The notes under the pieces are model-generated. The model was given only the letters and a program-made list of their open reading frames with translations. It did no database searches and had not been told where the DNA came from. Both the position numbers and the translations under genes were made by a program. A DNA stretch of 64,000 nucleotides from an uncultured Spirochaetales bacterium. Lineage in GTDB: Bacteria; Spirochaetota; Spirochaetia; Sphaerochaetales; Sphaerochaetaceae. Positions within the stretch are counted from its first letter, which is position 1, and every line of letters begins with the position of its first letter. Location: assembly GCA_944392695.1 (NCBI GenBank), contig CALXXN010000008.1, positions 1-64,000 of the forward strand. Direction: 5' to 3'. Shown here in pieces: positions 1 to 64,000 of the stretch.

Positions 1-181
1 GTGGTATCTAAACTTTAGAACGCGCATGCTCTTCTTTTCAATCTTGCCCTTCATCCCTCAACTTTCCGTGAAGAACCTTTTTTGTTTTATGATTAATAAT
101 ATTACATCCGAAGTAGGTGCGTTTATCTGATTATGATTTCGATATCGTTTTGAATCCTATTGAACTGCCAAGATGGTGCTT

Positions 182-856
182 TCAATAGGACTCTATGATA
201 TGGAAGTCTTTGAGGTTTTCTCCAAAGCTCATTCCCCCAAGGACACCGCCTTCAGTGGCTTCGCCATTGAATGGAAGTGGTTCGATTGTCTTGGGAGTCT
301 TGATGAAGAAGCCCTCGCTGGTGCTGAACACGCTTGCATTGTCGAGTATGGTGGACCATGCGAAAGCATCACGTTTGATGAAGCCCTGTCTGTTGTAGGC
401 CTTCTCATAAAGTGTGTTGAGCTCGTTGATGTCTGGGGTTTCCACAAGCTGGGCATCCTCTGGAATCGTGGGGGAGGGCAGGAAGCAGTCCTTGAATCCA
501 AGGGAGCGGTAGAAAGGGCGTTTGTCCTCTTCAGGGTAGAGGAATATGTCTTTGTGGCGGGATTGTGCACACTTTATGAGTGAGGATATCAGGCCCTTGC
601 AGCGGTGTGCCTTCCTTGTCGCCGCTCCTGCAAGCAGCCATGCGGGGAAGGAAGTGCACACTTTATGTGCAGTGAAAGGAATCAGCCAGAGCGCTGATGC
701 GCAACCCTCGCCATCTGGCACCATCAGGACGTCCGCCGTGTCGAAGCGGGCTTCTGTGAATGGGGTGAGGAAGAGGTCATCGTCATGGAAGACCTCCTTC
801 CAGAGTGAGAGGAGGGCGGGAAGGTCCTCCTTTACCGCCTTCCTTATTTCAGCCAT
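182..856 (-). CDS. GNAT-family N-acetyltransferase
   Basis: Predicted cytoplasmic acetyl-CoA-dependent acyltransferase of 224 residues. The N-terminal half has the GNAT layout: an opening 'IRKAVKEDLPALLSLWKEVF' strand-helix, then an acetyl-CoA loop region around 'ATRKAHRCKGLISSLIK' and the 'YPEEDKRPFYRSLGFKDC' strand typical of Eis/YitI-like acetyltransferases. The substrate cannot be read from sequence. The start codon lies inside the 3' end of the upstream DUF2156 gene (13 bp overlap), with a GGAG about 11 nt upstream, so the two are probably co-transcribed and translationally coupled. The 181 bases downstream to the window edge hold no gene I can support. Confidence 0.75.
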   Translation of the reverse strand: MAEIRKAVKEDLPALLSLWKEVFHDDDLFLTPFTEARFDTADVLMVPDGEGCASALWLIPFTAHKVCTSFPAWLLAGAATRKAHRCKGLISSLIKCAQSRHKDIFLYPEEDKRPFYRSLGFKDCFLPSPTIPEDAQLVETPDINELNTLYEKAYNRQGFIKRDAFAWSTILDNASVFSTSEGFFIKTPKTIEPLPFNGEATEGGVLGGMSFGENLKDFHIIESY

Positions 857-1710
857 GCCTTCACTTTCTCCTGCATCAGGTCAGGGTGGTAGGAGAGTTT
901 TGCTTTCCTGAGACCCTCGAGGCCCATGTCCTCCTGACGGTTCACATACTCCGTACCCTGGAGGTGGTCGTGTACGAAGAGCTGGTTGATCCTCGCATAG
1001 ATGCCGACATGAGAGGTGTCACCTTTTTCAAAATGGATGACAGCCTCCTTGCCTCCATTGATGATCTCTCCGATTGTGAAAGCGGCGAGCTCGCCCTTGC
1101 AGCGTATGCCGATACCAATCAGTCCAAGTTCATTGAAATGGTCGAAGGCCTTTTCGATCGCCATCCTCTCCTCGGTCACCGCCTTGCTGAAGGTCTGGTG
1201 TTTCTGGGCCCAATAGGCATCCATCTCCAGGCATTCGGCTTTCATGTCTTGTGTGAGCTCTACGACTTCGTAACCTGCCTCATCCCTCTCGAAGTGCGAG
1301 ATGTGATTGCGCTTGGCTTGGTAACGGCGTCCTGCAAGCTTGTCCAGGGCCTCTGTGCGGTAGATATAGTCCCAATCATCCCTGTCATCTTCGACGATGA
1401 AGCGCTCGTCGAAGATTCCCGCATGCTCCTTTGGCACTGAGGCGAATACCAGGGGGCGGCCAGCCTCCTTGGCGTGTTCGACGAGGAGGTCGACACCATG
1501 GCGTGGGTCCTTACCCATCGGCATGAGGTAGCTGCCGGACGCACGTTGCTGGATCAGCAGTGTGTCATCTTCCATGGCTATATGGATGTCCTCGACCTCC
1601 CTCCAGAGGAGCAGGTAGGATGCCTGGTATTCGTATGCGAGTGTGTCAGAGGTGGCCAGGTAGGGTCTGACCAGGTCGATCATGTCTTTGCTGAAAAGCT
1701 TGAATTGCAT
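844..1710 (-). CDS. DUF2156 family protein (aminoacyl-PG synthetase C-terminal-like)
   Basis: 288 residues matching the stand-alone DUF2156 family. This is a GNAT-like double-domain fold related to the catalytic part of phosphatidylglycerol lysyltransferase (MprF), but without its membrane helices. Recognisable pieces are the opening 'FKLFSKDMIDLVRPYL', the 'YLLLWREVEDIHIAMEDD' segment, 'RRYQAKRNHISHFERD' (residues about 130-145) and 'GIYARINQLFVHDHLQ' near the C terminus. It may transfer an aminoacyl or acyl group to a lipid or peptide, but the substrate is unknown. It forms a pair with the overlapping GNAT gene downstream. Just upstream of the ATG is a strong hairpin whose 3' arm contains the only Shine-Dalgarno-like AGGGG. 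Confidence 0.75.
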   Translation of the reverse strand: MQFKLFSKDMIDLVRPYLATSDTLAYEYQASYLLLWREVEDIHIAMEDDTLLIQQRASGSYLMPMGKDPRHGVDLLVEHAKEAGRPLVFASVPKEHAGIFDERFIVEDDRDDWDYIYRTEALDKLAGRRYQAKRNHISHFERDEAGYEVVELTQDMKAECLEMDAYWAQKHQTFSKAVTEERMAIEKAFDHFNELGLIGIGIRCKGELAAFTIGEIINGGKEAVIHFEKGDTSHVGIYARINQLFVHDHLQGTEYVNRQEDMGLEGLRKAKLSYHPDLMQEKVKAWLK

Positions 1711-1711
1711 G

Positions 1712-1749
1712 TTGCCCCTGCCATGGCCAGTAGCCTATGGCGGGGGCAA
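1712..1749 (-). promoter_or_regulatory. Hairpin covering the ribosome binding site of the DUF2156 gene
   Basis: A 13-bp stem (1712-1724 with 1737-1749, one G-T pair) and 12-nt loop end two bases before the ATG of the minus-strand gene. On that strand the 3' arm reads ATGGCAGGGGCAA, so the AGGGG that would serve as ribosome binding site is base-paired. It could limit translation or be part of an upstream hairpin element. The structure is seen in the sequence; the role is inferred. Confidence 0.4.
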
Positions 1750-1800
1750 GCATAGCAAAGCCTCACACGGCTGGCTAGTGGGTGTGCACACAAAGTGGGT

Positions 1801-1820
1801 CCCCGCCTTGCCCGGCGGGG
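1801..1820 (-). terminator. Hairpin after pspC
   Basis: Perfect 7-bp stem CCCCGCC / GGCGGGG with a 6-nt loop, 13 bp beyond the pspC stop codon. The T-tract on the minus strand is weak, so it may be an inefficient terminator. Confidence 0.45.
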
Positions 1821-1833
1821 CCACCTTGGAGGA

Positions 1834-2058
1834 TCAGTAGTAGTAGTCAGGACCTATCGGCAGGCAGAGCGCAAGTATGAGGTAGGCGAGGCCGACCGGG
1901 AAGAATCCTGTGCAACAGAAGGCGATGAAGGTGGTCAGGCGGACCCAGAATGATGGTACGCCAAGCCTTCTTGCGATTCCCTCGCAGACTCCAAGCAGGA
2001 TGCCATTAGGACTTCTGAGCAGGCGTCGTTGGTAGGGGGAGCGGCTGTACTGGTTCAC
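1834..2058 (-). CDS. pspC: PspC domain protein
   Basis: 74-residue stand-alone PspC domain. 'RRLLRSPNGILLGVCEGIARRLG' is the family signature, followed by one or two hydrophobic segments (about residues 38-68) typical of the membrane-bound domain. PspC proteins act in the envelope stress (phage shock) response, sensing inner membrane damage or regulating PspA. The gene overlaps the 3' end of pspA by 4 bp (ATGA), so pspA-pspC form an operon. E. coli PspC has a longer C-terminal extension that is absent here. Confidence 0.85.
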   Translation of the reverse strand: MNQYSRSPYQRRLLRSPNGILLGVCEGIARRLGVPSFWVRLTTFIAFCCTGFFPVGLAYLILALCLPIGPDYYY

Positions 2059-2729
2059 TGGGCTCCTCCTTCATTCATCGAGGCCTTGATCCTGGCAAGC
2101 TCCTCATCGATTGCAGCCTCCCTCTCGAGGTCCTCGAAGGTCTGTGATGTTGACTTCCCACTTGTTGCCTCCGTTGTGCTTCCCGCTTCAGCCTCCCAGC
2201 GCTCGATGCGGGCCTGCAGCTCCTCGAAGCGGCGTGTGAACTCATCGCTTTCAGCATTCCTGAGTGTCTCGTTGCCGCGGATCTTCTCCTTTGCGGCTTT
2301 GGCGCGCTCAAGGAGGCCGTCACGCTTCGCCTTGACCTCGGCGAGCTTGTCCACGACCTCTCCCATCTGTCCCTTGAGGTCTGCGATGATGCCTTCAAGC
2401 GTCTTGATGTTATCTGCGATGGCCTCTGACTTGGCATTCGCGGCACGTTTTTCCGCGACCGCTTCACGGGCGAGGGCCTCGTTCTCTTTTGAAATGGCGA
2501 GGCGGGCACGGTCCTCCCAGCGCTTGGCGGCCTCTGTGGCTTCCTTCTCCTGCCTCCTGAGGGTGGTCAGCGTGGCTTCCTTTTCCGCGAGGGATGCCCT
2601 CATGTCGATGATGGTCTCCTCCATCTCGTCGATCATGAGGTTGATCATCTTCTTCGGATCCTCCATCTTGTCGAGGGCGCTGTTGATGTTTGACGAGACG
2701 ATGTCTGAGAATCTCTTGAATACGTTCAT
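2055..2729 (-). CDS. pspA: PspA/IM30 family membrane-stress protein
   Basis: 224 residues, almost entirely predicted alpha-helical coiled coil, as in PspA/IM30 (ESCRT-III superfamily). The N terminus 'MNVFKRFSDIVSSNINSALD' is the amphipathic helix that binds lipid, followed by 'DPKKMINLMIDEMEETI', which is highly typical of the family. It probably assembles on the cytoplasmic face of the inner membrane to protect against proton leakage. AAGGAGC lies about 10 nt upstream of the ATG. It heads a two-gene operon with pspC; no PspF-like regulator or PspB is adjacent. Confidence 0.92.
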   Translation of the reverse strand: MNVFKRFSDIVSSNINSALDKMEDPKKMINLMIDEMEETIIDMRASLAEKEATLTTLRRQEKEATEAAKRWEDRARLAISKENEALAREAVAEKRAANAKSEAIADNIKTLEGIIADLKGQMGEVVDKLAEVKAKRDGLLERAKAAKEKIRGNETLRNAESDEFTRRFEELQARIERWEAEAGSTTEATSGKSTSQTFEDLEREAAIDEELARIKASMNEGGAQ

Positions 2730-2898
2730 TTGCTTATGCTCCTTGTCTTGTACATGTTCTTACTGTTCCTGGCGCAGGTGCCAACAAGGATGCAATTGGT
2801 GTGCCAAGTGCTTCAAAGAGGCTGTATCTGGGGCTTTTGTGGTTTCAGTGGCCGCTGACATGGTGAAATCCACCAAGCTTGTGGGGTAACATGGGGCC

Positions 2899-3609
2899 AT
2901 GAGCAGCCTTTACATGGTGGCGACACCCATCGGCAATCTTGATGACATCACTTTGCGTGCCTTGAAGGTCCTCGAGACCGTAGAGGTCGTGGCCTGTGAG
3001 GATACACGCCATACAGCCCAGCTGTTGAGCCATTTCAACCTGCACAAGCGCACGATCGCCTGTCATGCGCACAACGAGGAGGAGAGCGCCTCCGGCATCA
3101 TAGCCCTTCTGGAGCGTGGTCAGAGCGTGGCTTACTGCTCTGATGCAGGTACGCCAGGCATTTCCGATCCTGGTGCGAGGCTTGTGGAGCGTGTCAGGGC
3201 GGCGGGCTTCCCCGTCGTCCCGGTCCCAGGGGCCTCTGCCTTGACGACCCTTGTCAGCGCGGCTGGCAACATAGGGCGCAGCATCCTCTTCGAGGGCTTC
3301 CTCTCTCCAAAGAAGGGCAGGAGGCAGAGGAGGCTGGCTGAGCTCTGCTCGAGAGGGGATGCCTTCATCATCTACGAGTCCCCGTTCAGGGTCCTGAAGA
3401 CGCTTGAGGATGTGGCGGCGGTGGATCCATCCTGCCGTCTTGTCGTCGGGCGTGAGCTCACAAAGAAGCATGAGGAGTTCATCACAGGAAGTGTGTCTGA
3501 CATTCTTGCAGACTTGGGCAGCCGTGCTGCCATAAAGGGCGAGTTCGCCATCGTCGTAGTACCATCGGGAGCTGTTGATGCTGACGCTGAAGAAGATACG
3601 GACGCTTAA
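2899..3609 (+). CDS. rsmI: 16S rRNA (cytidine(1402)-2'-O)-methyltransferase
   Basis: SAM-dependent methyltransferase that 2'-O-methylates C1402 of 16S rRNA. The N terminus 'LYMVATPIGNLDDITLRALK' is nearly diagnostic. Also present are 'EDTRHTAQLLSHF', 'YCSDAGTPGISDPGARLV' (SAM-binding loop) and 'VPGASALTTLVSAAG', all of the tetrapyrrole-methylase fold. At 236 residues it lacks the extra C-terminal domain of the about 285-residue E. coli enzyme, as in many short RsmI proteins. Its 3' end overlaps the next gene, a second RNA methyltransferase, suggesting an RNA-modification operon. Confidence 0.93.
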   Translation: MSSLYMVATPIGNLDDITLRALKVLETVEVVACEDTRHTAQLLSHFNLHKRTIACHAHNEEESASGIIALLERGQSVAYCSDAGTPGISDPGARLVERVRAAGFPVVPVPGASALTTLVSAAGNIGRSILFEGFLSPKKGRRQRRLAELCSRGDAFIIYESPFRVLKTLEDVAAVDPSCRLVVGRELTKKHEEFITGSVSDILADLGSRAAIKGEFAIVVVPSGAVDADAEEDTDA

Positions 3610-4327
3610 AAGCCGCACCCAGGTGCGCAAGTGTGGCTCCCAGATGTTGGTGGAGGCCCGCAATCCTTCATTCAGCGATGATTATATCCTGGGTTTGAGG
3701 GATATCCTCTTTGAATCAGATATCGTAAGTGATGCTGACAAAACCTTCATCAGTGGCTTGTTCGACTCTTATCTGGAGAAGCGGGATTCATTGTACGCGA
3801 AAGACATATACTACGCTGTCCTGCATGTCCTTGGCGAAGAGGTGGCGGACTGGGATGCTGTGGATGACTCTGGGGCCCTGTCCACAGGGCGGGAAGTCAA
3901 ACGTCATACGCTCTTCCTTGACAGGGTTCGCTCCCCTTACAACATTGGTGCCATATTCCGCTCGGCCGAGGCCTTTGCCATCGACAGGATCCTGCTGAGG
4001 GAGGGCTGTGGTGATGTCTCATCGCCGCGCTGCCGCCGCACTTCACGTGGCACTGTCGATACCGTGCCCTGCCAGGTTGGTTGTGCCCTTGACGTGTTGG
4101 ACGGGCGCACTGTCTTCGCCTTGGAGACTGGAGGTGTGCCAATCGAGGACTTCTGCTTCCCGGAGGATGCCATCTGTGTGCTGGGAAGCGAGGAGGATGG
4201 TGTCTCGCCTGATGTCCTCGCCCGTTGTACTACCAAGGTGTCCATAGGCATGACAGGGTCCAAGGGGTCGCTGAATGTCTCAGTGGCCGCAGGGATCCTG
4301 ATGCATGCCTGGTCGCTCCATCCTTAG
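3578..4327 (+). CDS. SpoU/TrmH family RNA 2'-O-methyltransferase
   Basis: 249-residue SPOUT-class methyltransferase. The N-terminal third is a helical RNA-binding-like region. The catalytic knotted domain begins at 'LFLDRVRSPYNIGAIFRSAE' (motif 1, about residue 108), followed by 'VFALETGGVPIEDFCFPEDAICVLGSE'-like motif 2 and 'GMTGSKGSLNVSVAAGILM' motif 3 (the N of SLNVS is usually essential). The position modified, rRNA or tRNA 2'-O-ribose, cannot be assigned. The ATG at 3578 has GGGAG 7 nt upstream and lies inside rsmI; a TTG one codon earlier and an ATG at 3644 are alternatives. Its stop overlaps the convergent Lon-like gene by 4 bp. Confidence 0.85.
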   Translation: MLTLKKIRTLKSRTQVRKCGSQMLVEARNPSFSDDYILGLRDILFESDIVSDADKTFISGLFDSYLEKRDSLYAKDIYYAVLHVLGEEVADWDAVDDSGALSTGREVKRHTLFLDRVRSPYNIGAIFRSAEAFAIDRILLREGCGDVSSPRCRRTSRGTVDTVPCQVGCALDVLDGRTVFALETGGVPIEDFCFPEDAICVLGSEEDGVSPDVLARCTTKVSIGMTGSKGSLNVSVAAGILMHAWSLHP

Positions 4328-6219
4328 TTCGACTTGCCGCTCTCGTAGAGCTTGCGCAGCCTGTCCTCGATCTTGCGGTTGAATGTCCCTGGAGGGAAGA
4401 TGCCGCGTGCGTTCCTCTTGCCAGAGGGCAGTCCTGTCATGATCTCCATGCCTTCCTCGATGTCACTCACCGCCCAGATATGGAAGGAGCCTTCCTCCAG
4501 GGCCGACTCGACTTCACGCGGCAGGACCAGTGACTTGATGTTCTGGCGTGGGATGATGACACCCTGCCGCCCTGTCAGGCCACAGCGGCGGCAGGTCCGC
4601 CAGAAGCCCGTGATCTTCTCATTGATGCCACCGACTGGCTGCAGGAAGCCCATCTGGTTTACAGAGCCTGTGACCGCTATATCCTGGCGGACAGGAATCT
4701 CCCCGATTGCTGACAGCAGGGCGTAGAGTTCTGATGATGAGGCGCTGTCCCCATCGATTTCGCTGTAGTTCTGTTCAAAGCATATGCCTGCATAGATCGA
4801 GAGGGGGAAGGAGGCTGCGTACATCTTCCTGAGGTAGCCTTCAAGGATCAGCAAACCCTTGTCATGGATCTCCCCCGAGAGGCCTGCCTCATGTTCGATG
4901 TTGATAATCCCTTCACTTCCTGGTGCGACCGTGGCAGAGATTACGGCGGGGGTCCCGAAGGAGGCGAGGCCCCTGTCCATGACAGCAAGCCCGTTGACGA
5001 TGCCGACCTTCATGCCATCTACTGCGACCAGCAGGTCTCCTGCCGCGATCTCCTCGTTGATCCTGTCCTCGGCGAGGCTTGCAGCATACTCATGACCGCG
5101 TACGACCTCGTCTATGCACTCTGCGGTGATAAGGTCGTCCTGGCAGGCCGCTGCCGCTTCACTGATGATGTCTCCAAGCAGGGAGAGTTGCCCACTGAGG
5201 TGGTCGCGGCTCTCCGCGAACCAGCTTGAGTAGCGCAACAGGGCGAGCTTGGCATCATCCTCAAGCCTCCTGCCGCAGGCTTCCGCCTGACCTTCCAGGT
5301 AACGCACACAGCCTGAGATGTTCTTCTTGTCGGCCTTTATCCTGTAGTCGAACTGGGGTGATGACTTGAAGAGGCGTAGGAAGTCCTCGTCCTTCTCGAC
5401 AAGTTCCTCATAACTGTCATCGCTTGCGAGTATGATGACCTTGGTCTGCAGTGGCAGCGACTGTGGCCTGATCCTGGATTCCTTGCCAAGGCTGCCTGGT
5501 ACGAGGCGTCCCTTTTCCGTCATGGCCGTGGAGTCCATGTGGCGCTTGAGCTCATCCCAGAGCCCCTGGACAGGCAGGAGCTCGTCGGCGAAGAGCACGA
5601 GGAAGCCTCCGGATGCCTTCATGTAGGAACCTGGTATGATCCCCATCTGCGGCAGTGCCGCCTCCTTGTCCTCCCATCCGAAGAGGTTCTCGAAGGTCGG
5701 ATGTGTCTCGATTATGAAGGGGCGCTGAGTGACACCGGTACGGTCCAGGAGGAGGCGCAGTGTCTTCACTTCTTCCTTGTAGCCACTTGAGAGCAGGAGG
5801 CGCAGATAGTTCATGAGCCCATCGTCATCAGCCTCGTCCATCAAGGCTGTGAGCTTACTGGTCCAGGAGTCTTCAGCAAGGGCCTTGAAGGCTTCTACAA
5901 GGGCTCGTCCCCTGCCTCGGGGCACTGTCAATGCCATGGGCGAGGTCGGATCTACCGGGTTGTAGGCATAGAGGCAGTCGCGTATGAAGCGTTCGTCACC
6001 GCGTACAAGGGAGGCTTCCTGCGTGAGGGCGCTGAGGCGGCCTGTGCCGAAGTCCCCGCAGATGAAGATGTTGTAACCCGCCCTGTCTGTGCGCAGTGCT
6101 GTGCGCAGTGCTCCTACAGCCCTTTCCTGGCCTACTATGCCTTCTCCTGGGATGAGGTCGTCAAGGACGCTCCTTGGATAGGAGAAGGCGAGCTCCTCCT
6201 TCTTCAATGGCTCATGCAT
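4324..6219 (-). CDS. Lon-like ATP-dependent protease (AAA_32 + Lon S16)
   Basis: 631 residues. An N-terminal AAA-type nucleotide-binding region is followed by a Lon (S16) protease domain. The serine-lysine dyad is visible: Ser492 in 'DGDSASS' and Lys535 in 'GGINEKITGF'. 'GSYMKASGGFLVLFADELL' (about 197-215) is typical of the AAA_32/LonB-LonC group. The P-loop is unusual, GDFGTGRLS (55-63), with Arg replacing the canonical Lys and Leu the Thr/Ser, so ATP hydrolysis may be altered or lost. It is shorter than the roughly 780-residue relatives, with the central coiled-coil insertion reduced. It likely degrades misfolded or regulatory proteins in the cytoplasm. It is transcribed divergently from the Nif3-like gene. 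Confidence 0.85.
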   Translation of the reverse strand: MHEPLKKEELAFSYPRSVLDDLIPGEGIVGQERAVGALRTALRTDRAGYNIFICGDFGTGRLSALTQEASLVRGDERFIRDCLYAYNPVDPTSPMALTVPRGRGRALVEAFKALAEDSWTSKLTALMDEADDDGLMNYLRLLLSSGYKEEVKTLRLLLDRTGVTQRPFIIETHPTFENLFGWEDKEAALPQMGIIPGSYMKASGGFLVLFADELLPVQGLWDELKRHMDSTAMTEKGRLVPGSLGKESRIRPQSLPLQTKVIILASDDSYEELVEKDEDFLRLFKSSPQFDYRIKADKKNISGCVRYLEGQAEACGRRLEDDAKLALLRYSSWFAESRDHLSGQLSLLGDIISEAAAACQDDLITAECIDEVVRGHEYAASLAEDRINEEIAAGDLLVAVDGMKVGIVNGLAVMDRGLASFGTPAVISATVAPGSEGIINIEHEAGLSGEIHDKGLLILEGYLRKMYAASFPLSIYAGICFEQNYSEIDGDSASSSELYALLSAIGEIPVRQDIAVTGSVNQMGFLQPVGGINEKITGFWRTCRRCGLTGRQGVIIPRQNIKSLVLPREVESALEEGSFHIWAVSDIEEGMEIMTGLPSGKRNARGIFPPGTFNRKIEDRLRKLYESGKSN

Positions 6220-6296
6220 GCAGTCGAGTGTATTGCGAGCCTACTACTGAGTCAATCAAGGTGACCATCGCCTTCTTTTGGGTTAGAATCGTTGTC

Positions 6297-7055
6297 ATGA
6301 AACTACATGAGCTGGACAAGGCGTTGCGCGAGGAGCTGCGCATCGCCTCCTTTGATGACATATCGCTGAACGGAGTCCAGGTGGCCTGTACGCCGGACAA
6401 GGAGATCAAGAAGGTTGTGACCGCTGTCGATGCCTGTCAGGCGACGATTGATGAAGCCATCAAGCGTGGTGCTGACATGCTCTTCGTCCACCATGGCCTC
6501 TTCTGGGGCCGTCCCATCGCGATCGACGGGATCCACAGGGACAGGGTCAAGGCCCTGCTTGATGCTGATGTCGCGCTCTATGCCTGCCACCTGCCGCTTG
6601 ATGCGCATCCTGGGCTTGGCAACAACGCCCAGATGGCCCGCATGCTTGGCATGAGGGATTACGATCCATTCGGCCTCTATCATGGCCAGTACATCGGCTA
6701 CAAGGGCACGCTCCCAATGCCGATGACCTGTGCTGAGCTGGCACGCCTCCTGGGCTTCAGTCCTGAGACAGGCCTGCGGATCCTTGATTTCGGTGTCGAC
6801 ATGGTCGAGACCGTAGGCATCATCTCCGGAGGGGCTGCTGACGACCTTCCGCAGGCGGTTGAGGCGGGGCTTGACTGTTATATCACAGGTGAGTGCGCCC
6901 ACGAGCTCTACCACACCTGCCTTGAGAACAAGATGAACATGATTTGCGGAGGACATTACCAGAGCGAGGTCTTCGGTGTTGGTGCTGTCGCCCGCTACAT
7001 CAAGGGGGAGTTCGGTATCGAGACGGAGTTCATCGATAGGAAGACTGGGCTGTGA
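6297..7055 (+). CDS. Nif3-like dinuclear metal centre protein
   Basis: 252-residue member of the NIF3/YbgI family (also called GTP cyclohydrolase I type 2 homologue), a toroidal hexamer with a di-metal site. Metal-binding elements seen are 'ADMLFVHHGLFWG' (two His), 'YACHLPLDAHPGLGNN' (His and Asp) and, near the C terminus, 'MICGGHYQSEVFG' (His and Glu). The true biochemical role of the family is unsettled. I chose the ATG at 6297 ('MKLHELDKAL', the usual family start); the frame is open further upstream but that part is not family-like. It overlaps lspA by 4 bp. Confidence 0.9.
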   Translation: MKLHELDKALREELRIASFDDISLNGVQVACTPDKEIKKVVTAVDACQATIDEAIKRGADMLFVHHGLFWGRPIAIDGIHRDRVKALLDADVALYACHLPLDAHPGLGNNAQMARMLGMRDYDPFGLYHGQYIGYKGTLPMPMTCAELARLLGFSPETGLRILDFGVDMVETVGIISGGAADDLPQAVEAGLDCYITGECAHELYHTCLENKMNMICGGHYQSEVFGVGAVARYIKGEFGIETEFIDRKTGL

Positions 7056-7567
7056 GACGTCTCAAGCCCTTCCTCCTCTCACTGGCTGGCATCATTGCTG
7101 ACCAGCTGACAAAGGCCTGGGTCGTCGCCACGATACCAGAAGGAAGCGTCGGATACTCCTTCCTCGGGGGCTTCCTGAGGATCGTCCATGTGCGCAATGA
7201 CGCTGTCGCCTTCTCTCTGGGCTCGTCTTTCGAAGTCCCCGTGAAGATCGTGCTCTTCATCCTGCTGCCCATCGTCCTTGTCAGCTTCCTTGGCTACCTT
7301 GTGTGTTCAAGGAAGCAGGCGGAGGGCTTCACGACGTTTCAGCGTTGGCTGATGGCGGGGATCATAGGAGGCGGGGTGGGGAACCTGGTCGACCGCGTCC
7401 TACGTAGCCTGAGGGTCGTTGACTGGATTTCTGTCAGGATGTATGGGCTGTTCGGCATGGAATACTTCCCTACCTGGAACCTGGCAGATGCCGCAGTGAC
7501 CTGTTGTGTCATCATCTTCGCACTCTCGCTCCTGTTCCCGCGTAGGAAGGCATCCTCTGGCCAATAG
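7052..7567 (+). CDS. lspA: Lipoprotein signal peptidase (signal peptidase II)
   Basis: 171-residue inner-membrane aspartyl protease that removes the signal peptide from diacylglyceryl-prolipoproteins. Four predicted membrane helices. The catalytic aspartates are in 'GGGVGNLVDRV' and 'WNLADAAVT', and 'VRNDAVAFSLG' corresponds to the conserved N-x-G/A-x-AF motif. It starts with GTG overlapping the stop of the Nif3-like gene (GTGA), indicating coupling. The window also encodes clear lipoprotein substrates (22123-22917 and 25822-26391). Confidence 0.93.
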   Translation: MRRLKPFLLSLAGIIADQLTKAWVVATIPEGSVGYSFLGGFLRIVHVRNDAVAFSLGSSFEVPVKIVLFILLPIVLVSFLGYLVCSRKQAEGFTTFQRWLMAGIIGGGVGNLVDRVLRSLRVVDWISVRMYGLFGMEYFPTWNLADAAVTCCVIIFALSLLFPRRKASSGQ

Positions 7568-7611
7568 GTCACAGGGCGTATTATATTTCCTTGGAAAAAG
7601 GTCCTTTTGAA

Positions 7612-7905
7612 ATGAGCAAGAAAACCAACTCTGTCATCTTCATGGTCGTCGCGACCTTGGTCAACATACTATTGTTGATTGTCTATTTCATCATTGGCTT
7701 CGTCCTGGTCGGGCTCTTCGCCAGCTATTTCCCTGAGTCTCCGCTTGTGCCTGTGATCATCATGGTGATGTTCATCGCCTGTATCGCCTTGTCCTTCCTG
7801 ACATACAGCAAGCTGGTCAAGTGGGCCACGGAGAAGTTCGGACTCGAAGACAAGATGGATCCGATCTTCACCCCCAAGCGCAACAGGCGCAACAGGATGG
7901 ACTGA
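7612..7905 (+). CDS. Small membrane protein of unknown function
   Basis: 97 residues with two or three hydrophobic stretches (about 8-38 and 46-65) and a charged, basic tail ending 'PKRNRRNRMD'. Such small proteins are common downstream of lspA in spirochaete-like genomes (recalled association, low certainty), but I do not recognise a named family. The ATG at 7612 follows GGAAAAAGG at about 9 nt; a TTG at 7591 in the same frame is a less likely start. It ends 1 bp before the next gene, so they are probably co-transcribed. Confidence 0.65.
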   Translation: MSKKTNSVIFMVVATLVNILLLIVYFIIGFVLVGLFASYFPESPLVPVIIMVMFIACIALSFLTYSKLVKWATEKFGLEDKMDPIFTPKRNRRNRMD

Positions 7906-7906
7906 G

Positions 7907-8914
7907 ATGCGCCTACCTGGCAGGGATGTCCTGACAGGCGCCACCTGGGCCAGCTACAGTGAGGAACCTGTCTGGCAGAGCGCCTGGTGGGAGCCGAGGC
8001 TCTCGGCCCCCTGGGTGGTCATGCCTGATGAGTCCCCAGACAAGCGCTGGCACCTCTTCGCCCACAGCTGGGTCGGGGTGGAGCATTACATCTCATCTTC
8101 AGGCTTTGACTGGAAGCGTCTTGGCCTGGTGGTTCCTCGTGCCCACTTCCCATCGGTCCTGAAGGAGAAGGACATTTACCACCTGGTCTATGAGGAACAT
8201 GACCATGACTACAATGGCAAGCGCCGCCTTGACATGAGACGCACGGTCTCAAGGATCCGGGTCGTCTCATCGACGGACCTGGTACGCTGGTCAGAGCCTG
8301 TGACAGTTCTTTCCGCTGTTGATATCGCATACGCATCGGATTATTCGGTCCCACGCCTCTCGCATCCCCAGCTCGTGCCCTGGCAAGGTGGGTACCGCCT
8401 TTATTTTGGGGCATCTGAGGTCCGCATACCGGACACGGGGCAGAAGGCATCTGCCTGCCTGTCCTACGCGGAAGGCACATCCCTTGCCACCCAGTTCATA
8501 CCCAGGCCGCGTCCGATACGGAGGCTGGATCCTGATAGCAGGTATGATTCCCTCGCCCTTGGTGCGTTCCGCATGGTCCTCTGTTCTGATGGGATTTGTG
8601 CGTTCCAGACTGCTTTCTTCTTCGATCCTGTCAAGGAGTCTTCTGCTTCAGCCATGCTGTTGCTGTCATCAGAGGATGGAGAGGATTTCAAGTTCGAACG
8701 TGTGATCATGAGGACGCCTGATGAGGGCTGGGCCTCAAGATGTTTCACCTCCTGTTGCCTTTCATTCCAGCCTGATGAGGATACCTGGTACTGCTTTTTC
8801 TCTGCAAATGGCCATAGCAGGCATCCGCTGATGCCAATCAGGGAAAAGTTGGGCCTCCTGCTTGGCAGTGTCAGGCGTGACTACAGGAGGGAAGGGGATG
8901 GCGATGAATATTGA
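7907..8914 (+). CDS. Glycosidase-like protein (predicted five-bladed propeller)
   Basis: 335 residues, no signal peptide. The spacing of aromatic/Asp-rich strand motifs ('WWEPRLSAPWVVM', 'VSSTDLVRWSEPV', 'SHPQLVPWQGGYRLYFGASE', 'DTWYCFFSAN') resembles the five-bladed beta-propeller of GH43/GH32/GH130-type glycosidases, where each blade reads as 'x-x-L-Y-F-G'. 'SSTDLVRWSEP' is a very typical blade of that superfamily. Catalytic acids cannot be assigned and the substrate is unknown. It follows the small membrane gene with no gap and precedes a MATE exporter on the same strand. Confidence 0.5.
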   Translation: MRLPGRDVLTGATWASYSEEPVWQSAWWEPRLSAPWVVMPDESPDKRWHLFAHSWVGVEHYISSSGFDWKRLGLVVPRAHFPSVLKEKDIYHLVYEEHDHDYNGKRRLDMRRTVSRIRVVSSTDLVRWSEPVTVLSAVDIAYASDYSVPRLSHPQLVPWQGGYRLYFGASEVRIPDTGQKASACLSYAEGTSLATQFIPRPRPIRRLDPDSRYDSLALGAFRMVLCSDGICAFQTAFFFDPVKESSASAMLLLSSEDGEDFKFERVIMRTPDEGWASRCFTSCCLSFQPDEDTWYCFFSANGHSRHPLMPIREKLGLLLGSVRRDYRREGDGDEY

Positions 8915-8945
8915 GACAGTGTGGCCATGGTGCTAAGATCGGATC

Positions 8946-10313
8946 ATGACTGCGAAAGAAGGGCGTCCAGGTGTTGATATGACGAGAGGGCCGGTGGTCC
9001 GGCAGCTCGTGTCGTACACTATCCCTCTTGTACTTGGCAATCTCTTCCAGCTTGCTTACAACATCATCGACTCAATGATCGCAGGCCGTTTCATAGGGCC
9101 TGAGGCCCTTGCTGCCACTGGCATGGCAGCTCCTGTCATGAACATCCTGGTCCTGGGCATCTCCGGCCTGTGCATAGGCGCAGGTGTGCTGATGAGCGGC
9201 TTCTATGGATCAAGGGATGACGGGCTCCTGAAAAAGGAGCTCTCGACCCTCCTGCTGTCGGGAAGCCTCCTCGCACTGGTCCTTGCCGTCCTGGGCCTTG
9301 TCTTCACCAGGCCACTGATGACGGCTTTGAATGTTCCTGAGGAGATCATGGACCTGAGTGTCACCTACATGAGGGTCGTCTTCATAGGAGTGCCGTTCAC
9401 CTATGCTTACAATGCACTGTCGCAGGCGCTTAAAAGCGTAGGGGATTCAAAGACACCGCTTGTATTCCTGATGGCATCCTCTGTCATGAACTGCGTCCTC
9501 GACCTTGTATTGATTGGAGGTCTTGGTTTTGGCGTCACCTGCTCAGCTGTCACGACGACGCTCTCCCAGATACTCTCGGCAGTGCTTTGCTTCGTACATA
9601 TCAAGAGGAGGGTGCCAGTCCTCAGCCTTGGTCCCCGGGAACTCCGGATAGACCATGGCCTCCTACGCAAGACGCTCTCCTTCGGTACTGTGACAGCACT
9701 CCAGCAGACAGTCCAGCCCGTCGCCAAGCTCCTGATCCAGGGAACGGTCAACAGCCTGGGCGTGGCGACCATCGCCGCCTATAATGTCGTCACGAGGATT
9801 GATGACTTCGCCTTCACCCCTGAGCAGAACATAAGCCATGCGATGACGACCTTCATCGCCCAGAACCGTGGTGCGGGTAAGAAGGAGCGCGCCTATGAAG
9901 GCTTCTACAAGGGGCTTCTGGTCGAGTGCGCTTACTTTGTCCTGATTTGCACGGCCGTGCTCTTGCTGAAGGACTGGATCATGTCGCTCTTCATCGATCC
10001 TTCCCAAGGAGCAGATGTCATGTCTGAAGGCATCGTCTATATGACGACGATGGCACCACTCTACATCCTTCCTGCGATGACCAATGGTATCCAGGGCTTC
10101 TTCCGTGGGGTGGGACGCATGAAGGTCACACTGGTGTCGACAATCATACAGGCTTCGTTGAGGGTTGTCTTCTCCATCATATTGATTCCGCGCTTCGGCA
10201 TGCATGGGATCTGTTACGCCTGCGCCCTTGGCTGGGTCTGCATGCTCGCTTTCGAGGTCCCTGTCTTCTTCATCTTCCGCAGCCACGACAAGGTTGAAAA
10301 AAACCCTTCCTGA
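8946..10313 (+). CDS. MATE family efflux transporter
   Basis: 455-residue inner-membrane exporter with about 12 hydrophobic helices in two similar halves. The N terminus carries the MATE signature 'PVVRQLVSYTIPLVLGNLFQ', 'AYNIIDSMIAGRFIGPEALAA' and later 'ALKSVGDSKTPLVFLM'. The second half repeats the pattern ('NSLGVATIAAYNVVTRIDDF', 'FFRGVGRMKVTL'). It would use a Na+ or H+ gradient to export cationic drugs or metabolites. The last codons form part of a hairpin that probably ends the transcript. Confidence 0.92.
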   Translation: MTAKEGRPGVDMTRGPVVRQLVSYTIPLVLGNLFQLAYNIIDSMIAGRFIGPEALAATGMAAPVMNILVLGISGLCIGAGVLMSGFYGSRDDGLLKKELSTLLLSGSLLALVLAVLGLVFTRPLMTALNVPEEIMDLSVTYMRVVFIGVPFTYAYNALSQALKSVGDSKTPLVFLMASSVMNCVLDLVLIGGLGFGVTCSAVTTTLSQILSAVLCFVHIKRRVPVLSLGPRELRIDHGLLRKTLSFGTVTALQQTVQPVAKLLIQGTVNSLGVATIAAYNVVTRIDDFAFTPEQNISHAMTTFIAQNRGAGKKERAYEGFYKGLLVECAYFVLICTAVLLLKDWIMSLFIDPSQGADVMSEGIVYMTTMAPLYILPAMTNGIQGFFRGVGRMKVTLVSTIIQASLRVVFSIILIPRFGMHGICYACALGWVCMLAFEVPVFFIFRSHDKVEKNPS

Positions 10314-10325
10314 TAACAGGAAGGG
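10304..10325 (+). terminator. Hairpin at the end of the MATE gene
   Basis: Inverted repeat CCCTTCCTG / CAGGAAGGG with a short loop, overlapping the stop codon. No good T-tract follows on the plus strand, but an A7 run (10297-10303) precedes it, giving a U-tract to transcripts reading the minus strand. Confidence 0.45.
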
Positions 10326-10447
10326 CACCCTACTGAATGGAGGAATCCTTTCACTATCCAAAATACTGCTTCTCGTCAGCTCATTGGACTCTTCCATCTA
10401 AACTTAAAGATTGGATGCTGTCAAGATTATTCTTCCTTGACAACAAA

Positions 10448-10801
10448 TCAGATACCGTCAGGATCCTTCTGCTCTTCAAGCGCCTTCTTATAAATGCCGG
10501 CTTCTTTTCCAAGCGGCTCCTTGAAGGCATGGAGCCTGTCGGCGGGAGCCTTCTCCAAGCGTCCTGCCAGGCGTGCCGTCTCTTTGAGCGACAGCTTCTC
10601 AGCAAGGCCCCTGATCTTGTGGGCACGGCTACGTGCCTCAACTTCATCTCCACGGTCGATTGAGGCCATCAAGCCTTCGAAATCGGCAGAGGGGAGGTAG
10701 GCCTCGATCCTCTCCTGGAGGACCTGGGTGTCCCCGCAGCAGTCCTCCATCACTTCCTCATAATCCATGCCCACAGCCTGGGCGAAGCTCATGATGTTCA
10801 T
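10448..10801 (-). CDS. Stand-alone HPt (histidine phosphotransfer) domain protein
   Basis: 117 residues forming a helical bundle of the Hpt type. The phosphoacceptor candidate is His61 in 'RAHKIRGLAEKLSL', which matches the family A-H-x-(L/I)-(K/R)-G pattern. It would relay phosphate between a hybrid histidine kinase and a response regulator; no kinase is nearby. I chose the ATG at 10801 because the terminator of the upstream Na+ symporter gene lies immediately before it; longer in-frame starts would run through that terminator. No Shine-Dalgarno sequence is visible, so the start is uncertain (10792 is also possible). Confidence 0.7.
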   Translation of the reverse strand: MNIMSFAQAVGMDYEEVMEDCCGDTQVLQERIEAYLPSADFEGLMASIDRGDEVEARSRAHKIRGLAEKLSLKETARLAGRLEKAPADRLHAFKEPLGKEAGIYKKALEEQKDPDGI

Positions 10802-10809
10802 AGCGATGC

Positions 10810-10854
10810 AAAAAATAAGGGAAAACAGGCCGGGTTTCAACAGTCCCGGCCTGT
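10810..10854 (-). terminator. Rho-independent terminator of the Na+ symporter gene
   Basis: Perfect 10-bp stem ACAGGCCGGG / CCCGGCCTGT with a 10-nt loop, followed on the minus strand by TTTTCCCTTATTTTTT. It lies 27 bp past the stop codon. Confidence 0.85.
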
Positions 10855-10881
10855 CATGGTCAATACTCCGCATCAAGTGTT

Positions 10882-12261
10882 TCAGAACATCGGTGCGAAT
10901 TTATCCCAGATGCCTTTGAGCATGATCACGATTATGATCAGCGGCATGATCCAGGTGCAGTAGAAGCGGATCGCCCTTGGGAACTTCATGCCCTCTCCTT
11001 CATTGGCTTCTGCGATGAACTTGTCGAAGCCCCAGCCGTAGCGCTGTGTGCAGAAGAGCAGGAACAGCAGGCTGCCGAAAGGCAGGAGGAGGTTGCTGAC
11101 GAGGAAATCCTCCAGGTCAAGGATCGTCGTACCCGCCCCGAGAGGCTGGAATCCTGAAAGCAGGTTGAAGCCGAGCACACAGGGCAGTGAGAGGACGATG
11201 ATCAGGAAGAAGTTGACAGTGCAGGCCTTCTTGCGGGACCAGCCATGGCAGTCCATCCAATAGGCGATGATGTTCTCGAAGACCGCGATGACTGTCGTAA
11301 GCGCTGCGAAACTCATGAAGAGGAAGAAGAGTCCTGCCCACAGGCTTCCACCAGCCATCTGTGCGAAGATGTTTGGCAGGGTGACGAAGATCAGGCTTGG
11401 CCCCTGTCCTGCTTCGACGCCGAAGGAGGAGCATGCGGGGAAGATGATGAAGCCGGACATCAAGGCGACGAAGGTGTCGAGGCAGATGATCCGGACGCTC
11501 TCTCCTGGCAATGTGCGCTTTCGGTCGATGTAGCTTCCGAAGATCGACATGGCGCCGATTCCTATCGAGAGTGTGAAGAATGACTGTCCAAGAGCCTCAT
11601 AAAGGACAGTACCCAATCCTACTTCGCTGATCTTCGAGAAATCAGGCTTGATGTAGAACAACAGGCCCTCGCTGGAACCTGGCAACGTGATGCTCCTGAT
11701 TGCAAGGACGATGATGATCAGCAACAGGCAGGTCATCATGATCTTGCTGACTTTCTCAACACCATTCTTCAGGCCACGAGCGACGATGACCATGCAGACG
11801 CTGACTGCGACAACCATCCAGAAGACCTGGAGCACAGGTTTCGATGTGAGGTCTCCGAAGAAGGCGTCCACCTCAGCAGTACCTAGTCCCGAGAGGTCTC
11901 CGATGATGGAGGAGTAGAAGTAGTAGAGCAGCCAACCTGCGATCGTGGTGTAGAACATCATCAGCAGGTAGTTGCCTGCCACCGCTCCAGGACCATAGAA
12001 ATGCCACTTCGTCCCCTTTGGCTCCAGTGTCCTGAGGCTGAGCCCTATGCTCTGCTTCGAGGCCCTTCCGATGGCGAACTCCATGATCATGATCGGCAGG
12101 CCTAGGATCACGAGGAAGGCGAGGTAGATCAGTACGAAGACGGCGCCGCCGTTCTTTCCTGTGATGTAGGGGAAGCGCCAGACGTTGCCAAGCCCTATGG
12201 CGCAACCTGCACTGAGCAGGATGAAGCCTATCCTGCTGGCAAGATTCTCTCTCTTTTCCAT
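10882..12261 (-). CDS. Sodium-dependent symporter, NSS/SNF family
   Basis: 459-residue LeuT-fold transporter with 11-12 predicted helices. The N terminus shows the family signature 'FILLSAGCAIGLGNVWRFPY', the unwound TM1 region that binds Na+ and substrate. 'GSYIDRKRTLPGES' and 'ENIIAYWMDCHGWSRKKA' also fit bacterial NSS proteins. It likely imports an amino acid with Na+; substrate unknown. The ATG at 12261 has GGAAAAAC and upstream AAGGAAAAG sequences; an earlier in-frame start at 12312 would add 17 non-conserved residues. A strong terminator follows. Confidence 0.92.
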   Translation of the reverse strand: MEKRENLASRIGFILLSAGCAIGLGNVWRFPYITGKNGGAVFVLIYLAFLVILGLPIMIMEFAIGRASKQSIGLSLRTLEPKGTKWHFYGPGAVAGNYLLMMFYTTIAGWLLYYFYSSIIGDLSGLGTAEVDAFFGDLTSKPVLQVFWMVVAVSVCMVIVARGLKNGVEKVSKIMMTCLLLIIIVLAIRSITLPGSSEGLLFYIKPDFSKISEVGLGTVLYEALGQSFFTLSIGIGAMSIFGSYIDRKRTLPGESVRIICLDTFVALMSGFIIFPACSSFGVEAGQGPSLIFVTLPNIFAQMAGGSLWAGLFFLFMSFAALTTVIAVFENIIAYWMDCHGWSRKKACTVNFFLIIVLSLPCVLGFNLLSGFQPLGAGTTILDLEDFLVSNLLLPFGSLLFLLFCTQRYGWGFDKFIAEANEGEGMKFPRAIRFYCTWIMPLIIIVIMLKGIWDKFAPMF

Positions 12262-12315
12262 GTTTTTCCAACTTTTCCTTTTGGGTGAAGAACCAGTATC
12301 AAGGGTTAGCATAAA

Positions 12316-12553
12316 TCAATCGGCAAGAAGACTCCACCCTCTACACGAAGAGGTGTCCCAAGTGCGGAACCATCAATGAAGGCATCACGCTCTCTGACAG
12401 GACATTCACCTGTGGATGTGGATAGCTGAAGACTGGGATGTGAAAGTCGCGAAGGCACTGCTTCTTGCAGGAGGACATGAACTATCCTGCACGCTTGCGG
12501 AACGCCCTGGGAAGGGAAAGAGCTCGGAAGCTCCATCTTCAAGCGCAAGCTGA
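12316..12553 (+). pseudogene. Relic of an IS200/IS605-type TnpB (OrfB) C terminus
   Basis: Only the C-terminal zinc-ribbon region survives, spread over three frames. Frame one (from 12316) gives 'SIGKKTPPST'. Frame two (12342-12425) gives 'YTKRCPKCGTINEGITLSDR' and then 'TFTCGCG' before a TAG stop, which holds the two Cys pairs of the TnpB zinc ribbon. Frame three (12425-12553) resumes with 'AEDWDVKVAKALLLAGGHEL', matching the usual D-R-D-x-x-A-x-x sequence with one substitution. At least two frameshifts and loss of all of the RuvC region make it non-functional. It records a past insertion of an IS605-family element. Confidence 0.75.
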
Positions 12554-12700
12554 GGTGGGTGGTTCACAGCTGCAGCCTCGCATGAGGCGGCCTGGCCCTG
12601 TCTGGATCCATGGTACGATGGTGGCAGTATCCTCATTATCTGAGTCCATTGCGACGGACGGATGATGCAACAAGGAATGACTGCCCAGATGGCCTTGGTG

Positions 12701-12732
12701 TTGGGAAGTGCCTGGTGACTGGCACTTCCCAA
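12701..12732. repeat. Perfect 12-bp inverted repeat
   Basis: TTGGGAAGTGCC (12701-12712) and GGCACTTCCCAA (12721-12732), separated by 8 nt. It sits 16 bp beyond the stop of the minus-strand DUF1846 gene and about 150 bp after the TnpB relic. There is no T-tract on either side. It is either a terminator-like hairpin for DUF1846 or the subterminal hairpin of the lost IS element. Confidence 0.6.
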
Positions 12733-12748
12733 TGCACTGCTGGCCTGG

Positions 12749-14266
12749 TCAGGGGTTGTAGATGTTCTTCGTCGGGAAACGGGGGTCGCTTGTGACATTA
12801 ATGCCAAGCTTCCTCAGCCCGATCACATCACCTGCGGATGGGATGTGTGTGAAGTGGACCTCGGCATCCCTCAGCTTAGGCAGGGCCTTCATGGCCTTCT
12901 CCGCGTTCACATTCATCGTCGAGCTCATCGCCAGGCAGATCAGGATCTCATCGATGTTCAATGAGACTCCACGGCCCCGGAGGACATCGCGCTTCATCTT
13001 TGTGATCGCATCGATGACAGAAGGGCTGATCAGCAACTCCTTGCTGTCAACACCTGCAATCGCCTTCAGGGCGTTCAGGACCAAGGCGGAGCCTGCGTGC
13101 ATCAAGGGGGAGTTGTGTCCAGTGACACACACTCCATCCGAGCTTTCAAGTGCGGCGGCGCAGATCGTGCCCTTGTTGCCTTCCTTGTGCTGGGCGATGC
13201 ACTCCTCAAGACAGGCTTCAGCCAGTGGCACTACGGGTCGGTCGTCAGGATCGAGCCCGGCCTTGTCCATGATGGCCTTGATGCGTATGACATCTTCTTC
13301 CTCTGCGATACCCTGGGCATACTGGCTGCGGGTGTTGAAGTAGCGCCGTATGATCTCCTGGCGTCCTGCCTCCCTACAGACCTCGTCATCGATGATGCCG
13401 AAACCAATCCGGTTGACGCCCATGTCAGTTGGCGACTTGTAGGGGCAGATGGTGCCTGTGATACGCTCTAGTATCCTCTTCAAGAGGGGGAAGGCTTCGA
13501 GGTCTCGTGAGTAGTTGACTGCTACTTCCCCATAGGCCTGGAGGTGGAAGTGGTCGATCAGGTTCACATCACCGATATCAGCAGTGGCTGCCTCATAGGC
13601 GATGTTGACAGGGTGGTCGAGTGGCAGGTTCCACACAGGGAAGGTCTCGAATTTGGAGTAGGAGCACTTAAGGCCCATCCTGTATTCATGATACATCTGG
13701 TTCAGGCAGGTGGCGAGCTTGCCGCTGCCAGGGCCAGGGGCCGTGACAAGCACGATGGGGCGTTCGACTTCTATGTAAGGGTTCTTGCCGTAGCCTTCAT
13801 CAGAGACGACGACATCGATGTTCCCTGGATAGCCAGGTGTGGCTGAATGGGTGTAGCACTTGATGCCCTTGCTCTCGATCTTCTGTTTGAAGAGCATGGC
13901 TGCGCTCTGGCCTTCATAGCGCGTGATCACGACCTTGTCGCATTTAAGGCCGTAGGATGCGAAGTCATCTATCATCTTGAAGACGTCGCTGTCGTAGGAG
14001 ATGCCGAAGTCGCTGCGCATCTTCCTCCTCTCGATGTCTCCTGCATAGATGCAGATGATCACATCGATCTGGTCTTTCAAGCTTTCGAAGACGCGCATCT
14101 TCACGCTTGGTTCGAAGCCGGGCAGGACGCGGGACGCGTGGTAGTCGAAAAGCAGCTTGCCCCCGCATTCGACATAAAGGCGGCCCTCGCTCTTCTTGAC
14201 GCGTTCAAGGATGTAGCCAGCCTGTTCCTTCAGGTATTTGTCATTATCAAATCCGATTTTCCTCAT
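12749..14266 (-). CDS. DUF1846 family protein
   Basis: 505 residues, matching the DUF1846 family closely in length and in its opening 'IGFDNDKYLKEQAGYILERV'. 'LYVECGGKLLFDYHASRVLPG' and 'PIVLVTAPGPGSGKLATCLNQ' are also typical. The latter resembles a P-loop-like glycine-rich turn, though the family's structures have been described as an unusual fold of uncertain catalytic activity. I do not assign a reaction. A homoserine- or nucleotide-related metabolic role has been guessed for some members, without support here. Upstream lies gdhA with a terminator between, so the gene is probably transcribed on its own. Confidence 0.88.
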   Translation of the reverse strand: MRKIGFDNDKYLKEQAGYILERVKKSEGRLYVECGGKLLFDYHASRVLPGFEPSVKMRVFESLKDQIDVIICIYAGDIERRKMRSDFGISYDSDVFKMIDDFASYGLKCDKVVITRYEGQSAAMLFKQKIESKGIKCYTHSATPGYPGNIDVVVSDEGYGKNPYIEVERPIVLVTAPGPGSGKLATCLNQMYHEYRMGLKCSYSKFETFPVWNLPLDHPVNIAYEAATADIGDVNLIDHFHLQAYGEVAVNYSRDLEAFPLLKRILERITGTICPYKSPTDMGVNRIGFGIIDDEVCREAGRQEIIRRYFNTRSQYAQGIAEEEDVIRIKAIMDKAGLDPDDRPVVPLAEACLEECIAQHKEGNKGTICAAALESSDGVCVTGHNSPLMHAGSALVLNALKAIAGVDSKELLISPSVIDAITKMKRDVLRGRGVSLNIDEILICLAMSSTMNVNAEKAMKALPKLRDAEVHFTHIPSAGDVIGLRKLGINVTSDPRFPTKNIYNP

Positions 14267-14283
14267 GGCGGTCCAAACTTAGC

Positions 14284-14322
14284 ACAAATAACAAAAGACA
14301 GGGAGTCCGTCTCCGGACTCCC
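14284..14322 (-). terminator. Rho-independent terminator of gdhA
   Basis: 9-bp stem GGGAGTCCG / CGGACTCCC (14301-14309 with 14314-14322), followed on the minus strand by TGTCTTTTGTT. Confidence 0.8.
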
Positions 14323-14343
14323 TCCTGGATTCCCTTGTGGGGC

Positions 14344-15702
14344 TCATACATAACCCTGGGCGATCATCGCGTTGGCGACTTTCAGGAAGCCTGCGATATT
14401 CGCGCCATCGACGAAGTTGTTGTGTTCACTGTACTTGTCTGCAGCTTCAGAGATGTTGGTGTAAATGCCCTTCATGATGCTGCGGAGCTTCTCGTCGACT
14501 TCCTCACGGGTCCAATGCAACCTCATCGAGTTCTGGCTCATCTCAAGACCTGAGACGGCGACGCCTCCAGCGTTGGCCGCTTTGGCAGGAGCCAGTAGCA
14601 CGCCCTTGTCGAGGAAGAGCTTCTCAGCCTCTGCGACGCAAGGCATGTTGGCGCCTTCTCCGACCAGCTTGATTCCGTTCTTGACGAGGTTTCCTGCATC
14701 CTCGAGGTTGATCTCGTTCTGCGTGGCGCATGGGAAGGCGTAGTCTGCCTTGATGTCCCAAAGCGGGTTGGCGCCATTGCCCGTGCGCGGGATGTAGGTG
14801 ACACCCTTGTACTTGTCAGCGTACTCGCGGATGCGTCCGCGCTTCACGTTCTTCAGCTGCATGACGTAGGCGAGCTTCTCAGGTGAGATGCCTTCCTCAT
14901 CGTAGATCATGCCGCTTGAGTCGGAAAGGGTGACGACCTTGGCGCCAAGGGCGTTGAGCTTCTCGACTGTGTACTGGGCGACGTTGCCAGAACCGGATAC
15001 GAGGCAGGTCGCGCCTTCCAGTTTCCTTCCTTCGTTGCGCAGGATCTCATCGCAGAGGTAGACAAGTCCGTAACCAGTGGCCTCTGGGCGGATCAGCGAA
15101 CCTCCGAAGGTCTGCCCCTTGCCTGTGAGGACGCCAGTGAAGGAATTCGTGATCCTCTTGTACTGGCCATAAAGGAAGCCGATCTCACGTCCGCCGACTC
15201 CGATGTCTCCTGCAGGAACGTCCGTGTCAGGGCCGATATGGCGGTAGAGCTCTGTCATGAAACTCTGGCAGAAGCGCATGACCTCTGCATCACTGCGCCC
15301 CTTGGGGTTGAAGTCGCTACCGCCCTTGCCACCGCCCATCGGCAGTCCTGTGAGGCTGTTCTTGAAGACCTGCTCGAAGGCGAGGAACTTGATGATGGAG
15401 AGGTTTACTGATGGATGGAAGCGCAGTCCGCCTTTGTAGGGTCCGATGGCGGAAGACTGCTGGACGCGGAAGCCACGGTTGATCTGCAGCCGCCCCTCGT
15501 CGTCAATCCAGGGAACGCGGAACATCACAACGCGCTCTGGTTCGACCATGCGTTCGATGACCTTGTGGTAGGTCACCTCTGGAAGCTCGTCGATGACTTT
15601 GTCCATCGAGAGCAGGAAGGTATAGACCGCCTGCTGGAATTCCTTCTGGTCCGGATCCAGCTGGCACACATGCTGGTAGATCTTCTCCGTCACTGTGTTC
15701 AT
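14344..15702 (-). CDS. gdhA: NADP-specific glutamate dehydrogenase
   Basis: 452 residues, the size of hexameric bacterial NADP-GDH. It makes glutamate from 2-oxoglutarate and ammonium in the cytoplasm. Signature segments are 'YKGGLRFHPSVNLSIIKFLA', 'GLPMGGGKGGSDFNPKG' (active-site Lys region), 'VPAGDIGVGGREIGFLYGQY', and 'PEATGYG' followed by the Rossmann 'CLVSGSGNVAQYTVEKL'. I chose ATG 15702 because AGGAG lies 8 nt upstream; an ATG at 15708 is too close to it. With the type III glutamine synthetase at 41647 the window carries both ammonium-assimilation routes. Confidence 0.96.
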   Translation of the reverse strand: MNTVTEKIYQHVCQLDPDQKEFQQAVYTFLLSMDKVIDELPEVTYHKVIERMVEPERVVMFRVPWIDDEGRLQINRGFRVQQSSAIGPYKGGLRFHPSVNLSIIKFLAFEQVFKNSLTGLPMGGGKGGSDFNPKGRSDAEVMRFCQSFMTELYRHIGPDTDVPAGDIGVGGREIGFLYGQYKRITNSFTGVLTGKGQTFGGSLIRPEATGYGLVYLCDEILRNEGRKLEGATCLVSGSGNVAQYTVEKLNALGAKVVTLSDSSGMIYDEEGISPEKLAYVMQLKNVKRGRIREYADKYKGVTYIPRTGNGANPLWDIKADYAFPCATQNEINLEDAGNLVKNGIKLVGEGANMPCVAEAEKLFLDKGVLLAPAKAANAGGVAVSGLEMSQNSMRLHWTREEVDEKLRSIMKGIYTNISEAADKYSEHNNFVDGANIAGFLKVANAMIAQGYV

Positions 15703-15881
15703 ATGCATCTCTCCTATGGTTTTTCCTGCGGCTTACTATAAGGAAAAAAGGCAGGGATGTTAAAGTGCCTTGTGCGGTAATTTGAAAGAAAATTCTATAA
15801 ATATTCACAATTTTGCATGAACATTTGAGGAATATGGCGTCCTATCGACAGCCTGGGCTATGCAAGTCCATGGCCGGGCAG

Positions 15882-15912
15882 GAAAAAAGGAGGCTGGCCG
15901 CCCAGCCTCCTT
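15882..15912 (-). terminator. Rho-independent terminator of pgi
   Basis: Perfect 11-bp stem AAGGAGGCTGG / CCAGCCTCCTT (15887-15897 with 15902-15912), followed on the minus strand by TTTTTTCC. Confidence 0.88.
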
Positions 15913-15932
15913 GATCCACATCCTGTCCCTGG

Positions 15933-17504
15933 TCAACAGGAAAGCATGTCCGCATAGGCTTTGAGGACTTCATCGCCCTCACAGCCCTTGAGCACTTTCT
16001 TGGCCAGGACCTTGCCCAGCTGGACACCTTCCTGGTCGAAGGAGTTCAGGTTCCACAGGAAGCCTTGGAACATGACCTTGTTCTCATAATGAGAGAGCAG
16101 GGCACCAAGGACGGCAGGTGTGAGCCTGTCGGCGACAAGGAGGGATGAGCAGCGCTGGCCATCAAACTCCTTGTTCGGGTTTGCATCTTCCTTGCCAAGT
16201 GCGAAGGCAACGATCTGGGCCGCCAGGTTCGCGTTCAGCTTGGCCTGGCTGGTGGAACCCTCGACGTCCATGTCGAAGCCATACTGGTTTTTCCTGAAGC
16301 CGATGAACTGCATCGGGATGATGTCAGTACCCTGGTGGAGGAGCTGGTAGAAGCTGTGCTGACCGTTCGTACCGCTTTCTCCGAAGATGACTGGTCCTGT
16401 GGGATAGCTGATCTTCTCACCATCACGGTTGACATGTTTTCCGTTTGATTCCATGTCGAGCTGCTGGAGGTGGGCAGGGAAGCGGCACAGGGCTTGCGAG
16501 TAGGGCAGGATGGCTGTCTGGCCGTAGCCAAGCACATTGCGCAGGTAGACGCCGATGGCGGCATCCATCATCGCGGCGTTCTTCATGATGTCCCCGTTGA
16601 GGGCGTTGGTGTCGGCATCATGGGCGCCTTCGAGCAGGGCTTCGAAGGTGTCGTAACCAAGTGCGAGTGAGAGGATGACCCCTCCAACGGCGCTTGTCGA
16701 GCTGTAACGGCCACCGATGTAGTCATCGATGAAGAAGGCGTCGAGGACATCTGAAGAGGAGGCAAGCGGGCTGGTCTTGCTAGTGACAGCGACCAGGTGC
16801 TTTGATGGGTCGACACCCTTGAGTGATTTCATGACCAGGAGCTGGTTTGTCAACGTCTCAAGTGTCGTGCCGCTCTTGGATACAAGGACGAAGAGCGTCG
16901 TCTCTGGATTTATTGTCCTGAGTACGGAAGCGGCGTCATCAGGGTCGACGTTGCTGATGAATTCGGCGCGCAGGGTCTTCTTGCCTTCGCCTGCGGCCCA
17001 GCCCTTGAGGGCGAGGTAGAGGGCCCTCGGGCCGAGGTCGGAGCCACCGATGCCGATTTGGCAGACAGTGTTGAAGGCCTTGCCTGTGGATCCCTTGATC
17101 TTGCCTGAGCGGACCTTTTCGCTGAAGTCGCGAATCCTGGCGAGCTGCTCCTTGTAGAAATCAGCCTTGTTCTCGCCGTCGGCTATGACCTCCTTCCCGA
17201 TGCCGAGGCAGGAGCCACGGGTCAGCTGGTGCAGGACGAGGCGTTTCTCTCCTGTGTTCATCACCTCTCCCGAAAGTAGGGCGATGTATTTCTCGACAAG
17301 CTCCTGCTCATCGCAGAGCTCCTGGAGCTTCTCTATGATTTCCTTGTTCACAGGCATGGCCGCATAGTTGTAGTCCAGCCCGGATCCCGCCGGGATCGTG
17401 TAATCACGGATCCTCTTGACGGTCAGGTTGTTCTTGAGGTTGACCTTGCCGAGGGACTTGAGGTCCTTGAATGCGAGGCACTGGTCGAGATTCTTGTACT
17501 CCAT
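15933..17504 (-). CDS. pgi: Glucose-6-phosphate isomerase
   Basis: 523-residue phosphoglucose isomerase interconverting glucose 6-phosphate and fructose 6-phosphate. Seen are 'QIGIGGSDLGPRALYLALKG', the sugar-phosphate SIS loop 'VSKSGTTLETLTN', 'GGRYSSTSAVGG' and 'GESGTNGQHSFYQLLHQG', which contains the conserved His. AAAGGAGTG lies upstream of ATG 17504. It is downstream of argR by 29 bp on the same strand and ends at a strong terminator, so argR-pgi form a two-gene transcript, an uncommon pairing. PfkA, the next glycolytic enzyme, is at 58652. Confidence 0.95.
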   Translation of the reverse strand: MEYKNLDQCLAFKDLKSLGKVNLKNNLTVKRIRDYTIPAGSGLDYNYAAMPVNKEIIEKLQELCDEQELVEKYIALLSGEVMNTGEKRLVLHQLTRGSCLGIGKEVIADGENKADFYKEQLARIRDFSEKVRSGKIKGSTGKAFNTVCQIGIGGSDLGPRALYLALKGWAAGEGKKTLRAEFISNVDPDDAASVLRTINPETTLFVLVSKSGTTLETLTNQLLVMKSLKGVDPSKHLVAVTSKTSPLASSSDVLDAFFIDDYIGGRYSSTSAVGGVILSLALGYDTFEALLEGAHDADTNALNGDIMKNAAMMDAAIGVYLRNVLGYGQTAILPYSQALCRFPAHLQQLDMESNGKHVNRDGEKISYPTGPVIFGESGTNGQHSFYQLLHQGTDIIPMQFIGFRKNQYGFDMDVEGSTSQAKLNANLAAQIVAFALGKEDANPNKEFDGQRCSSLLVADRLTPAVLGALLSHYENKVMFQGFLWNLNSFDQEGVQLGKVLAKKVLKGCEGDEVLKAYADMLSC

Positions 17505-17533
17505 ATCGATACACTCCTTTGTGTGCTATGGTC

Positions 17534-18013
17534 TCAGTTGCTGCTGTCCTGGATGTCGGGGATCCTCGTCTGGAAGCTTTCCAGAAGGTCCTCCTTCGTC
17601 ATTCCCTCACGGAGTATGATGAAGATCGTGTCATCACCGGCCAGGGAGCCGAGGATTTCGGGCAGGTTCAGGACATCAAGTGCGAAGCAGACGCTGTTCG
17701 CATGCCCGGGACGGGTCTTGATGACACCGAAGTTGCCAGAGAACTCTATGGATAGTATGCCACGCCTTACGTCCTGTATGTAGCTTTTCTCACTTTCTGA
17801 AATGAGGTCGCTCTCAGGCAGCGAGTAGTAATAACCTGACCAGCCATCCGAGATCTTGCCGACCTTGAGCATCTTCAAGTCCCTGGAGAGCGTCGCCTGT
17901 GTGACATTGAAGCCCTCTTCCTTGAGCAGCTCCAAGAGCGTGTCCTGGTTGTCGATCCTGTTGTTCTTGATCAGTTCCTTCACAACTGCCAAGCGGTTAT
18001 GTCTTTCTTTCAA
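17534..18013 (-). CDS. argR: Arginine repressor ArgR
   Basis: 159-residue transcription regulator. The N-terminal winged helix contains 'IDNQDTLLELLKEEGFNVTQ' and 'ATLSRDLKMLKVGK'. The C-terminal arginine-binding and oligomerisation domain contains 'IKTRPGHANSVCFALD' and 'EILGSLAGDDTIFIILRE', whose 'GDDT' motif contacts arginine. I placed the start at TTG 18013: AGGAGA lies 6-7 nt upstream and the protein then has the usual length ('KERHNRLAVVKELI'). An in-frame extension to 18091 would cross the putative promoter. No arginine genes are in the window. Confidence 0.9.
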   Translation of the reverse strand: MKERHNRLAVVKELIKNNRIDNQDTLLELLKEEGFNVTQATLSRDLKMLKVGKISDGWSGYYYSLPESDLISESEKSYIQDVRRGILSIEFSGNFGVIKTRPGHANSVCFALDVLNLPEILGSLAGDDTIFIILREGMTKEDLLESFQTRIPDIQDSSN

Positions 18014-18025
18014 GCTTTTCTCCTG

Positions 18026-18052
18026 ATATGCAATCCGTATACACTTATTATA
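18026..18052 (-). promoter_or_regulatory. argR promoter -10 with a candidate ARG box
   Basis: On the minus strand, TATAAT (18047-18052) is followed by TGTATACGGATTGCAT (18028-18043), an imperfect match to the ArgR operator (TGAAT-N4-ATTCA). It sits just upstream of the Shine-Dalgarno sequence and over the likely transcription start. The -35 is weak. Autoregulation by ArgR is an inference. Confidence 0.4.
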
Positions 18053-18180
18053 CATTTTAAAATCCAAAATGGAACAGCCAGATTGAATCAATTCCCTTGG
18101 GGAAAGGGGTGGGCATCAAGTGAAAAGCAAAGTTGACAGCATACGGCCCGTGCTGTCAGAATCCATCTAGAGGAGCCGCA

Positions 18181-18729
18181 ATGCTTGCAGTGGTCATAAT
18201 CCTGTTGGTCATCGTCATCCTGGTGATTGCTTTGGCCTCTTCCTATAACTCGCTTGTGCGTACGCGCAACAGGGCTGAAGAGGCCCTTGCCGCCTTGGAT
18301 GCCCATCTCAGGCGTCGTCACGACCTTGTTCCTAAACTCGTCGATACGGTCAAGGGTTATACAGAGCATGAGGAATCGACGCTCTCCGCTGTCATCAGCG
18401 CCAGGGCGGGGGCCATTGATGGCGGCGCCAGGGAGCGTGGGGCAGGTGAGGATGGTCTTACAGCGGCCTTGCATAAGCTCTTCGCATTGGCTGAGTCCTA
18501 TCCTGACCTCAAGGCTGACAAGGGCTTCCTCCAGCTCCAAGGTGAGCTTTCCTCGCTTGAAGAGGACATCCTCAACGCACGGAAGTACTACAATGCGCTT
18601 GCACGTACGATGAATGACAAGGTCGAGTCCTTCCCGTCGAACCTTGTGGCTTCGCTCTTCCATTTCAGCCGTCTGGACTACCTCTCCACTCCTGAAGAAG
18701 CGAAGGAAGATGTGAGGGTGGTGTTTTGA
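18181..18729 (+). CDS. lemA: LemA family protein
   Basis: 182 residues with one N-terminal membrane helix ('MLAVVIILLVIVILVIALA'). A helical bundle follows, carrying the LemA signature 'YNSLVRTRNRAEEALAALDA', then 'RRHDLVPKLVDTVKGYTEHE'. A C-terminal 'ILNARKYYNALARTMNDKVE' and 'FPSNLVA' complete the match. Function is poorly known; LemA proteins are envelope-anchored. GAGGAG lies 6 nt upstream of ATG 18181. It overlaps the next gene (DUF2207) by 4 bp, a very common pairing. Confidence 0.92.
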   Translation: MLAVVIILLVIVILVIALASSYNSLVRTRNRAEEALAALDAHLRRRHDLVPKLVDTVKGYTEHEESTLSAVISARAGAIDGGARERGAGEDGLTAALHKLFALAESYPDLKADKGFLQLQGELSSLEEDILNARKYYNALARTMNDKVESFPSNLVASLFHFSRLDYLSTPEEAKEDVRVVF

Positions 18730-20522
18730 AGAGACTTTCCACAATAGCGGTGTTGCTGGCAATGACCATGTTGTCACTTGCCGCGGCCTACACGGTCCCT
18801 GGTGCCTCTTTCACGATTTCTGTCGCGGCTGATGGGGTTGCGACGGTCCAGGAGGACCTGGTGGTCGATTTCGACGCCCCTTCGCATGGAATCATCAGGG
18901 AAGTGCCTCTCAATGGGGCTTCCGTGGACCTGGTCCACTGCTCAGAGGACTGTGTTGTCTACGAGCAGGGTGGCGTGGTGTGTTTCCAAATCGGGGATGC
19001 CGATGAGCTTGTCAGCGGCCCTGTCCAATACCAGCTTGTCTACACCTTCGACCCTGGGATTGACAGGAACCAGGGCTATGATGAGTTCTACCAGGACATC
19101 ATCACCGCCACTGGTTTCGATGTTGACAACCTTTACTTCTCAATCGCTTTCATAGATGAGGTCGACCAGGACATGGCCTGGGTCACGAAGGGGCCTTATG
19201 GCAGCACCACCGAGGTCCCCTTCCTCCTTGTCGATGGGAGGTCGGTCGCAGGGAAGACCTCGCTTGCCGATGGAGAGACGCTGACGGTGCGTGTAGAACT
19301 GCCTGATGGCTACTTCATCAGGGCGGACCATTCCGGCATCGTGCAGGTCATGGCACTCCTCTTGTGCTTGCTTCTTGTCCTCGCCTTTGTCCTTCTTCAT
19401 CATCGCTTTGGGAGGGATGAGGATCCCGTCATCCCTGTTGTTGTCAAAGCTCCAGATGGGCTTTCTCCTCTCGATGTGGGATATCTCTACGACTCTTCTG
19501 ATGACCAGAAGGACTATTTGTCCATGCTCTTCTTCTGGGCGGACAAGGGACTTGTCAGCATCAAGGAGGAGGGTGATGGCTTCACCCTCGAAAGGAAGGG
19601 TGTCCTGCCGGCAGATGCTCCTGATTGCGACAAAGCCCTCTTTGATGCCTTCTTCATGGAGGGGGATGTTGTTGAGTTGAAGGATGTCCGTATCCAGGAC
19701 GCTATCGCCAGCAGGGTCCGTCCCGCACTCAGCAAGCGCTTCAGTGGAGACCGTGGGCTTTGGGACAAGACCTCGCTCAGGGTCCGGGGGATTTGTGCCC
19801 TGGCTGTTGTGCTCTTCTGCATAGGCATGCCTTTCATGCTGGTGGTTGGCGATATGTCATACGGACTCTTCGCCGCCTTTGTGTTCCTCTTCCAGGCTGC
19901 TTTCGTATCACTTGCCGCCTGGTCGCTGAACAGGAAGGTCCCGACGGTGAAGCAGTGCATCACCCACTATGCCCTCATCCTCTTCATAAGCATCCTGGCC
20001 CTCATCATGGTCGGTGGTGTTGATGCGGCCGCAGGCCAGGTCGGCCATGTGCTTTCCTCGCTCACTTCCTTTGTGGCGGTCGCCTCCCTCTCAGTCCTGT
20101 GCTGCCTAGCGCAGGCGATGCCGAGGCGTAGCGCTTACGCCCAGGATGTCATTGGCCGCATCCTCGGTTACAGGGACTTCCTTGAGAACGTCGAGATCGA
20201 GAAGCTCAAGGCCCTTGTCGATGAGGATCCAGCGTTCTTCTACCACAATCTCGCTTACGCCATGGTCCTTGGGCTTGAAGAGGAGTGGGCGGGACGCTTC
20301 AGTTCAATCGCATTCACCCAGGCTGCCTGGTACCAGGGCGATAGGCCTGTGAACGACTGGCTCTTCTACAGTGCGATGTTCCATCGCTTCGATCATCACT
20401 ACCACGTGCACTGCATACCACACCAGGTGCAGAACGCCTCCTATGGCCGCAGTGGCAGCTATAGTGGCTTCTCCGGGTTCTCTGGTGGTGGTGCCGGTGG
20501 CGGTGGCATGAGGAGTTGGTGA
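18726..20522 (+). CDS. DUF2207 domain membrane protein
   Basis: 598 residues. A signal peptide (about 1-21, ending 'LAAAYTVPGA') precedes the extracytoplasmic DUF2207 domain ('DFDAPSHGIIREVPLNG'). A helix follows at about 205-225, then a cytoplasmic segment with 'LSPLDVGYLYDSSDDQKDYL', then further helices around 355-460. The C terminus is a Gly/Ser-rich tail ending 'GFSGGGAGGGGMRSW', typical of this family. It starts with TTG overlapping the lemA stop. LemA and DUF2207 proteins are usually neighbours; they may act together in envelope homeostasis, but no biochemical role is established. Confidence 0.88.
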   Translation: MKRLSTIAVLLAMTMLSLAAAYTVPGASFTISVAADGVATVQEDLVVDFDAPSHGIIREVPLNGASVDLVHCSEDCVVYEQGGVVCFQIGDADELVSGPVQYQLVYTFDPGIDRNQGYDEFYQDIITATGFDVDNLYFSIAFIDEVDQDMAWVTKGPYGSTTEVPFLLVDGRSVAGKTSLADGETLTVRVELPDGYFIRADHSGIVQVMALLLCLLLVLAFVLLHHRFGRDEDPVIPVVVKAPDGLSPLDVGYLYDSSDDQKDYLSMLFFWADKGLVSIKEEGDGFTLERKGVLPADAPDCDKALFDAFFMEGDVVELKDVRIQDAIASRVRPALSKRFSGDRGLWDKTSLRVRGICALAVVLFCIGMPFMLVVGDMSYGLFAAFVFLFQAAFVSLAAWSLNRKVPTVKQCITHYALILFISILALIMVGGVDAAAGQVGHVLSSLTSFVAVASLSVLCCLAQAMPRRSAYAQDVIGRILGYRDFLENVEIEKLKALVDEDPAFFYHNLAYAMVLGLEEEWAGRFSSIAFTQAAWYQGDRPVNDWLFYSAMFHRFDHHYHVHCIPHQVQNASYGRSGSYSGFSGFSGGGAGGGGMRSW

Positions 20523-20523
20523 G

Positions 20524-21162
20524 ATGCAGGACGTATTGGCCCTTGTGGCTTCCTTCGCCTTCATACTTGTCGTGGCGGCAGTGGCCTTCCTCCTCTACCA
20601 CTTTGCGCATATCAAGGCGGAAAGTGCGAGGAAAATCATACATATCGGTGTCTCGAACTGGGTCTTCATACTCGAGGGCATGTTCAGCGACCTGCGGATC
20701 GCACTGGCCGGTCCGATCGCCTTCATTGTATTGAACACGCTCTTCGTATACTCAGGAGCGGGCAAGCTCCTTGGAATGGGAGACCGGAAGAGGGACAACG
20801 GCTTGATCTACTTCCCGTTCTCGCTCCTTGTCCTGGTGCTATGCCAGGTCAATGGGCTGGTCAGCGCCCACGACGTGGTCGCAGGTACGCTTGTCATGGG
20901 CTATGGAGATGGGCTTGCCGCCTTGGCTGGCATGAGATGGGGCAGGCACAAGTACTCAGTGCTCAATGCCACCAAGAGCTGGGAGGGTAGCATCGTGATG
21001 CTCGTTGTCTCCTTCATTGTCTGCCTCCTGGTGACGCCATACAGCATCCCGGTCGTCGTCGCCATGGCCGTGGTGGCCACAGTGTTCGAGGCGGTCACGC
21101 CGCTTGGACTGGACAACATCACCGTGCCTCTGCTGACTGTGTTGACAGGAGTGCTGCTATGA
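20524..21162 (+). CDS. Dolichol/phytol-kinase-like membrane protein (SEC59/VTE5 type)
   Basis: 212 residues with about six hydrophobic helices. 'AHIKAESARKIIHIGVSNWVF' and the cytoplasmic loop 'MGYGDGLAALAGMRWGRHKY' followed by 'NATKSWEGS' are the conserved blocks of CTP-dependent polyprenol kinases (phytol kinase VTE5, dolichol kinase) and of the related CDP-DAG synthases. It lies 1 bp after the DUF2207 gene and overlaps the DUF92 gene by 4 bp. Together with DUF92 (VTE6-like) it suggests two-step phosphorylation of an isoprenoid alcohol to the diphosphate. The substrate here cannot be phytol made by the cell, so a diet-derived or lipid-derived prenol is likelier (inference). Confidence 0.72.
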   Translation: MQDVLALVASFAFILVVAAVAFLLYHFAHIKAESARKIIHIGVSNWVFILEGMFSDLRIALAGPIAFIVLNTLFVYSGAGKLLGMGDRKRDNGLIYFPFSLLVLVLCQVNGLVSAHDVVAGTLVMGYGDGLAALAGMRWGRHKYSVLNATKSWEGSIVMLVVSFIVCLLVTPYSIPVVVAMAVVATVFEAVTPLGLDNITVPLLTVLTGVLL

Positions 21163-21992
21163 CATGGCTGATCGACCAGCGATACTTCGCTCTTGACTTC
21201 CCATGGAGGCTCCTTGCCGCCTCGATTGTCATCGTGATCGTCGCCGTCCTCGCATGGTGGAAGAAACAGCTTTCCATCTCAGGGCTCGTGGCTGCCGTCA
21301 TCATGGGGCTTGCAACCACCTTGCTTGGTGGCTTCAGCTCCCTCTCACTCTACCTCTTCTTCCTCCTGTCAGCTGCTGTGATAGGGCGCTTGTCGAAACG
21401 CATAAGAGGTCTTGACAGGATCCATAAGAAAGGAGGACGGCGTGATTGGATGCAGGTCCTTGCCAATGGTGGACCTGCATTGGTTGCGGTCATAGCGCAT
21501 GCCGTGACCAGGGATCCTGTCTTCCTTGCCGTCTTCACCGCTGCCTTGGGTGAGGCCTGTGCAGACACCTGGGCGAGCGAGATAGGAGTGCTCTCAAAGA
21601 AGGATCCTCTCTCGATACTCACCTTCACGCGTGTGCCGAGAGGCCTCTCTGGCGGGGTGTCGGCGCTGGGTACAGGCGCCGCCTTGCTTGCAAGCCTGCT
21701 CTATGGTGTCTTCGCTTATTCCTGTTACGCAGTCCTTCCCATAGGACTTTGTGTGACAGTGGCCCTGACGGCCTTCCTTGGTGTCCTTGTCGATTCCATG
21801 CTTGGCGCGACTGTTCAAGCCCACTACTACGACAAGGATGATGACATCATCACTGAACATAGCAAGGACAAGGAGGGCAGGGCGCTCAAGCTTGCCAGGG
21901 GGCTGCGTTTCATAGACAACGACATGGTCAACCTGCTCAGCAACTGCGTCAGCTTCCTACTGTGCCTGTCACTAGGGCAATTGTTCTTCTGA
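21159..21992 (+). CDS. DUF92 family protein (VTE6-like phytyl-phosphate kinase)
   Basis: 277-residue polytopic membrane protein of the DUF92 family. Hallmarks are 'KKQLSISGLVAAVIMGLATT', 'RDWMQVLANGGPALVAV', 'AALGEACADTWASEIGVLSK' and 'VPRGLSGGVSALGTGAALL', then 'LGATVQAHYYD'. The plant homologue VTE6 phosphorylates phytyl phosphate. The gene overlaps the VTE5-like gene by 4 bp, and the pairing supports a shared pathway. It is the last gene of the apparent lemA-DUF2207-kinase operon; about 130 bp follow before the next gene. Confidence 0.82.
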   Translation: MTWLIDQRYFALDFPWRLLAASIVIVIVAVLAWWKKQLSISGLVAAVIMGLATTLLGGFSSLSLYLFFLLSAAVIGRLSKRIRGLDRIHKKGGRRDWMQVLANGGPALVAVIAHAVTRDPVFLAVFTAALGEACADTWASEIGVLSKKDPLSILTFTRVPRGLSGGVSALGTGAALLASLLYGVFAYSCYAVLPIGLCVTVALTAFLGVLVDSMLGATVQAHYYDKDDDIITEHSKDKEGRALKLARGLRFIDNDMVNLLSNCVSFLLCLSLGQLFF

Positions 21993-22122
21993 AAAACCCA
22001 AGATTATTCATTAACAGAACTTGACAAGTGGATTCCGCTCCCGCATCCTGACCTTGGATATCTGGTGTGGGAGGGGCATGCCCCTTTCTTTCCGTGTTTG
22101 ACAACTTGCTGGAGGGTGGCTT

Positions 22123-22917
22123 ATGAGGAAGCTTGTCTTTGCCGCATGCCTCATTCTCTTGTTTTGCAGCCTTTTCTTAGTTTCTTGCGGGGCTGCCATG
22201 GATTTCGAGTTCAAGACTCCTATGTATACAAATGGACAGGTTGTCTTGACACCAACCGAAGATGCTTCTGCCTACACATGCACAGGCTTGGTGGATAATA
22301 CGTCTGTCGGAATCTTGATGATTCCCGATTACTTCTGGGGCAAGCCTGTTGTTGCGATTGGGCGACATGCTTTTCCCAATGGAAGGGGAAGCCAAAGAGT
22401 CATACTTGGTGAGAATATCAGGACGATAGGGGAGAACGCATTCCTCTATGGTGAAGTCACGTCGTTGGAGGGTGCATGCCCCTTGGAATTGATTGACTCA
22501 TCCGCATTCGCTGGTAGTGGACTCGTGTCAGTTTCACTTTACAATGTCAACGGCCTTGTTATAGAGGATTACGCATTTGCCTCCTGCTCCTCTCTTAAGT
22601 CCGTTGTGATATCAGGGAGCATGACTTCCATAGGTGATAGTGCTTTCCAGGACTGTGTCATGTTATCTGCTATCATCCTGCCAGTTGGTCTGGAGAGCAT
22701 AGGAGATGGTGCCTTCGCATCGACATCAATCAATTCCATTGAAATCCCAGCTTCGGTCACATCAGTCGGGCCCTATATCTTCGAAGGCATACAAGGACCA
22801 GTGACTGTGACAGTCGCCTGGGAGGAAGGAGATAAACCTGAAGGGTGGTCTCCATTTTGGGATTATGGCGGCAATGTCACTGTGATTTACGGTGGCGGTG
22901 AAGAGGAGGTGCTGTGA
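22123..22917 (+). CDS. BspA-like leucine-rich-repeat lipoprotein
   Basis: 264 residues. A lipoprotein signal peptide with lipobox 'LVSC' (Cys about residue 24) predicts lipid anchoring. From about residue 95 to 230 there are LRR_5-type repeats ('IRTIGENAFLYG', 'LELIDSSAFAGSGL', 'SIGDSAFQDCVMLS', 'SIGDGAFASTSI'), the BspA/TpLRR repeat of surface proteins in oral and gut Treponema, Bacteroides and Tannerella. It may bind host or bacterial surfaces. GGAGGG is 7 nt upstream of the ATG. It overlaps the next gene by 4 bp, so the two are co-translated. Confidence 0.85.
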   Translation: MRKLVFAACLILLFCSLFLVSCGAAMDFEFKTPMYTNGQVVLTPTEDASAYTCTGLVDNTSVGILMIPDYFWGKPVVAIGRHAFPNGRGSQRVILGENIRTIGENAFLYGEVTSLEGACPLELIDSSAFAGSGLVSVSLYNVNGLVIEDYAFASCSSLKSVVISGSMTSIGDSAFQDCVMLSAIILPVGLESIGDGAFASTSINSIEIPASVTSVGPYIFEGIQGPVTVTVAWEEGDKPEGWSPFWDYGGNVTVIYGGGEEEVL

Positions 22918-23540
22918 TGAAGCGTCTAGTCCTCATACTCATTCTTGCGATGCTTGCCATCGCTCCTTTGGTTGCTTTTGAAGTCAATATCTCCTTGGCA
23001 ATCGAGCCGCGCATCATGATAGGCCAGGTCGATACAGGCATCTACGAGACAGAGGCGTTGTCCTCCCATTTCTCAGTACCCCTTGAGGCTTATATCCTTT
23101 TTGGCGAGGATCGTCATCGTTTTGGCTTCCATGGAGGCTTGCGGGGCTATATGGAATATGGCCTTTTCGGAAAAGCTCCAAACGAGGGTGTGGACATTGT
23201 CGAGGATTTCACTGCTGTCGCTGGCTTGACCTATCGGTATTACTTCACACCTGAACTCGCCTTGGATACCTCATTTGGTGTAAGCCCCTTGGCTATTGCC
23301 TCGTGGGTGGAGGACATGGGGGCTTTCTACAGCATCCTTGCCGATTCCATGGTCTACCTACGAGGAGGTGTCGTCTGGGACAAGGGGCTTTTCCACTTGA
23401 TGGCAGGAATTGAACTGGGTTATTCCGACCAGTCCTTCATCGCCTATGACCATGGATACAGCCATGGTTGGAAGGCAGATGGCTCTGGATTCCTGGTTCC
23501 CATATCCATCTATGCAGGTGCCGCCCTGAGCTTCTTCTGA
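22914..23540 (+). CDS. Predicted small outer-membrane beta-barrel protein
   Basis: 208 residues. Signal peptide ('MMKRLVLILILAMLAIAPLV', cleaved after 'AFE'). The mature part alternates hydrophobic and polar residues in short strands ('AVAGLTYRYYFTPELALDTS', 'GLFHLMAGIELGYSD') and ends in a phenylalanine ('AGAALSFF'), the C-terminal signature recognised by the barrel-assembly machinery. I do not recognise a specific family. It is coupled to the LRR lipoprotein gene by an ATGA overlap, so the two may act together at the surface. Confidence 0.65.
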   Translation: MMKRLVLILILAMLAIAPLVAFEVNISLAIEPRIMIGQVDTGIYETEALSSHFSVPLEAYILFGEDRHRFGFHGGLRGYMEYGLFGKAPNEGVDIVEDFTAVAGLTYRYYFTPELALDTSFGVSPLAIASWVEDMGAFYSILADSMVYLRGGVVWDKGLFHLMAGIELGYSDQSFIAYDHGYSHGWKADGSGFLVPISIYAGAALSFF

Positions 23541-23547
23541 CTACACC

Positions 23548-23576
23548 TTGCCGATTACTCCTATTCTCTGTATTTT
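23548..23576 (+). promoter_or_regulatory. Candidate groEL promoter
   Basis: TTGCCG (23548-23553), 17-bp spacer, TATTTT (23571-23576): four matches to each sigma70 hexamer. No CIRCE element (TTAGCACTC-N9-GAGTGCTAA) is present between here and groEL, so HrcA control is not supported by sequence. Confidence 0.35.
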
Positions 23577-23634
23577 AGAGTCTGGCCATAGGGCTGGAAT
23601 ATTGGAACTTATCTTAAGGAGAGAATGAAATAAC

Positions 23635-25266
23635 ATGGCAAAACAGCTTCAGTTCAATGAGGAGGCCCGCAAGTCCCTCGTAAATGGAGTCGAGAAGATC
23701 TCCAAGGCTGTGATGACGACTCTTGGTCCCAAGGGCCGCCTCGTCCTTCTTGACAAGAAGTATGGCGCCCCGACCGTCACAAAGGATGGTGTGTCCGTTG
23801 CTCGCGAGATCGAGCTCGAGGATCCCTTCGAGAACATGGGTGCCCAGCTTCTGAAGGAGGTCGCTTCCAAGACCAATGATGTCGCTGGTGATGGGACAAC
23901 CACCGCCACTGTCCTTGCTTGGGCGATCACCAAGGAAGGCATGAAGAGCGTTGCAAGTGGCGTCAACCCGATGGGCATCCGCCGTGGTATCGACCTGGCT
24001 GTCGCAGACGCTGTTGAAGAGATCCACAAGGTCTCCAAGCCGATCCAGGAGAAGGAGGAGATCGCCCAGGTCGCTTCAATCTCCGCCAACAACGACAGGA
24101 CCATTGGTGATGAGATCGCCAACGCCATGGACAAGGTCGGCAAGGATGGTGTCATCACTGTCGAGGAGTCCAAGACGATCGAGACCACTGTCGACTTCGT
24201 TGAAGGCATGCAGTTCGACCGTGGCTACCTCTCTGCCTACTTCTGCAACAACCGCGACACCATGACCTGTGTCATGGACAACCCCTACATCCTGATCTAC
24301 GACAAGAAGATCAGCAACATGAAGGACCTCCTTCCAATCCTGGAGAAGGTGCTTCAGAGCGGCAAGGGCCTGCTGATCATCGCCGAGGATGTCGATGGTG
24401 AGGCTCTGACGACCCTGGTCCTGAACAGTGTCCGCGGTACGATCAGCGTCTGTGCTGTCAAGGCTCCTGGCTTTGGTGACAGGAGGAAGGCAATGCTCGA
24501 GGACATCGCCATCCTGACTGGTGGCCAGGTGATCACCGAGGAGCTTGGCATGAAGCTCGAGAACGCCGACCTCTCAATGCTTGGCCGCGCCAAGAGCGTC
24601 AAGATCGAGAAGGAGAACACCACGATCATCTCTGGTGCTGGTTCTTCTGATGCAATCAAGGACCGCATCGCCCAGATCAAGGGACAGATCCAGGAATCCA
24701 CAAGCGACTACGACAAGGAGAAGCTCCAGGAGAGGCTTGCCAAGCTCGCTGGTGGTGTCGCCCTGATCAATGTCGGTGCTGCCACCGAGGTTGAGCTGAA
24801 GGAGAAGAAGCACCGTGTCGAGGATGCCCTCTCCGCAACCCGTGCTGCTATCGAGGAAGGTGTCATCCCTGGTGGTGGTGTCGCCCTTGTCCAGGCTGTC
24901 TCAGCCATGGAGAAGAAGGACATCACAGGTCTCAGCGAGGACGAGAGGATTGGTTACAACATCGTCAAGAGGGCCCTCGAGGAGCCTATCAGGCAGATTG
25001 CTGAGAACGCAGGTGTCGACGGTGCTGTCATCGCCGACCACTGCAAGAACGAGAAGAGCGGTGTTGGCTTCGATGCCAATGCGATGAAGTGGGTCAACAT
25101 GGTCGAGGCTGGTATCATCGATCCTGCCAAGGTCACACGCAGCGCCCTGCAGAACGCCGCTTCCATCGCTTCCCTGATCCTCACGACCGAGTGCGCTGTC
25201 ACAGACATCCCTGCTCCCGCTCCTGCTGCCCCCGCAGCCGGTGCCAACATGGATGGCATGATGTGA
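23635..25266 (+). CDS. groL: Chaperonin GroEL (Hsp60)
   Basis: 543-residue chaperonin subunit that forms the double-ring folding chamber in the cytoplasm. '[20 protein letters not shown]', the ATP-site '[14 protein letters not shown]', '[20 protein letters not shown]', '[20 protein letters not shown]' and '[16 protein letters not shown]' are unmistakable. The C-terminal tail is short ('[10 protein letters not shown]') rather than a full GGM repeat. There is no groES next to it. Codon use is strongly biased to a few codons, suggesting high expression. AAGGAGAG lies about 13 nt upstream of the ATG. Confidence 0.98.
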
Positions 25267-25301
25267 GCCAAGCCGTAAGGCATCAATAAAAGCAAAACCA
25301 A

Positions 25302-25329
25302 CAAGAGGCATCGGAAACGGTGCCTCTTG
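25302..25329 (+). terminator. Hairpin after groEL
   Basis: 9-bp stem CAAGAGGCA / TGCCTCTTG with a 10-nt loop, 35 bp after the groEL stop. No T-tract follows, so termination may be partial. Confidence 0.5.
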
Positions 25330-25408
25330 CTGCGTCATTGGAAAGCAATGTGTGGTCCCAAATGAAGAGGAATTCATTAAAGAGAAGAGTTCGCACATAG
25401 GAGATTGA

Positions 25409-25579
25409 ATCCACATTGAGGCATCATCCCTAGATGGGGCAGTGAGTAATCTCCCAAGGTCAAATGGGCACCTCAAGGCAGCAGGAATCCTTCAGAAATA
25501 TGCCAAGGGCAAACCTGATTTTGATGCCGAGCAGAAAGCGGTCGAGGATGCCGTTACTGAGAAGTATTCGAAAAACTGA
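25409..25579 (+). pseudogene. Fragment of a small protein gene in the 527-bp gap after groEL
   Basis: An open frame without an ATG encodes 56 residues including 'LKAAGILQKYAKGKPDFDAE' and ending 'QKAVEDAVTEKYSKN'. This looks like the C terminus of a small regulatory or antitoxin-type protein ('G-x-L-x-KYA...EK...AV..KY'), a resemblance I recall only loosely. The N-terminal part is missing, so it is most likely gene debris. The rest of 25267-25793 holds the groEL hairpin and no other gene I can support; TTGACA occurs at 25709 but without a convincing -10. Confidence 0.35.
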
Positions 25580-25821
25580 AGTGCATGCCTTCAATCAGAC
25601 ATGCTTTGAATCTGATAACCAATCATATGGCTATGCGTAGTAGCAACAGCATCCTCTATCGGATGAGATGACACACCCAGTCGGCGACATGGTAAAAGCC
25701 TATGATTATTGACAGAAAAAAAGCTTGCCTTTCTTACCCGGAGGTGCAAGTGATGGTGGAATCCATCCAGCCTTAAAAAAACGAAGAGAGGATATGAAAA
25801 AAGAGGAAAATCCTTGTCGCA

Positions 25822-26391
25822 TTGCTCTGTGCTTTGATGCTCATCACATTCGTCGCTTGTGAAGAAGAGACCCCGGCTCCTCCAGCTGAGACTGAAGCTC
25901 TTTACAGCAATGACTTCTCTGATGGTGCCAGGGTTGGTGAGGTTACTGAGAATAACCAGAATGCAACCGTTGAGGGTGGGGAACTCGTAGTGAGTTCTAC
26001 AACCAGTGGTTTCGGGGTCTATATGAATTACGGTGTCTATGGTGATGAGGTGCCTGCTGAGATTGGTAAGACCTACCGCTTCACCTTTGACGTTGATGCT
26101 TCAAATCTTGGAGAAAACACATTCATTGTTGGTGTGTGCGCAGGATATGGCACTTATGGGACTTACCATAATGTGACTCTTTCTGCAGGCGATATTCCAA
26201 GTACTGTTACCGTTGACTTCGAATACATTTCGGAAACCTCCTTCTCTGCTAGTGTGAATGGATCTGATGCAGCTGAGTACACAATCACCAGACAGGGTGA
26301 TGTGGAGAAGCCCTGGATTAACTTCACTGGCTATGTACAGGGAACTGGTAGCGTCCTCGTTGACAACTTCCAGATAGTCGAGCTGAACTAA
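25822..26391 (+). CDS. Putative lipoprotein, signal peptide interrupted by one base
   Basis: The frame open from TTG 25822 encodes 189 residues, starting inside a hydrophobic segment that ends in lipobox 'TFVAC' and continues 'EEETPAPPAETEALYSNDFS'. The mature part resembles a carbohydrate-binding or lectin-like beta-sandwich ('FRFTFDVDAS'-type strands, 'GSVLVDNFQIVELN' at the end). A normal start is visible at ATG 25794 after GAGAGG, but that ATG is out of frame: removing one base in AAAAAAGAGG (25797-25806) would give 'MKKRKILVALLCALMLITFV'. Either a real frameshift or phase-variable A-run, or a sequencing error. Function unknown. Confidence 0.6.
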   Translation: MLCALMLITFVACEEETPAPPAETEALYSNDFSDGARVGEVTENNQNATVEGGELVVSSTTSGFGVYMNYGVYGDEVPAEIGKTYRFTFDVDASNLGENTFIVGVCAGYGTYGTYHNVTLSAGDIPSTVTVDFEYISETSFSASVNGSDAAEYTITRQGDVEKPWINFTGYVQGTGSVLVDNFQIVELN

Positions 26392-26400
26392 GTCATCATG

Positions 26401-26428
26401 GCAGGGGGTTCTAATTTGAATCCCCTGC
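26401..26428 (+). terminator. Hairpin after the lipoprotein gene
   Basis: 7-bp stem GCAGGGG / CCCCTGC with a 14-nt A/T-rich loop, 10 bp after the stop codon. No T-tract follows; it lies directly upstream of the next gene's start. Confidence 0.4.
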
Positions 26429-26434
26429 TGAACA

Positions 26435-26842
26435 ATGACAGGAAATGCTTGCTTCCTGGACTGCGGTGGAACTGTCATGGTTGATGCGGATGAACGGACC
26501 ATCAACGAAGTTTTCAGGCCATACGCTATGGCAGGGCGCCCATACATGATGGGCGTTGGCTTCGACAATGATGGGAACCTGATTGGTCCTTGGACCGTCA
26601 AGTTGCTGCCAGGTCCTGTCGATATTAGGAAACTAGGTGTCAAACAGTTCTTTGGCTATGCAGATGATAAAGGCGCTGTCGAGGTCTCAGTGGCAGTCAT
26701 GCAGGCAGGCCGCAGGATAGGGGAGGATGAAGCCTTGTCCCTCCTACAGGAGCTTCGGCAGAAGCTGGAGGAGAAGGGCTGTCAGATATTCCTCCACAGC
26801 ATCCTCCTCTGTGATGAAGATTCTTATAAGGAGCTCTGCTAG
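26435..26842 (+). CDS. Hypothetical protein
   Basis: 135 residues with no signal peptide or membrane segment. I do not recognise the family. Visible features are a possible start at ATG 26435 without a clear ribosome binding site and a better-placed internal ATG at 26477 (GGTGGA 6 nt upstream, protein starting 'MVDADERTINEVFRPYAMAG'). There is a glycine-rich 'MMGVGFDNDGNLIGPWTVK' segment and a C-terminal charged helix ('LSLLQELRQKLEEKGCQIFL'). Three cysteines lie near the ends. It is isolated between hairpins, so it is probably transcribed alone. Confidence 0.5.
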   Translation: MTGNACFLDCGGTVMVDADERTINEVFRPYAMAGRPYMMGVGFDNDGNLIGPWTVKLLPGPVDIRKLGVKQFFGYADDKGAVEVSVAVMQAGRRIGEDEALSLLQELRQKLEEKGCQIFLHSILLCDEDSYKELC

Positions 26843-26965
26843 GGGTGTCAGATGCATGGCTTGTGGCAGCAGGTCATGTGATAGACGACTTGATGCTTTG
26901 CTCCGTAGGCGGATGGTGTACGTACTTGCAGGTCCAGAGATGCCTTCATGACTGCGCCAGCGCCG

Positions 26966-26995
26966 GGGTGGCAGGGTCCCTCCTGCCACCCTTTT
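26966..26995 (+). terminator. Rho-independent terminator
   Basis: 10-bp stem GGGTGGCAGG / CCTGCCACCC followed by TTTTGT, 123 bp downstream of the hypothetical gene. The 283 bp between that gene and yajC hold nothing else recognisable. Confidence 0.75.
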
Positions 26996-27125
26996 GTCAT
27001 ATTTGCATTTTCCTTGTAATTGAATGAATTAGAAGGATGGACATACAGCTGTGCTTGACGGTGGTCGAGCTTAGGTGTTACCTTGTGCCTTGATTTCAAG
27101 ACAAAGCAGAGAGGTAATCATAGTT

Positions 27126-27566
27126 ATGGACGCCGCCGCGCAGGGTTCGATGTGGACCACACTCATAATGTTCGCCGCCATCATCCTGATCTTCTATTTC
27201 CTGATCATCAGGCCGCAGAAGAAGAGGGACAAGGAGACCAAGGCGATGCTGGACGCCATGAAGAAGGGCGACAAGGTCGTCTCCATTGGTGGCATCCATG
27301 GAACAGTCGTCACAGTCAAGGATCAGTCTGTCATCGTCAAGGTTGACGACAACACCCGCCTTGAGTTCTCAAAGAGCGCCATCTCATCCGTTGTCAACAA
27401 GGATGCCGCCAAGGCGAATCCCAACAAGAAGAAGGATGATAAAAAGGTCGAGGACAAGAAGGCTGAGGATGCCAAGCCAGTCGAGGCGAAGGCCGATGAG
27501 CCTGCCAAGACTGATGAGCCTGACAACACAGTCGAGTTCAAGATGCCTGAGGAGAAGAAGGACTGA
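27126..27566 (+). CDS. yajC: Preprotein translocase accessory subunit YajC
   Basis: 146 residues. One N-terminal membrane helix ('LIMFAAIILIFYFLIIRPQK') followed by the family core 'RDKETKAMLDAMKKGDKVVS' and 'IGGIHGTVVTVKDQSVIVKV'. YajC associates with SecDF-YidC at the inner membrane. After the core there is an unusually long tail of about 55 residues rich in Lys, Asp, Glu and Ala ('NKKKDDKKVEDKKAEDAK'). secD and secF are not adjacent; the gene ends at its own terminator. The ATG at 27126 has AGAGAGGT upstream. Confidence 0.92.
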   Translation: MDAAAQGSMWTTLIMFAAIILIFYFLIIRPQKKRDKETKAMLDAMKKGDKVVSIGGIHGTVVTVKDQSVIVKVDDNTRLEFSKSAISSVVNKDAAKANPNKKKDDKKVEDKKAEDAKPVEAKADEPAKTDEPDNTVEFKMPEEKKD

Positions 27567-27588
27567 GTCCATCTTCCATCAAGCGAAG

Positions 27589-27616
27589 CCGCAGGGTCTC
27601 CCTGCGGTTTTCTTTT
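27589..27616 (+). terminator. Rho-independent terminator of yajC
   Basis: 8-bp stem CCGCAGGG / CCCTGCGG followed by TTTTCTTTTT. Confidence 0.88.
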
Positions 27617-27642
27617 TCCCTCTGCTTTGTCACAATAGGAGC

Positions 27643-28518
27643 ATGTTCAACATACACCCTGCCAGTGTCTATGGCTTTTGCAAGGGCGTCGAGAGCGCGA
27701 CCAAGCAAGCCATCACCTTGACCCGGTCCCACCATGATGGACCTCTCTATTCAATTGGCCGTCTTGTACATAATGAGCGTGTCTGCAAGTCGCTTGAGGA
27801 GGCTGGTATGCGTGTTGTGATGTCCCCGGGGGATGCTGAGCCTGGTACGGCCCTTGTCAGGGCACATGGCATACCAGTGGAACTCTGGAAGGAGTTCGAG
27901 GATGCGGGTTACACGCTTGTTGATGGGACCTGCCGCCTGGTCGCTGCGAACCACAGGCTCTGTGAACGCCTCCATGGCCCTGTGCTATTCTTTGGAATCA
28001 AGGGACATGCTGAGACAGTGAGCACTGTCAGCCATATCAAGGTGGGGTACAAGGTCATCCAGGACGAGGAGGATCTTGATGGGCTGGATCCTGATGCCCT
28101 TTACGATGTGGTGGTCCAGACGACCTTCTCTTCTTCCAAGCAGGAACGGTTTTGCAAATTGCTTGATGAGCGTGGAATCCGTTACCGTGTGCGCAACTCG
28201 ATCTGCGCAGCCTCGAGCCGCAGGCGACAGGCAGTCAAGGACCTGTGCCAGAAGTGCGACCTGGTATTGATCCTGGGGGAGGCTCACAGTGCGAACACGA
28301 ACGAACTGTACCGCATAGCACAAGGCGAGGGGGTCCGTAGCTACATGGTCGCATCCTGCGCCGATGTGACGGACGAGATGCTTATCGGAGCACATGATGT
28401 GGGTGTCAGCGCAGGCGCTTCGGCCGCACCACGCCATGTGACAGAGCTGATCCGTTTCTTGGAAGCCAAAGGTGGAGTGATTGCTGGGGCTGAAGCTGAC
28501 AACTCTGATGATCTGTGA
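27643..28518 (+). CDS. ispH: 4-hydroxy-3-methylbut-2-enyl diphosphate reductase
   Basis: 291-residue iron-sulfur enzyme, the last step of the non-mevalonate (MEP) pathway, producing IPP and DMAPP. The three cluster-binding cysteines lie in 'VYGFCKGVESA', 'LVDGTCRLVAANH' and 'RNSICAASSRRRQAV'. 'VRAHGIP', 'HAETVSTVSHIK' and 'HSANTNELYRIA' are also diagnostic. AGGAGC lies 2 nt before ATG 27643. It follows the yajC terminator, so it needs its own promoter. It supplies isoprenoid precursors, relevant to the polyprenol-kinase-like pair at 20.5-22.0 kb. Confidence 0.92.
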   Translation: MFNIHPASVYGFCKGVESATKQAITLTRSHHDGPLYSIGRLVHNERVCKSLEEAGMRVVMSPGDAEPGTALVRAHGIPVELWKEFEDAGYTLVDGTCRLVAANHRLCERLHGPVLFFGIKGHAETVSTVSHIKVGYKVIQDEEDLDGLDPDALYDVVVQTTFSSSKQERFCKLLDERGIRYRVRNSICAASSRRRQAVKDLCQKCDLVLILGEAHSANTNELYRIAQGEGVRSYMVASCADVTDEMLIGAHDVGVSAGASAAPRHVTELIRFLEAKGGVIAGAEADNSDDL

Positions 28519-28725
28519 GTCTGATGTGAAAACGAAGGCTTGAAGCCTGCTGTTAATTTGATTTCATTCTATTTTGATGTGAACATGTTCCTCTTAAGTG
28601 TGAGTACTGTCATTTATCTTGCCTGTTGATGGCTTCTGGCCGGGGGTAAGCTGTGATGACATGGCGTTTTGTTGACTAAGCACATTGGCGGGTTTACTCT
28701 TTTACAAAAGAGGTAAAAAAGTAGG

Positions 28726-28974
28726 ATGGCAAAGAAGATAACAGTAGAGCTCTGCATGGGCTCCAGCTGCTTCGCAAGAGGCAACAGCGAGATCCTGCAG
28801 GCCCTGGAGTCCTTCATAGCGGAACGTGGTCTTGAAGATAATATCGAACTGGTTGGGCATCTCTGCCTTGGCAAGTGCAACGAGGGACCCAACCTGAGGA
28901 TTGATGGCACCGATTACTCTGGTATTGGGTCGGAGGAGGCCATCGCCCTCATCGCCCGGGCTTTGGAGGAGTAG
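28726..28974 (+). CDS. Thioredoxin-like [2Fe-2S] ferredoxin domain protein
   Basis: 82-residue protein of the NuoE/HydC-type thioredoxin-like [2Fe-2S] family. It has the characteristic four-cysteine pattern: 'CMGSSC' near the N terminus and 'CLGKC' about 30 residues later. It probably passes electrons to the hydrogenase-like proteins encoded next. It opens a five-gene run that also contains a second copy of the same type (31967). The 207 bp upstream, after ispH, should contain the promoter; none is convincing by eye. Confidence 0.85.
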   Translation: MAKKITVELCMGSSCFARGNSEILQALESFIAERGLEDNIELVGHLCLGKCNEGPNLRIDGTDYSGIGSEEAIALIARALEE

Positions 28975-28976
28975 TG

Positions 28977-30761
28977 ATGCTTTACCCTGTATACACAGAG
29001 ACTACCAGCTGTCGTGACTGCTACAAGTGTGTCCGCTCCTGTCCTGTCAAGGCGATCCAGATCAAGGATGGTCATGCGGTGATCATCAAGGACCGTTGCA
29101 TCTTCTGTGGCAACTGTGTCGCTGTCTGCCCGAACAAGGCGAAGAAGATCCGTAGCGACCTCTCCAGGGCAAAGGTCCTGATGGGGACCAAGGACCGTGT
29201 TATCTGCTCCCTTGCCCCTTCCTATGCCGGTGAGTTCAAGGGCAGGGAGGCCAAGGTCCTTGCGGCTTTGAGGAAACTTGGGTTCTGGGGTGTCAGCGAG
29301 ACAGCTATTGGAGCTTCTTTTGTATCAGCTGCCATAGATGAGTACGCAAGCACCCACGGCGGCAAATGCCCTTGGGTGTCCACCGCCTGTCCTTCTGTCG
29401 TGGAGCTTGTCAGGAAATACCATCCCGATGATATCGCCCGCCTGGCGAAGGTCCCCTCACCATTGCAGACACATTGTGCCTACCTCAGGAAGCTTTATGG
29501 TGATGACATAGGAATCATCTTCATCGGACCCTGTGTCGCGAAGAAGAACGAAGCTGACATCGCCCCTGGTTTCCCCGATATCGCACTGACCTGGGATGAG
29601 ATGCTCGAATGGATCGAGGATGAGCATTTCAGCCTCGACTCTGTCGATGAGGCTGACGCCCTCTCATTCATACCAGCTCCAGCTGGCAGGGCGGCTTATT
29701 ATCCGGTGGAGAATGGCCAGATCGTCACATCGGGGATCTGGGGTACATCAGCTTTCAATGAGGATGCTGTCTCCATCTCAGGTACAGGTGTCCATCAGGT
29801 CTTCGGACATATTGATGATAAGACGCCTTTCCTCGAGCTCCTGTGCTGCGAGGGTGGTTGTATCAACGGCCCTGTTGGGGACAAGAGTGTGAGCATCGCA
29901 GAGAAGAAGAGCGCTGTCGTCAAATCGACAGAGGCCCGGATCCGCTCTGGTGCCAGCCTTTTCGAGCCTGACAGGGAGTTCACACATGAGTTGCTGGAGA
30001 AGGGCTATGGCCTCATCACCTCGCTCAAGGAGGAGCGGAGGCCGGACTTCCACCAGGATTTCAGCGAGGAGCAGATCCAGCAGGCCCTCCTGGAGCTTGG
30101 AAAGACAAGCAAGGCTGACGAGCTCAATTGTGGAGGCTGTGGCTACAACACCTGCCGTGACATGGCGATCGCCTACCTCTCCGGCATGGCTGAGGTCGAG
30201 ATGTGTGTGACGAAGATGCGCAAGGACGCCCAGAGCAAGGTCGATGTCCTCCTGCGCACGATTCCGAACGCGATCGTCATCGTCAACAAGGACCTCAACA
30301 TCGCTGATTGCAATCTGAACTTCCTGCGTATCTTTGGTGACATGGATGAGGCCATGCTCGACGAGAACATGCTGACACTTGTCAGTGGCCTGCCTCTCGA
30401 GCGTTTTGTGCCATTCTACCAGAAGTTCAACGATGAGTTCCTTGCGACCAAGCGTGGACGTTACAGGCTGCACTACAAGGACAAGTTCCTCCGTGTGACC
30501 TTCTTCCTGGTTGAATCAGGACGCCTGCTTGGTGCGATGTTCGAGGACATCACAAGTCCGACAGTGCGCCGTGAGACTGTCGTCAAGAAGGCTGAGGATG
30601 TCATAGAGAACTCCCTCAAGACAGTACAGCAGATCGCTTCCCTGCTTGGTGAGAACGCGGCTGAGACCGAAATCATGCTCAACAGCCTGATTGATGCCTT
30701 CAGCGTACATGGTGGATCGGAGGGCGATGGCTTCTCCTTGGATGAGGACAGGGACCTGTGA
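28977..30761 (+). CDS. Sensory-type [FeFe] hydrogenase homologue with PAS domain
   Basis: 594 residues. Two 4Fe-4S motifs at the N terminus ('CRDCYKCVRSCP' and 'CIFCGNCVAVCP') are followed by an [FeFe] hydrogenase H-domain (about 70-340). Its modified cluster-binding loops are 'STACPSVVELV' (L1), 'FIGPCVAKKNEA' (L2) and 'LLCCEGGCINGP' (L3). Next comes an FeS domain 'LNCGGCGYNTCRDMA' (about 378-392), then a PAS domain (about 420-530). This layout is known from group C (HydS-like) sensory hydrogenases linked to phosphatases. L1 lacks the second cysteine of catalytic enzymes, so H2 sensing rather than turnover is likely. ATG 28977 has GGAGGAG 6 nt upstream. It overlaps the phosphatase gene by 4 bp. 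Confidence 0.85.
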   Translation: MLYPVYTETTSCRDCYKCVRSCPVKAIQIKDGHAVIIKDRCIFCGNCVAVCPNKAKKIRSDLSRAKVLMGTKDRVICSLAPSYAGEFKGREAKVLAALRKLGFWGVSETAIGASFVSAAIDEYASTHGGKCPWVSTACPSVVELVRKYHPDDIARLAKVPSPLQTHCAYLRKLYGDDIGIIFIGPCVAKKNEADIAPGFPDIALTWDEMLEWIEDEHFSLDSVDEADALSFIPAPAGRAAYYPVENGQIVTSGIWGTSAFNEDAVSISGTGVHQVFGHIDDKTPFLELLCCEGGCINGPVGDKSVSIAEKKSAVVKSTEARIRSGASLFEPDREFTHELLEKGYGLITSLKEERRPDFHQDFSEEQIQQALLELGKTSKADELNCGGCGYNTCRDMAIAYLSGMAEVEMCVTKMRKDAQSKVDVLLRTIPNAIVIVNKDLNIADCNLNFLRIFGDMDEAMLDENMLTLVSGLPLERFVPFYQKFNDEFLATKRGRYRLHYKDKFLRVTFFLVESGRLLGAMFEDITSPTVRRETVVKKAEDVIENSLKTVQQIASLLGENAAETEIMLNSLIDAFSVHGGSEGDGFSLDEDRDL

Positions 30762-31954
30762 ACAACGTATTCATTGATGTCGATTACGCACAGATCTACA
30801 AGCACGGCCAGAAGATAGGCGGTGATGTCTTCCTGCTCTCCCGTAATCCTGAGAGCAATCAGATCGTCTGTACGCTTTCTGATGGTCTTGGCAGTGGTGT
30901 CAAGGCGAATGTCCTGGCGTCCATGACCGCACATATGGCGCACAAGCTCTCCTTCTCGCCGATATCGCTCTCACACTCGGCGGAGATCATCATGAACACC
31001 CTGCCTGTGTGCAAGGAGCGGAAGATCAGCTACTCGACTTTCACGATTGCAGACATCCACTACAAGAATGACATGGAGAACATCAATGTCCGCCTTGTCG
31101 AGTACGACAATCCGCTCTCATTGCGTTTCAGGGGGACGGAGAAAATCACTTGGGAACGTGAACGGAACGAACTACGTCGTGAGGCCGCCTTCAAGAAGGA
31201 GGTCGTCCAATATTCGACCTTCGACATGGAGATAGGCGAGCGCCTGATCATGTTCTCAGATGGTGTGGCCCAGTCAGGGCTTGGCAAGACCCTGCCACTA
31301 GGGTGGAGGAACAGCGGGGTCGAGGCCTTCGTCACAGATCTCGTCTCCAAGCAGCCTGACATATCATCACGTGAGCTATCGGCTGCGATCGTCCAGAAAG
31401 CGAACAGCTTGGACGGAATGTGCTCGAAGGATGACATCACCGCTGTTGTCGTTTATATAAGGCGTCCCCGCAAGACAGTCATTGTCACAGGACCTCCCTT
31501 CTCAAAGGAGTCTGACGAGGTCCTGGGCGAGAAGATCCGTGCCTTCGATGGACGTAAGATCGTCTCTGGTGGAACGACGGCGCTGATTGTCTCCAGGCTC
31601 TTCAACAAGAAGATCACTGTCGACCTCAGCTGCTGGTCGCCAGACATACCACCTGCGAGCAAGATGGAGGGCATAGACCTCGTCACAGAGGGCATGCTTA
31701 CGCTTTCCCAGGTGGCCAAGGTCCTGGAGGACAAGACACCACCCTCGACACTGCCCAACAGCCCTGTCAGGAAGTTCGTCGAAATCCTCCTCGATAGTGA
31801 CCAGATCCACTTCATCGTGGGGACGAAGATCAATGAGGCCCATCAGGATCCGAACATCCCGGTGGAGATTGGAATAAGGCGTACCATAGTCGGCCGCTTG
31901 CGGGCCGCCTTGGAGAACATATATCTTAAGGAAACTTCACAAGAATATCTCTAG
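30758..31954 (+). CDS. SpoIIE/PP2C-type serine phosphatase
   Basis: 398 residues. The N-terminal half is a PP2C-like SpoIIE phosphatase: 'CTLSDGLGSGVKANVLASM' holds the first metal-binding Asp, 'GERLIMFSDGV' a second, and 'CSKDDITAVVVY' the terminal D-D motif. The C-terminal part (about 240-398) is a distinct domain with 'TVIVTGPPFSKESDEVLGEK' whose family I do not recognise. It starts with GTG overlapping the PAS-hydrogenase stop. Such phosphatases normally act on anti-sigma-factor antagonists; here the output of the H2/redox sensor is the obvious hypothesis. Confidence 0.85.
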   Translation: MNNVFIDVDYAQIYKHGQKIGGDVFLLSRNPESNQIVCTLSDGLGSGVKANVLASMTAHMAHKLSFSPISLSHSAEIIMNTLPVCKERKISYSTFTIADIHYKNDMENINVRLVEYDNPLSLRFRGTEKITWERERNELRREAAFKKEVVQYSTFDMEIGERLIMFSDGVAQSGLGKTLPLGWRNSGVEAFVTDLVSKQPDISSRELSAAIVQKANSLDGMCSKDDITAVVVYIRRPRKTVIVTGPPFSKESDEVLGEKIRAFDGRKIVSGGTTALIVSRLFNKKITVDLSCWSPDIPPASKMEGIDLVTEGMLTLSQVAKVLEDKTPPSTLPNSPVRKFVEILLDSDQIHFIVGTKINEAHQDPNIPVEIGIRRTIVGRLRAALENIYLKETSQEYL

Positions 31955-31966
31955 GAGGATAGTTAA

Positions 31967-32230
31967 ATGAAGAAGGAAAAAGTCCAGGTCAGGATCTGCG
32001 TTGGAACCGCGTGCTTCGTGCAGGGAGGCAGTGACCTCCTCCTGTACAACGATTTCGTCGACCCGGCCATCATCGCCGAGTGCGAGATCGAGGGCTGTTC
32101 CTGCCTCGAGACCTGCAAGGCTGGAGGGGAGGGTGCTCCCTATGTCCAGATCAACGGCGAGGTCCATGGCAAGGTGACACAGGAGGAATTCGCCAGACTT
32201 CTTGCGGAGGCGGTCAGGAAAAATGCTTGA
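31967..32230 (+). CDS. Thioredoxin-like [2Fe-2S] ferredoxin domain protein (second copy)
   Basis: 87 residues, paralogous in type to the protein at 28726. Four cysteines: 'CVGTACFVQGG' and 'CSCLETCKAGGEG'. Electron-transfer partner role is inferred from fold and context. AGGAGG is 6-7 nt upstream of the ATG and the gene overlaps the downstream hydrogenase gene by 8 bp. Confidence 0.82.
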   Translation: MKKEKVQVRICVGTACFVQGGSDLLLYNDFVDPAIIAECEIEGCSCLETCKAGGEGAPYVQINGEVHGKVTQEEFARLLAEAVRKNA

Positions 32231-33680
32231 GCTCAACAACCAGTACACCGCGATGAAGCGGCGCATCGACACCGAGGTGCTGAAACTGTACTTCGATGGA
32301 AGGTTGGAAAGCGATCTTGACAAGCTCCCGTACACCATCATCCCGAAGGACAGGACGCCTAACCGCTGCTGCATCTACAAGGAAAGGGCAATCGTACGCT
32401 ACCGCATCATGGCCCTGCTTGGTATAGACATCGAGCGCAATGATGATGAGATGAAGCCACTGGGGACCTATGCCAAGGAAGTCCTTGAGGAGGATCCTCC
32501 TGTGCTGCCCCTGCTGACGACGATCTCAACTGGTTGCTATGGCTGTCCTCCAGACCAGTACAGGATCAGTGATGCCTGCCGTGGCTGCTTCGCCCGCCCC
32601 TGCATGGCCAACTGCCCCAAGGATGCGATTGTCTTCATCAATGGACAGGCCCATATCAATGAGGAGAGGTGCATCCGCTGTGGCAAGTGCATGGATGTCT
32701 GCCCCTTCCATGCTGTTGTACACATCCCAGTACCCTGTGAGGAGGCCTGCCCTGTCGGGGCAGTGCGCAAGAACGAGCAGGGTGTCGTCGAGATCGACCA
32801 CAAGAACTGCATCAGCTGTGGACGCTGTGCCCGTTCCTGTCCCTTCGGAGCCATCGCAGAGCGCAGTGGGCTCTTCCCTGTGCTGAAGATGCTCGAACGT
32901 GGTGAGAAGGTCACTGCGATGATCGCACCTGCCATCGAGGGCCAGTTCCCTGGCACGCTCGCCCAGATCAAGGCATCCTTGCTGAAGATCGGCTTCGACA
33001 AGGTCGTCGAGGTCGCCGAGGGCGCTGCTGTCACGACAGAGCATGAGGCTGACGAGGTCGTAAGGCGCAAGTGCGAGGGTTCTGGCTACATGACGACGAG
33101 CTGTTGCTCGGCTTACATGGAACTGGTCGACAAGCACCTGAAGTTCCTTGACGAACGCTATTCCCGTGCCTTCAGCCCGATGATCTACACCTCCAAGCTC
33201 TGCAAGGAGGCGGATCCTGATAACAAGACGGTCTTCATCGGACCCTGTCTTGCCAAGAGGGTCGAGGCCGCCCGCCGAGGTGGTGTCGATGGTGTGATCA
33301 GCTTCTCCGAGCTGGCTGCCATCTTCATGGCCAAGGGCATCGATGTCAGGGAAGAAGAGGCTGCCGACCTTGGTGACACCTCTGCTTTCGAGTACTGCCG
33401 TGAGTTCGCTGTCTCGAATGGCGTAGCAAACTGCGTGCTCTCCCGTGTCGAAGACCCCGCATCAATCCGCGTCATGCCGATCAATGGTGTTGACAAGAAG
33501 ATCTTCCGCTTGATGAAGAGCTGGGAGAAGAGGGCACCTGAGGTCGACCTGGTCGAAGTCATGTGCTGCGACGGTGGCTGCCTCAACGGACCTGGCACCA
33601 TCGTAAAGCCGGCTGTCGCCATGAAGCTGCGTGGTGGCAAGGCCGCATCACCGGTCAAGGCTGTCAGAAGCCCGCTCTGA
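32223..33680 (+). CDS. [FeFe] hydrogenase (group B-like) with ferredoxin domains
   Basis: 485 residues. An N-terminal region of about 110 residues precedes several 4Fe-4S motifs ('CRGCFARPCMANCPKDAI', 'CIRCGKCMDVCPFHA' and 'CISCGRCARSCPFGA', plus a further Cys-rich stretch). The H-domain follows with L1 'TTSCCSAYMELV', L2 'FIGPCLAKRVEAA' and L3 'VMCCDGGCLNGPG'. The CC pair in L1 matches catalytic enzymes, although Pro is replaced by Ser and the L2 Met by Gly, as in group B. It may evolve or oxidise H2 with ferredoxin. Hydrogenase maturation genes (hydEFG) are not in the window. ATG 32223 lies inside the upstream gene. Confidence 0.85.
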   Translation: MLELNNQYTAMKRRIDTEVLKLYFDGRLESDLDKLPYTIIPKDRTPNRCCIYKERAIVRYRIMALLGIDIERNDDEMKPLGTYAKEVLEEDPPVLPLLTTISTGCYGCPPDQYRISDACRGCFARPCMANCPKDAIVFINGQAHINEERCIRCGKCMDVCPFHAVVHIPVPCEEACPVGAVRKNEQGVVEIDHKNCISCGRCARSCPFGAIAERSGLFPVLKMLERGEKVTAMIAPAIEGQFPGTLAQIKASLLKIGFDKVVEVAEGAAVTTEHEADEVVRRKCEGSGYMTTSCCSAYMELVDKHLKFLDERYSRAFSPMIYTSKLCKEADPDNKTVFIGPCLAKRVEAARRGGVDGVISFSELAAIFMAKGIDVREEEAADLGDTSAFEYCREFAVSNGVANCVLSRVEDPASIRVMPINGVDKKIFRLMKSWEKRAPEVDLVEVMCCDGGCLNGPGTIVKPAVAMKLRGGKAASPVKAVRSPL

Positions 33681-33690
33681 GATTGATCAG

Positions 33691-33711
33691 GACCCCGTCG
33701 CAAGGCGGGGC
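33691..33711 (+). terminator. Weak hairpin at the end of the hydrogenase cluster
   Basis: GACCCCG / CGGGGCC-type stem with an 8-nt loop, 10 bp past the stop, followed by TGTCTTC. A partial terminator at best. Confidence 0.45.
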
Positions 33712-33758
33712 CCTGTCTTCTACTTGAACAAGCCTGGTTCTTGCATCACAGTCAGGGC

Positions 33759-34718
33759 ATGCTCTTCCTGATCATCTTCCTGCTGCTTGCCACGATAATC
33801 ACACAGGCTCATCGTCGGTTGAGACGTTACCCTCTGGCCAAGGGCCTGTGGCCTCTTGCCGTCTTCTCCCTGATGCCCTGGATGCTCTCAGGCCCTGTGC
33901 TGCACATCGCCAATACATTCCTCCGCTTGTTGCCAGTCCCACGGGGTTTGGAGGGCGTTGAAAGGAAGAAGGGCTTTTTCACTGCATCTGATGGAAAGAA
34001 GGTGCGTTACGTGGCCTATGTGCCCAAAGTGGCATCATCAGGCTTCATGCTCTATTTGCATGGTGGTGGTTTCTGCTTTGAAGCATCTCCTTATATCTAT
34101 CGCAAGTGCCGGACCTATGCCAAGGAAACGGGCTGTCCTGTAATGATGGTCCTCTACAGGACAGCTGAACGCGGGGCTTGTCCTCGCAGCTACCTTGATG
34201 CAAAGGAGGGGGTGGAATACTTCCTGGAAAAGGCGGAGGATGGCGGCAAGGTCGTCGTAGGTGGTGACAGCGCAGGAGCCTGCCTTGCCGCCTTGCTCTG
34301 TCAGGATTCTGCTTTGAAGGAACGTATCGACTACCAGCTATTGGTCTATCCTGTGGCTGACAGGAGCATGTCGAGCCCCTCTGCCAGGGCATTCATAGAC
34401 AGTCCGATGTGGCGTCCAGCGCTCTCAAGACGCATGTGGAAATACTACCTCAGGGGTGGAGATGGTGGCCCTGTGGACCCTGCTTCCTGCAAGGACCTCA
34501 GGGGGCTTCCTCCTGCTTATGTCGAAGTTGCTGAGTTCGACAGCCTCCGTGATGAAGGCATTGCCTATGCCAGGCGGCTCAAGGAGGCTGGTGTCGATGT
34601 CGAGCTGTCAGTAGTCAAAGGCACCTGTCATGGCTATGACTTCATGGTACACAGCCCTGTGGCCAGGGAGTCGATGAAGAGGCGGTGCGTGGCCCTGTCC
34701 AAGGTCTTCAAGCGCTGA
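33759..34718 (+). CDS. Alpha/beta-hydrolase, HSL-type esterase with N-terminal membrane anchor
   Basis: 319 residues. An N-terminal hydrophobic helix ('LFLIIFLLLATIITQA') is followed by a hormone-sensitive-lipase-type hydrolase: oxyanion-hole 'LHGGGFCFEASP', nucleophile 'GGDSAGACLA', a catalytic Asp candidate in 'VEVAEFDSLRDEG' and His in 'GTCHGYDFM'. It likely hydrolyses short acyl esters; substrate unknown. I chose ATG 33759 (AGGG upstream) over a TTG at 33741. Its 3' end overlaps the convergent nucleoside hydrolase gene by 11 bp. Confidence 0.85.
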   Translation: MLFLIIFLLLATIITQAHRRLRRYPLAKGLWPLAVFSLMPWMLSGPVLHIANTFLRLLPVPRGLEGVERKKGFFTASDGKKVRYVAYVPKVASSGFMLYLHGGGFCFEASPYIYRKCRTYAKETGCPVMMVLYRTAERGACPRSYLDAKEGVEYFLEKAEDGGKVVVGGDSAGACLAALLCQDSALKERIDYQLLVYPVADRSMSSPSARAFIDSPMWRPALSRRMWKYYLRGGDGGPVDPASCKDLRGLPPAYVEVAEFDSLRDEGIAYARRLKEAGVDVELSVVKGTCHGYDFMVHSPVARESMKRRCVALSKVFKR

Positions 34719-35595
34719 AGAGGCTCTTCCAGAGGTTTTTCAAGACGGATTCAGCGGCCTTGCTGTCGACATTGGCCGCGACATTGATGAGTCCACCACG
34801 TCCTTCAACCAGGCGTCCTGCCTCATCTCCTGTGCAGATGACATCGACTTTCATCCGCTGTGTGATGAAGGAACCTGGTGAGAGCAGGTAGGCCACGACG
34901 GCAGGATCGTGCAGGAAGCAGCTTGATCCACCATGGAAGTCGAAGTAGGTCTTCAGCATGGCCTTGTACAATCTTCCTGCCTCACTATTCCAGCAGCCAG
35001 TGTCTTCCCGGCGCAGATGCATGCGTTCTGTCACATCGAGAGGAAGCAGGTACACATCCAGCCCACTTGTGAACACGGTCCTTGCCGCTTCCGGGTCTTT
35101 GTGGATATTCGCTTCCGCCCAGCGTGTCACATTGCCACTTGTACGGAGCGCACCGCCCATGATCACAATACGTTCAAGCTTGTTCGCATCTCCAGGGCGC
35201 TCCTTGATGAAGGCTGCCACATTGGTCAGTGGACCGACTGCGACCAGTGTGCTTGATTGTGCCAGCTGGGACAGCAGGTCCAATGCGCTTCCTTTTGAGG
35301 GACAGTTCTTTGGAGCAGGGAAGTCCACATCGCCAAGCCCGTTGGCTCCATGGATCTTGTGGAGGCGAGGTGAGGCTTCGTAGATGCTTCCATCAGGGCC
35401 CAAGGCACCTTCCGCCACAGGGGCGTCACAGCCGAAGAGGCTTGAAAGTGATAGCATGTTGCTTGTGGCCTGCCTGGTTGCAACATTGCCATAGGTTGTC
35501 GTGATGCCTTTCACAGCCAGCTTGTCGCTTGCCAGCATGGCGGCATAGGCCAGTGCGTCGTCGATTCCCGCATCTGTGTCGAAGATGATGTCCAT
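34708..35595 (-). CDS. Inosine/uridine-preferring nucleoside hydrolase family protein
   Basis: 295 residues. The N terminus 'IIFDTDAGIDDALAYAAM' is the calcium-binding signature (D-x-D-x-G-x-D-D). 'GITTTYGNV', 'ALGPDGS' and a later 'VGPLTNVAAFIKERP' are typical. It cleaves the N-glycosidic bond of ribonucleosides to base and ribose for salvage. I chose ATG 35595 because the family starts exactly there ('MDIIFDTDAG'); the frame is open to 35655 but with unrelated residues. Confidence 0.9.
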   Translation of the reverse strand: MDIIFDTDAGIDDALAYAAMLASDKLAVKGITTTYGNVATRQATSNMLSLSSLFGCDAPVAEGALGPDGSIYEASPRLHKIHGANGLGDVDFPAPKNCPSKGSALDLLSQLAQSSTLVAVGPLTNVAAFIKERPGDANKLERIVIMGGALRTSGNVTRWAEANIHKDPEAARTVFTSGLDVYLLPLDVTERMHLRREDTGCWNSEAGRLYKAMLKTYFDFHGGSSCFLHDPAVVAYLLSPGSFITQRMKVDVICTGDEAGRLVEGRGGLINVAANVDSKAAESVLKNLWKSLFSA

Positions 35596-35676
35596 GACAC
35601 GCAGTGTAGCACGGAGGCGGGGACTCTTCATCCCCGCCTCCAATGATGGTTTCATCGTGTCTGACTTTATTGGAAG

Positions 35677-37071
35677 TCAGCCTTCATTTGGTTCCAAGCC
35701 TGTCAGGTATTCAACAGTGTAGGCATTGGCTGCCAGTTCGACCTCTGTCGAAATCTTGTCGATCTGGGCCTGCTGGAGCTCGATGCGCTTGGTAAGCACG
35801 TCACGCTCACTGCCAGCTCCGAGTCCGGCCTTCGTCTCCTCGACTTCGAGCTGTGACTCCAGCAATGAGATGTTGGCATCCTGGTAGGCGAGATTGGCTA
35901 TCGCGACATTCATGTTCGACAATGCGGTGTCCAGGTTCTGCCTGATCGTCCCCAGGGCTGCATCCTTGCTTGCCTGTGCGGAGGCGACAGCGCTTTCCGC
36001 CCTGGCTTGGTCGTTAAGCTTCTTGCCGCCATCCCAGATGTCACCTTGCATGGCGACAGCCACTGTGACACCCCAGCCCTGGTTGTCTATCCATGATGAG
36101 TTGATGGGGGCCGTGTAGTTGGCGCTGACCGAAAGGGCGATGTCAGGGACGACGTACATGGAGCGGTCAGCCGCCTTCTGCCCGTAGGATGCCGCATTGA
36201 CGGCATGGTTGAGCATCTGTACTGTCGTCTGGCTTCCACTTGTAGCCAGGAGCTCAAGCTGGCCACGGTCCATTGCGGCAAGTTCCCTGAACCAATCCTC
36301 ATCTGGTGAGAACTCGATGGAATCTGCACTGAGACCATCCATTCCTGTCAAGATTTCGATGTTCGTGATGACAGAATCGACCTGCGCATCAATCTGCGCT
36401 TGGGCGAGTGTGACCTGCTGACGGGCGACTTCAGCCTCTGCGGCATCTGTGGCTATCACCATGCCTGTCTCGCTTGATGCCTTGGAGATCTCAACCAGCC
36501 TGTCTGCATCAGCTGCCATACCATCAAGGAGTGCTGAAATCTCCTTGAGGTAGCAGAGGCTGGCAAGATAGGCCTTGAGCTGTGCATCCAGCTGGGACTC
36601 TGTATCACCAACCTGAAGTGCCTTGATTGTCTCAAGTTCCTTGGCCATGTCGACTGAAGCCCCGATCTTCCCCCAGGTGTAGATGGGCTGTACCAGTGAG
36701 ACCTGTGCGTTCACATAGAAGTCGTTGACCTCTGTAAGAGGAGATATGTCAAGTGGAACAGGCACAAAACTACCGATTAGTGAGCCTGAGCCAAAAATCT
36801 CATCAACATCATCCTGTTCCAGTATCATCCCCTGATGGTTGTAGACATAGCTTGCTGCCAAGGTGTAATCGATCTGGGGATGGTAGGCGGCCCGGGCGTC
36901 CTTGACGTCCAAGGCTGCTGTGTTGTGGTCCTCGACCGCCTGGCGGAGCTGTGTGTTGTTGACGACCATTGCGTCATGGAGCTGGTCGTAGCCTATGGTC
37001 TCTGCTGCCGCCAGTGGCTGCAAGGTGGCAGCCACCAGGAGCAGGGTGGCAAGTATCTTGGCCTTTCTCAT
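35677..37071 (-). CDS. TolC-family outer membrane efflux protein
   Basis: 464 residues with signal peptide ('LLVAATLQPLAAAE', cleavage after about residue 23). Two repeated helical-hairpin halves ('NTQLRQAVEDHNTAALDVKD', 'DARAAYHPQIDYTLAAS', 'NDQARAESAVASAQASKD', 'GSERDVLTKRIELQQAQI') are the TolC pattern. It forms the outer membrane channel of the tripartite pump encoded with it. Its start overlaps the RND gene by 4 bp; it is the last gene of the operon. Confidence 0.9.
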   Translation of the reverse strand: MRKAKILATLLLVAATLQPLAAAETIGYDQLHDAMVVNNTQLRQAVEDHNTAALDVKDARAAYHPQIDYTLAASYVYNHQGMILEQDDVDEIFGSGSLIGSFVPVPLDISPLTEVNDFYVNAQVSLVQPIYTWGKIGASVDMAKELETIKALQVGDTESQLDAQLKAYLASLCYLKEISALLDGMAADADRLVEISKASSETGMVIATDAAEAEVARQQVTLAQAQIDAQVDSVITNIEILTGMDGLSADSIEFSPDEDWFRELAAMDRGQLELLATSGSQTTVQMLNHAVNAASYGQKAADRSMYVVPDIALSVSANYTAPINSSWIDNQGWGVTVAVAMQGDIWDGGKKLNDQARAESAVASAQASKDAALGTIRQNLDTALSNMNVAIANLAYQDANISLLESQLEVEETKAGLGAGSERDVLTKRIELQQAQIDKISTEVELAANAYTVEYLTGLEPNEG

Positions 37072-40000
37072 TTCACCACCTCCTTGCGCTTGGCGTCCTT
37101 GCGTGTCGTTCCATAGGTCTTGCGTAGCTTGCGGCGCTCAAGCGTGTAGTAGAAGACAGGCAGGACGAAGAGTGAGATCAGCGTCGTTGCGAACAGGCCT
37201 CCTGCGATGGCCTGGCCGAGGGAGGCGTAGATTTCGCTTCCTTCTCCTGTGGAGATGGCCATTGGCACGACACCAAGCATGGTCGTGAGCGTTGTCATCA
37301 GGATCGACTTCAAGCGGTTCTGTGCGGACTCGACAATCGCGTCGGCGAGGATTTTGCGCTCCGTGTCGTAGTCGAGGCGTCCTGTCAGCACGCTGTCCTC
37401 ATCAATCACGACACCATCCTCCTTTGCCATGATGGCCTCTATGCGCTTGCGTCGCACCATGAGGTTGTTGTAGTCGAAGAGTATGATGCCGTTGTTGACC
37501 GCTGTACCACCCAAGGTGATGATACCAAGCATCGAAAGCAGGTTCAGCGTGGAGCCGAAGCTCAGCAGCCCAATGGCGACACCGATGAAACAGTAGGGGA
37601 TGGTGAGCATGACGATCAGTGGCTGGTCGAAACGCTCGAACTGGAAGACCATGACCATGAAGACCAGGAAGAAGCCTATGGCCATCGCTCCAACGAGTGG
37701 CACCATCGTCTCCTGTACCAGGTCTGTCATACCACCAGTCTGCCTTGTGACACCTTCTGAAAGCGGGTGGTCTGCAAGATAGGCGTCCAGACGCTCCTGG
37801 ATCCTGGAGGAATCCTCTGTGGTGATCGCAGTGCTGATGCTGATCGTGTTGGCACGGTCTGTATGGTTGATCTGGCTTACCGCGTTCTCTGTCACCAGGT
37901 CTGCGATCGAGGCGAAACTGACAGTGCTGCCGGCCTGGGTTGCGACCTGGAGCGTGTTGAGCACGTCTTCATCCATCGCACCGCCAGCGACATCGCTTGT
38001 AAGCCTTATGTCATGGCGTCCGCCTGTCGATGGCTCTGTGTATATGCCACAGTCGAGGCCGTTGAAGAGTATGGCACTCGTATAGCCGGCTTCATAACTC
38101 GTGAGTCCGACAGAGCTCAGGAGTTCATTGGATGCATTGATGACGGTCGACCATGAATCATAGGAGCTGTCGATTGTCACAGAGAGCACTTCAGGGTCTG
38201 CAAGCAGCTGGTTCTTGATCCTCTGCGCGTCCTGGTAGAGCGTCTCTACATCATCACCAACGAGGGTGACCGTGTAGCCGCCACCACCAGTGACGTAACT
38301 GACCAGGTTGTCGAAGCCACCGTTCAGGACTTCGATCTCACAGTCTGTCATCCTGCCATCCAGTGCTGCCTTGACTTCGTTCATGATTGTATGGACATCA
38401 CGGTCCTTGGTGCGATCGGCGACAGGAGGAAGCAACACCTGGATGGAACCATTTGAGCCTGTCGAGGTGAATGAGAGGCCACTGGTCTGGCCGACCGTGG
38501 TGACCGCTGTCCTCATCTCTGGGACGATCTCCCTGATTATGGCCTCGGCTTCATCAAGCTTGGCCTCGATCTGGTCATGTGTGTAGCTTGATGGGAAGTA
38601 GAGGTTGACATAGAACTCACTATTGTCAGTCGATGGAATGAATGTGATGCCAAGTTGGAGCATGGCCCAGACCGTTACGACGAGGATCGCAAGCGAGATG
38701 ATTATTATGAATTTCCTGTTGCGGAGCGTCCAAGACACGGCTTTGCCATAAGCCGCTGTGACCTTGTCCATCGTCCGTGTGATCACATTTGGTTTCTGTA
38801 CTTCCCTGTCCTCCTTCAGGAGTTTCTTGAGGAGGTAGGGGATGACGACGATGGCGACGATGCAGCTGGCTGCCAGTGCGTACATGAATGTCAGGGCGAC
38901 ATCATGCATGATCTGGCCTCCAAGCCCATCGACGAGGATGATGGGCACGAAGACGATTATCGTGGTTATCGCAGAACCCAGGATGGAGACACCGACTTCA
39001 TCTGCACCCTTGTAGATTGATTCGTTGACAGTATAGAGGAAGCGTCCGTCCTTTCTTGTCTGCCAATGCTTGTAGACCTGTTCAAGCATGACGATAGAAC
39101 CATCGACAATCGCACCAAGTGCGACAACCATGCCCGATATGCTCATCAAGCTGATTGAAATCCCGCTCACCCTCATGGCGATGAAGGCGAAGAAGACCGA
39201 CAGTGGCATCGAGATGGCGATGGTAAGTGTGGCCTGGATGTTGCCAAGGATCAGGAAGATGACGAGTATGGCGACAATGACCCCCATGATGCCTGAGTTG
39301 ATGACGGCCTGGAGTGAGGCGCTGATCGTCCTGGAGTCATCCGCGATTATGTTGAAGTGGAGGGCGCCGTTTGATTCAGCTTCAGCTTCATCAAGTATGG
39401 CCTTGGCAGAACTCACGATCTCCATCGTGTTGCCATCGGCCCTCTTGGTGACGCTGACAAGGATGATTGGCTTGCCTTCGTTCTTGACAGTCGTAGCCGG
39501 CTCTGCCGCCACAAGATCCACATCGGCGACATCTGAGAGACGGACCAGTGTCCCATCCACGCCAGCGCCGACTGTCAGGTTCCTGATATCATCAAGGCTT
39601 GTGTAGGAACCATCGAAGCGCAGTGAGGTGTTGCGGCCCTGGTAGGTCGCAGTGTCGAGTGGTATGTCGCTGTTGCTGGCAGAGAGGACCTGATAGACCT
39701 GCAGGGGGGATATCCCACGTGCTGCAAGCTCATCAGTGCGGAGTTTTATCTGGATCTCCACCTCGCTGCCTCCAACGACTTCGACACCGCTGACACCATC
39801 AAGCTGGGTGATGCGTGGTACGACCTGGTCGTTGACATAGCTTGTGACAGCAGCGAGGTCGCTACCGCCCTCGACTGAGAACGAGAGGATTGGCAGCATC
39901 TCAGTTCCACCGACCAAGGCGGTGGGGGTGCCCTGAATGCCTGCGGGCAGGTCATCAATCAGGCCATCGATACGGTTGCGCACCTCATCGAGCTGGTCAT

Positions 40001-40304
40001 AGGCGTCGACACCAGCGGAGAATTCAATTTGGACGACACCAACGCTCGTGTAGGCGTTCGAACTCATCGAGGAGAAGTTCGGCAAGGTCGCGAAGTCCTC
40101 TTCCATGACGTTTATGATGTCCGTCTCGACCTCTTCGGCACTGGCGCCAGGGTAGACTGTGTATACGATGACGGTCGGCATGTTGATGCCACTGACGAAC
40201 TCCACGTTCATACTGCCAAGCGACAGTAGCCCGAAGAGCACCAGGGCTATCAATATCATCGTGATGTAGACGGGGTGCCTGACCGCGAAGCGGGTGATCT
40301 TCAT
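37068..40304 (-). CDS. RND-family efflux transporter permease (AcrB-like)
   Basis: 1078-residue inner-membrane proton antiporter. Two repeats of a helix, a large periplasmic loop and five helices. Typical segments are 'FAVRHPVYITMILIALVLFG', 'YPGASAEEVETDIINVMEED', 'GMVVALGAIVDGSIVMLEQV' (TM4 with the proton-relay Asp) and 'GTAVNNGIILFDYNNLM' (TM10 region). It exports drugs or other amphiphiles. The adaptor gene is directly upstream (1-nt overlap), TolC directly downstream (4-nt overlap). Confidence 0.95.
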   Translation of the reverse strand: MKITRFAVRHPVYITMILIALVLFGLLSLGSMNVEFVSGINMPTVIVYTVYPGASAEEVETDIINVMEEDFATLPNFSSMSSNAYTSVGVVQIEFSAGVDAYDQLDEVRNRIDGLIDDLPAGIQGTPTALVGGTEMLPILSFSVEGGSDLAAVTSYVNDQVVPRITQLDGVSGVEVVGGSEVEIQIKLRTDELAARGISPLQVYQVLSASNSDIPLDTATYQGRNTSLRFDGSYTSLDDIRNLTVGAGVDGTLVRLSDVADVDLVAAEPATTVKNEGKPIILVSVTKRADGNTMEIVSSAKAILDEAEAESNGALHFNIIADDSRTISASLQAVINSGIMGVIVAILVIFLILGNIQATLTIAISMPLSVFFAFIAMRVSGISISLMSISGMVVALGAIVDGSIVMLEQVYKHWQTRKDGRFLYTVNESIYKGADEVGVSILGSAITTIIVFVPIILVDGLGGQIMHDVALTFMYALAASCIVAIVVIPYLLKKLLKEDREVQKPNVITRTMDKVTAAYGKAVSWTLRNRKFIIIISLAILVVTVWAMLQLGITFIPSTDNSEFYVNLYFPSSYTHDQIEAKLDEAEAIIREIVPEMRTAVTTVGQTSGLSFTSTGSNGSIQVLLPPVADRTKDRDVHTIMNEVKAALDGRMTDCEIEVLNGGFDNLVSYVTGGGGYTVTLVGDDVETLYQDAQRIKNQLLADPEVLSVTIDSSYDSWSTVINASNELLSSVGLTSYEAGYTSAILFNGLDCGIYTEPSTGGRHDIRLTSDVAGGAMDEDVLNTLQVATQAGSTVSFASIADLVTENAVSQINHTDRANTISISTAITTEDSSRIQERLDAYLADHPLSEGVTRQTGGMTDLVQETMVPLVGAMAIGFFLVFMVMVFQFERFDQPLIVMLTIPYCFIGVAIGLLSFGSTLNLLSMLGIITLGGTAVNNGIILFDYNNLMVRRKRIEAIMAKEDGVVIDEDSVLTGRLDYDTERKILADAIVESAQNRLKSILMTTLTTMLGVVPMAISTGEGSEIYASLGQAIAGGLFATTLISLFVLPVFYYTLERRKLRKTYGTTRKDAKRKEVVK

Positions 40305-41365
40305 CAGTTATCCTCCAGGATGTTGACGCTCTCACCATCAAGCACATAGGACTGCCCCTCGCAGATGAAGAGCTTGTCCTCGTAGCCTTCGGGGACGATG
40401 AAGCTGCTGTCATTGCCAACCACTCCGGTTCCATCGAGGTAGTGGGCGGTACTGCCTTCCACGTAGTACATCGATCCGTCCGACTTGCGCACCGACTGGG
40501 GCAGCAGGCTGACATCCTCGTAGTGGGCGTATGTGACATCAACCCTGACATACATGCCAATCGTGAAGATGGAAGGGTCATCAATCGAGACCTTCATCGT
40601 GAATGTCTTGGTTGCCGGGTCGACGTATGGGGCGATTGATATGAGCGTGGCGTTTGAAGACGCCCCGCCATCGAGTGAGCGGACGCTGAAGGAGAGGCTG
40701 TCCTTTGCTCCGGTGAAAGTGCTGTACCACTTCTCAGGGACGGAGATCTCCATGACAAGGTCCTCTGTATCTGCGATCACGGCGAGCGGGGTCTGGCTGT
40801 TGGCTATGCTTCCAACACCCTGGTCGGCCATGATGACAGTGCCTGTGATGGGCGCTGTGACATCGGCGTAGGAGAGTTGTAGCTGTGCGAGTTCGAGCTG
40901 GGCCTGGGAGGCCTGCATCTGCGCACTGACAGTGTCTAGCTCCTGCTGGCTGGCCGCTCCGACGGCCTGGAGTTGCACAAGACGCTGGTATGAGCTTTCA
41001 TAAGCATCCAGTGCGGCCTGGGCCTGGGCTACCTGCAACTCGAAGGGTTTCTTGTCGACCTGGGCTATGACCTGGTCCTTGGATACCTCCTCCCCGGCTT
41101 CGACATTGTATTCGAGTATTGTCCCGCTCACGAATGGGATCACTGGAACCATGCTCTCACTCATGACATATCCAGGGAAGCTGACCGACTGGTCAAGGCT
41201 GCCTTGCTGGCTGTCAATGACCCGCACGTTCTTCAAAGGTGCGGTATAAGTCGCAACCTGGCGCGTGCTGAAGAAGTACTGGAGGCCTATGACGGCCGCC
41301 ACTATGATGACAATGAAGGCGATGTATTTCAGCGCCCTCCTGAAGACACTGCGTTTCTCACTCAT
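40304..41365 (-). CDS. RND efflux periplasmic adaptor (membrane fusion protein)
   Basis: 353 residues. N-terminal membrane anchor ('IAFIVIIVAAVIGLQYFFST'), a lipoyl half-domain ('SGTILEYNVEAGEEVSKDQV'), a coiled-coil hairpin (about 130-170, 'ASQQELDTVSAQMQASQAQL') and then 'VTAPITGTVIMADQGVGSI', the matching lipoyl half, and beta-barrel. It links the RND pump to the TolC channel. No Shine-Dalgarno is seen before ATG 41365; a TATACT -10 ends only 6 nt upstream, so the operon may be translated from a leaderless mRNA. Confidence 0.92.
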   Translation of the reverse strand: MSEKRSVFRRALKYIAFIVIIVAAVIGLQYFFSTRQVATYTAPLKNVRVIDSQQGSLDQSVSFPGYVMSESMVPVIPFVSGTILEYNVEAGEEVSKDQVIAQVDKKPFELQVAQAQAALDAYESSYQRLVQLQAVGAASQQELDTVSAQMQASQAQLELAQLQLSYADVTAPITGTVIMADQGVGSIANSQTPLAVIADTEDLVMEISVPEKWYSTFTGAKDSLSFSVRSLDGGASSNATLISIAPYVDPATKTFTMKVSIDDPSIFTIGMYVRVDVTYAHYEDVSLLPQSVRKSDGSMYYVEGSTAHYLDGTGVVGNDSSFIVPEGYEDKLFICEGQSYVLDGESVNILEDN

Positions 41366-41371
41366 GTTTGA

Positions 41372-41377
41372 AGTATA
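41372..41377 (-). promoter_or_regulatory. -10 element (TATACT) of the RND operon
   Basis: TATACT on the minus strand (plus-strand AGTATA), 6 nt before the adaptor ATG. The -35 is poor. Transcription starting 6-7 nt after the -10 would begin at or near the ATG. Confidence 0.4.
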
Positions 41378-41646
41378 ATTTCACAAGGGCCTGCGGTGTA
41401 TGGGCAATGTGCTTGGACAAGTGTTCAAAATTAGACAAAAAACAGGCCACTTGTATGATTTGTAAAAAGGGACAGCTTAGGTCAAAATCGTTCAACCTGC
41501 CAGGACCTCATATCATAAGATATTAAATGATAAAGAGTTGATGCGTGAATATGTGATATTGTATGGCTTACATGCCTCAGCTATGGCCGGCTTCCTTCCA
41601 CAAAGCTTCCTGCTTTGGTAAAGTTGGCACATCACTGGAGGGTGGA

Positions 41647-43734
41647 ATGGAAGACGTCAGCTCTTATTTCGGTGCCATGGTGTTCAACGACGAGGCTATG
41701 AGGTTGCGCCTGCCCAAGGATGTCTACAGGCAACTCAAACAGACCGTAGGCGAGGGCAAGGACCTTGATATCGACATCGCGAACAGCGTCGCCCATGCGA
41801 TGAAGACCTGGGCGATGGAGAATGGGGCGACACATTATACACACTGGTTCCAACCAATGACAGGCATCACTGCGGAAAAGCATGAGGCCTTCATCAGCCC
41901 CCAGGGTGGTGGAAGGGTGATCATGGAGTTCTCGGGCCGGGAGCTGATAAAGGGCGAACCTGATGCCTCATCCTTCCCCTCAGGTGGCATAAGGGCGACC
42001 TTCGAGGCCCGTGGCTACACCGCCTGGGATCCGACGAGTTATGCCTTCATCAAGGATGGCACCCTCTGCATCCCGACAGCTTTCTGTGCCTATTCAGGCG
42101 AGGTCTTGGACAAGAAGACCCCGCTACTGAGGAGCATGGAGGCCTTGAGTGAGCAGGCGGTCCGCATACTCCATCTTTTCGGAAAGAATGATGTCAGGCG
42201 CGTCATGACAACTGTCGGTGCCGAGCAGGAGTACTTCCTCATAGACAAGAAGGATTATGAGAAGAGGCCTGACCTGGTCTTGACTGGACGCACCCTTGTC
42301 GGAGCCCGTTCCCCCAAGGGACAGGAACTCAACGATCATTATTTCGGTGCCCTCCGTACCCGCGTCGCCGCTTATATGAAGGACCTCGACAGGGAGCTGT
42401 GGAAGCTTGGCATCTACGCCAAGACCAGCCATAACGAGGTCGCACCATGCCAGCATGAGCTGGCTCCTGTCTTCATCTCAGCCAATGTCGCAGTCGACCA
42501 GAACCAGTTGACGATGGAGCTGATGAAGAAGGTCGCAGAACGCCATGACTTCGCCTGCCTGTTGCATGAGAAACCTTTTGCAGGCCTGAACGGGTCAGGC
42601 AAGCATAACAACTGGTCGATCAGCGCAGAGGGTGGGGTCAACCTCCTCGAGCCTGGGGACAACCCACGTGACAATGCCCAGTTCCTGCTCTTCCTGGTCG
42701 CTGTCATCCGTGCGGTCGATGATTACCAGGACCTCCTGAGGGTCTCAGTTGCCTCCGCAGGTAACGATTACCGCCTTGGAGGTTACGAAGCCCCTCCTGC
42801 GATCATCTCGATCTTCCTTGGTGATGAGCTGACCGAGATCCTCGAGGGCCTTTCCAACGGCGAGGACGTCAGTGGACGCGGCGAGGCCCAGATGAAGCTT
42901 GGTGTCCATGTCCTGCCCCCGATCCCCCGTGACACGACGGACCGCAACCGTACAAGCCCCTTCGCCTTCACAGGAAACAAGTTCGAGTTCCGCATGCTGG
43001 GCTCATCCTTCTCCGTGGCGGATCCGAACACAATACTCAACACAGCGGTTGCCAAGTCTCTCAAGGACTTCTACGAAGAGTTGAAGGATGCTGATGACTT
43101 CGAGAGCGCTGTCCAGGACATCGTCAGGCGCACCTGGCAGGAGCACCGCAGGATCGTCTTCAATGGCAACAACTACGCACCTGAGTGGGTGAGCGAAGCC
43201 ACGAGGCGTGGCCTGCTGAACCTCAAGTGCGCACCTGATGCCTATGACAGCTTCCTCTTGCAGAAGAACATCGACCTCTTCGCAGAGTTCCATATCTTCA
43301 ACTCGGTGGAGATGCATGCCCGCCATGAGATCCTCCATGAGGAGTACTCCAAGACGGTCAGGATCGAGGCTGTGACACTGGTTGACATGATGCGCCGCCA
43401 GGTCATCCCTGCAGTCTCCGCCTACACCGACAGGCTCTCCAAGGCGGTAGCTGACAAGAGGGCGGCTGTCCCTGGACTTGCCTGCAAGGCTGAAGTCGGG
43501 CTTCTGACATCCTTGAGCGGGGATCTTGATGAGCTCCTTTCCAGGGTCGAGGTGCTTGATGGCATGAACAGCCAGTCCGCCTCCCTCTCTGGCTCTGAGC
43601 TTTCCCATTGGATCCATGACAACATCGTGCCCCAGATGGAGGCGGTCAGGGATGTCTGTGACAGGGCTGAGCTGAAGATGGACAAGGAAGCCTGGCCTTA
43701 CCCGACATACGGGGAGATGCTCTACTACATCTGA
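41647..43734 (+). CDS. glnN: Glutamine synthetase type III
   Basis: 695 residues, the size of GSIII, far longer than GSI (about 450). The start 'YFGAMVFNDEAMRLRLPKDV' is typical of the family. 'FEARGYTAWDPTSYAFIKDG', 'GAEQEYFLIDK' (catalytic Glu pair), 'LHEKPFAGLNGSGKHNNWSI' (ammonium/glutamate site) and 'EFRMLGSSFSVADPNTIL' are conserved. It ligates ammonium to glutamate with ATP. I chose ATG 41647 with GGAGGG 5 nt upstream, although the frame is open from 41563. The convergent aminopeptidase gene shares its terminator. GdhA at 14344 is the low-affinity partner route. Confidence 0.94.
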   Translation: MEDVSSYFGAMVFNDEAMRLRLPKDVYRQLKQTVGEGKDLDIDIANSVAHAMKTWAMENGATHYTHWFQPMTGITAEKHEAFISPQGGGRVIMEFSGRELIKGEPDASSFPSGGIRATFEARGYTAWDPTSYAFIKDGTLCIPTAFCAYSGEVLDKKTPLLRSMEALSEQAVRILHLFGKNDVRRVMTTVGAEQEYFLIDKKDYEKRPDLVLTGRTLVGARSPKGQELNDHYFGALRTRVAAYMKDLDRELWKLGIYAKTSHNEVAPCQHELAPVFISANVAVDQNQLTMELMKKVAERHDFACLLHEKPFAGLNGSGKHNNWSISAEGGVNLLEPGDNPRDNAQFLLFLVAVIRAVDDYQDLLRVSVASAGNDYRLGGYEAPPAIISIFLGDELTEILEGLSNGEDVSGRGEAQMKLGVHVLPPIPRDTTDRNRTSPFAFTGNKFEFRMLGSSFSVADPNTILNTAVAKSLKDFYEELKDADDFESAVQDIVRRTWQEHRRIVFNGNNYAPEWVSEATRRGLLNLKCAPDAYDSFLLQKNIDLFAEFHIFNSVEMHARHEILHEEYSKTVRIEAVTLVDMMRRQVIPAVSAYTDRLSKAVADKRAAVPGLACKAEVGLLTSLSGDLDELLSRVEVLDGMNSQSASLSGSELSHWIHDNIVPQMEAVRDVCDRAELKMDKEAWPYPTYGEMLYYI

Positions 43735-43755
43735 TTTCCTCATCTAAATGCAAGA

Positions 43756-43786
43756 AGGCCCCAGTCATCCGGCTGGGGCCTGTCTT
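43756..43786. terminator. Bidirectional terminator between glnN and the M18 aminopeptidase
   Basis: 9-bp stem AGGCCCCAG / CTGGGGCCT with an 8-nt loop, followed by GTCTT on the plus strand; on the minus strand the following bases are TCTTGCATTT. It lies 21 bp after the glnN stop. Confidence 0.7.
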
Positions 43787-43802
43787 GTAGCAGTTGTTTT
43801 CC

Positions 43803-45119
43803 TCAGGCTTCGAGGAAGGTCTTGTAGCAGTTGTAGGCGCTTTCGATGTCAGCGGCCGCCGTGACCTCCCAAGGGCTGTGCATCGAGAGGACGGCGACAC
43901 CGCAGTCGATGACGTCCATGCCCAGGTGGGCGGCGAATTTGGCGATCGTGCCACCACCACCGACATCTACCTTCGACATCTCGTTCATCTGGTACATGAT
44001 GCCTTTTTCATCGAGTATACGCCTGAGGTAGGCGATGAACTCAGGGTTCGCATCGCTGGCTCCGCTCTTGCCACGACTGCCTGTGTACTTCTCGAATGAG
44101 ACACCACGGCCCATGAAGGATGCGTTCTCCTTGTTGTACAGTCCTGGGTTGAGTGGGTCGTAGGCCGCAGTGACATCGCTTGAGAGCATGTGCGATGCCT
44201 TGAGGCTGCGGCGCAGGGCCAGGGATGAGTAGCAACCGCACTTGTCCATGACCTCGCTGAGCATGTTGGGCAGCAGCTCGCTGTCCATTCCGCTCATGCC
44301 TGTAGACCCGATCTCCTCCTTGTCGACAAGGAGGACGCAGGCCGTGGTCTCTACCTCTGCAGTGGTGTCGAGGATGGCCTGGAGTGATGAGTAGGCGCAG
44401 ACCCTGTCATCCTGGCCATAGGCCATGACCATGGAACCATCGAGGCCAAGTGTGCGGGCACGACCGGCGGGTACGACCTCAAGCTCGGCGGAGAGGAAGT
44501 CAGCTTCCTCCATTCCATAGTTGTCTGCAAGGTATTTGAGGACAGTCTTGCGTCCAAGGTCCTTGGCTTCATCACCTTCACCTGGATTGAGCGCGACGAC
44601 AAGGTCAAGGTCCTCGCCATCGATGAACTCACTGGCTGTCTTCTTCATCTGCTCCTGGGCGATGTGGGGCAGGATGTCGCTGATGCAGAATGAAGGCCCA
44701 TCCTCATCCTCTCCAAGTGTGATGTCGATCCTGGAACCATCCTTCTTGAAGACGACACCGTGTATGGCCAGAGGGAGCGTGACCCACTGGTACTTCTTGA
44801 TGCCACCATAGTAGTGGGTGTCGAGATAGGTGACGCCCTCCTTCTCGTAAAGGGGCTTCATCTTCAAATCGAGACGGGGTGAGTCGACATGTGAGGTTAT
44901 GTAGTTGACCCCTTCCACGATGGGACGGCGTCCGATTATGAAGAAGGCGGCGCTCTTGCCTCCTGTGACGACGTAGGCCTTGTCGCCTGCCTTCAGGCTG
45001 CTGTACTCGCCGATTTCCTTCCAGCCCCTGGCCCTGGCCAGGTCAATGGCGGTGGCGATGCATTCACGTTCCGTCTTCCCCTTGTCGAGGAAGCTCTTGT
45101 ATGTATCGATGATGCTCAT
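43803..45119 (-). CDS. M18 family aminopeptidase
   Basis: 438 residues, a cytoplasmic zinc/cobalt-dependent aminopeptidase (LAP4/ApeB type). Metal ligands and catalytic residues are in 'YITSHVDSPRLDLKMKP', 'DKEEIGSTGMSGMDSE' (Glu-Glu) and 'SSDVTAAYDPLNPG'. 'SMHSPWEVTAAADIESAYNC' near the C terminus holds the last His ligand. The ATG at 45119 has GGAGG about 8 nt upstream. The frame is open to 45743 but that extension has no family homology and runs antisense into the next gene, so it is not real. Confidence 0.92.
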   Translation of the reverse strand: MSIIDTYKSFLDKGKTERECIATAIDLARARGWKEIGEYSSLKAGDKAYVVTGGKSAAFFIIGRRPIVEGVNYITSHVDSPRLDLKMKPLYEKEGVTYLDTHYYGGIKKYQWVTLPLAIHGVVFKKDGSRIDITLGEDEDGPSFCISDILPHIAQEQMKKTASEFIDGEDLDLVVALNPGEGDEAKDLGRKTVLKYLADNYGMEEADFLSAELEVVPAGRARTLGLDGSMVMAYGQDDRVCAYSSLQAILDTTAEVETTACVLLVDKEEIGSTGMSGMDSELLPNMLSEVMDKCGCYSSLALRRSLKASHMLSSDVTAAYDPLNPGLYNKENASFMGRGVSFEKYTGSRGKSGASDANPEFIAYLRRILDEKGIMYQMNEMSKVDVGGGGTIAKFAAHLGMDVIDCGVAVLSMHSPWEVTAAADIESAYNCYKTFLEA

Positions 45120-45200
45120 TTCATTTTCCTCCGGACGGAAGTGTATCACATATGGGAAAAAGTGTTTGGCACACCACGTCTGAACAGCTATGATGGACAC

Positions 45201-46097
45201 ATGCCGAAAATAGACCGACGCAGGATCCACCAGGAAAGCCTGAAAACACATATCAAGGAGCATAGGGCCGTATTCCTGGTCTACCTCCTCCTCCGTATCG
45301 CAGTCGTGCTGATCCTGATCGCACAGATTTCCAATGGGAATTGGGAGAACGTCTATTACTGCCTCCTGTCCTTGGTGCTGATGATGCTGCCGACCTTCAT
45401 AGAGAGCAACTGGCACATCGACATACCCGATACACTGGAAATCATCGTCCTCCTCTTTATCTTCGCAGCTGAGATTCTTGGTGAGCTCAGCTCCTATTAC
45501 ATCAACTTCCCATTCTGGGACACGATGCTTCATACGATCACCGGCTTCCTTGCAGCGGCGGTAGGTTTCGCTCTTTGTGACATCCTCAACCGTAATGAGA
45601 ATATAAAGTTCTCCCTGTCGCCGATTTTCCTGACCGTCGTCGCCTTCTGCTTCTCCATGACTGTCGCTGTCATGTGGGAGTTCATAGAGTTCTCCGCAGA
45701 CCAGTTGCTTGGGGTCGACATGCAGAAGGATACGGTCATCCATACGATCAACAGCGTGTCACTCGATCCGACAAGGACGAACACTGTGATCACAATCGAT
45801 GGAATCACAGAGGTCAGCTTCCAGGATGGCTCCTCACTGGGCCTTGGTGGCTACCTTGATATAGGACTCATAGACACGATGAAGGACCTCTTCGTCAACT
45901 TCCTCGGTGCCCTTGTCTTCTCTTTCATCGGCTTCTTCTATACGAAGAACCGGGGTGAGGGGCGTTTCGCACGCCTTTTCATCCCCACTGTGAAATACAA
46001 GGAAGCGGCAGAGGCGAAGCGCCTTAAAGAGGAGAGGAAGGCTGAAAAGGCAAGACGGAAGGCCATCGAAGAACAAGGAGGTGTCCAAGATGCTTAG
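45201..46097 (+). CDS. DUF2238/YjdF-like integral membrane protein
   Basis: 298 residues with about seven hydrophobic helices. 'SYYINFPFWDTMLHTITGFL' and 'VAVMWEFIEFSADQLLGVDM' fit the DUF2238 (YjdF) family, which carries a conserved His and Trp-Glu pair in the membrane. The long Lys/Glu/Arg-rich C-terminal tail ('EAKRLKEERKAEKARRKAIE') is cytoplasmic. Function unknown. ATG 45201 is preceded only by a weak GGA; the frame is open to 45141. It overlaps the next gene by 8 bp. Confidence 0.65.
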   Translation: MPKIDRRRIHQESLKTHIKEHRAVFLVYLLLRIAVVLILIAQISNGNWENVYYCLLSLVLMMLPTFIESNWHIDIPDTLEIIVLLFIFAAEILGELSSYYINFPFWDTMLHTITGFLAAAVGFALCDILNRNENIKFSLSPIFLTVVAFCFSMTVAVMWEFIEFSADQLLGVDMQKDTVIHTINSVSLDPTRTNTVITIDGITEVSFQDGSSLGLGGYLDIGLIDTMKDLFVNFLGALVFSFIGFFYTKNRGEGRFARLFIPTVKYKEAAEAKRLKEERKAEKARRKAIEEQGGVQDA

Positions 46098-47082
46098 GAT
46101 TGGAATTGTCGGATGCGGTAATATCGCATCATCGCTCGCTCCTGTCATGCAGGCCCTCAGCCCTGTCATGAGGGTTGAGGCTGTCGCCGCACGTGACAAG
46201 GAGCGTGCCGAGGCCTTCGCTGCACAGCATGGTGTCACCAAGGCCTATGGCTCGTATCAGGAGCTTTATGAGGATGTTGATGTGGACATGGTCTATGTCG
46301 CGACGCCACATTCGCACCATAAGGCGGTCATGCTTGATGCCATAAGCCATGGCAAGCATGTCCTGTGTGAGAAGGCCTTCACTGTCAATGCTGCAGAGGC
46401 CCAGGAGGTCTTCGACCTGGCGAAGGAGAAGGGTGTCTACGTAGCTGAGGCGATCTGGACTCGTTACATGCCATCACGCCAGAAGATCGTGGATGTCATT
46501 GCGTCCGGGCGGATTGGCGAGGTGGTCAGGATCAGTGCCAACCTTGGTTATAAGATCCTCCACAAACCACGTATCGCAGAGCCATCCCTCGCAGGAGGGG
46601 CCCTTCTTGATGTCGGCATCTATCCATTCAATTTCGCCCTCATGGCGATGGAAGGTGTTGGCATCAGCTCCATCAATGGCGATGCGGTCAAGACCGACAA
46701 GGGTGTCGACAAACGTAATACGATCACGATCGACTTTGAGAACGGCGCCTCTGCTGTCGTCTTCTCTGACAGTGACACTGTCACGGACCGCAAGGGCATC
46801 ATCTATGGCACTGAAGGCCGCATTGATGTGATCAATGTCAACAACCCCGAAAGGATCGAGCTCTGGTCTGGTGATAGGGATCCTGTCCTTCTTGAAGCCG
46901 AGGACATCACGCACAATGTCAGTGGCTATGAGTACGAGCTCCTCAGCGCGGCTGACTGTATTTCGAAGGGACTCACAGAGGACCCCCATATGCCATGGAG
47001 TGAGACCTTGCGTGTCCTGCGTTACTTCGACGCACTGCGTGAGCTGTGGGGCATCAAGCTTGCAAGTGAGCTCGAAGGCTGA
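46090..47082 (+). CDS. Gfo/Idh/MocA-family oxidoreductase
   Basis: 330 residues. N-terminal Rossmann fold 'LRIGIVGCGNIASSLAPVMQ', then 'VDMVYVATPHSHHKAVMLDA' and the 'KHVLCEKAFTVNAAEAQ' motif holding the conserved E-K-P-like Lys. The C-terminal domain contains 'AGGALLDVGIYPFNFALMAM'. It is an NAD(P)-dependent dehydrogenase acting on a sugar, inositol or related compound; the substrate cannot be told. ATG 46090 has AAGGAGGTG 8 nt upstream; GTG at 46081 falls on that site. It overlaps the membrane protein gene by 8 bp, so they are co-transcribed. Confidence 0.9.
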   Translation: MLRIGIVGCGNIASSLAPVMQALSPVMRVEAVAARDKERAEAFAAQHGVTKAYGSYQELYEDVDVDMVYVATPHSHHKAVMLDAISHGKHVLCEKAFTVNAAEAQEVFDLAKEKGVYVAEAIWTRYMPSRQKIVDVIASGRIGEVVRISANLGYKILHKPRIAEPSLAGGALLDVGIYPFNFALMAMEGVGISSINGDAVKTDKGVDKRNTITIDFENGASAVVFSDSDTVTDRKGIIYGTEGRIDVINVNNPERIELWSGDRDPVLLEAEDITHNVSGYEYELLSAADCISKGLTEDPHMPWSETLRVLRYFDALRELWGIKLASELEG

Positions 47083-47090
47083 ACACAACG

Positions 47091-47116
47091 GGGCCTCTGC
47101 ACATCAGCGGAGGCCC
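47091..47116 (+). terminator. Hairpin after the oxidoreductase gene
   Basis: 7-bp stem GGGCCTC / GAGGCCC with a 12-nt loop, 9 bp after the stop, followed by TGTGCCCTCTT. Weak T-tract. Confidence 0.5.
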
Positions 47117-47270
47117 TGTGCCCTCTTGGTGGATTGGTGTCTGCCACTAGACAAGCTCTTCATACCAAGAGCTATTGAATCGGTGCCGATGTCAATGGGA
47201 ATGTTCATGTGCTGAAAGGCGTGTCATGTGACTGGATATCTGGACATCAGCTATGCTGCGGTTAACGTGT

Positions 47271-48241
47271 TCAATGCATCAGCGATAAGACGTCCTCCCT
47301 GCTCAGCTTGGTGTATTTCATTACCTTCTCAACAGGTTGCTTGTCAGCAAGCATTCCACGTGCGATGTTGTTTGTGGCATCTGCGACTGCCTTCATGCTT
47401 TCTTCTTTGAGCCTGTTTTGCATTTCAGTCTCGTACCGTCTTGTCAGTTCAGCTTCTTTCGTCAAGAATCCGGCTTCTGCCTTTGCCTCAGCTCTTGCCT
47501 CTATCTCTTTCTGGAATTCTGCCATGACTTCACTCATGATGATCCTCCTGCGTCCTTTGGAGAGTGACCCCAAAGTCCTTTCCAATACCGTCGAATAGAA
47601 ATTGCCATCAATACGCTGGTGCATGTCTGAGTCCAGATGACCCATGGAGTCGTCACCCCTGTAGGTTCCATTGACAATGATGATGCGGATTACGTATTCA
47701 GCAGAGTCATCTCCATCATCCCTTCTCACCCTGTAAGCATACAAAGGTTTCTCCTCTCCTGCGAAGTTGGATGTGCAGTAGAAGATGATGGACTTTTCCT
47801 GAGCTGGCTATAGGGCCTTCCTCGCATCACATCCACCGTATCACTTGCCGCCAGGTAGTAGCGTATGCGCATGGTGAGGTCTTCCTTGTCCGTTGTCTGG
47901 ATTTCCAGGATGTAATCATCCATCTTCGTTACACCGTAAGCATCATATATGACACCATGCGATAGAGGAATGGACTGCAGGTTCTTCTGTGCATCCAAGT
48001 GGCTGATGTCCTTTGCTTTCATACTCTTACCTGTGATTGCAGAGGTAAGGTAGGCAATGGCCTTCCTGGTCCCTTCCATCACACAGTGGAAGGCGATATC
48101 GTCGACGAGGCGGAGCTTGCTGATTGTCTCATCGAATATCTGGCTTACATCCTCACGGGCCCGAAAAGCAGATGGCCTCTTCGTGTACTGGTACTCTTCC
48201 TCAGGTTCCAGTACGAATTCATCGTAGTACAAGGTTTCCAT
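47271..48241 (-). pseudogene. Rpn family (PD-(D/E)XK) recombination-promoting nuclease, frameshifted
   Basis: Two overlapping frames make one protein. The first (48241 to about 47795) opens 'MRLLD'-like as 'RLVDDIAFHCVMEGTRKAI' and contains the nuclease core 'DAYGVTKMDDYILEIQTTDK', with the E-x-Q ligand, and 'RIRYYLAASDTVDVMRG'. Reading then shifts near the AAAA run at about 47793-47796 into the second frame, giving 'KSIIFYCTSNFAGEEKPLYA', 'RTLGSLSKGRRRIIMSE' and the charged C-terminal helix with 'LTKEAELTRRYETEMQNRLK'. Rpn proteins are DNA nucleases common as multi-copy, fast-evolving loci. One frameshift makes the gene probably inactive, or expressed by recoding. Confidence 0.75.
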
Positions 48242-48324
48242 ATACTATCTGTATGCTTGGAGTGCCTGATTTGTTCCAAAACGGATGACAGGGGCCCATG
48301 TTTTTGTCTTGTACCAATTTCCAC

Positions 48325-48357
48325 CAGAAAAAAGACAAGGCCCCGTGATGGGGCCTT
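48325..48357 (-). terminator. Rho-independent terminator of the acyl-CoA synthetase gene
   Basis: 8-bp stem AAGGCCCC / GGGGCCTT (48337-48344 with 48350-48357), followed on the minus strand by GTCTTTTTTCTGG. Confidence 0.85.
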
Positions 48358-48377
48358 GCTCATGCTTTGAGGCGTGT

Positions 48378-50015
48378 TCAACCCTTCTTGCGAAGTACGT
48401 ATTTCTGTGTCTTCCCGCTGATTGTCTTGGGCATCTCATCGACGAACTCGATGGAGCGCACCCACTTGTACTCGGCCAGGCGGGAGTTGGTGAAGTCCCT
48501 TATCTCCTTGTCCAGCTCCTTGCTGGGCTGGTGGTCCTTGGTGAGTACGACAAAGGCCTTGATTGCCTGACCGCGGAGTGGGTCAGGGATGCCAACGACA
48601 GAACATTCGAAGACCGCAGGATGCTCGACCAGGATGTTCTCAATCTCATAGGGGCCGATCCTGTAGCCGCCACTCTTGATCAGGTCATCGAAACGGCCAT
48701 GGAACCAGAGGGCGCCATCCTCATCCATCCAGGCGGCGTCGCCTGTGTGGTAGACACCACCACGCCATGCCCTGGCGTAGAGCTCTTCGTTGTCCAGGTA
48801 GGTTGAGAAGATGCCGAGAGGCTTCTTCCCATTCTTGGGGACGATGACGATTTCTCCAACCTCACCGGTCTTTACCTGGCTGCCATCGTTTGCGACGATG
48901 TGCACGTCGTACATTGGGGATGGGTGTCCCATTGAACCATCGACAGCGGTCTGTCCTGCGAAAGTCGCGGAGACAAGGGCTGTCTCTGTCTGGCCATAAC
49001 CCTCATGCAATGTGAGCCCTGTCCTCTCCTGGAACTTGTGGAAGATGTCAGGTGAGAGGAATTCTCCTGCTGTGGATGCATGCTTCAGGCTAGGCATGTC
49101 AGGGACTCCCTTGCGGACAAGGTAGCGGTAGACTGTGGGAGGGGCGCAGAAGCTGGTGACACCGTAGCGGTTGATCACGGATGCCAGCATCCTAGGGTCG
49201 AAGTTGTCGAAATCGAAGACCATGATGGCACATCCGACGAACCACTGGCCATAGAGCTTGCCCCAGGATGACTTCGCCCACCCGGTTTCTGCGACGGTGA
49301 AGTGCAGCCCCCCATCCTCTGCTTGCTGCCAGAACTTCGCTGTCACGATATGAGACAGGGGATAGGAGTTGTCATGGATGACACCCTTGGGGTAGCCCGT
49401 GGTCCCACTTGTGAAGTAGAGGAGCATGGGGTCTGTGACACGCAGGTCAGAAGGACGCTCCATCTGGTCTGATGCGCCCTTCATCTCCTCATCGAGGTTC
49501 CTCCAACCTTCCTTGCCACGCTGGACTGACCAGAGAAGTGGCTTGATGGGGGAGTCCTTCAAGGCTTCCTCGACGTTCTCAGGGACACCATTGTCTGGTG
49601 TTGAGATGATGGCCTTGACGTCTGCGACCGAGAAGCGGTAGCGGAAGTCAGAGGCTGTCAGCATGTGTGTCACAGGAATCATGACGGCCCCTATGCGGCA
49701 CAGTGCCATGGCGACAAACCAATATTCATAATGGCGCTTCAAGGCCACCATGACCTTGTCGCCTTTCTTTATTCCAGCTGATGTGAGGATGTTCGCGACC
49801 TGGACAGAAGAACGCCTGATGTCCTCGAAGGAGAATGTGTGCTCTTCTCCCATTACGTTGCACCAGACCATGGCCCTTTTGTCAGGATCCGCCTTCGCGC
49901 TTTCGTCAAGGACGTCCCAGGCGAAGTTGAAATCATCGGGATAGTTTATATCGACATCAACCAGGACCCCTTTGTCATCAAAGGTTCCATGGAAGTATTT
50001 CTCGTAAATGCTCAC
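48378..50015 (-). CDS. Acyl-CoA synthetase (AMP-forming)
   Basis: 545 residues of the adenylate-forming superfamily. The P-loop 'YFTSGTTGYPKGVIHDN', 'GYGQTETALVSATFAG' (A5), 'YHTGDAAWMDEDGALWFHGR' (A7-A8 with the ribose-binding Asp) and 'GYRIGPYEIENILVEHPAVF' plus C-terminal 'MPKTISGKTQKYVLRKK' (A10 Lys) are all intact. It resembles medium-chain acyl-CoA ligases more than acetyl-CoA synthetase. I chose GTG 50015 with GGAGGC 7 nt upstream. It follows the fab operon after a hairpin, so it may be a partly separate unit that activates exogenous fatty acids. Confidence 0.9.
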   Translation of the reverse strand: MSIYEKYFHGTFDDKGVLVDVDINYPDDFNFAWDVLDESAKADPDKRAMVWCNVMGEEHTFSFEDIRRSSVQVANILTSAGIKKGDKVMVALKRHYEYWFVAMALCRIGAVMIPVTHMLTASDFRYRFSVADVKAIISTPDNGVPENVEEALKDSPIKPLLWSVQRGKEGWRNLDEEMKGASDQMERPSDLRVTDPMLLYFTSGTTGYPKGVIHDNSYPLSHIVTAKFWQQAEDGGLHFTVAETGWAKSSWGKLYGQWFVGCAIMVFDFDNFDPRMLASVINRYGVTSFCAPPTVYRYLVRKGVPDMPSLKHASTAGEFLSPDIFHKFQERTGLTLHEGYGQTETALVSATFAGQTAVDGSMGHPSPMYDVHIVANDGSQVKTGEVGEIVIVPKNGKKPLGIFSTYLDNEELYARAWRGGVYHTGDAAWMDEDGALWFHGRFDDLIKSGGYRIGPYEIENILVEHPAVFECSVVGIPDPLRGQAIKAFVVLTKDHQPSKELDKEIRDFTNSRLAEYKWVRSIEFVDEMPKTISGKTQKYVLRKKG

Positions 50016-50074
50016 TTTATTGCCTCCGGTCAGTTCGAATGGCGGGCAGTGCAAGCCCAGTTGCCTTTCCAGTG

Positions 50075-50099
50075 CATGCCCCAGGCTGGCTGGGGCATG
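50075..50099 (-). terminator. Perfect 10-bp hairpin between fabZ and the acyl-CoA synthetase gene
   Basis: CATGCCCCAG / CTGGGGCATG with a 5-nt loop. It has no T-tract on the minus strand, so it may be an attenuating or mRNA-stabilising hairpin rather than a full terminator. Confidence 0.5.
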
Positions 50100-50111
50100 T
50101 ATCCGGAGGGC

Positions 50112-50537
50112 TCAGCCCTCTTCCCCAGAAGTGATGGCGAAGGAGAAGGTGGCTGTGATGCAGGTCCTGTCACCTACATAGCCCGTACCTTCTGCGAAGT
50201 AGAAGGGGTGGCGGGCCTTGGTGATGCGGCACTCTGTCCTGAAGTCATCGCCTGGCTTGACGGGAGAGCGGAAGCGTACCTTGTCGAGCCCTGCGTAGAC
50301 TGGGATGGCTCCATCCTTGAGGCCTTCGTCCAGGAGGACGCAGGCGGACTGCGCCAGTATTTCACAGAGGATCACTCCCGGCACGATTGGGTTGCCAGGG
50401 AAGTGCCCTTGGAGGAAGAACTCATCTCCACGCACATGATAAAGGCCACGTGAGGTGTCCCCATCCCGCTCGACCTCGTCGAGCAGGAGCATGTTGTCAC
50501 GGTGGGGGAGTATGTTCTTGATTTCTTCCTTTGTCAT
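50112..50537 (-). CDS. fabZ: 3-hydroxyacyl-[acyl-carrier-protein] dehydratase FabZ
   Basis: 141-residue hot-dog-fold dehydratase. The active-site helix and His are in 'GHFPGNPIVPGVILCEILAQ'; the catalytic Glu is in 'ILCEI'. 'EIKNILPHRDNMLLLDEV' opens the protein as usual. It removes water from 3-hydroxyacyl-ACP. Stop-to-start gap from fabF is 2 bp. Confidence 0.94.
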   Translation of the reverse strand: MTKEEIKNILPHRDNMLLLDEVERDGDTSRGLYHVRGDEFFLQGHFPGNPIVPGVILCEILAQSACVLLDEGLKDGAIPVYAGLDKVRFRSPVKPGDDFRTECRITKARHPFYFAEGTGYVGDRTCITATFSFAITSGEEG

Positions 50538-50539
50538 CC

Positions 50540-51781
50540 TCAGGCCCTCCTGAAGGCAAGGCAGGCATTGTGTCCGCCGAAACCGAGTGAGTTGGAGAGG
50601 GCCAGTGTGACCTGCTGGTGGACCGGCTTGTTGGCACAGTAGTTGAGGTCACACTCCGGATCGGGCTCCAGGAGGTTGATCGTCGGAGGCAGGATGCCTG
50701 TCTCGAGGGCCTTGACGCAGGCGATGGCCTCGATGGCACCAGCGGCGCCAAGCATATGTCCTGTCATGCTCTTCGTGCTGCTGACGAAGGACTGGCGGGC
50801 CTTCTCCTCACCAAGGGCTGCCTTGATGGCGATTGTCTCACCCTTGTCGTTGAGTGGTGTGCCTGTACCGTGGGCGTTGATGTAGACGACATCGTCAGCT
50901 GTGTAGCCAGCTTCCTCCATGGCTTCGACCATGGCCCTCCTGCCACCATCAGCATCCGGGCGGGGTGCTGTGATGTGGTAGGCGTCACAGGTTGAACCGT
51001 AACCTACGATGCGTGCAAGGATCTTCGCGCCACGTGCCTTGGCATGCTCTTCCTCCTCAAGGATGAGGGCGGCGGCACCTTCACCGATGACGAAGCCGCC
51101 ACGCCTCTTGTCGAAGGGCAGGGAAGCCGCGTTGGGGTCGGTCGCTGTCGAAAGGGCCTGCATGTTGACAAAACCAGCGACACCGATGGCGGAGATGGAT
51201 GCTTCCGTACCACCAGTGATGACGGCATCAGCATAGCCGTGGCGGATGGCACGCAGGGCCTCGCCGATGGCGTTGGAACCTGAGGCACAGGCGGTGACTG
51301 CGGGCAGTGCGGCCCCCTGGCAGTTGAAGCGGATGGCGACCATGCCAGCAGCCATGTTGGCAATCATCATTGGAACGAAGAAGGGGGAGACGCGGGACGG
51401 ACCACGGTCAAGCATCTTCTTCATCTCAGTTGAGAAGGTGTTGATGCCGCCAATGCCGGAACCGAAGTAGACGGCGACCCTGGTTGGGTCGAGCGTGCCG
51501 ATGACACCACTCTGGTCGACTGCCTGCTGTGCTGCGGCGATGGCGTACTGTGCGAAGCGGTCAGAACGCAGGACATCGGACTTGTCCATCCACTTGCGTG
51601 GGTCGAAGTCCTTGACCTCGGCTGCCAGCTTGGCCTTGATATCTGTAGTGTCGAAGTAGGTGATGGGGGCGATGCCGCAGCGGCCTTCCATCATGCCCTC
51701 CCAGACGGAGGGGACATCGTTGCCGATGGGGCTGATCGCACCCATGCCGGTGACGACGACGTTCCTAAGCTTGTCTGTCAT
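50540..51781 (-). CDS. fabF: 3-oxoacyl-[acyl-carrier-protein] synthase II
   Basis: 413-residue thiolase-fold condensing enzyme. Cys-His-His triad: 'VTACASGSNAIGEALRAI', 'INAHGTGTPLNDKGE' and 'SMTGHMLGAAGAIEAIAC'. It elongates acyl-ACP with malonyl-ACP. FabH, needed to start the chain, is not in this cluster. AGGAG lies upstream of the ATG. Downstream of fabG by 15 bp. Confidence 0.95.
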   Translation of the reverse strand: MTDKLRNVVVTGMGAISPIGNDVPSVWEGMMEGRCGIAPITYFDTTDIKAKLAAEVKDFDPRKWMDKSDVLRSDRFAQYAIAAAQQAVDQSGVIGTLDPTRVAVYFGSGIGGINTFSTEMKKMLDRGPSRVSPFFVPMMIANMAAGMVAIRFNCQGAALPAVTACASGSNAIGEALRAIRHGYADAVITGGTEASISAIGVAGFVNMQALSTATDPNAASLPFDKRRGGFVIGEGAAALILEEEEHAKARGAKILARIVGYGSTCDAYHITAPRPDADGGRRAMVEAMEEAGYTADDVVYINAHGTGTPLNDKGETIAIKAALGEEKARQSFVSSTKSMTGHMLGAAGAIEAIACVKALETGILPPTINLLEPDPECDLNYCANKPVHQQVTLALSNSLGFGGHNACLAFRRA

Positions 51782-51796
51782 TTCGTATCTCCTAAA

Positions 51797-52531
51797 TCAC
51801 ATCGCGATGCCGCCATCGACCTTCAAGACCTCGCCGGTGATGTAGTCGGCGCCAAGAAGGAAGACGACAGCCTCTGCGACCTCGTCGACATGGCCCATGC
51901 GGCCCATTGGGATTGACTGCATCAGCGGGTTGGCGCTGATGTCGAGGTCCTTGGTCATGTCTGTCTGGATGAAGCCAGGGGCGACTGCGTTGCAGGTGAT
52001 GCCACGGCTGGCGAGCTCACGGGCGACGGACTTGGTCAGGCCGACGACACCTGCCTTGCTGGCTGCATAGTTGACCTGGCCTGCGTTGCCCATCAGGCCA
52101 CTGACAGAACTGATGTTCACGATGCGGCCTTCCCTCTGGCGGATCATCAGGGCGCTGACAGCCTTGGTCATGTTGAAGGTGCCCTTCAAGTTGACTGCGA
52201 TGACCTTGTCGAAGTCTTCTTCCTTCATGAAGGCCATGAGGTTGTCCCTTGTGATGCCGGCGTTGTTGACAAGGAGCTCGACACTGCCGAAGTCCTTGCG
52301 GACCTGGGCGACGACTTCCTTGACATTCTCGCTGTTGGAGACATCGCAGGTGTAGACGATGGCCTTGACGCCCTTGGCCTGGCATTCAGCGGCGGTGGCG
52401 GCGGCCTCGTCCTCGAAACCGATGTTGGCTATTGCGATGTTCGCACCCCTGTCTGCAAGGCGGAGTGCGACCTCGCGTCCGATGCCACGGGCACCGCCCG
52501 TGACTATGGCGTTCTTACCTTTGAGGTCCAT
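51797..52531 (-). CDS. fabG: 3-oxoacyl-[acyl-carrier-protein] reductase
   Basis: 244-residue short-chain dehydrogenase. 'AIVTGGARGIGREVALRLAD' is the cofactor loop, 'LVNNAGITRDNLMAFM' and 'SSVSGLMGNAGQVNYAASKA' (catalytic Ser, Tyr-x-x-x-Lys) follow, and 'CNAVAPGFIQTDMTKDL' completes it. It uses NADPH to reduce 3-oxoacyl-ACP. GGGGAGA lies 8 nt upstream of the ATG. Confidence 0.95.
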   Translation of the reverse strand: MDLKGKNAIVTGGARGIGREVALRLADRGANIAIANIGFEDEAAATAAECQAKGVKAIVYTCDVSNSENVKEVVAQVRKDFGSVELLVNNAGITRDNLMAFMKEEDFDKVIAVNLKGTFNMTKAVSALMIRQREGRIVNISSVSGLMGNAGQVNYAASKAGVVGLTKSVARELASRGITCNAVAPGFIQTDMTKDLDISANPLMQSIPMGRMGHVDEVAEAVVFLLGADYITGEVLKVDGGIAM

Positions 52532-52532
52532 C

Positions 52533-53444
52533 TTACTTAATCTCCCCGACCGTAGCCTCGAAAGAAGCCTTGTCTGCGATGCAGTAGGTCTTCACCGATG
52601 GGTCGGTCTTCTTGATGAGTCCGGAAAGCGTGGTGCCCGGACCGGATTCGACGAAGCACTCGACGCCTTCGCCGATCATTGCGCGGACGATCTTCTCCCA
52701 GCGCACAGGTGAAGAGACCTGCTTGGCGAGGAGTGTCTTGATATCGTCCCCATAGCGCTCCCCCGTGACATTTGAATAAAGGGGGATTCTTGGTGTGGCG
52801 AACCTGTATTCCTCCAGGACCTTGGCAAAGCCTTCGCCGGCCTTGGCCATGAAGGGGGAGTGGAAACCACCGGAGACTGCGAGGCGTACTGCACGGCCTC
52901 CCTTCTCCTTGACGGCCTCCTCGAAAGCAGGAAGCGCGTCCTTCAGCGCTGATACGACAATCTGCCCAGGGCTGTTGTAGTTGACAGGATAGACGCCCTC
53001 GAAATGAGAGCAGAGCTCCTCGACATCCTCCTCTTTCAGCTTGAGCACTGCGCTCATGCCTGTATCGAGTGAGGCGGAGGCCTCCTGCATCAACTGGCCA
53101 CGGCGGCTGACAAGACGGTAGCCGTCTTCGAGTGAGAGGGCCCCTGAGAAAGCCAGGGCGCTGATCTCACCGAGTGAGAAACCAGCTGCCACGTCAGGCT
53201 CGATGCCTGCTGCCCTGAGGGCGGCTGCAGCGGCGTTCTCGACTGTGTAGAGTGCCCTTTGCGTGTTGTAGGTCTGGGTCAGCTCCTCTTTTGTGGAAGA
53301 GAAGCAGAGGTCCATGATGCCCTTATCGATGGCTTCGATGCGCTCGAAGACCTCGCGGGCGGCAGGGAAGTTCTCGTAAAGCTCCCTGCCCATGCCGGGC
53401 GCCTGTGCGCCCTGGCCTGAGAATACAATGGCTATTTTACCCAT
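52533..53444 (-). CDS. fabD: Malonyl-CoA:ACP transacylase
   Basis: 303 residues. 'IAIVFSGQGAQAPGMGRELY' opens the protein, 'AAGFSLGEISALAFSGAL' carries the catalytic Ser in GFSLGE, and 'AVSGGFHSPFMAKAGEGF' holds the catalytic His. It loads malonyl units onto ACP. It overlaps fabK by 13 bp. Confidence 0.95.
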   Translation of the reverse strand: MGKIAIVFSGQGAQAPGMGRELYENFPAAREVFERIEAIDKGIMDLCFSSTKEELTQTYNTQRALYTVENAAAAALRAAGIEPDVAAGFSLGEISALAFSGALSLEDGYRLVSRRGQLMQEASASLDTGMSAVLKLKEEDVEELCSHFEGVYPVNYNSPGQIVVSALKDALPAFEEAVKEKGGRAVRLAVSGGFHSPFMAKAGEGFAKVLEEYRFATPRIPLYSNVTGERYGDDIKTLLAKQVSSPVRWEKIVRAMIGEGVECFVESGPGTTLSGLIKKTDPSVKTYCIADKASFEATVGEIK

Positions 53445-54376
53445 GCGGAAGCTCCCTTGAGGATGGGTTCGGCCTCTTCGATGACCTCGCGGACGATCTC
53501 AGCGGCGCTCTGCATCTTGTTGACGCGGCTTGCGACCTGACCTGCCAGGAAGCAACCATTCTCTGCATCGCCGTCTTTTACAGCCTTGCGGAGGGCTCCA
53601 GTCGCAAAGGCTTCGAGTTCATCATCCGGCATTCCACCGAATTCATGCTTTGCATATTCGCGTGCGAAGGGTGTCCTGAGGCTGCGCACAGGGTGGCCAA
53701 GCCTCTTGCCCGTGACCATTGTGCACAGGTCACCGGCCTTGAGGATCTTCTCACGGTAGGTGTCACTGATCGTGCATTCGTTGGCAGCGAGGAAGCGGGT
53801 GCCCATCTGGACGCCCTGGGCTCCCATGACGAAGGCGGCTGCGACACCGCGTCCGTCGACGATGCCACCAGCGGCGATGACGGGAAGGGTGGTCGCGTCG
53901 CAGATCTGTGGGACGAGGACGATTGTCGTCAACTCGCCGACATGTCCGCCACTCTCACCACCTTCGGCGATGAGCGCATCAGCTCCAAGCCTCGTCATGA
54001 GCTTCGCCATTGCGGTCGATGCGACGACAGGAATCACCTTGATACCAGCCTCCTTCCAGGCGGCCATGTACTTGGACGGGTTTCCAGCTCCTGTCGTGAC
54101 GACAGCCACGCCTTCCTCGACGACGAGGGCGGCGATGTCGTCAGCGTAAGGACTCATCAGCATGATGTTGACCCCGAAGGGCTTGTCTGTGAGCTCCTTG
54201 GCTGTCCTGATCTCGCCCCTGACATAGTCAGCAGGGGCATTGCCTGCGGCGATGATGCCCAGGCCTCCGCCGTTGCTGACGGCGGCGGCCAGACGTCCAT
54301 CGGCAATCCAGGCCATGCCTCCCTGGAAAACAGGGTAGGTGATGCCAAGCAGCTTGGTGATGGCGCTCTCGATCAT
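53432..54376 (-). CDS. fabK: Enoyl-[acyl-carrier-protein] reductase II
   Basis: 314 residues, the FMN-dependent FabK class (nitronate monooxygenase fold), unrelated to FabI. 'YPVFQGGMAWIADGRLAAAV', 'SNGGGLGIIAAGNAPADYV', 'VVTTGAGNPSKYMAAWKEAG', 'EGGESGGHVGELTTIVLV' and 'PVIAAGGIVDGRGVAAAFVM' match. No fabI is in the window. Use of FabK rather than FabI gives insensitivity to triclosan. It sits between acpP and fabD in the order typical of Gram-positive and spirochaete clusters. Confidence 0.93.
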   Translation of the reverse strand: MIESAITKLLGITYPVFQGGMAWIADGRLAAAVSNGGGLGIIAAGNAPADYVRGEIRTAKELTDKPFGVNIMLMSPYADDIAALVVEEGVAVVTTGAGNPSKYMAAWKEAGIKVIPVVASTAMAKLMTRLGADALIAEGGESGGHVGELTTIVLVPQICDATTLPVIAAGGIVDGRGVAAAFVMGAQGVQMGTRFLAANECTISDTYREKILKAGDLCTMVTGKRLGHPVRSLRTPFAREYAKHEFGGMPDDELEAFATGALRKAVKDGDAENGCFLAGQVASRVNKMQSAAEIVREVIEEAEPILKGASAWVK

Positions 54377-54387
54377 TTGTCGCAGCC

Positions 54388-54615
54388 TTACTTCGAGAGG
54401 ATGAACTTCACAAGGTCGCCAACGGTCTCGATCTTCTGGTCGAGCTCGATGCTTGTGCCAAGCTTGTCCTCGAGGTTCATCAGGAGGTCGACAGTGTCGA
54501 GTGAGTCGATGCCGAGATCCTTGAATGTGCTCTCCATTGTGATGTCGCTGACATTGCAGTCAGTGCGGTCGGCGATGAGTTCTGCGATTGCGTCGAAGAT
54601 TTCCTTTTCAGTCAT
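54388..54615 (-). CDS. acpP: Acyl carrier protein
   Basis: 75 residues; the phosphopantetheine attachment Ser is in 'DLGIDSLDTVDLLMNLED'. It carries growing acyl chains for the enzymes encoded downstream. I chose ATG 54615; AAAGGAG lies about 11 nt upstream. The frame is open to 54732 but that extension crosses the promoter. It is the first gene of the operon. Confidence 0.95.
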   Translation of the reverse strand: MTEKEIFDAIAELIADRTDCNVSDITMESTFKDLGIDSLDTVDLLMNLEDKLGTSIELDQKIETVGDLVKFILSK

Positions 54616-54646
54616 TTCAGTCAATGCTCCTTTCAAATTGGTCGAC

Positions 54647-54674
54647 ATTTTAACACTTCGAGTAAAAGTGTCAA
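54647..54674 (-). promoter_or_regulatory. Promoter and inverted repeat upstream of the fab operon
   Basis: On the minus strand: TTGACA (54669-54674), 16-bp spacer, TAAAAT (54647-54652). The spacer carries an inverted repeat, ACACTT-N7-AAGTGT (54653-54671), so a bound repressor would block RNA polymerase. The promoter match is good (6/6 and 5/6); the operator is inferred. It does not resemble the FapR box. Confidence 0.65.
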
Positions 54675-54863
54675 TAAAATTCAACCAAGAAAGCAACACG
54701 CCTGTCAAGTGGCCTCGCGTGTACAGGTGCACACATGATAGGAAATAACCATATGCATCAACTTACTGGTAGGTCAGAATCCACCACGGTCACCACAACT
54801 CTCAAGTCTGTCATAGGGTGTGATCCCCGTTGTGATATCCATGGCAAGGAAGGAGACATATCC

Positions 54864-55378
54864 ATGACAATCAAGCGTATTCAATCTTCCAATGCAGGGG
54901 CTGTGGCGGAGTTGATGTCCATCCTGAAGCCGGAGTGGTTGGATTTCGAAGGTGCCAATCAGCAACTGCAGGATGTACAGCTGTTGGCGACATTGGTGGG
55001 TTGATGCTTTGAAAGTGACGGAGGTTCCAAAGGCTGGCTTTTTTTGCGATGAGTTCCCTGGCTATTCCACCATGACTTTGGCTTCGATGATGGTGTACCA
55101 TGGTCATGGAAGAGTCCCTGGAGCCGCTCCTGCGGCAGGCGGAGGCGTATGCCATGGAGAAGGGGTATCGTGATCTCAGATACGTGATCGGGTCCACTGG
55201 TATGTCCTGTCATGGACATCCAATCACTGATTTCGCAGATGAGCTACGGACGTTCCGCTCCAATGGTTGGGCCCATTTCGGTTTCTTCCAGAGCCAAGGT
55301 TTTGTACCTACTGGTTTCATCCCCAATTGTTACAGGATGGACCACCATGGCATCATCATGATCAAACAACTGCTGTGA
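54864..55378 (+). pseudogene. Decayed GNAT acetyltransferase gene
   Basis: One GNAT protein can be reassembled from three frames. The N terminus starts at 54864 with AAGGAGAC upstream ('MTIKRIQSSNAGAVAELMS') and stops at 55004. The middle part, 'CFESDGGSKGWLF', shifts at a run of seven T's into 'CDEFPGYSTMTLASMMVYHG'. The C-terminal part from 55104 gives 'LLRQAEAYAMEKGYRDLRYV', 'FRSNGWAHFGFFQSQGFVPT' and ends 'IIMIKQLL'. A stop codon plus at least two shifts make it non-functional. The middle and C-terminal parts hold the acetyl-CoA-binding region. Confidence 0.7.
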
Positions 55379-55485
55379 GGCCGGCGTGACGGTAGATGGC
55401 ATGGCCCTGGGCTTGTGTCAGCCGACTTCGCCAGCTACTGCCTTTATTGACATCAAGGCGCAAAGAGTGTTGAATAGGCGCGTAT

Positions 55486-55558
55486 GGGGCTGTAGCTCAT
55501 CTGGTAGAGCGTCAGGTTCGCAATCTGAAAGTGGTGGGTTCGAGTCCCATCAGCTCCA
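55486..55558 (+). tRNA. tRNA-Ala (anticodon CGC)
   Basis: Cloverleaf folded by eye: acceptor 7 bp with the G3-U70 pair that identifies alanine tRNA, D stem GCTC/GAGC, anticodon stem TCAGG/TCTGA with loop TTCGCAA, T stem GTGGG/CCCAT with loop TTCGAGT. The discriminator base is A. CCA is not encoded (TCT follows). It reads GCG codons. Confidence 0.92.
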
Positions 55559-55563
55559 TCTTG

Positions 55564-55595
55564 CAACTCCTTGCCAATGCAGGGAGTTGTTTTTG
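55564..55595 (+). terminator. Rho-independent terminator of tRNA-Ala
   Basis: 7-bp stem CAACTCC / GGAGTTG (55564-55570 with 55583-55589) followed by TTTTTGT, starting 5 bp after the tRNA. Confidence 0.85.
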
Positions 55596-55619
55596 TATTT
55601 ACAGCCCTTGGATACGAAG

Positions 55620-55641
55620 AGACCCCGCCTTGACGGGGTCT
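55620..55641 (-). terminator. Hairpin after ppk
   Basis: 8-bp perfect stem AGACCCCG / CGGGGTCT with a 6-nt loop, 7 bp past the ppk stop; no long T-tract on the minus strand. Confidence 0.6.
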
Positions 55642-55648
55642 CATGGTC

Positions 55649-57721
55649 TCAGAGCGAGAGTGCTTCACGCAGGCATTCCTCCTGGCTGTTGAGGGCCTTT
55701 GCGAAGTCCTTGACCTTGCTGTAGCCGCCGTTGCTGCCCATCCTCCGTGCCTTGACGTTGTCACCTTCTACGAGTGAGAGGATGTGCAGGACACGCTTCT
55801 TGACCTGCGGGTCGAGGATGGGGGTGGCGATTTCGACACGTTTCTGGAGGTTGCGTGTCATCAGGTCTGCCGATGATATGTAGACACGCTCCTCCCCTTC
55901 CTTGCCGAAGCAGTAGATCCTGGAGTGTTCGAGGAAGCGTCCGACTATGCTGGTCACTGTTATGTTCTCAGTGAGCCCTGGCACGCCAGGGACGAGGCAG
56001 CAGATGCCCCTCACTACAAGTGATACCGACACTCCTGCCTGGGAGGCCTCGATCAGCTTGTCCATCGACTCCTTGTCTGTCAGGGAGTTGAACTTTGCCC
56101 GGATCACGCCTTCCTTGCCCTTGGCTATCTCAGCATCAATCTCCTTCATCAGGCCCGGCTCGAGCGAGTAGGGGGCGACGAGGAGGCGCTTGTATGAACA
56201 CTCGACGTTCAGCGTCGCGAGGTTGCGGAAGAAGGCGGCACCGTCTTCCCCAATCTCCTGGTCGGCCGTGATGAGATTGAGGTCAGTGTACTGCTTGGCG
56301 GTCGATTCGTTGTAGTTGCCTGTCCCGAGGTGGGTGATGTAGTGGATGCCGTCCTCGTCCTCGAGTGTTATCGAGATGATCTTCGAGTGTACCTTGTAGT
56401 CTTCGACACCGTAGAAGACAGTGCAACCAGCATCACGGAGCATGTCGGCGTTGTAGAGGTTGTTCTCCTCATCAAAGCGTGCTGCGAGCTCCATGACTGC
56501 GACGACCTCCTTGCCGTTCTCCGCCGCCTTGCGCAGGGCTTCGACGATGCGGCTCCTGGATGCCAGGCGGTAGATCGTGATCTTGATGGATGTGACACGT
56601 TGGTCTCCTGCCGCCTGTTCGAGCAGCCTGAGCAGTACATCCATGCTTTGATAGGGGTAGGCGAGGAAGATGTCGCGGTGCTTCACTTCTGCGATCAGGT
56701 CGTTCGTGGAAGCCAGGGCCCGTGGTGTCACGGGCTTGTAGGCAGGGAAGCGCATGGCCGACACGGTCTCGTAATCGAACTCATCGCCCAGGCGGAACAT
56801 GAACTTGTAGTCGAAACAACCTTGCACCTGGAAGACATGTGACCTCTTCACTCCGACCGTCTTCAGCAGGAAGCTCTTGAGGGCCTCGCTGAGGGCTGTG
56901 GTCTCAAGCCGGATCACATCACCCTTCGTACGGCCTTCGACACGTGTCTGAATCAGGCGGGAGAAGTCGAAGCCGAATTCATCATCCTCCGCGTCCTCGA
57001 TCGAGGCATCGAAGTCGGCGTTGCGCGTGACGCGGATCAGTGCCTTCTCCTTGAGCGTGAAGCCTGGGAAGACCTTGTCGGCGTATGCAGACAAGAGCTC
57101 TTCCGAGAGGACGAGGTGCTTCTTCTTACCACCTGGTATGTGGATCAGGCGCGGTGTGGTCAGGTGCATTGATGCCACGCCGAAGAGCTGCCGCCCCTTG
57201 CGTTCGAGGGAGACGACGAGGTAGGTGCGCAGGTTCTCAAAGCGGTAGAGAGGGTGCTTCGTATCCAGGACCATGGGGTTGACCCGTGGCAGGATCTCCT
57301 TCTCGAAGGCTTCCATGGCGGCAGGCTTCTGCCGCTCTGAGAGGTCCTTCGCCCTCATGATGTCCACGCCCTTGTCGTAGAGTTCAGTCCTCAGGAAGCG
57401 CCAGGTCTCGTTGGAGAGCTTGTAGAGGGATGGAAGGAGTGAGAGCACCAGGTCTGTCTGCTCCTTGGCGGTGAGACCCGTCTTGTTCTCCCTTTCCCCT
57501 GGGTCCTTCTCCATCTGGTTCTGCATCGTGCCGAGGCGGACCTGGATGAACTCATCGAGGTTGGAGGTGAAGATTGATAGGAACTTGCACCTCTCAAGCA
57601 GTGGGTTCGTCAGGTCCATTGCCTGGTCGAGGACCCTCTTGTCGAAGGCAAGCCAGCTCAGCTCACGGTTCATGTAGGGGCCTTTTATGCCCTGTGGTGG
57701 GACGATGGCATTTTTAGGCAT
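55649..57721 (-). CDS. ppk: Polyphosphate kinase 1
   Basis: 690 residues. 'YMNRELSWLAFDKRVLDQA' (N-terminal domain), 'YPYQSMDVLLRLLEQAAGDQ', 'KEVVAVMELAARFDEENN', 'YKVHSKIISI' with the autophosphorylated His, and 'THLGTGNYNESTAKQYTDLN' are all Ppk1 hallmarks. It polymerises the gamma-phosphate of ATP into inorganic polyphosphate at the inner membrane. It is the last gene of pfkA-ppx-ppk, 4 bp after ppx. Confidence 0.95.
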   Translation of the reverse strand: MPKNAIVPPQGIKGPYMNRELSWLAFDKRVLDQAMDLTNPLLERCKFLSIFTSNLDEFIQVRLGTMQNQMEKDPGERENKTGLTAKEQTDLVLSLLPSLYKLSNETWRFLRTELYDKGVDIMRAKDLSERQKPAAMEAFEKEILPRVNPMVLDTKHPLYRFENLRTYLVVSLERKGRQLFGVASMHLTTPRLIHIPGGKKKHLVLSEELLSAYADKVFPGFTLKEKALIRVTRNADFDASIEDAEDDEFGFDFSRLIQTRVEGRTKGDVIRLETTALSEALKSFLLKTVGVKRSHVFQVQGCFDYKFMFRLGDEFDYETVSAMRFPAYKPVTPRALASTNDLIAEVKHRDIFLAYPYQSMDVLLRLLEQAAGDQRVTSIKITIYRLASRSRIVEALRKAAENGKEVVAVMELAARFDEENNLYNADMLRDAGCTVFYGVEDYKVHSKIISITLEDEDGIHYITHLGTGNYNESTAKQYTDLNLITADQEIGEDGAAFFRNLATLNVECSYKRLLVAPYSLEPGLMKEIDAEIAKGKEGVIRAKFNSLTDKESMDKLIEASQAGVSVSLVVRGICCLVPGVPGLTENITVTSIVGRFLEHSRIYCFGKEGEERVYISSADLMTRNLQKRVEIATPILDPQVKKRVLHILSLVEGDNVKARRMGSNGGYSKVKDFAKALNSQEECLREALSL

Positions 57722-57725
57722 CTGT

Positions 57726-58655
57726 CTATCCTCTCAGGTCGAGGCCCTTGGCCTCCCTCCTTCCTGTGACAATCTGTTTCAGGGCGCCTTCCTTGACGCC
57801 CAGGTCTGAGATGATGATGTTGCTGACGCCGAAGCGCTTCAAGAGCTCCTTGGCGAGTATGGCGGTCGGGACCACCTGCGCCATCAGCTCAGGGACGCTG
57901 CGCAGGATCATGAGTGAGCGTCCTCCATCCTGTTTCACCAGGTACTTCACCAGCTTCTTCAGCTTCTTGTACTGGATTATCTTCTCTCCATGCTGGTGCG
58001 AGATCTTGAAATACTCGGCATAGAGCTGGTAGAGCGCCCAGCTGTACACACCAGCAAGGACAGCGTTCGAGAAGAATCCTTCCTCTGGTATGTTCGCCTC
58101 ATCGAGCGCCCTCCTGACATCCTCCTTGATCGCCTTGGCCTCCTCCTTGGAGGGGATGACCTCGCTGACATGCTCCTTCCCAAGCCCGAGGGGGCCGACA
58201 GGAATCGAGCAGAGGTAGTTTGAGAAGCTGTAGAGCTTGAGCGAGAGCGAGCCGAAGTCCGCCAGCACACAACGTGGGAGTATGTTGTAGCGCTCGTTGG
58301 CTTCAAGCCTTGCATCGCCTTCATCAGCCGCATCAAGGCGTATGATGTCGAGGCCGAGCTTCCCTCCGACGGAGTCGATCAGCTCATCCCATTGGGCCAC
58401 GGACGAGATCGTCGATGAGGCGATCGCGTACACAAGGTCGACATCGTTGCTCCGGCAGTAGTCGATCATGGCTTCTGCCGACTCCATGACCTCGAGTTTC
58501 TCAACATCGTTCAAGACGCGGCCCTCGTAGACCGAGGTCGAGAAGGAGAGGGGTGTGCGCTCTGTGCACAGCGACTCCATCTTACGCCCCTCGATCCTGG
58601 CGATCAGGAGCGAGATTGATGAGGCTGAGAAGTCGATGATGGCGTATTTCCTCAT
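57726..58655 (-). CDS. Ppx/GppA-family exopolyphosphatase-like protein
   Basis: 309-residue ASKHA-fold protein of the Ppx/GppA family, short form without the C-terminal HD-like domain. The first phosphate loop reads 'YAIIDFSASSISLLIARIEG' (Asp8) and the second 'CVLADFGSLSLKLYSF' (Asp133). In canonical Ppx the latter is D-I-G-G-G-S, so the glycine-rich loop is degenerate here. Exopolyphosphate or pppGpp hydrolysis is suggested by the gene order with ppk, but activity may be changed or lost. It overlaps pfkA by 4 bp. Confidence 0.75.
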   Translation of the reverse strand: MRKYAIIDFSASSISLLIARIEGRKMESLCTERTPLSFSTSVYEGRVLNDVEKLEVMESAEAMIDYCRSNDVDLVYAIASSTISSVAQWDELIDSVGGKLGLDIIRLDAADEGDARLEANERYNILPRCVLADFGSLSLKLYSFSNYLCSIPVGPLGLGKEHVSEVIPSKEEAKAIKEDVRRALDEANIPEEGFFSNAVLAGVYSWALYQLYAEYFKISHQHGEKIIQYKKLKKLVKYLVKQDGGRSLMILRSVPELMAQVVPTAILAKELLKRFGVSNIIISDLGVKEGALKQIVTGRREAKGLDLRG

Positions 58656-59740
58656 TTTATCCCCTTGAACTTGCGGCCATCGCCAAAGGATATGCCTATC
58701 GAACGGGCAACATTGACCATCTGGTGGTCCTCCTGGACGTACTTGGTCTTGCCTGCGACATCGGAGAGCCAGTTGTAGGTGACTGCGTTGTTCTGGATGG
58801 CGACGGTCGTTCCGAAGTTGCCTTCCTGTACGAGCTTGCCGGCAAACGATCCGATCTCAGTGGAGATCAGGCGGTCATAAGGAGAAGGGCTGCCACCACG
58901 CTGCAGGTGTCCAATCACGACAGTGCGTGTCTCGACACCGACATTGTCCTGGATGTAGCGGGCGAGTGATGAGGTCGCTGTGACATCACCACCGCGCTTC
59001 TCGATCCTCTCGGCTTTCTTCATCCCCGCCTCTTCCTTGCTCATCGCTCCTTCTGCGATTGCGATGATGGTGAAGTCCTTGCCACTCTTGTAACGCTTGG
59101 CGACGGTCTTGCACACTTCATCTGGGTCGTAGGGGAGTTCTGGGATCAGGATGATGTCGGCGCCACCTGCGATGCCGGAATAGAGCGTCAACCAACCGAC
59201 CTTGTTGCCCATGATCTCGACAAGCATCGTTCGTCCATGGCTGGCTGCCGTCGTATGGATCCTGTCTATGCACTCAGTGTCGATGTCGACCGCGCTATGG
59301 AAGCCGAAAGTGATGTCTGTGCCCCAGATATCGTTGTCAATCGTCTTGGGCAGTCCGATCACATTGCAACCAGCTTCTGAGAGCAGCCCTGCCGTCTTGT
59401 GCGTCCCCGCACCACCGAGGGTCACCAGGAGGTCGAGCTTCATCTTCTTGTAGTTCTTGACCATCTGTTCAAGCCTGGTCTGCCCGTTCTGTTCCTCCTT
59501 GGTCATTTCCTTGAAGGGCTGGCGCGAGGTGCCGAGTATGGTGCCTCCCAGTGTCAGGATGCCGGAGAAGTCGGATTCCTTCATGACCTTCGACTCCCCA
59601 CTGATCAGTCCACGGTAACCGTCGGAGATGCCGAGGATCTCCGCATCCGGAATCTGGTTGTAGATGTACTTGGCGAAGCCCCTGATGACTGCGTTCAGAC
59701 CCGGGCAGTCGCCGCCTGCTGTCAAAATTCCAATTCTCAT
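58652..59740 (-). CDS. pfkA: 6-phosphofructokinase (mixed ATP/PPi-type motifs)
   Basis: 362 residues. 'ILTAGGDCPGLNAVIRGFAK' opens it; 'GLPKTIDNDIWGTDITFGFH' and 'MLVEIMGNKVGWLTLYSGIA' (M-G-R-like) follow. The two positions that predict the phosphoryl donor disagree: GGAGT at 109-113 retains the Gly seen in ATP enzymes but replaces the preceding Asp by Ala, while Lys132 in PKTIDND is the PPi-type residue. This is the group of 'mixed-substrate' PFKs; most with Gly+Lys use ATP. It heads an operon with ppx and ppk. Confidence 0.9.
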   Translation of the reverse strand: MRIGILTAGGDCPGLNAVIRGFAKYIYNQIPDAEILGISDGYRGLISGESKVMKESDFSGILTLGGTILGTSRQPFKEMTKEEQNGQTRLEQMVKNYKKMKLDLLVTLGGAGTHKTAGLLSEAGCNVIGLPKTIDNDIWGTDITFGFHSAVDIDTECIDRIHTTAASHGRTMLVEIMGNKVGWLTLYSGIAGGADIILIPELPYDPDEVCKTVAKRYKSGKDFTIIAIAEGAMSKEEAGMKKAERIEKRGGDVTATSSLARYIQDNVGVETRTVVIGHLQRGGSPSPYDRLISTEIGSFAGKLVQEGNFGTTVAIQNNAVTYNWLSDVAGKTKYVQEDHQMVNVARSIGISFGDGRKFKGIK

Positions 59741-59861
59741 GCCTTGTCTCTCCTTTTTTCCTAACAGTCTAGCAGGCTTTTATCAATCAGGGGAGATTGA
59801 TATGGATGTGAAATCTATGTGAGGAGTGACTCAGGAAGGGTGCTTTGCTAAGATTCATGCC

Positions 59862-60596
59862 ATGGATACACGCTTGCCATTGATGCTTTTCGCCCTGGCC
59901 CATGGCCTGGGTTTCCATATCCTCTCATCTTCGAAACCTGAGAGGAAGGCCTGGCGCCTTGCCGTTGAAATCCTGCTCTACATGCTCGCCGTGGCAGTGG
60001 TCTTCTCACCCATCCTGGACCAGGTCACAATCATCTACGCAGGGCTCCTGTGCGCCGCCCACCTGGTCCTGGCCGTGACGCTGTACATCGTCATGCGCCT
60101 GGTCAAGTCCGACAAGGGCAGGGCCATCGCCTTCTACACTGAGGAAGCGCTGATGTTCATCATCATGTCAGCACTCGCCTTCCTCTACACAGTGCGCTGG
60201 GAGTACTTCGAGCCTTGGCGCGAGGTCCGTTTCTTCCTTGACGCCTATGGGCTGGAGTGGCAGCAGGTCACTGCCTTCCTCTTCATGGTGGTGTATATCA
60301 CACGCCCATCGAACCGCTTCATACGCATCCTCCTTCCCGCACTCGACACTGAGGAGGAGGGCAGGCCCCGGATCCCTGGCTGGATTGTTGGTGCTGTTGA
60401 AAGGCTTTTCTACTGCATCCTGGCATTCCAGGGCTCCTGGATCGCCTTCGCCATCCTCTTTTTGGCGAAGTGCGCCCTCTTCTGCCCACTGATCCGGAAG
60501 GACGGGGCCTATGGCATGAGGCTCTATGTGGGCTCGATGCTCAGCGCCCTTTGCACCATACCAGTGGTCATCCTTGCCAGGCCCTACATCTTGTGA
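59862..60596 (+). CDS. Polytopic membrane protein of unknown function
   Basis: 244 residues with about six or seven hydrophobic helices. 'LPLMLFALAHGLGFHILSSS' begins it and 'FLFMVVYITRPSNRFIRILL' is in the middle. I do not recognise the family with confidence, although 'NRFIRILL' near a conserved Pro is reminiscent of DUF3307-like proteins. ATG 59862 has only a weak ribosome binding site; the frame is open from GTG 59826. It converges on the exported repeat protein gene with a hairpin between. Confidence 0.6.
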   Translation: MDTRLPLMLFALAHGLGFHILSSSKPERKAWRLAVEILLYMLAVAVVFSPILDQVTIIYAGLLCAAHLVLAVTLYIVMRLVKSDKGRAIAFYTEEALMFIIMSALAFLYTVRWEYFEPWREVRFFLDAYGLEWQQVTAFLFMVVYITRPSNRFIRILLPALDTEEEGRPRIPGWIVGAVERLFYCILAFQGSWIAFAILFLAKCALFCPLIRKDGAYGMRLYVGSMLSALCTIPVVILARPYIL

Positions 60597-60606
60597 AGAC
60601 AACAAA

Positions 60607-60633
60607 GGACCCCATCCGTTGTGGGTGGGGCCC
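60607..60633. terminator. Hairpin between convergent genes
   Basis: Imperfect GGACCCCATCC / GGGTGGGGCCC-type stem, about 10 bp after the membrane protein gene and 24 bp before the end of the convergent gene. It could serve either direction. Confidence 0.5.
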
Positions 60634-60656
60634 ATGAAGAGACTCTGCTTCAAGTC

Positions 60657-61826
60657 CTACTTGACGGTCAGTGAGAAGGTGCTCGTGAAGCTGTTCCCAT
60701 CTCCATCCGTCATTGTGACCGTGATGGGGAGCTGGGTGCCTGAGGCGCAGTCAGAGGCGACGACGATCTTCGTCCCACGTAGTATGTAATCCTCTCCAGC
60801 CCTCATCGTCCTGAGACGGGCTGATGTGTTCATGAGCGTGACCTGGTCGCTGTCACTTGAGACCTTGATGGTCACATCATGCAAGTCCTCAGTGCCGCTG
60901 TTTGACAATGTGAAGGTCAGTGGTACCTGTGTCGAGACTGGAATTGATGCGATGTCATAGTAGCCGCAGTTCAGCTCGCTGGCCTCTGCCTTGATGTAGA
61001 GGGCCTGGAAGGCGGCTCCCATGCCACGGACAGTGTATTCCGTATCCTCTGGAGAGAGGTACTGGCCACTTGTCGGGTCGTACCAACCTTCGAAGATGGC
61101 ACCTTCCAGCGTGGCGGGGCTTGGAACCTCGATCACATCACCATCGGCGACATCGCTGAAGGTCTTGCTGTCGTTCGTGTAGCTGTCAGTGAAGCTGACC
61201 TGGGATGAGTAGATCGCGTAGAGCGTCTGGTCGGTGTAGGACATGGTGATCGTCTCACCAGGGGCGTAGAGCACTTCATCAGGCGTGATGCCCCAGCCTG
61301 TCAGCACGCCTGCGACCGAGGCGTTGCCACCAAGCTGCTCGTTGGTCGGGAGCGTGACATCGCTGCCAGGGGCGACGGAGACGCTGCGGGTGTAGGAGCG
61401 TGAATATCCTTCACCTGAGACAGAGGTCGTCAGTGTCAGCACAGGGTGGTAGTAGGCGCTGTTCTCATAGAGCCACTGCGCCCATTCGGATGCTTGGTCG
61501 CTGCCGCTGTTGACAATCGCGGTGAGCAGTGCGTCCGTATCTGCTTTCGAGAGCCTGTAGCTTGACAGCTCCCTCATGTCCGCACGTGTGTTCGCATAGA
61601 GCTGGCGGTCGTTCTTCTGTATGGCCTTGTCCAGGTCGTCCTGGAGGTCCTCCATCTCCTTGGCGACCTTCTCCTGCATGTTGCCATAGGCATCAACCGC
61701 CTCCTGTACAGAGCCGGCTGTGACAGCCGCCTGGAAATCTTCATAAAGGTCCTGTGCCGAGGCGGCGAAGAGGGCTGGGACCGTGATCAGAAGGATCAAT
61801 AGTACTGATAAGGCTTTCCTTTTCAT
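60657..61826 (-). CDS. Exported protein with InlB-type repeats
   Basis: 389 residues. Signal peptide ('LSVLLILLITVPALFAASA', cut after about 22). A helical region of about 90 residues follows ('AVDAYGNMQEKVAKEMEDLQ'), then two Listeria-Bacteroides/InlB-B-like repeats ('GWGITPDEVLYAPGETITMS' and 'IFEGWYDPTSGQYLSPEDT'). The C-terminal beta-sandwich resembles CARDB ('PLTFTLSNSGTEDLHDVTIK'). It is probably a periplasmic or surface adhesion-like protein. ATG 61826 has AAAGGAG 9 nt upstream; the open frame extends to 61931 without a better start. Confidence 0.7.
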   Translation of the reverse strand: MKRKALSVLLILLITVPALFAASAQDLYEDFQAAVTAGSVQEAVDAYGNMQEKVAKEMEDLQDDLDKAIQKNDRQLYANTRADMRELSSYRLSKADTDALLTAIVNSGSDQASEWAQWLYENSAYYHPVLTLTTSVSGEGYSRSYTRSVSVAPGSDVTLPTNEQLGGNASVAGVLTGWGITPDEVLYAPGETITMSYTDQTLYAIYSSQVSFTDSYTNDSKTFSDVADGDVIEVPSPATLEGAIFEGWYDPTSGQYLSPEDTEYTVRGMGAAFQALYIKAEASELNCGYYDIASIPVSTQVPLTFTLSNSGTEDLHDVTIKVSSDSDQVTLMNTSARLRTMRAGEDYILRGTKIVVASDCASGTQLPITVTMTDGDGNSFTSTFSLTVK

Positions 61827-62028
61827 TGTGATGATCTCCTTTCGACGCAATTGATAACCCTTCAGATGGCGGAATTCAAATGTATTTTCGGTGAAGCGGC
61901 CCACTTCACCACAAATACACAAAGCTGACAAATTGTCATTGCACGGGCTTCAAGGAAGCTTCATGTCCAACAGGTGGGCGGGGCTGTCTTTGTTGCCTTT
62001 TTCACCTGATTGCTACAGAATCCAAGGC

Positions 62029-62301
62029 GTGAACAAGTCAATCATTACCGTAGTCGGGAAGGACCAGGTCGGCATCATCGCCAAGGTCTGCACCTTCCTC
62101 GCAGAGAACAATGTCAACATACTCGACATCAGCCAGACGATCGTCGATGGGTTCTTCAACATGATGATGATCGCCGACACAGACAAGGCCTCTGTCGAGT
62201 TCCTCACCCTCTCCGAGGGGCTTGAGGCCCTTGGCGCCTCGATGGGTTGCATCATCAAACTCCAGCGTGAGGACATCTTCAACCAGATGCAGAGGATTTG
62301 A
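62029..62301 (+). CDS. ACT domain protein (UPF0237 family)
   Basis: 90 residues, a single ACT domain ('[20 protein letters not shown]', '[20 protein letters not shown]'). UPF0237 proteins bind small ligands, often amino acids, and may regulate a partner enzyme. Starts at GTG 62029 with a poor ribosome binding site. Stop is 2 bp before the DUF711 start, a pairing that is widely conserved. Confidence 0.88.
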
Positions 62302-62303
62302 GC

Positions 62304-63668
62304 ATGATCAACATCAACGAGGTCATTGAGACCAACACGATGATCGAGAAGGAGAACCTGGATGTCCGCACCGTAACGATGGGCATCAACCTCCTGGACT
62401 GTGCGAGTGACAACATCGAACGTCTGAACGAGAGGATCTTCGACAAGATCACCACCCTCGCACACGACCTGGTCAGGACGGCATCCTGCATAGAGCGTGA
62501 GTTCGCCATCCCAATTGTCAACAAGCGCATCAGTGTCACCCCGATCTCCCTCGTGGGCGCATCCGCCTGCCACAGCATCGATGACTATGTCTCAATCGCC
62601 AAGACCCTCGACAGGGCCGCAGCGAAGGTAGGTGTCAATTTCCTAGGCGGCTTCTCCGCCCTTCCTTCAAAGGGGATGACGCGTTCAGAGGAGCTGCTGA
62701 TCCGTTCCATCCCACGCGCCCTTGCCGAGACGAAGGCGGTCTGCTCTTCTGTCAACCTCGCTTCGACCAAGACAGGCATCAACATGGATGCCGTCCTACT
62801 GATGGGGCGCATGATCAAGGAGACTGCCGCGCTCACGGCCGACCAGGACTCGATCGGCTGTGCTAAGCTCGTCGTCTTCTGCAACGCCCCAGATGACAAT
62901 CCATTCATGGCAGGCGCCTTCCATGGGGTCAGTGAGAGCGATGCTGTGATCAATGTTGGTGTCTCTGGCCCTGGTGTCATCAAGACAGCCCTTGAGTCTG
63001 TCAAGGGCGCTGACTTCGGAACGCTGTGCGAGAAGATCAAGAAAACAGCCTTCAAGATCACGCGCCTGGGTCAGCTTGTCGCCCAGGAGGCTTCAAGGAG
63101 GCTCGACATCCCCTTTGGCATCGTCGACCTCTCCCTGGCGCCGACCCCTGCCGTTGGTGATTCGATTGCCGAGATCCTCGAGGTCATGGGACTGGAGAAG
63201 GCGGGAGCCCCTGGGACTACGGCAGCGATCGCACTCTTGAATGACCAGGTGAAGAAGGGTGGCATCATGGCTTCCAGCTATGTTGGAGGCCTCTCGGGTG
63301 CTTTCATCCCTGTGAGCGAGGACCATGGCATGATCGAGGCTGCCAGTTGTGGCGCCCTGACAATAGAGAAGCTAGAGGCCATGACCTGTGTCTGCTCTGT
63401 CGGCCTTGACATGATCGCCATCCCCGGAGACACACCTGCGACGACGATCAGTGGTGTCATCGCGGATGAGATGGCGATCGGCATGGTCAACCAGAAGACG
63501 ACAGCTGTGCGCATCATCCCTGTTGCTGGCAAGGATGTCGGTGGGCAGGCTGAGTTCGGAGGACTCCTGGGAACAGCCCCTGTCATGGCGGTCAACCGCT
63601 TCAGTTGCGCAGACTTCGTCTCACGTGGAGGACGTATCCCGGCTCCTGTCCACAGTTTCAAGAACTGA
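62304..63668 (+). CDS. DUF711/UPF0210 family protein
   Basis: 454 residues, typical length for the family. '[20 protein letters not shown]', '[20 protein letters not shown]' and '[20 protein letters not shown]' match; 'GGFFGRAPVMAVN'-like motifs appear as '[20 protein letters not shown]'. Family members are related to pyruvate-formate-lyase-like folds; no reaction is proven. ATG 62304 has GAGGA 7 nt upstream. It overlaps the M81 peptidase start by 1 nt (TGATG). Confidence 0.9.
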
Positions 63669-64000
63669 TGAGGATCTTCACAGGCGGCCTGCATCACGAG
63701 TCAGACTCCTTCAATCCACGCCTGACGGGCTGGTCTGATATCTCCATCCGGCGTGGTGTGGAGTTGCAGGAGAGACGTGGCGGGGAGGATGCCATCAATG
63801 GCATGGCCACGACCCTTGAGGCAAGTGGCCATGATGTCATCCTGGGCTTGCATGCCAGGGCCATCCCTGGAGGGGAGTGGGAGCCTGGGGTCTTCGACAG
63901 TCTTTGTGATGAACTCATCTCCATGCTTCAGGAAGCCTTGCCTGTCGATGGTATCTGCCTCGCCCTGCATGGCTCGTTGAGGGTGCATGGACGCGGCAGG
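63668..64000 (+). CDS. M81 family metallopeptidase (MlrC-like), partial
   Basis: First 111 codons of a gene that continues past the window edge. 'IFTGGLHHESDSFNPRLTGW' (the G-x-x-H-E-S/T motif) and 'VDGICLALHGSLRVHGRG' match the N-terminal domain of MlrC/M81 zinc peptidases. Its start overlaps the DUF711 stop by 1 nt. Part of the ACT-DUF711-M81 operon. Confidence 0.85.
   Translation, partial: MRIFTGGLHHESDSFNPRLTGWSDISIRRGVELQERRGGEDAINGMATTLEASGHDVILGLHARAIPGGEWEPGVFDSLCDELISMLQEALPVDGICLALHGSLRVHGRGR

Follow-up and report, generated by a model that had tools for sequence, protein, structure and literature searches.

A probable Hfs-type [FeFe] hydrogenase operon in an uncultured spirochaete with no detected hydrogenase maturases

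Results and Discussion

The window, the whole stretch of 64,000 nucleotides analyzed here from an uncultured gut Spirochaetales bacterium (genome G000), carries a five-gene module that is probably an Hfs-type hydrogenase operon, a kind already known from ethanol-producing bacteria. The hydrogenase maturases missing from the same genome are a better question than the module itself.

Gene content of the module

The module occupied positions 28726-33680 as five tightly packed open reading frames, all on the + strand (Table 1). All five genes of the initial annotation were recovered as ORFs and their assigned domains agreed with Pfam. Distances read from the sequence also bore out its spacing of -8 to +12 bp: the stop codon of gene 1 (28972-28974) preceded the ATG of gene 2 at 28977, for which a GTG at 28974 is an alternative start; genes 2 and 3 overlapped by 4 bp, genes 3 and 4 were 12 bp apart, and genes 4 and 5 overlapped by 8 bp, with the HydB ATG at 32223. 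A promoter scan returned sites that were no commoner than in shuffled sequences.

Table 1. Features of the hydrogenase-phosphatase module, in positions of the window.
Feature	Coordinates	Strand	Evidence
FD1, 82-aa thioredoxin-like [2Fe-2S] protein	28726..28974	+	Cys pairs CMGSSC and CLGKC; PF01257 33.5 bits
HydS, putative sensory-type (group C, C3-like) [FeFe] hydrogenase homologue	28977..30761	+	Pfam and motifs
Phosphatase catalytic domain (residues 1-236), SpoIIE/RsbU-type PP2C	30758..31465	+	PF07228 41 bits
Phosphatase C-terminal domain (residues 239-398), predicted alpha/beta fold	31472..31954	+	Structural model, without Pfam family
FD2, 87-aa thioredoxin-like [2Fe-2S] protein	31967..32230	+	Cys pairs CVGTAC and CLETC; PF01257 31.5 bits
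HydB, monomeric group B [FeFe] hydrogenase	32223..33680	+	TIGR04105 496 bits

Both [2Fe-2S] proteins exceeded the PF01257 cut-off of 24.8 bits, and the solved sequence nearest to FD1 was the C-terminal [2Fe-2S] region of an [FeFe] hydrogenase alpha subunit (7p5h_A 568-636, E 7e-11). HydS matched PF02906 (120.9 bits) and possessed two N-terminal [4Fe-4S] motifs, a PF04060 FeS domain, an FeS motif reading CGGCGYNTC, and a PAS_9 match (E 3.7e-5, 24.4 bits) just under the Pfam cut-off of 27. Its H-cluster motifs, tabulated across 30 homologues, were LAPSY, TACPSVV, GPCVAKK and CCEGGCINGP. The traits of group C3 were found together in this protein, namely TACP replacing TSCCP in the H-domain, a C-terminal FeS motif, a PAS domain and an adjoining phosphatase, and these motifs, domains and the neighboring gene support its assignment as a probable group C (C3-like) sensory hydrogenase.

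HydB matched PF02906 at 163.6 bits and scored above the curated cut-off of 450 bits for NCBIfam TIGR04105 (FeFe_hydrog_B1), placing a gene first described as group B-like in group B proper. In a motif table of 29 homologues its H-cluster motifs were IAPAIEGQ, TTSCCSAY, GPCLAKR and EVMCCDGGCLNGPG, the last three of which keep every H-cluster cysteine ligand and the proton-relay cysteine.

Relationship to known hydrogenase clusters

Coupling to a second hydrogenase through a dedicated pair of [2Fe-2S] proteins had been annotated as less described. The arrangement of sensory hydrogenase, phosphatase and second hydrogenase has already been published as hfsABCD, and a sensory cluster in Ruminococcus albus is comparable. 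Deletion of hfsA or hfsB in Thermoanaerobacterium raised adhE expression and ethanol production, an effect that required hfsC and hfsD (PMC5707799, PMC11837493). By description only, hfsABCD resembles the module in encoding a PAS-bearing [FeFe] hydrogenase (HfsB), a serine phosphatase homologue (HfsC) and a ferredoxin-linked [FeFe] hydrogenase (HfsD) in the same order; HfsA was reported to align poorly with known proteins. Unlike the module, it is described with four genes and no FD2, and its hosts make H2.

In R. albus, one transcript covers a PAS group C [FeFe] hydrogenase, a Ser/Thr phosphatase, a ferredoxin-only hydrogenase and an alcohol dehydrogenase, and H2 sensing was proposed for this HydS/HydA2 cluster (PMC6776011). 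It differs from the module in its alcohol/aldehyde dehydrogenase and in a hydrogenase called group A1, whereas the window has a group B enzyme and no alcohol dehydrogenase in the module. The spirochaete Rectinema cohabitans also has C3 and B hydrogenases and is a proven H2 producer (PMC6052044). HydS of Thermotoga maritima and of Thermoanaerobacter mathranii resemble the HydS described here in their N- and C-terminal [4Fe-4S] clusters and H-cluster, with PAS found in the group C enzyme, but both were characterized as individual enzymes carrying a complete H-cluster, and a phosphatase output was not discussed (PMC13104023).

Conservation of the module and exchange of its hydrogenase

The five-gene order was found in 25 of the 29 spirochaete genomes examined, from nine family-level groups, a recurrence that amounts to more than chance, and also in some Bacteroidota, Planctomycetota and Riflebacteria. 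The five-gene order is widely kept, but its halves also occur apart, an outcome that the initial annotation had named as refuting its hypothesis. One spirochaete genome (G072) encoded FD1-HydS-phosphatase without an adjoining FD2-HydB, another (G073) had the triad and FD2-HydB at separate loci, and in many Bacteroidota and other phyla the triad adjoined a HydABC-like set, an association for which we found nothing useful in the literature.

Across 80 named loci, drawn from about ten phyla, HydS immediately preceded the phosphatase in 77 (one of the three exceptions being a contig that begins inside the phosphatase). In about 35 of these loci the triad adjoined FD2-HydB and in about 32 a HydABC-like set, while one Riflebacteria locus (L137) had both. 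The phosphatase tree required six changes of partner, and well supported branches force at least two of them. What is conserved is the FD1-HydS-phosphatase triad, and the neighboring hydrogenase is exchanged while the triad stays, making the sensor triad a portable unit that stands beside different hydrogenases in different phyla.

Separation of the halves in two spirochaetes and the other neighbors of the triad elsewhere might suggest that two unrelated operons merely lie side by side in the window. The gene overlaps within the run and the order kept across spirochaetes and three other phyla argue against this, and even the alternative neighbor is a hydrogenase; we consider such an accident of position very unlikely.

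Proposed mechanism and phosphatase target

The module probably steers electron disposal, with HydB as the enzyme and FD1-HydS-phosphatase as its regulator. HydB would be the working hydrogenase, taking electrons from reduced ferredoxin and releasing them as H2, perhaps with FD2 as its own [2Fe-2S] electron carrier. HydS, with FD1 as its electron link, would use its H-cluster site and FeS clusters to sense either H2 or the electron pool's redox state, and its PAS domain may relay that state to the adjoining SpoIIE-type phosphatase. Dephosphorylation of a non-STAS protein would then shift the cell between electron sinks (H2 versus ethanol or formate). In fermenting bacteria, such an operon would connect protein dephosphorylation with the electron sink that is chosen.

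The PF07228 match in the phosphatase covered residues 35-233, and the metal-site aspartates D23, D42, D168 and D225/D226 were invariant in an alignment of 22 homologues, showing an intact site. A model of the full-length protein matched SpoIIE (5ucg, Z 23.9, 2.9 A over 217 residues), and only its PP2C part was matched in the fold search. The module's enzyme shares its catalytic fold and metal-site residues with the SpoIIE/RsbU phosphatases but differs in a C-terminal domain that belongs to no known family and in that its genome yielded no STAS target. For that domain, also left unassigned in the initial annotation, Pfam gave no match to residues 240-398 and sequence searches of Pfam and the PDB found nothing; conserved motifs were GGTTA, LVTEG and INEAHQDP. 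It was confidently modeled (pLDDT 91.1) as a predicted alpha/beta fold outside known families. Searched alone, its best structural match was NuoG (7awt_G, Z 10.7, 3.5 A over 120 residues), and the ten matches with Z of at least 8.2 were all NuoG, Fwd/Fhc and formate dehydrogenase chains, while Foldseek gave no E below 0.001. We regard this likeness to NuoG and formate dehydrogenase domains as moderate and do not treat it as homology.

The initial annotation had H2 or redox state controlling dephosphorylation, perhaps of an anti-sigma factor antagonist. This interpretation is partly supported: a C3-like sensory hydrogenase is linked to a phosphatase and co-encoded with a group B hydrogenase, whereas the proposed target fails because neither a STAS protein nor a Hanks-type kinase was found in the window's genome. 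A genome without a STAS protein was the annotation's second refuting condition. That the phosphatase acts on such an antagonist, as RsbU and SpoIIE do, would suit its SpoIIE/RsbU-type catalytic domain, and some relatives do possess STAS proteins. However, profile searches of the window's genome matched neither STAS (PF01740) nor STAS_2 (PF13466), and at least 14 genomes, among them several congeners and members of other genera, encoded the phosphatase with no PF01740 match; a STAS target is therefore barely credible, and anti-sigma partner switching was rejected as the output.

No Hanks-type kinase (PF00069) was found in the window's genome or in 12 congeners. HATPase_c_2 matches in the window's genome were ORFs of 373-594 aa that look like ordinary histidine kinases. 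The lack of a STAS, STAS_2 or PF00069 match as substrate or counterpart in this genome counts against the Hfs-type mechanism.

A different opposing kinase could be the short HATPase protein of the hydABC operon, with a hydrogenase-associated regulator or [2Fe-2S] protein as substrate. In the window's genome that operon includes, between hydC and a [2Fe-2S] gene, an ORF some 160 aa long whose motifs resemble those of HATPases (within 6240-6830 of locus L105); the counterpart in the single-contig genome G017 matched PF02518 (E 1.4e-14). We think this kinase improbable, since it has no known phosphoacceptor and was not found in most HydABC-like loci adjoining the triad, for which reason it was also rejected as the triad's general partner.

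Missing maturases and the H-cluster

A search for hydEFG, suggested with the initial annotation, was negative: none of HydE, HydF and HydG scored above curated cut-offs in the window's genome, and the HydF search returned only other GTPases, far below the cut-off. Sensing of H2 by a normally matured H-cluster therefore cannot simply be assumed. The three proteins were also undetected in all 15 congeners and in most of the family, including the single-contig genomes G017, G036 and G037. Spirochaetes with single-contig genomes thus possess the module and further [FeFe] hydrogenases although no maturase was detected in them. Weak matches in five genomes (G005, G007, G014, G018 and G036) were considered as cryptic HydE or HydG, but by eye resembled MoaA-, HemW- and activase-like radical SAM proteins. 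As an observation against the Hfs-type mechanism, the missing maturases leave catalysis or H2 sensing by a complete H-cluster unexplained in the window's genome.

The phenomenon is not entirely without precedent, since a 2011 paper (PMC3226654) mentions as an aside a few species with [FeFe] hydrogenase genes but none of the three maturases; our limited literature search found no published treatment of it in the window's family. Either the H-cluster can be built in another way, or these conserved proteins function without it.

According to the second of these, the module would work without a di-iron subcluster: HydS would act as a [4Fe-4S] redox sensor that does not sense H2, and HydB (and HydA) would pass electrons between carriers with no H2 made. 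We hold this to be a real possibility, though short of probable. It would account for maturases that are undetected across most of the family and yet accompanied by a PF02906 protein in all 49 family genomes. The first, by which most of the family's genomes, from gut and free-living spirochaetes, keep group A, B and C [FeFe] hydrogenases that have intact H-cluster sites and assemble the H-cluster by a route without HydE, HydF or HydG, seems to us rather unlikely.

Certain residues of the H-cluster site serve the di-iron subcluster, and loss of the cofactor should relax them. They were kept, however, including in maturase-free genomes, which argues against function without a di-iron subcluster: the second cysteine of TSCC (in HydB), the lysine of PCxxK and AP[AS] were all present, group A hydrogenases retained the methionine and GGGQ, and the di-iron-site residues were alike in maturase-free and maturase-bearing genomes.

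Gene content and relation to known systems

Features of the module and of loci compared with it (L numbers denote loci with their own coordinates, G numbers genomes; G000 is the window's genome)
Feature	Position	Strand	Description	Basis
Five-gene module, window	28726-33680	+	FD1, HydS, phosphatase, FD2, HydB	Read from window sequence
Gene 1, FD1		+	Small thioredoxin-like [2Fe-2S] protein, four Cys	Profile search
Gene 2, HydS		+	Sensory-type [FeFe] hydrogenase: two 4Fe-4S motifs, FeS motif, PAS domain	Profile search
Gene 3, phosphatase		+	SpoIIE-type	Profile search
Gene 4, FD2		+	Small thioredoxin-like [2Fe-2S] protein, four Cys	Profile search
Gene 5, HydB		+	Group B hydrogenase	Profile search, above curated TIGR04105 cut-off
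IspH/LytB, window	27646-28518		Fe-S enzyme gene immediately upstream of module	TIGR00216, 194 bits, above cut-off
G000 contig C1, L105	6240-6830		HATPase-like ORF, ~160 aa, between hydC and [2Fe-2S] gene in hydABC operon	
G017, L107	6019-6642		Counterpart of the HATPase-like ORF	PF02518
G073, L096	7700-8407		Phosphatase remnant, C-terminal domain only, in front of FD2-HydB	
Candidatus Riflebacteria, L137	412-13123		HydABC-like set, triad (FD1-HydS-phosphatase), FD2-HydB and second HydS-phosphatase pair in one gene run	

The window lies on contig C8 of an assembly that comprised 2.31 Mb in 39 contigs (96.5% complete). Spacings read from the sequence (+2, -4, +12 and -8 bp) matched the range of -8 to +12 bp in the initial annotation, and the curated cut-off placed HydB, previously called 'group B-like', in group B. 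HydB kept the motifs TTSCCSAY, GPCLAKR and EVMCCDGGCLNGPG. HydS retained TACPSVV, GPCVAKK and CCEGGCINGP, so that all Cys ligands were present and the proton-relay Cys was absent. In the phosphatase, PP2C metal residues D23, D42, D168 and D225/D226 were invariant across 22 aligned homologues, and structure comparison matched the catalytic domain to SpoIIE (5ucg, Z 23.9).

As had been noted at the outset, pairing of sensory hydrogenases with phosphatases is described. By its published description, hfsABCD of Thermoanaerobacterium comprises a PAS-hydrogenase, a phosphatase and a ferredoxin-linked hydrogenase, as in the window module; single deletion of hfsA or hfsB increases ethanol yield and adhE expression, an effect requiring hfsC and hfsD (PMC5707799, PMC11837493). 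R. albus carries a comparable H2-regulated cluster (PMC6776011), and Rectinema cohabitans is an H2-making spirochaete with C3 and B enzymes (PMC6052044). Given these parallels, the module is of an already described kind, whose less described parts are FD2 and the unassigned phosphatase domain. We infer its electron paths and signals from family knowledge.

Undetected H-cluster maturases

Profile searches for HydE, HydF and HydG covered 81 genomes; of 14 controls, only Thermotoga maritima exceeded the cut-offs (1/14), as expected. A PF02906 protein was present in all 49 genomes of the window's family, of which three encoded all three maturases (G030, G032, G035), three encoded HydF without HydE and HydG (G019, G038, G047) and 43 had none detected. 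The maturases, proposed earlier as a check on the window's genome, were undetected in G000 and 15 congeners despite [FeFe] hydrogenases with intact H-cluster residues. Nor were any found in the single-contig genomes G017, G036 and G037, the first and last of which contain the five-gene module, and 27 of 43 phosphatase-carrying genomes had none of the three. Di-iron subcluster residues were kept in HydA, HydB and HydS alike, in maturase-free and other genomes. A few species with hydrogenase genes but without maturases were remarked upon in 2011 (PMC3226654). This apparent absence, the least explained observation of our analysis, may reflect either another route of H-cluster assembly or a function free of the H-cluster.

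Weak maturase matches, considered as cryptic maturases, were rejected as they resembled other radical SAM enzymes by eye. In other families, single-contig genomes G071 and G074 encoded PF02906 proteins and maturases were not found. Genome G058 encoded HydF and two HydE copies, with HydG not over the cut-off.

Phosphatase domain and candidate partners

Residues 239-398 of the phosphatase had no sequence match in Pfam, NCBIfam or PDB, in keeping with the unassigned status first given to this domain. Structure prediction on the domain alone reached a pLDDT of 91.1; in structure comparison the model most resembled chains of NuoG, formylmethanofuran dehydrogenase and formate dehydrogenase (highest Z 10.7, with 120 residues superposed at 3.5 A), and Foldseek returned no significant match. 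Conservation, as the mean share of the commonest residue, was slightly higher than in the catalytic domain (0.63 vs 0.58). The loop INEAHQDP was nearly invariant in homologues, yet overlapped the model's lowest-confidence stretch, which suggests, without proving, that the loop may bind a ligand or partner and become ordered on doing so.

An anti-sigma factor antagonist had been suggested as target, but genome profile searches found neither STAS nor STAS_2 in G000. Searches of 13 genomes of the genus (G000-G012) likewise found no Hanks-type Ser/Thr kinase (PF00069), and G000 thus lacks the partners that such phosphatases usually have. The short HATPase-like ORF of the hydABC operon was the only candidate counterpart seen, and was not general among the loci checked.

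The triad and its exchangeable hydrogenase

Co-occurrence of all five genes, in intact order, held in 25 of 29 spirochaete genomes from nine family-level groups, and failed in G072 and G073, where the halves were apart. The exceptions are informative: G072 had the triad alone, G073 had the triad with its complete phosphatase in one locus and FD2-HydB behind the remnant in another, and G027 and G028 had reduced versions. Relatives compared were mostly metagenome bins; the nearest named ones, among the matches listed, were uncultured Spirochaetales bins and Candidatus Ornithospirochaeta. G017, which has the window's family code, sat next to a Sphaerochaeta sp. (Sphaerochaetaceae) in the phosphatase tree, which points to Sphaerochaetaceae as the family.

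Scanning one genome per species (84,980 species) revealed at least 579 stretches encoding the C-terminal domain, and HydS lay upstream of the phosphatase in 77 of the best 80 of these loci. Within these 80, the partner was FD2-HydB in spirochaetes, Marinilabiliaceae, Planctomycetota and Riflebacteria, and a HydABC-like set, so labelled from weak phmmer scores, gene order and ORF length, in many Bacteroidales, Cloacimonadota, Hydrogenedentes, Victivallales, Ignavibacteriales and Myxococcales. On the phosphatase tree the partner must have changed six times, and strong branch support underlies at least two of these changes. Together, the separated halves, the HydS-phosphatase adjacency and the partner changes indicate that the triad is the conserved unit and the neighbouring hydrogenase exchangeable.

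At the left edge of L141, L144, L150 and other Bacteroidales loci, an extra HydS-like ORF, truncated where the locus stops, lay past the divergent HydABC-like set.
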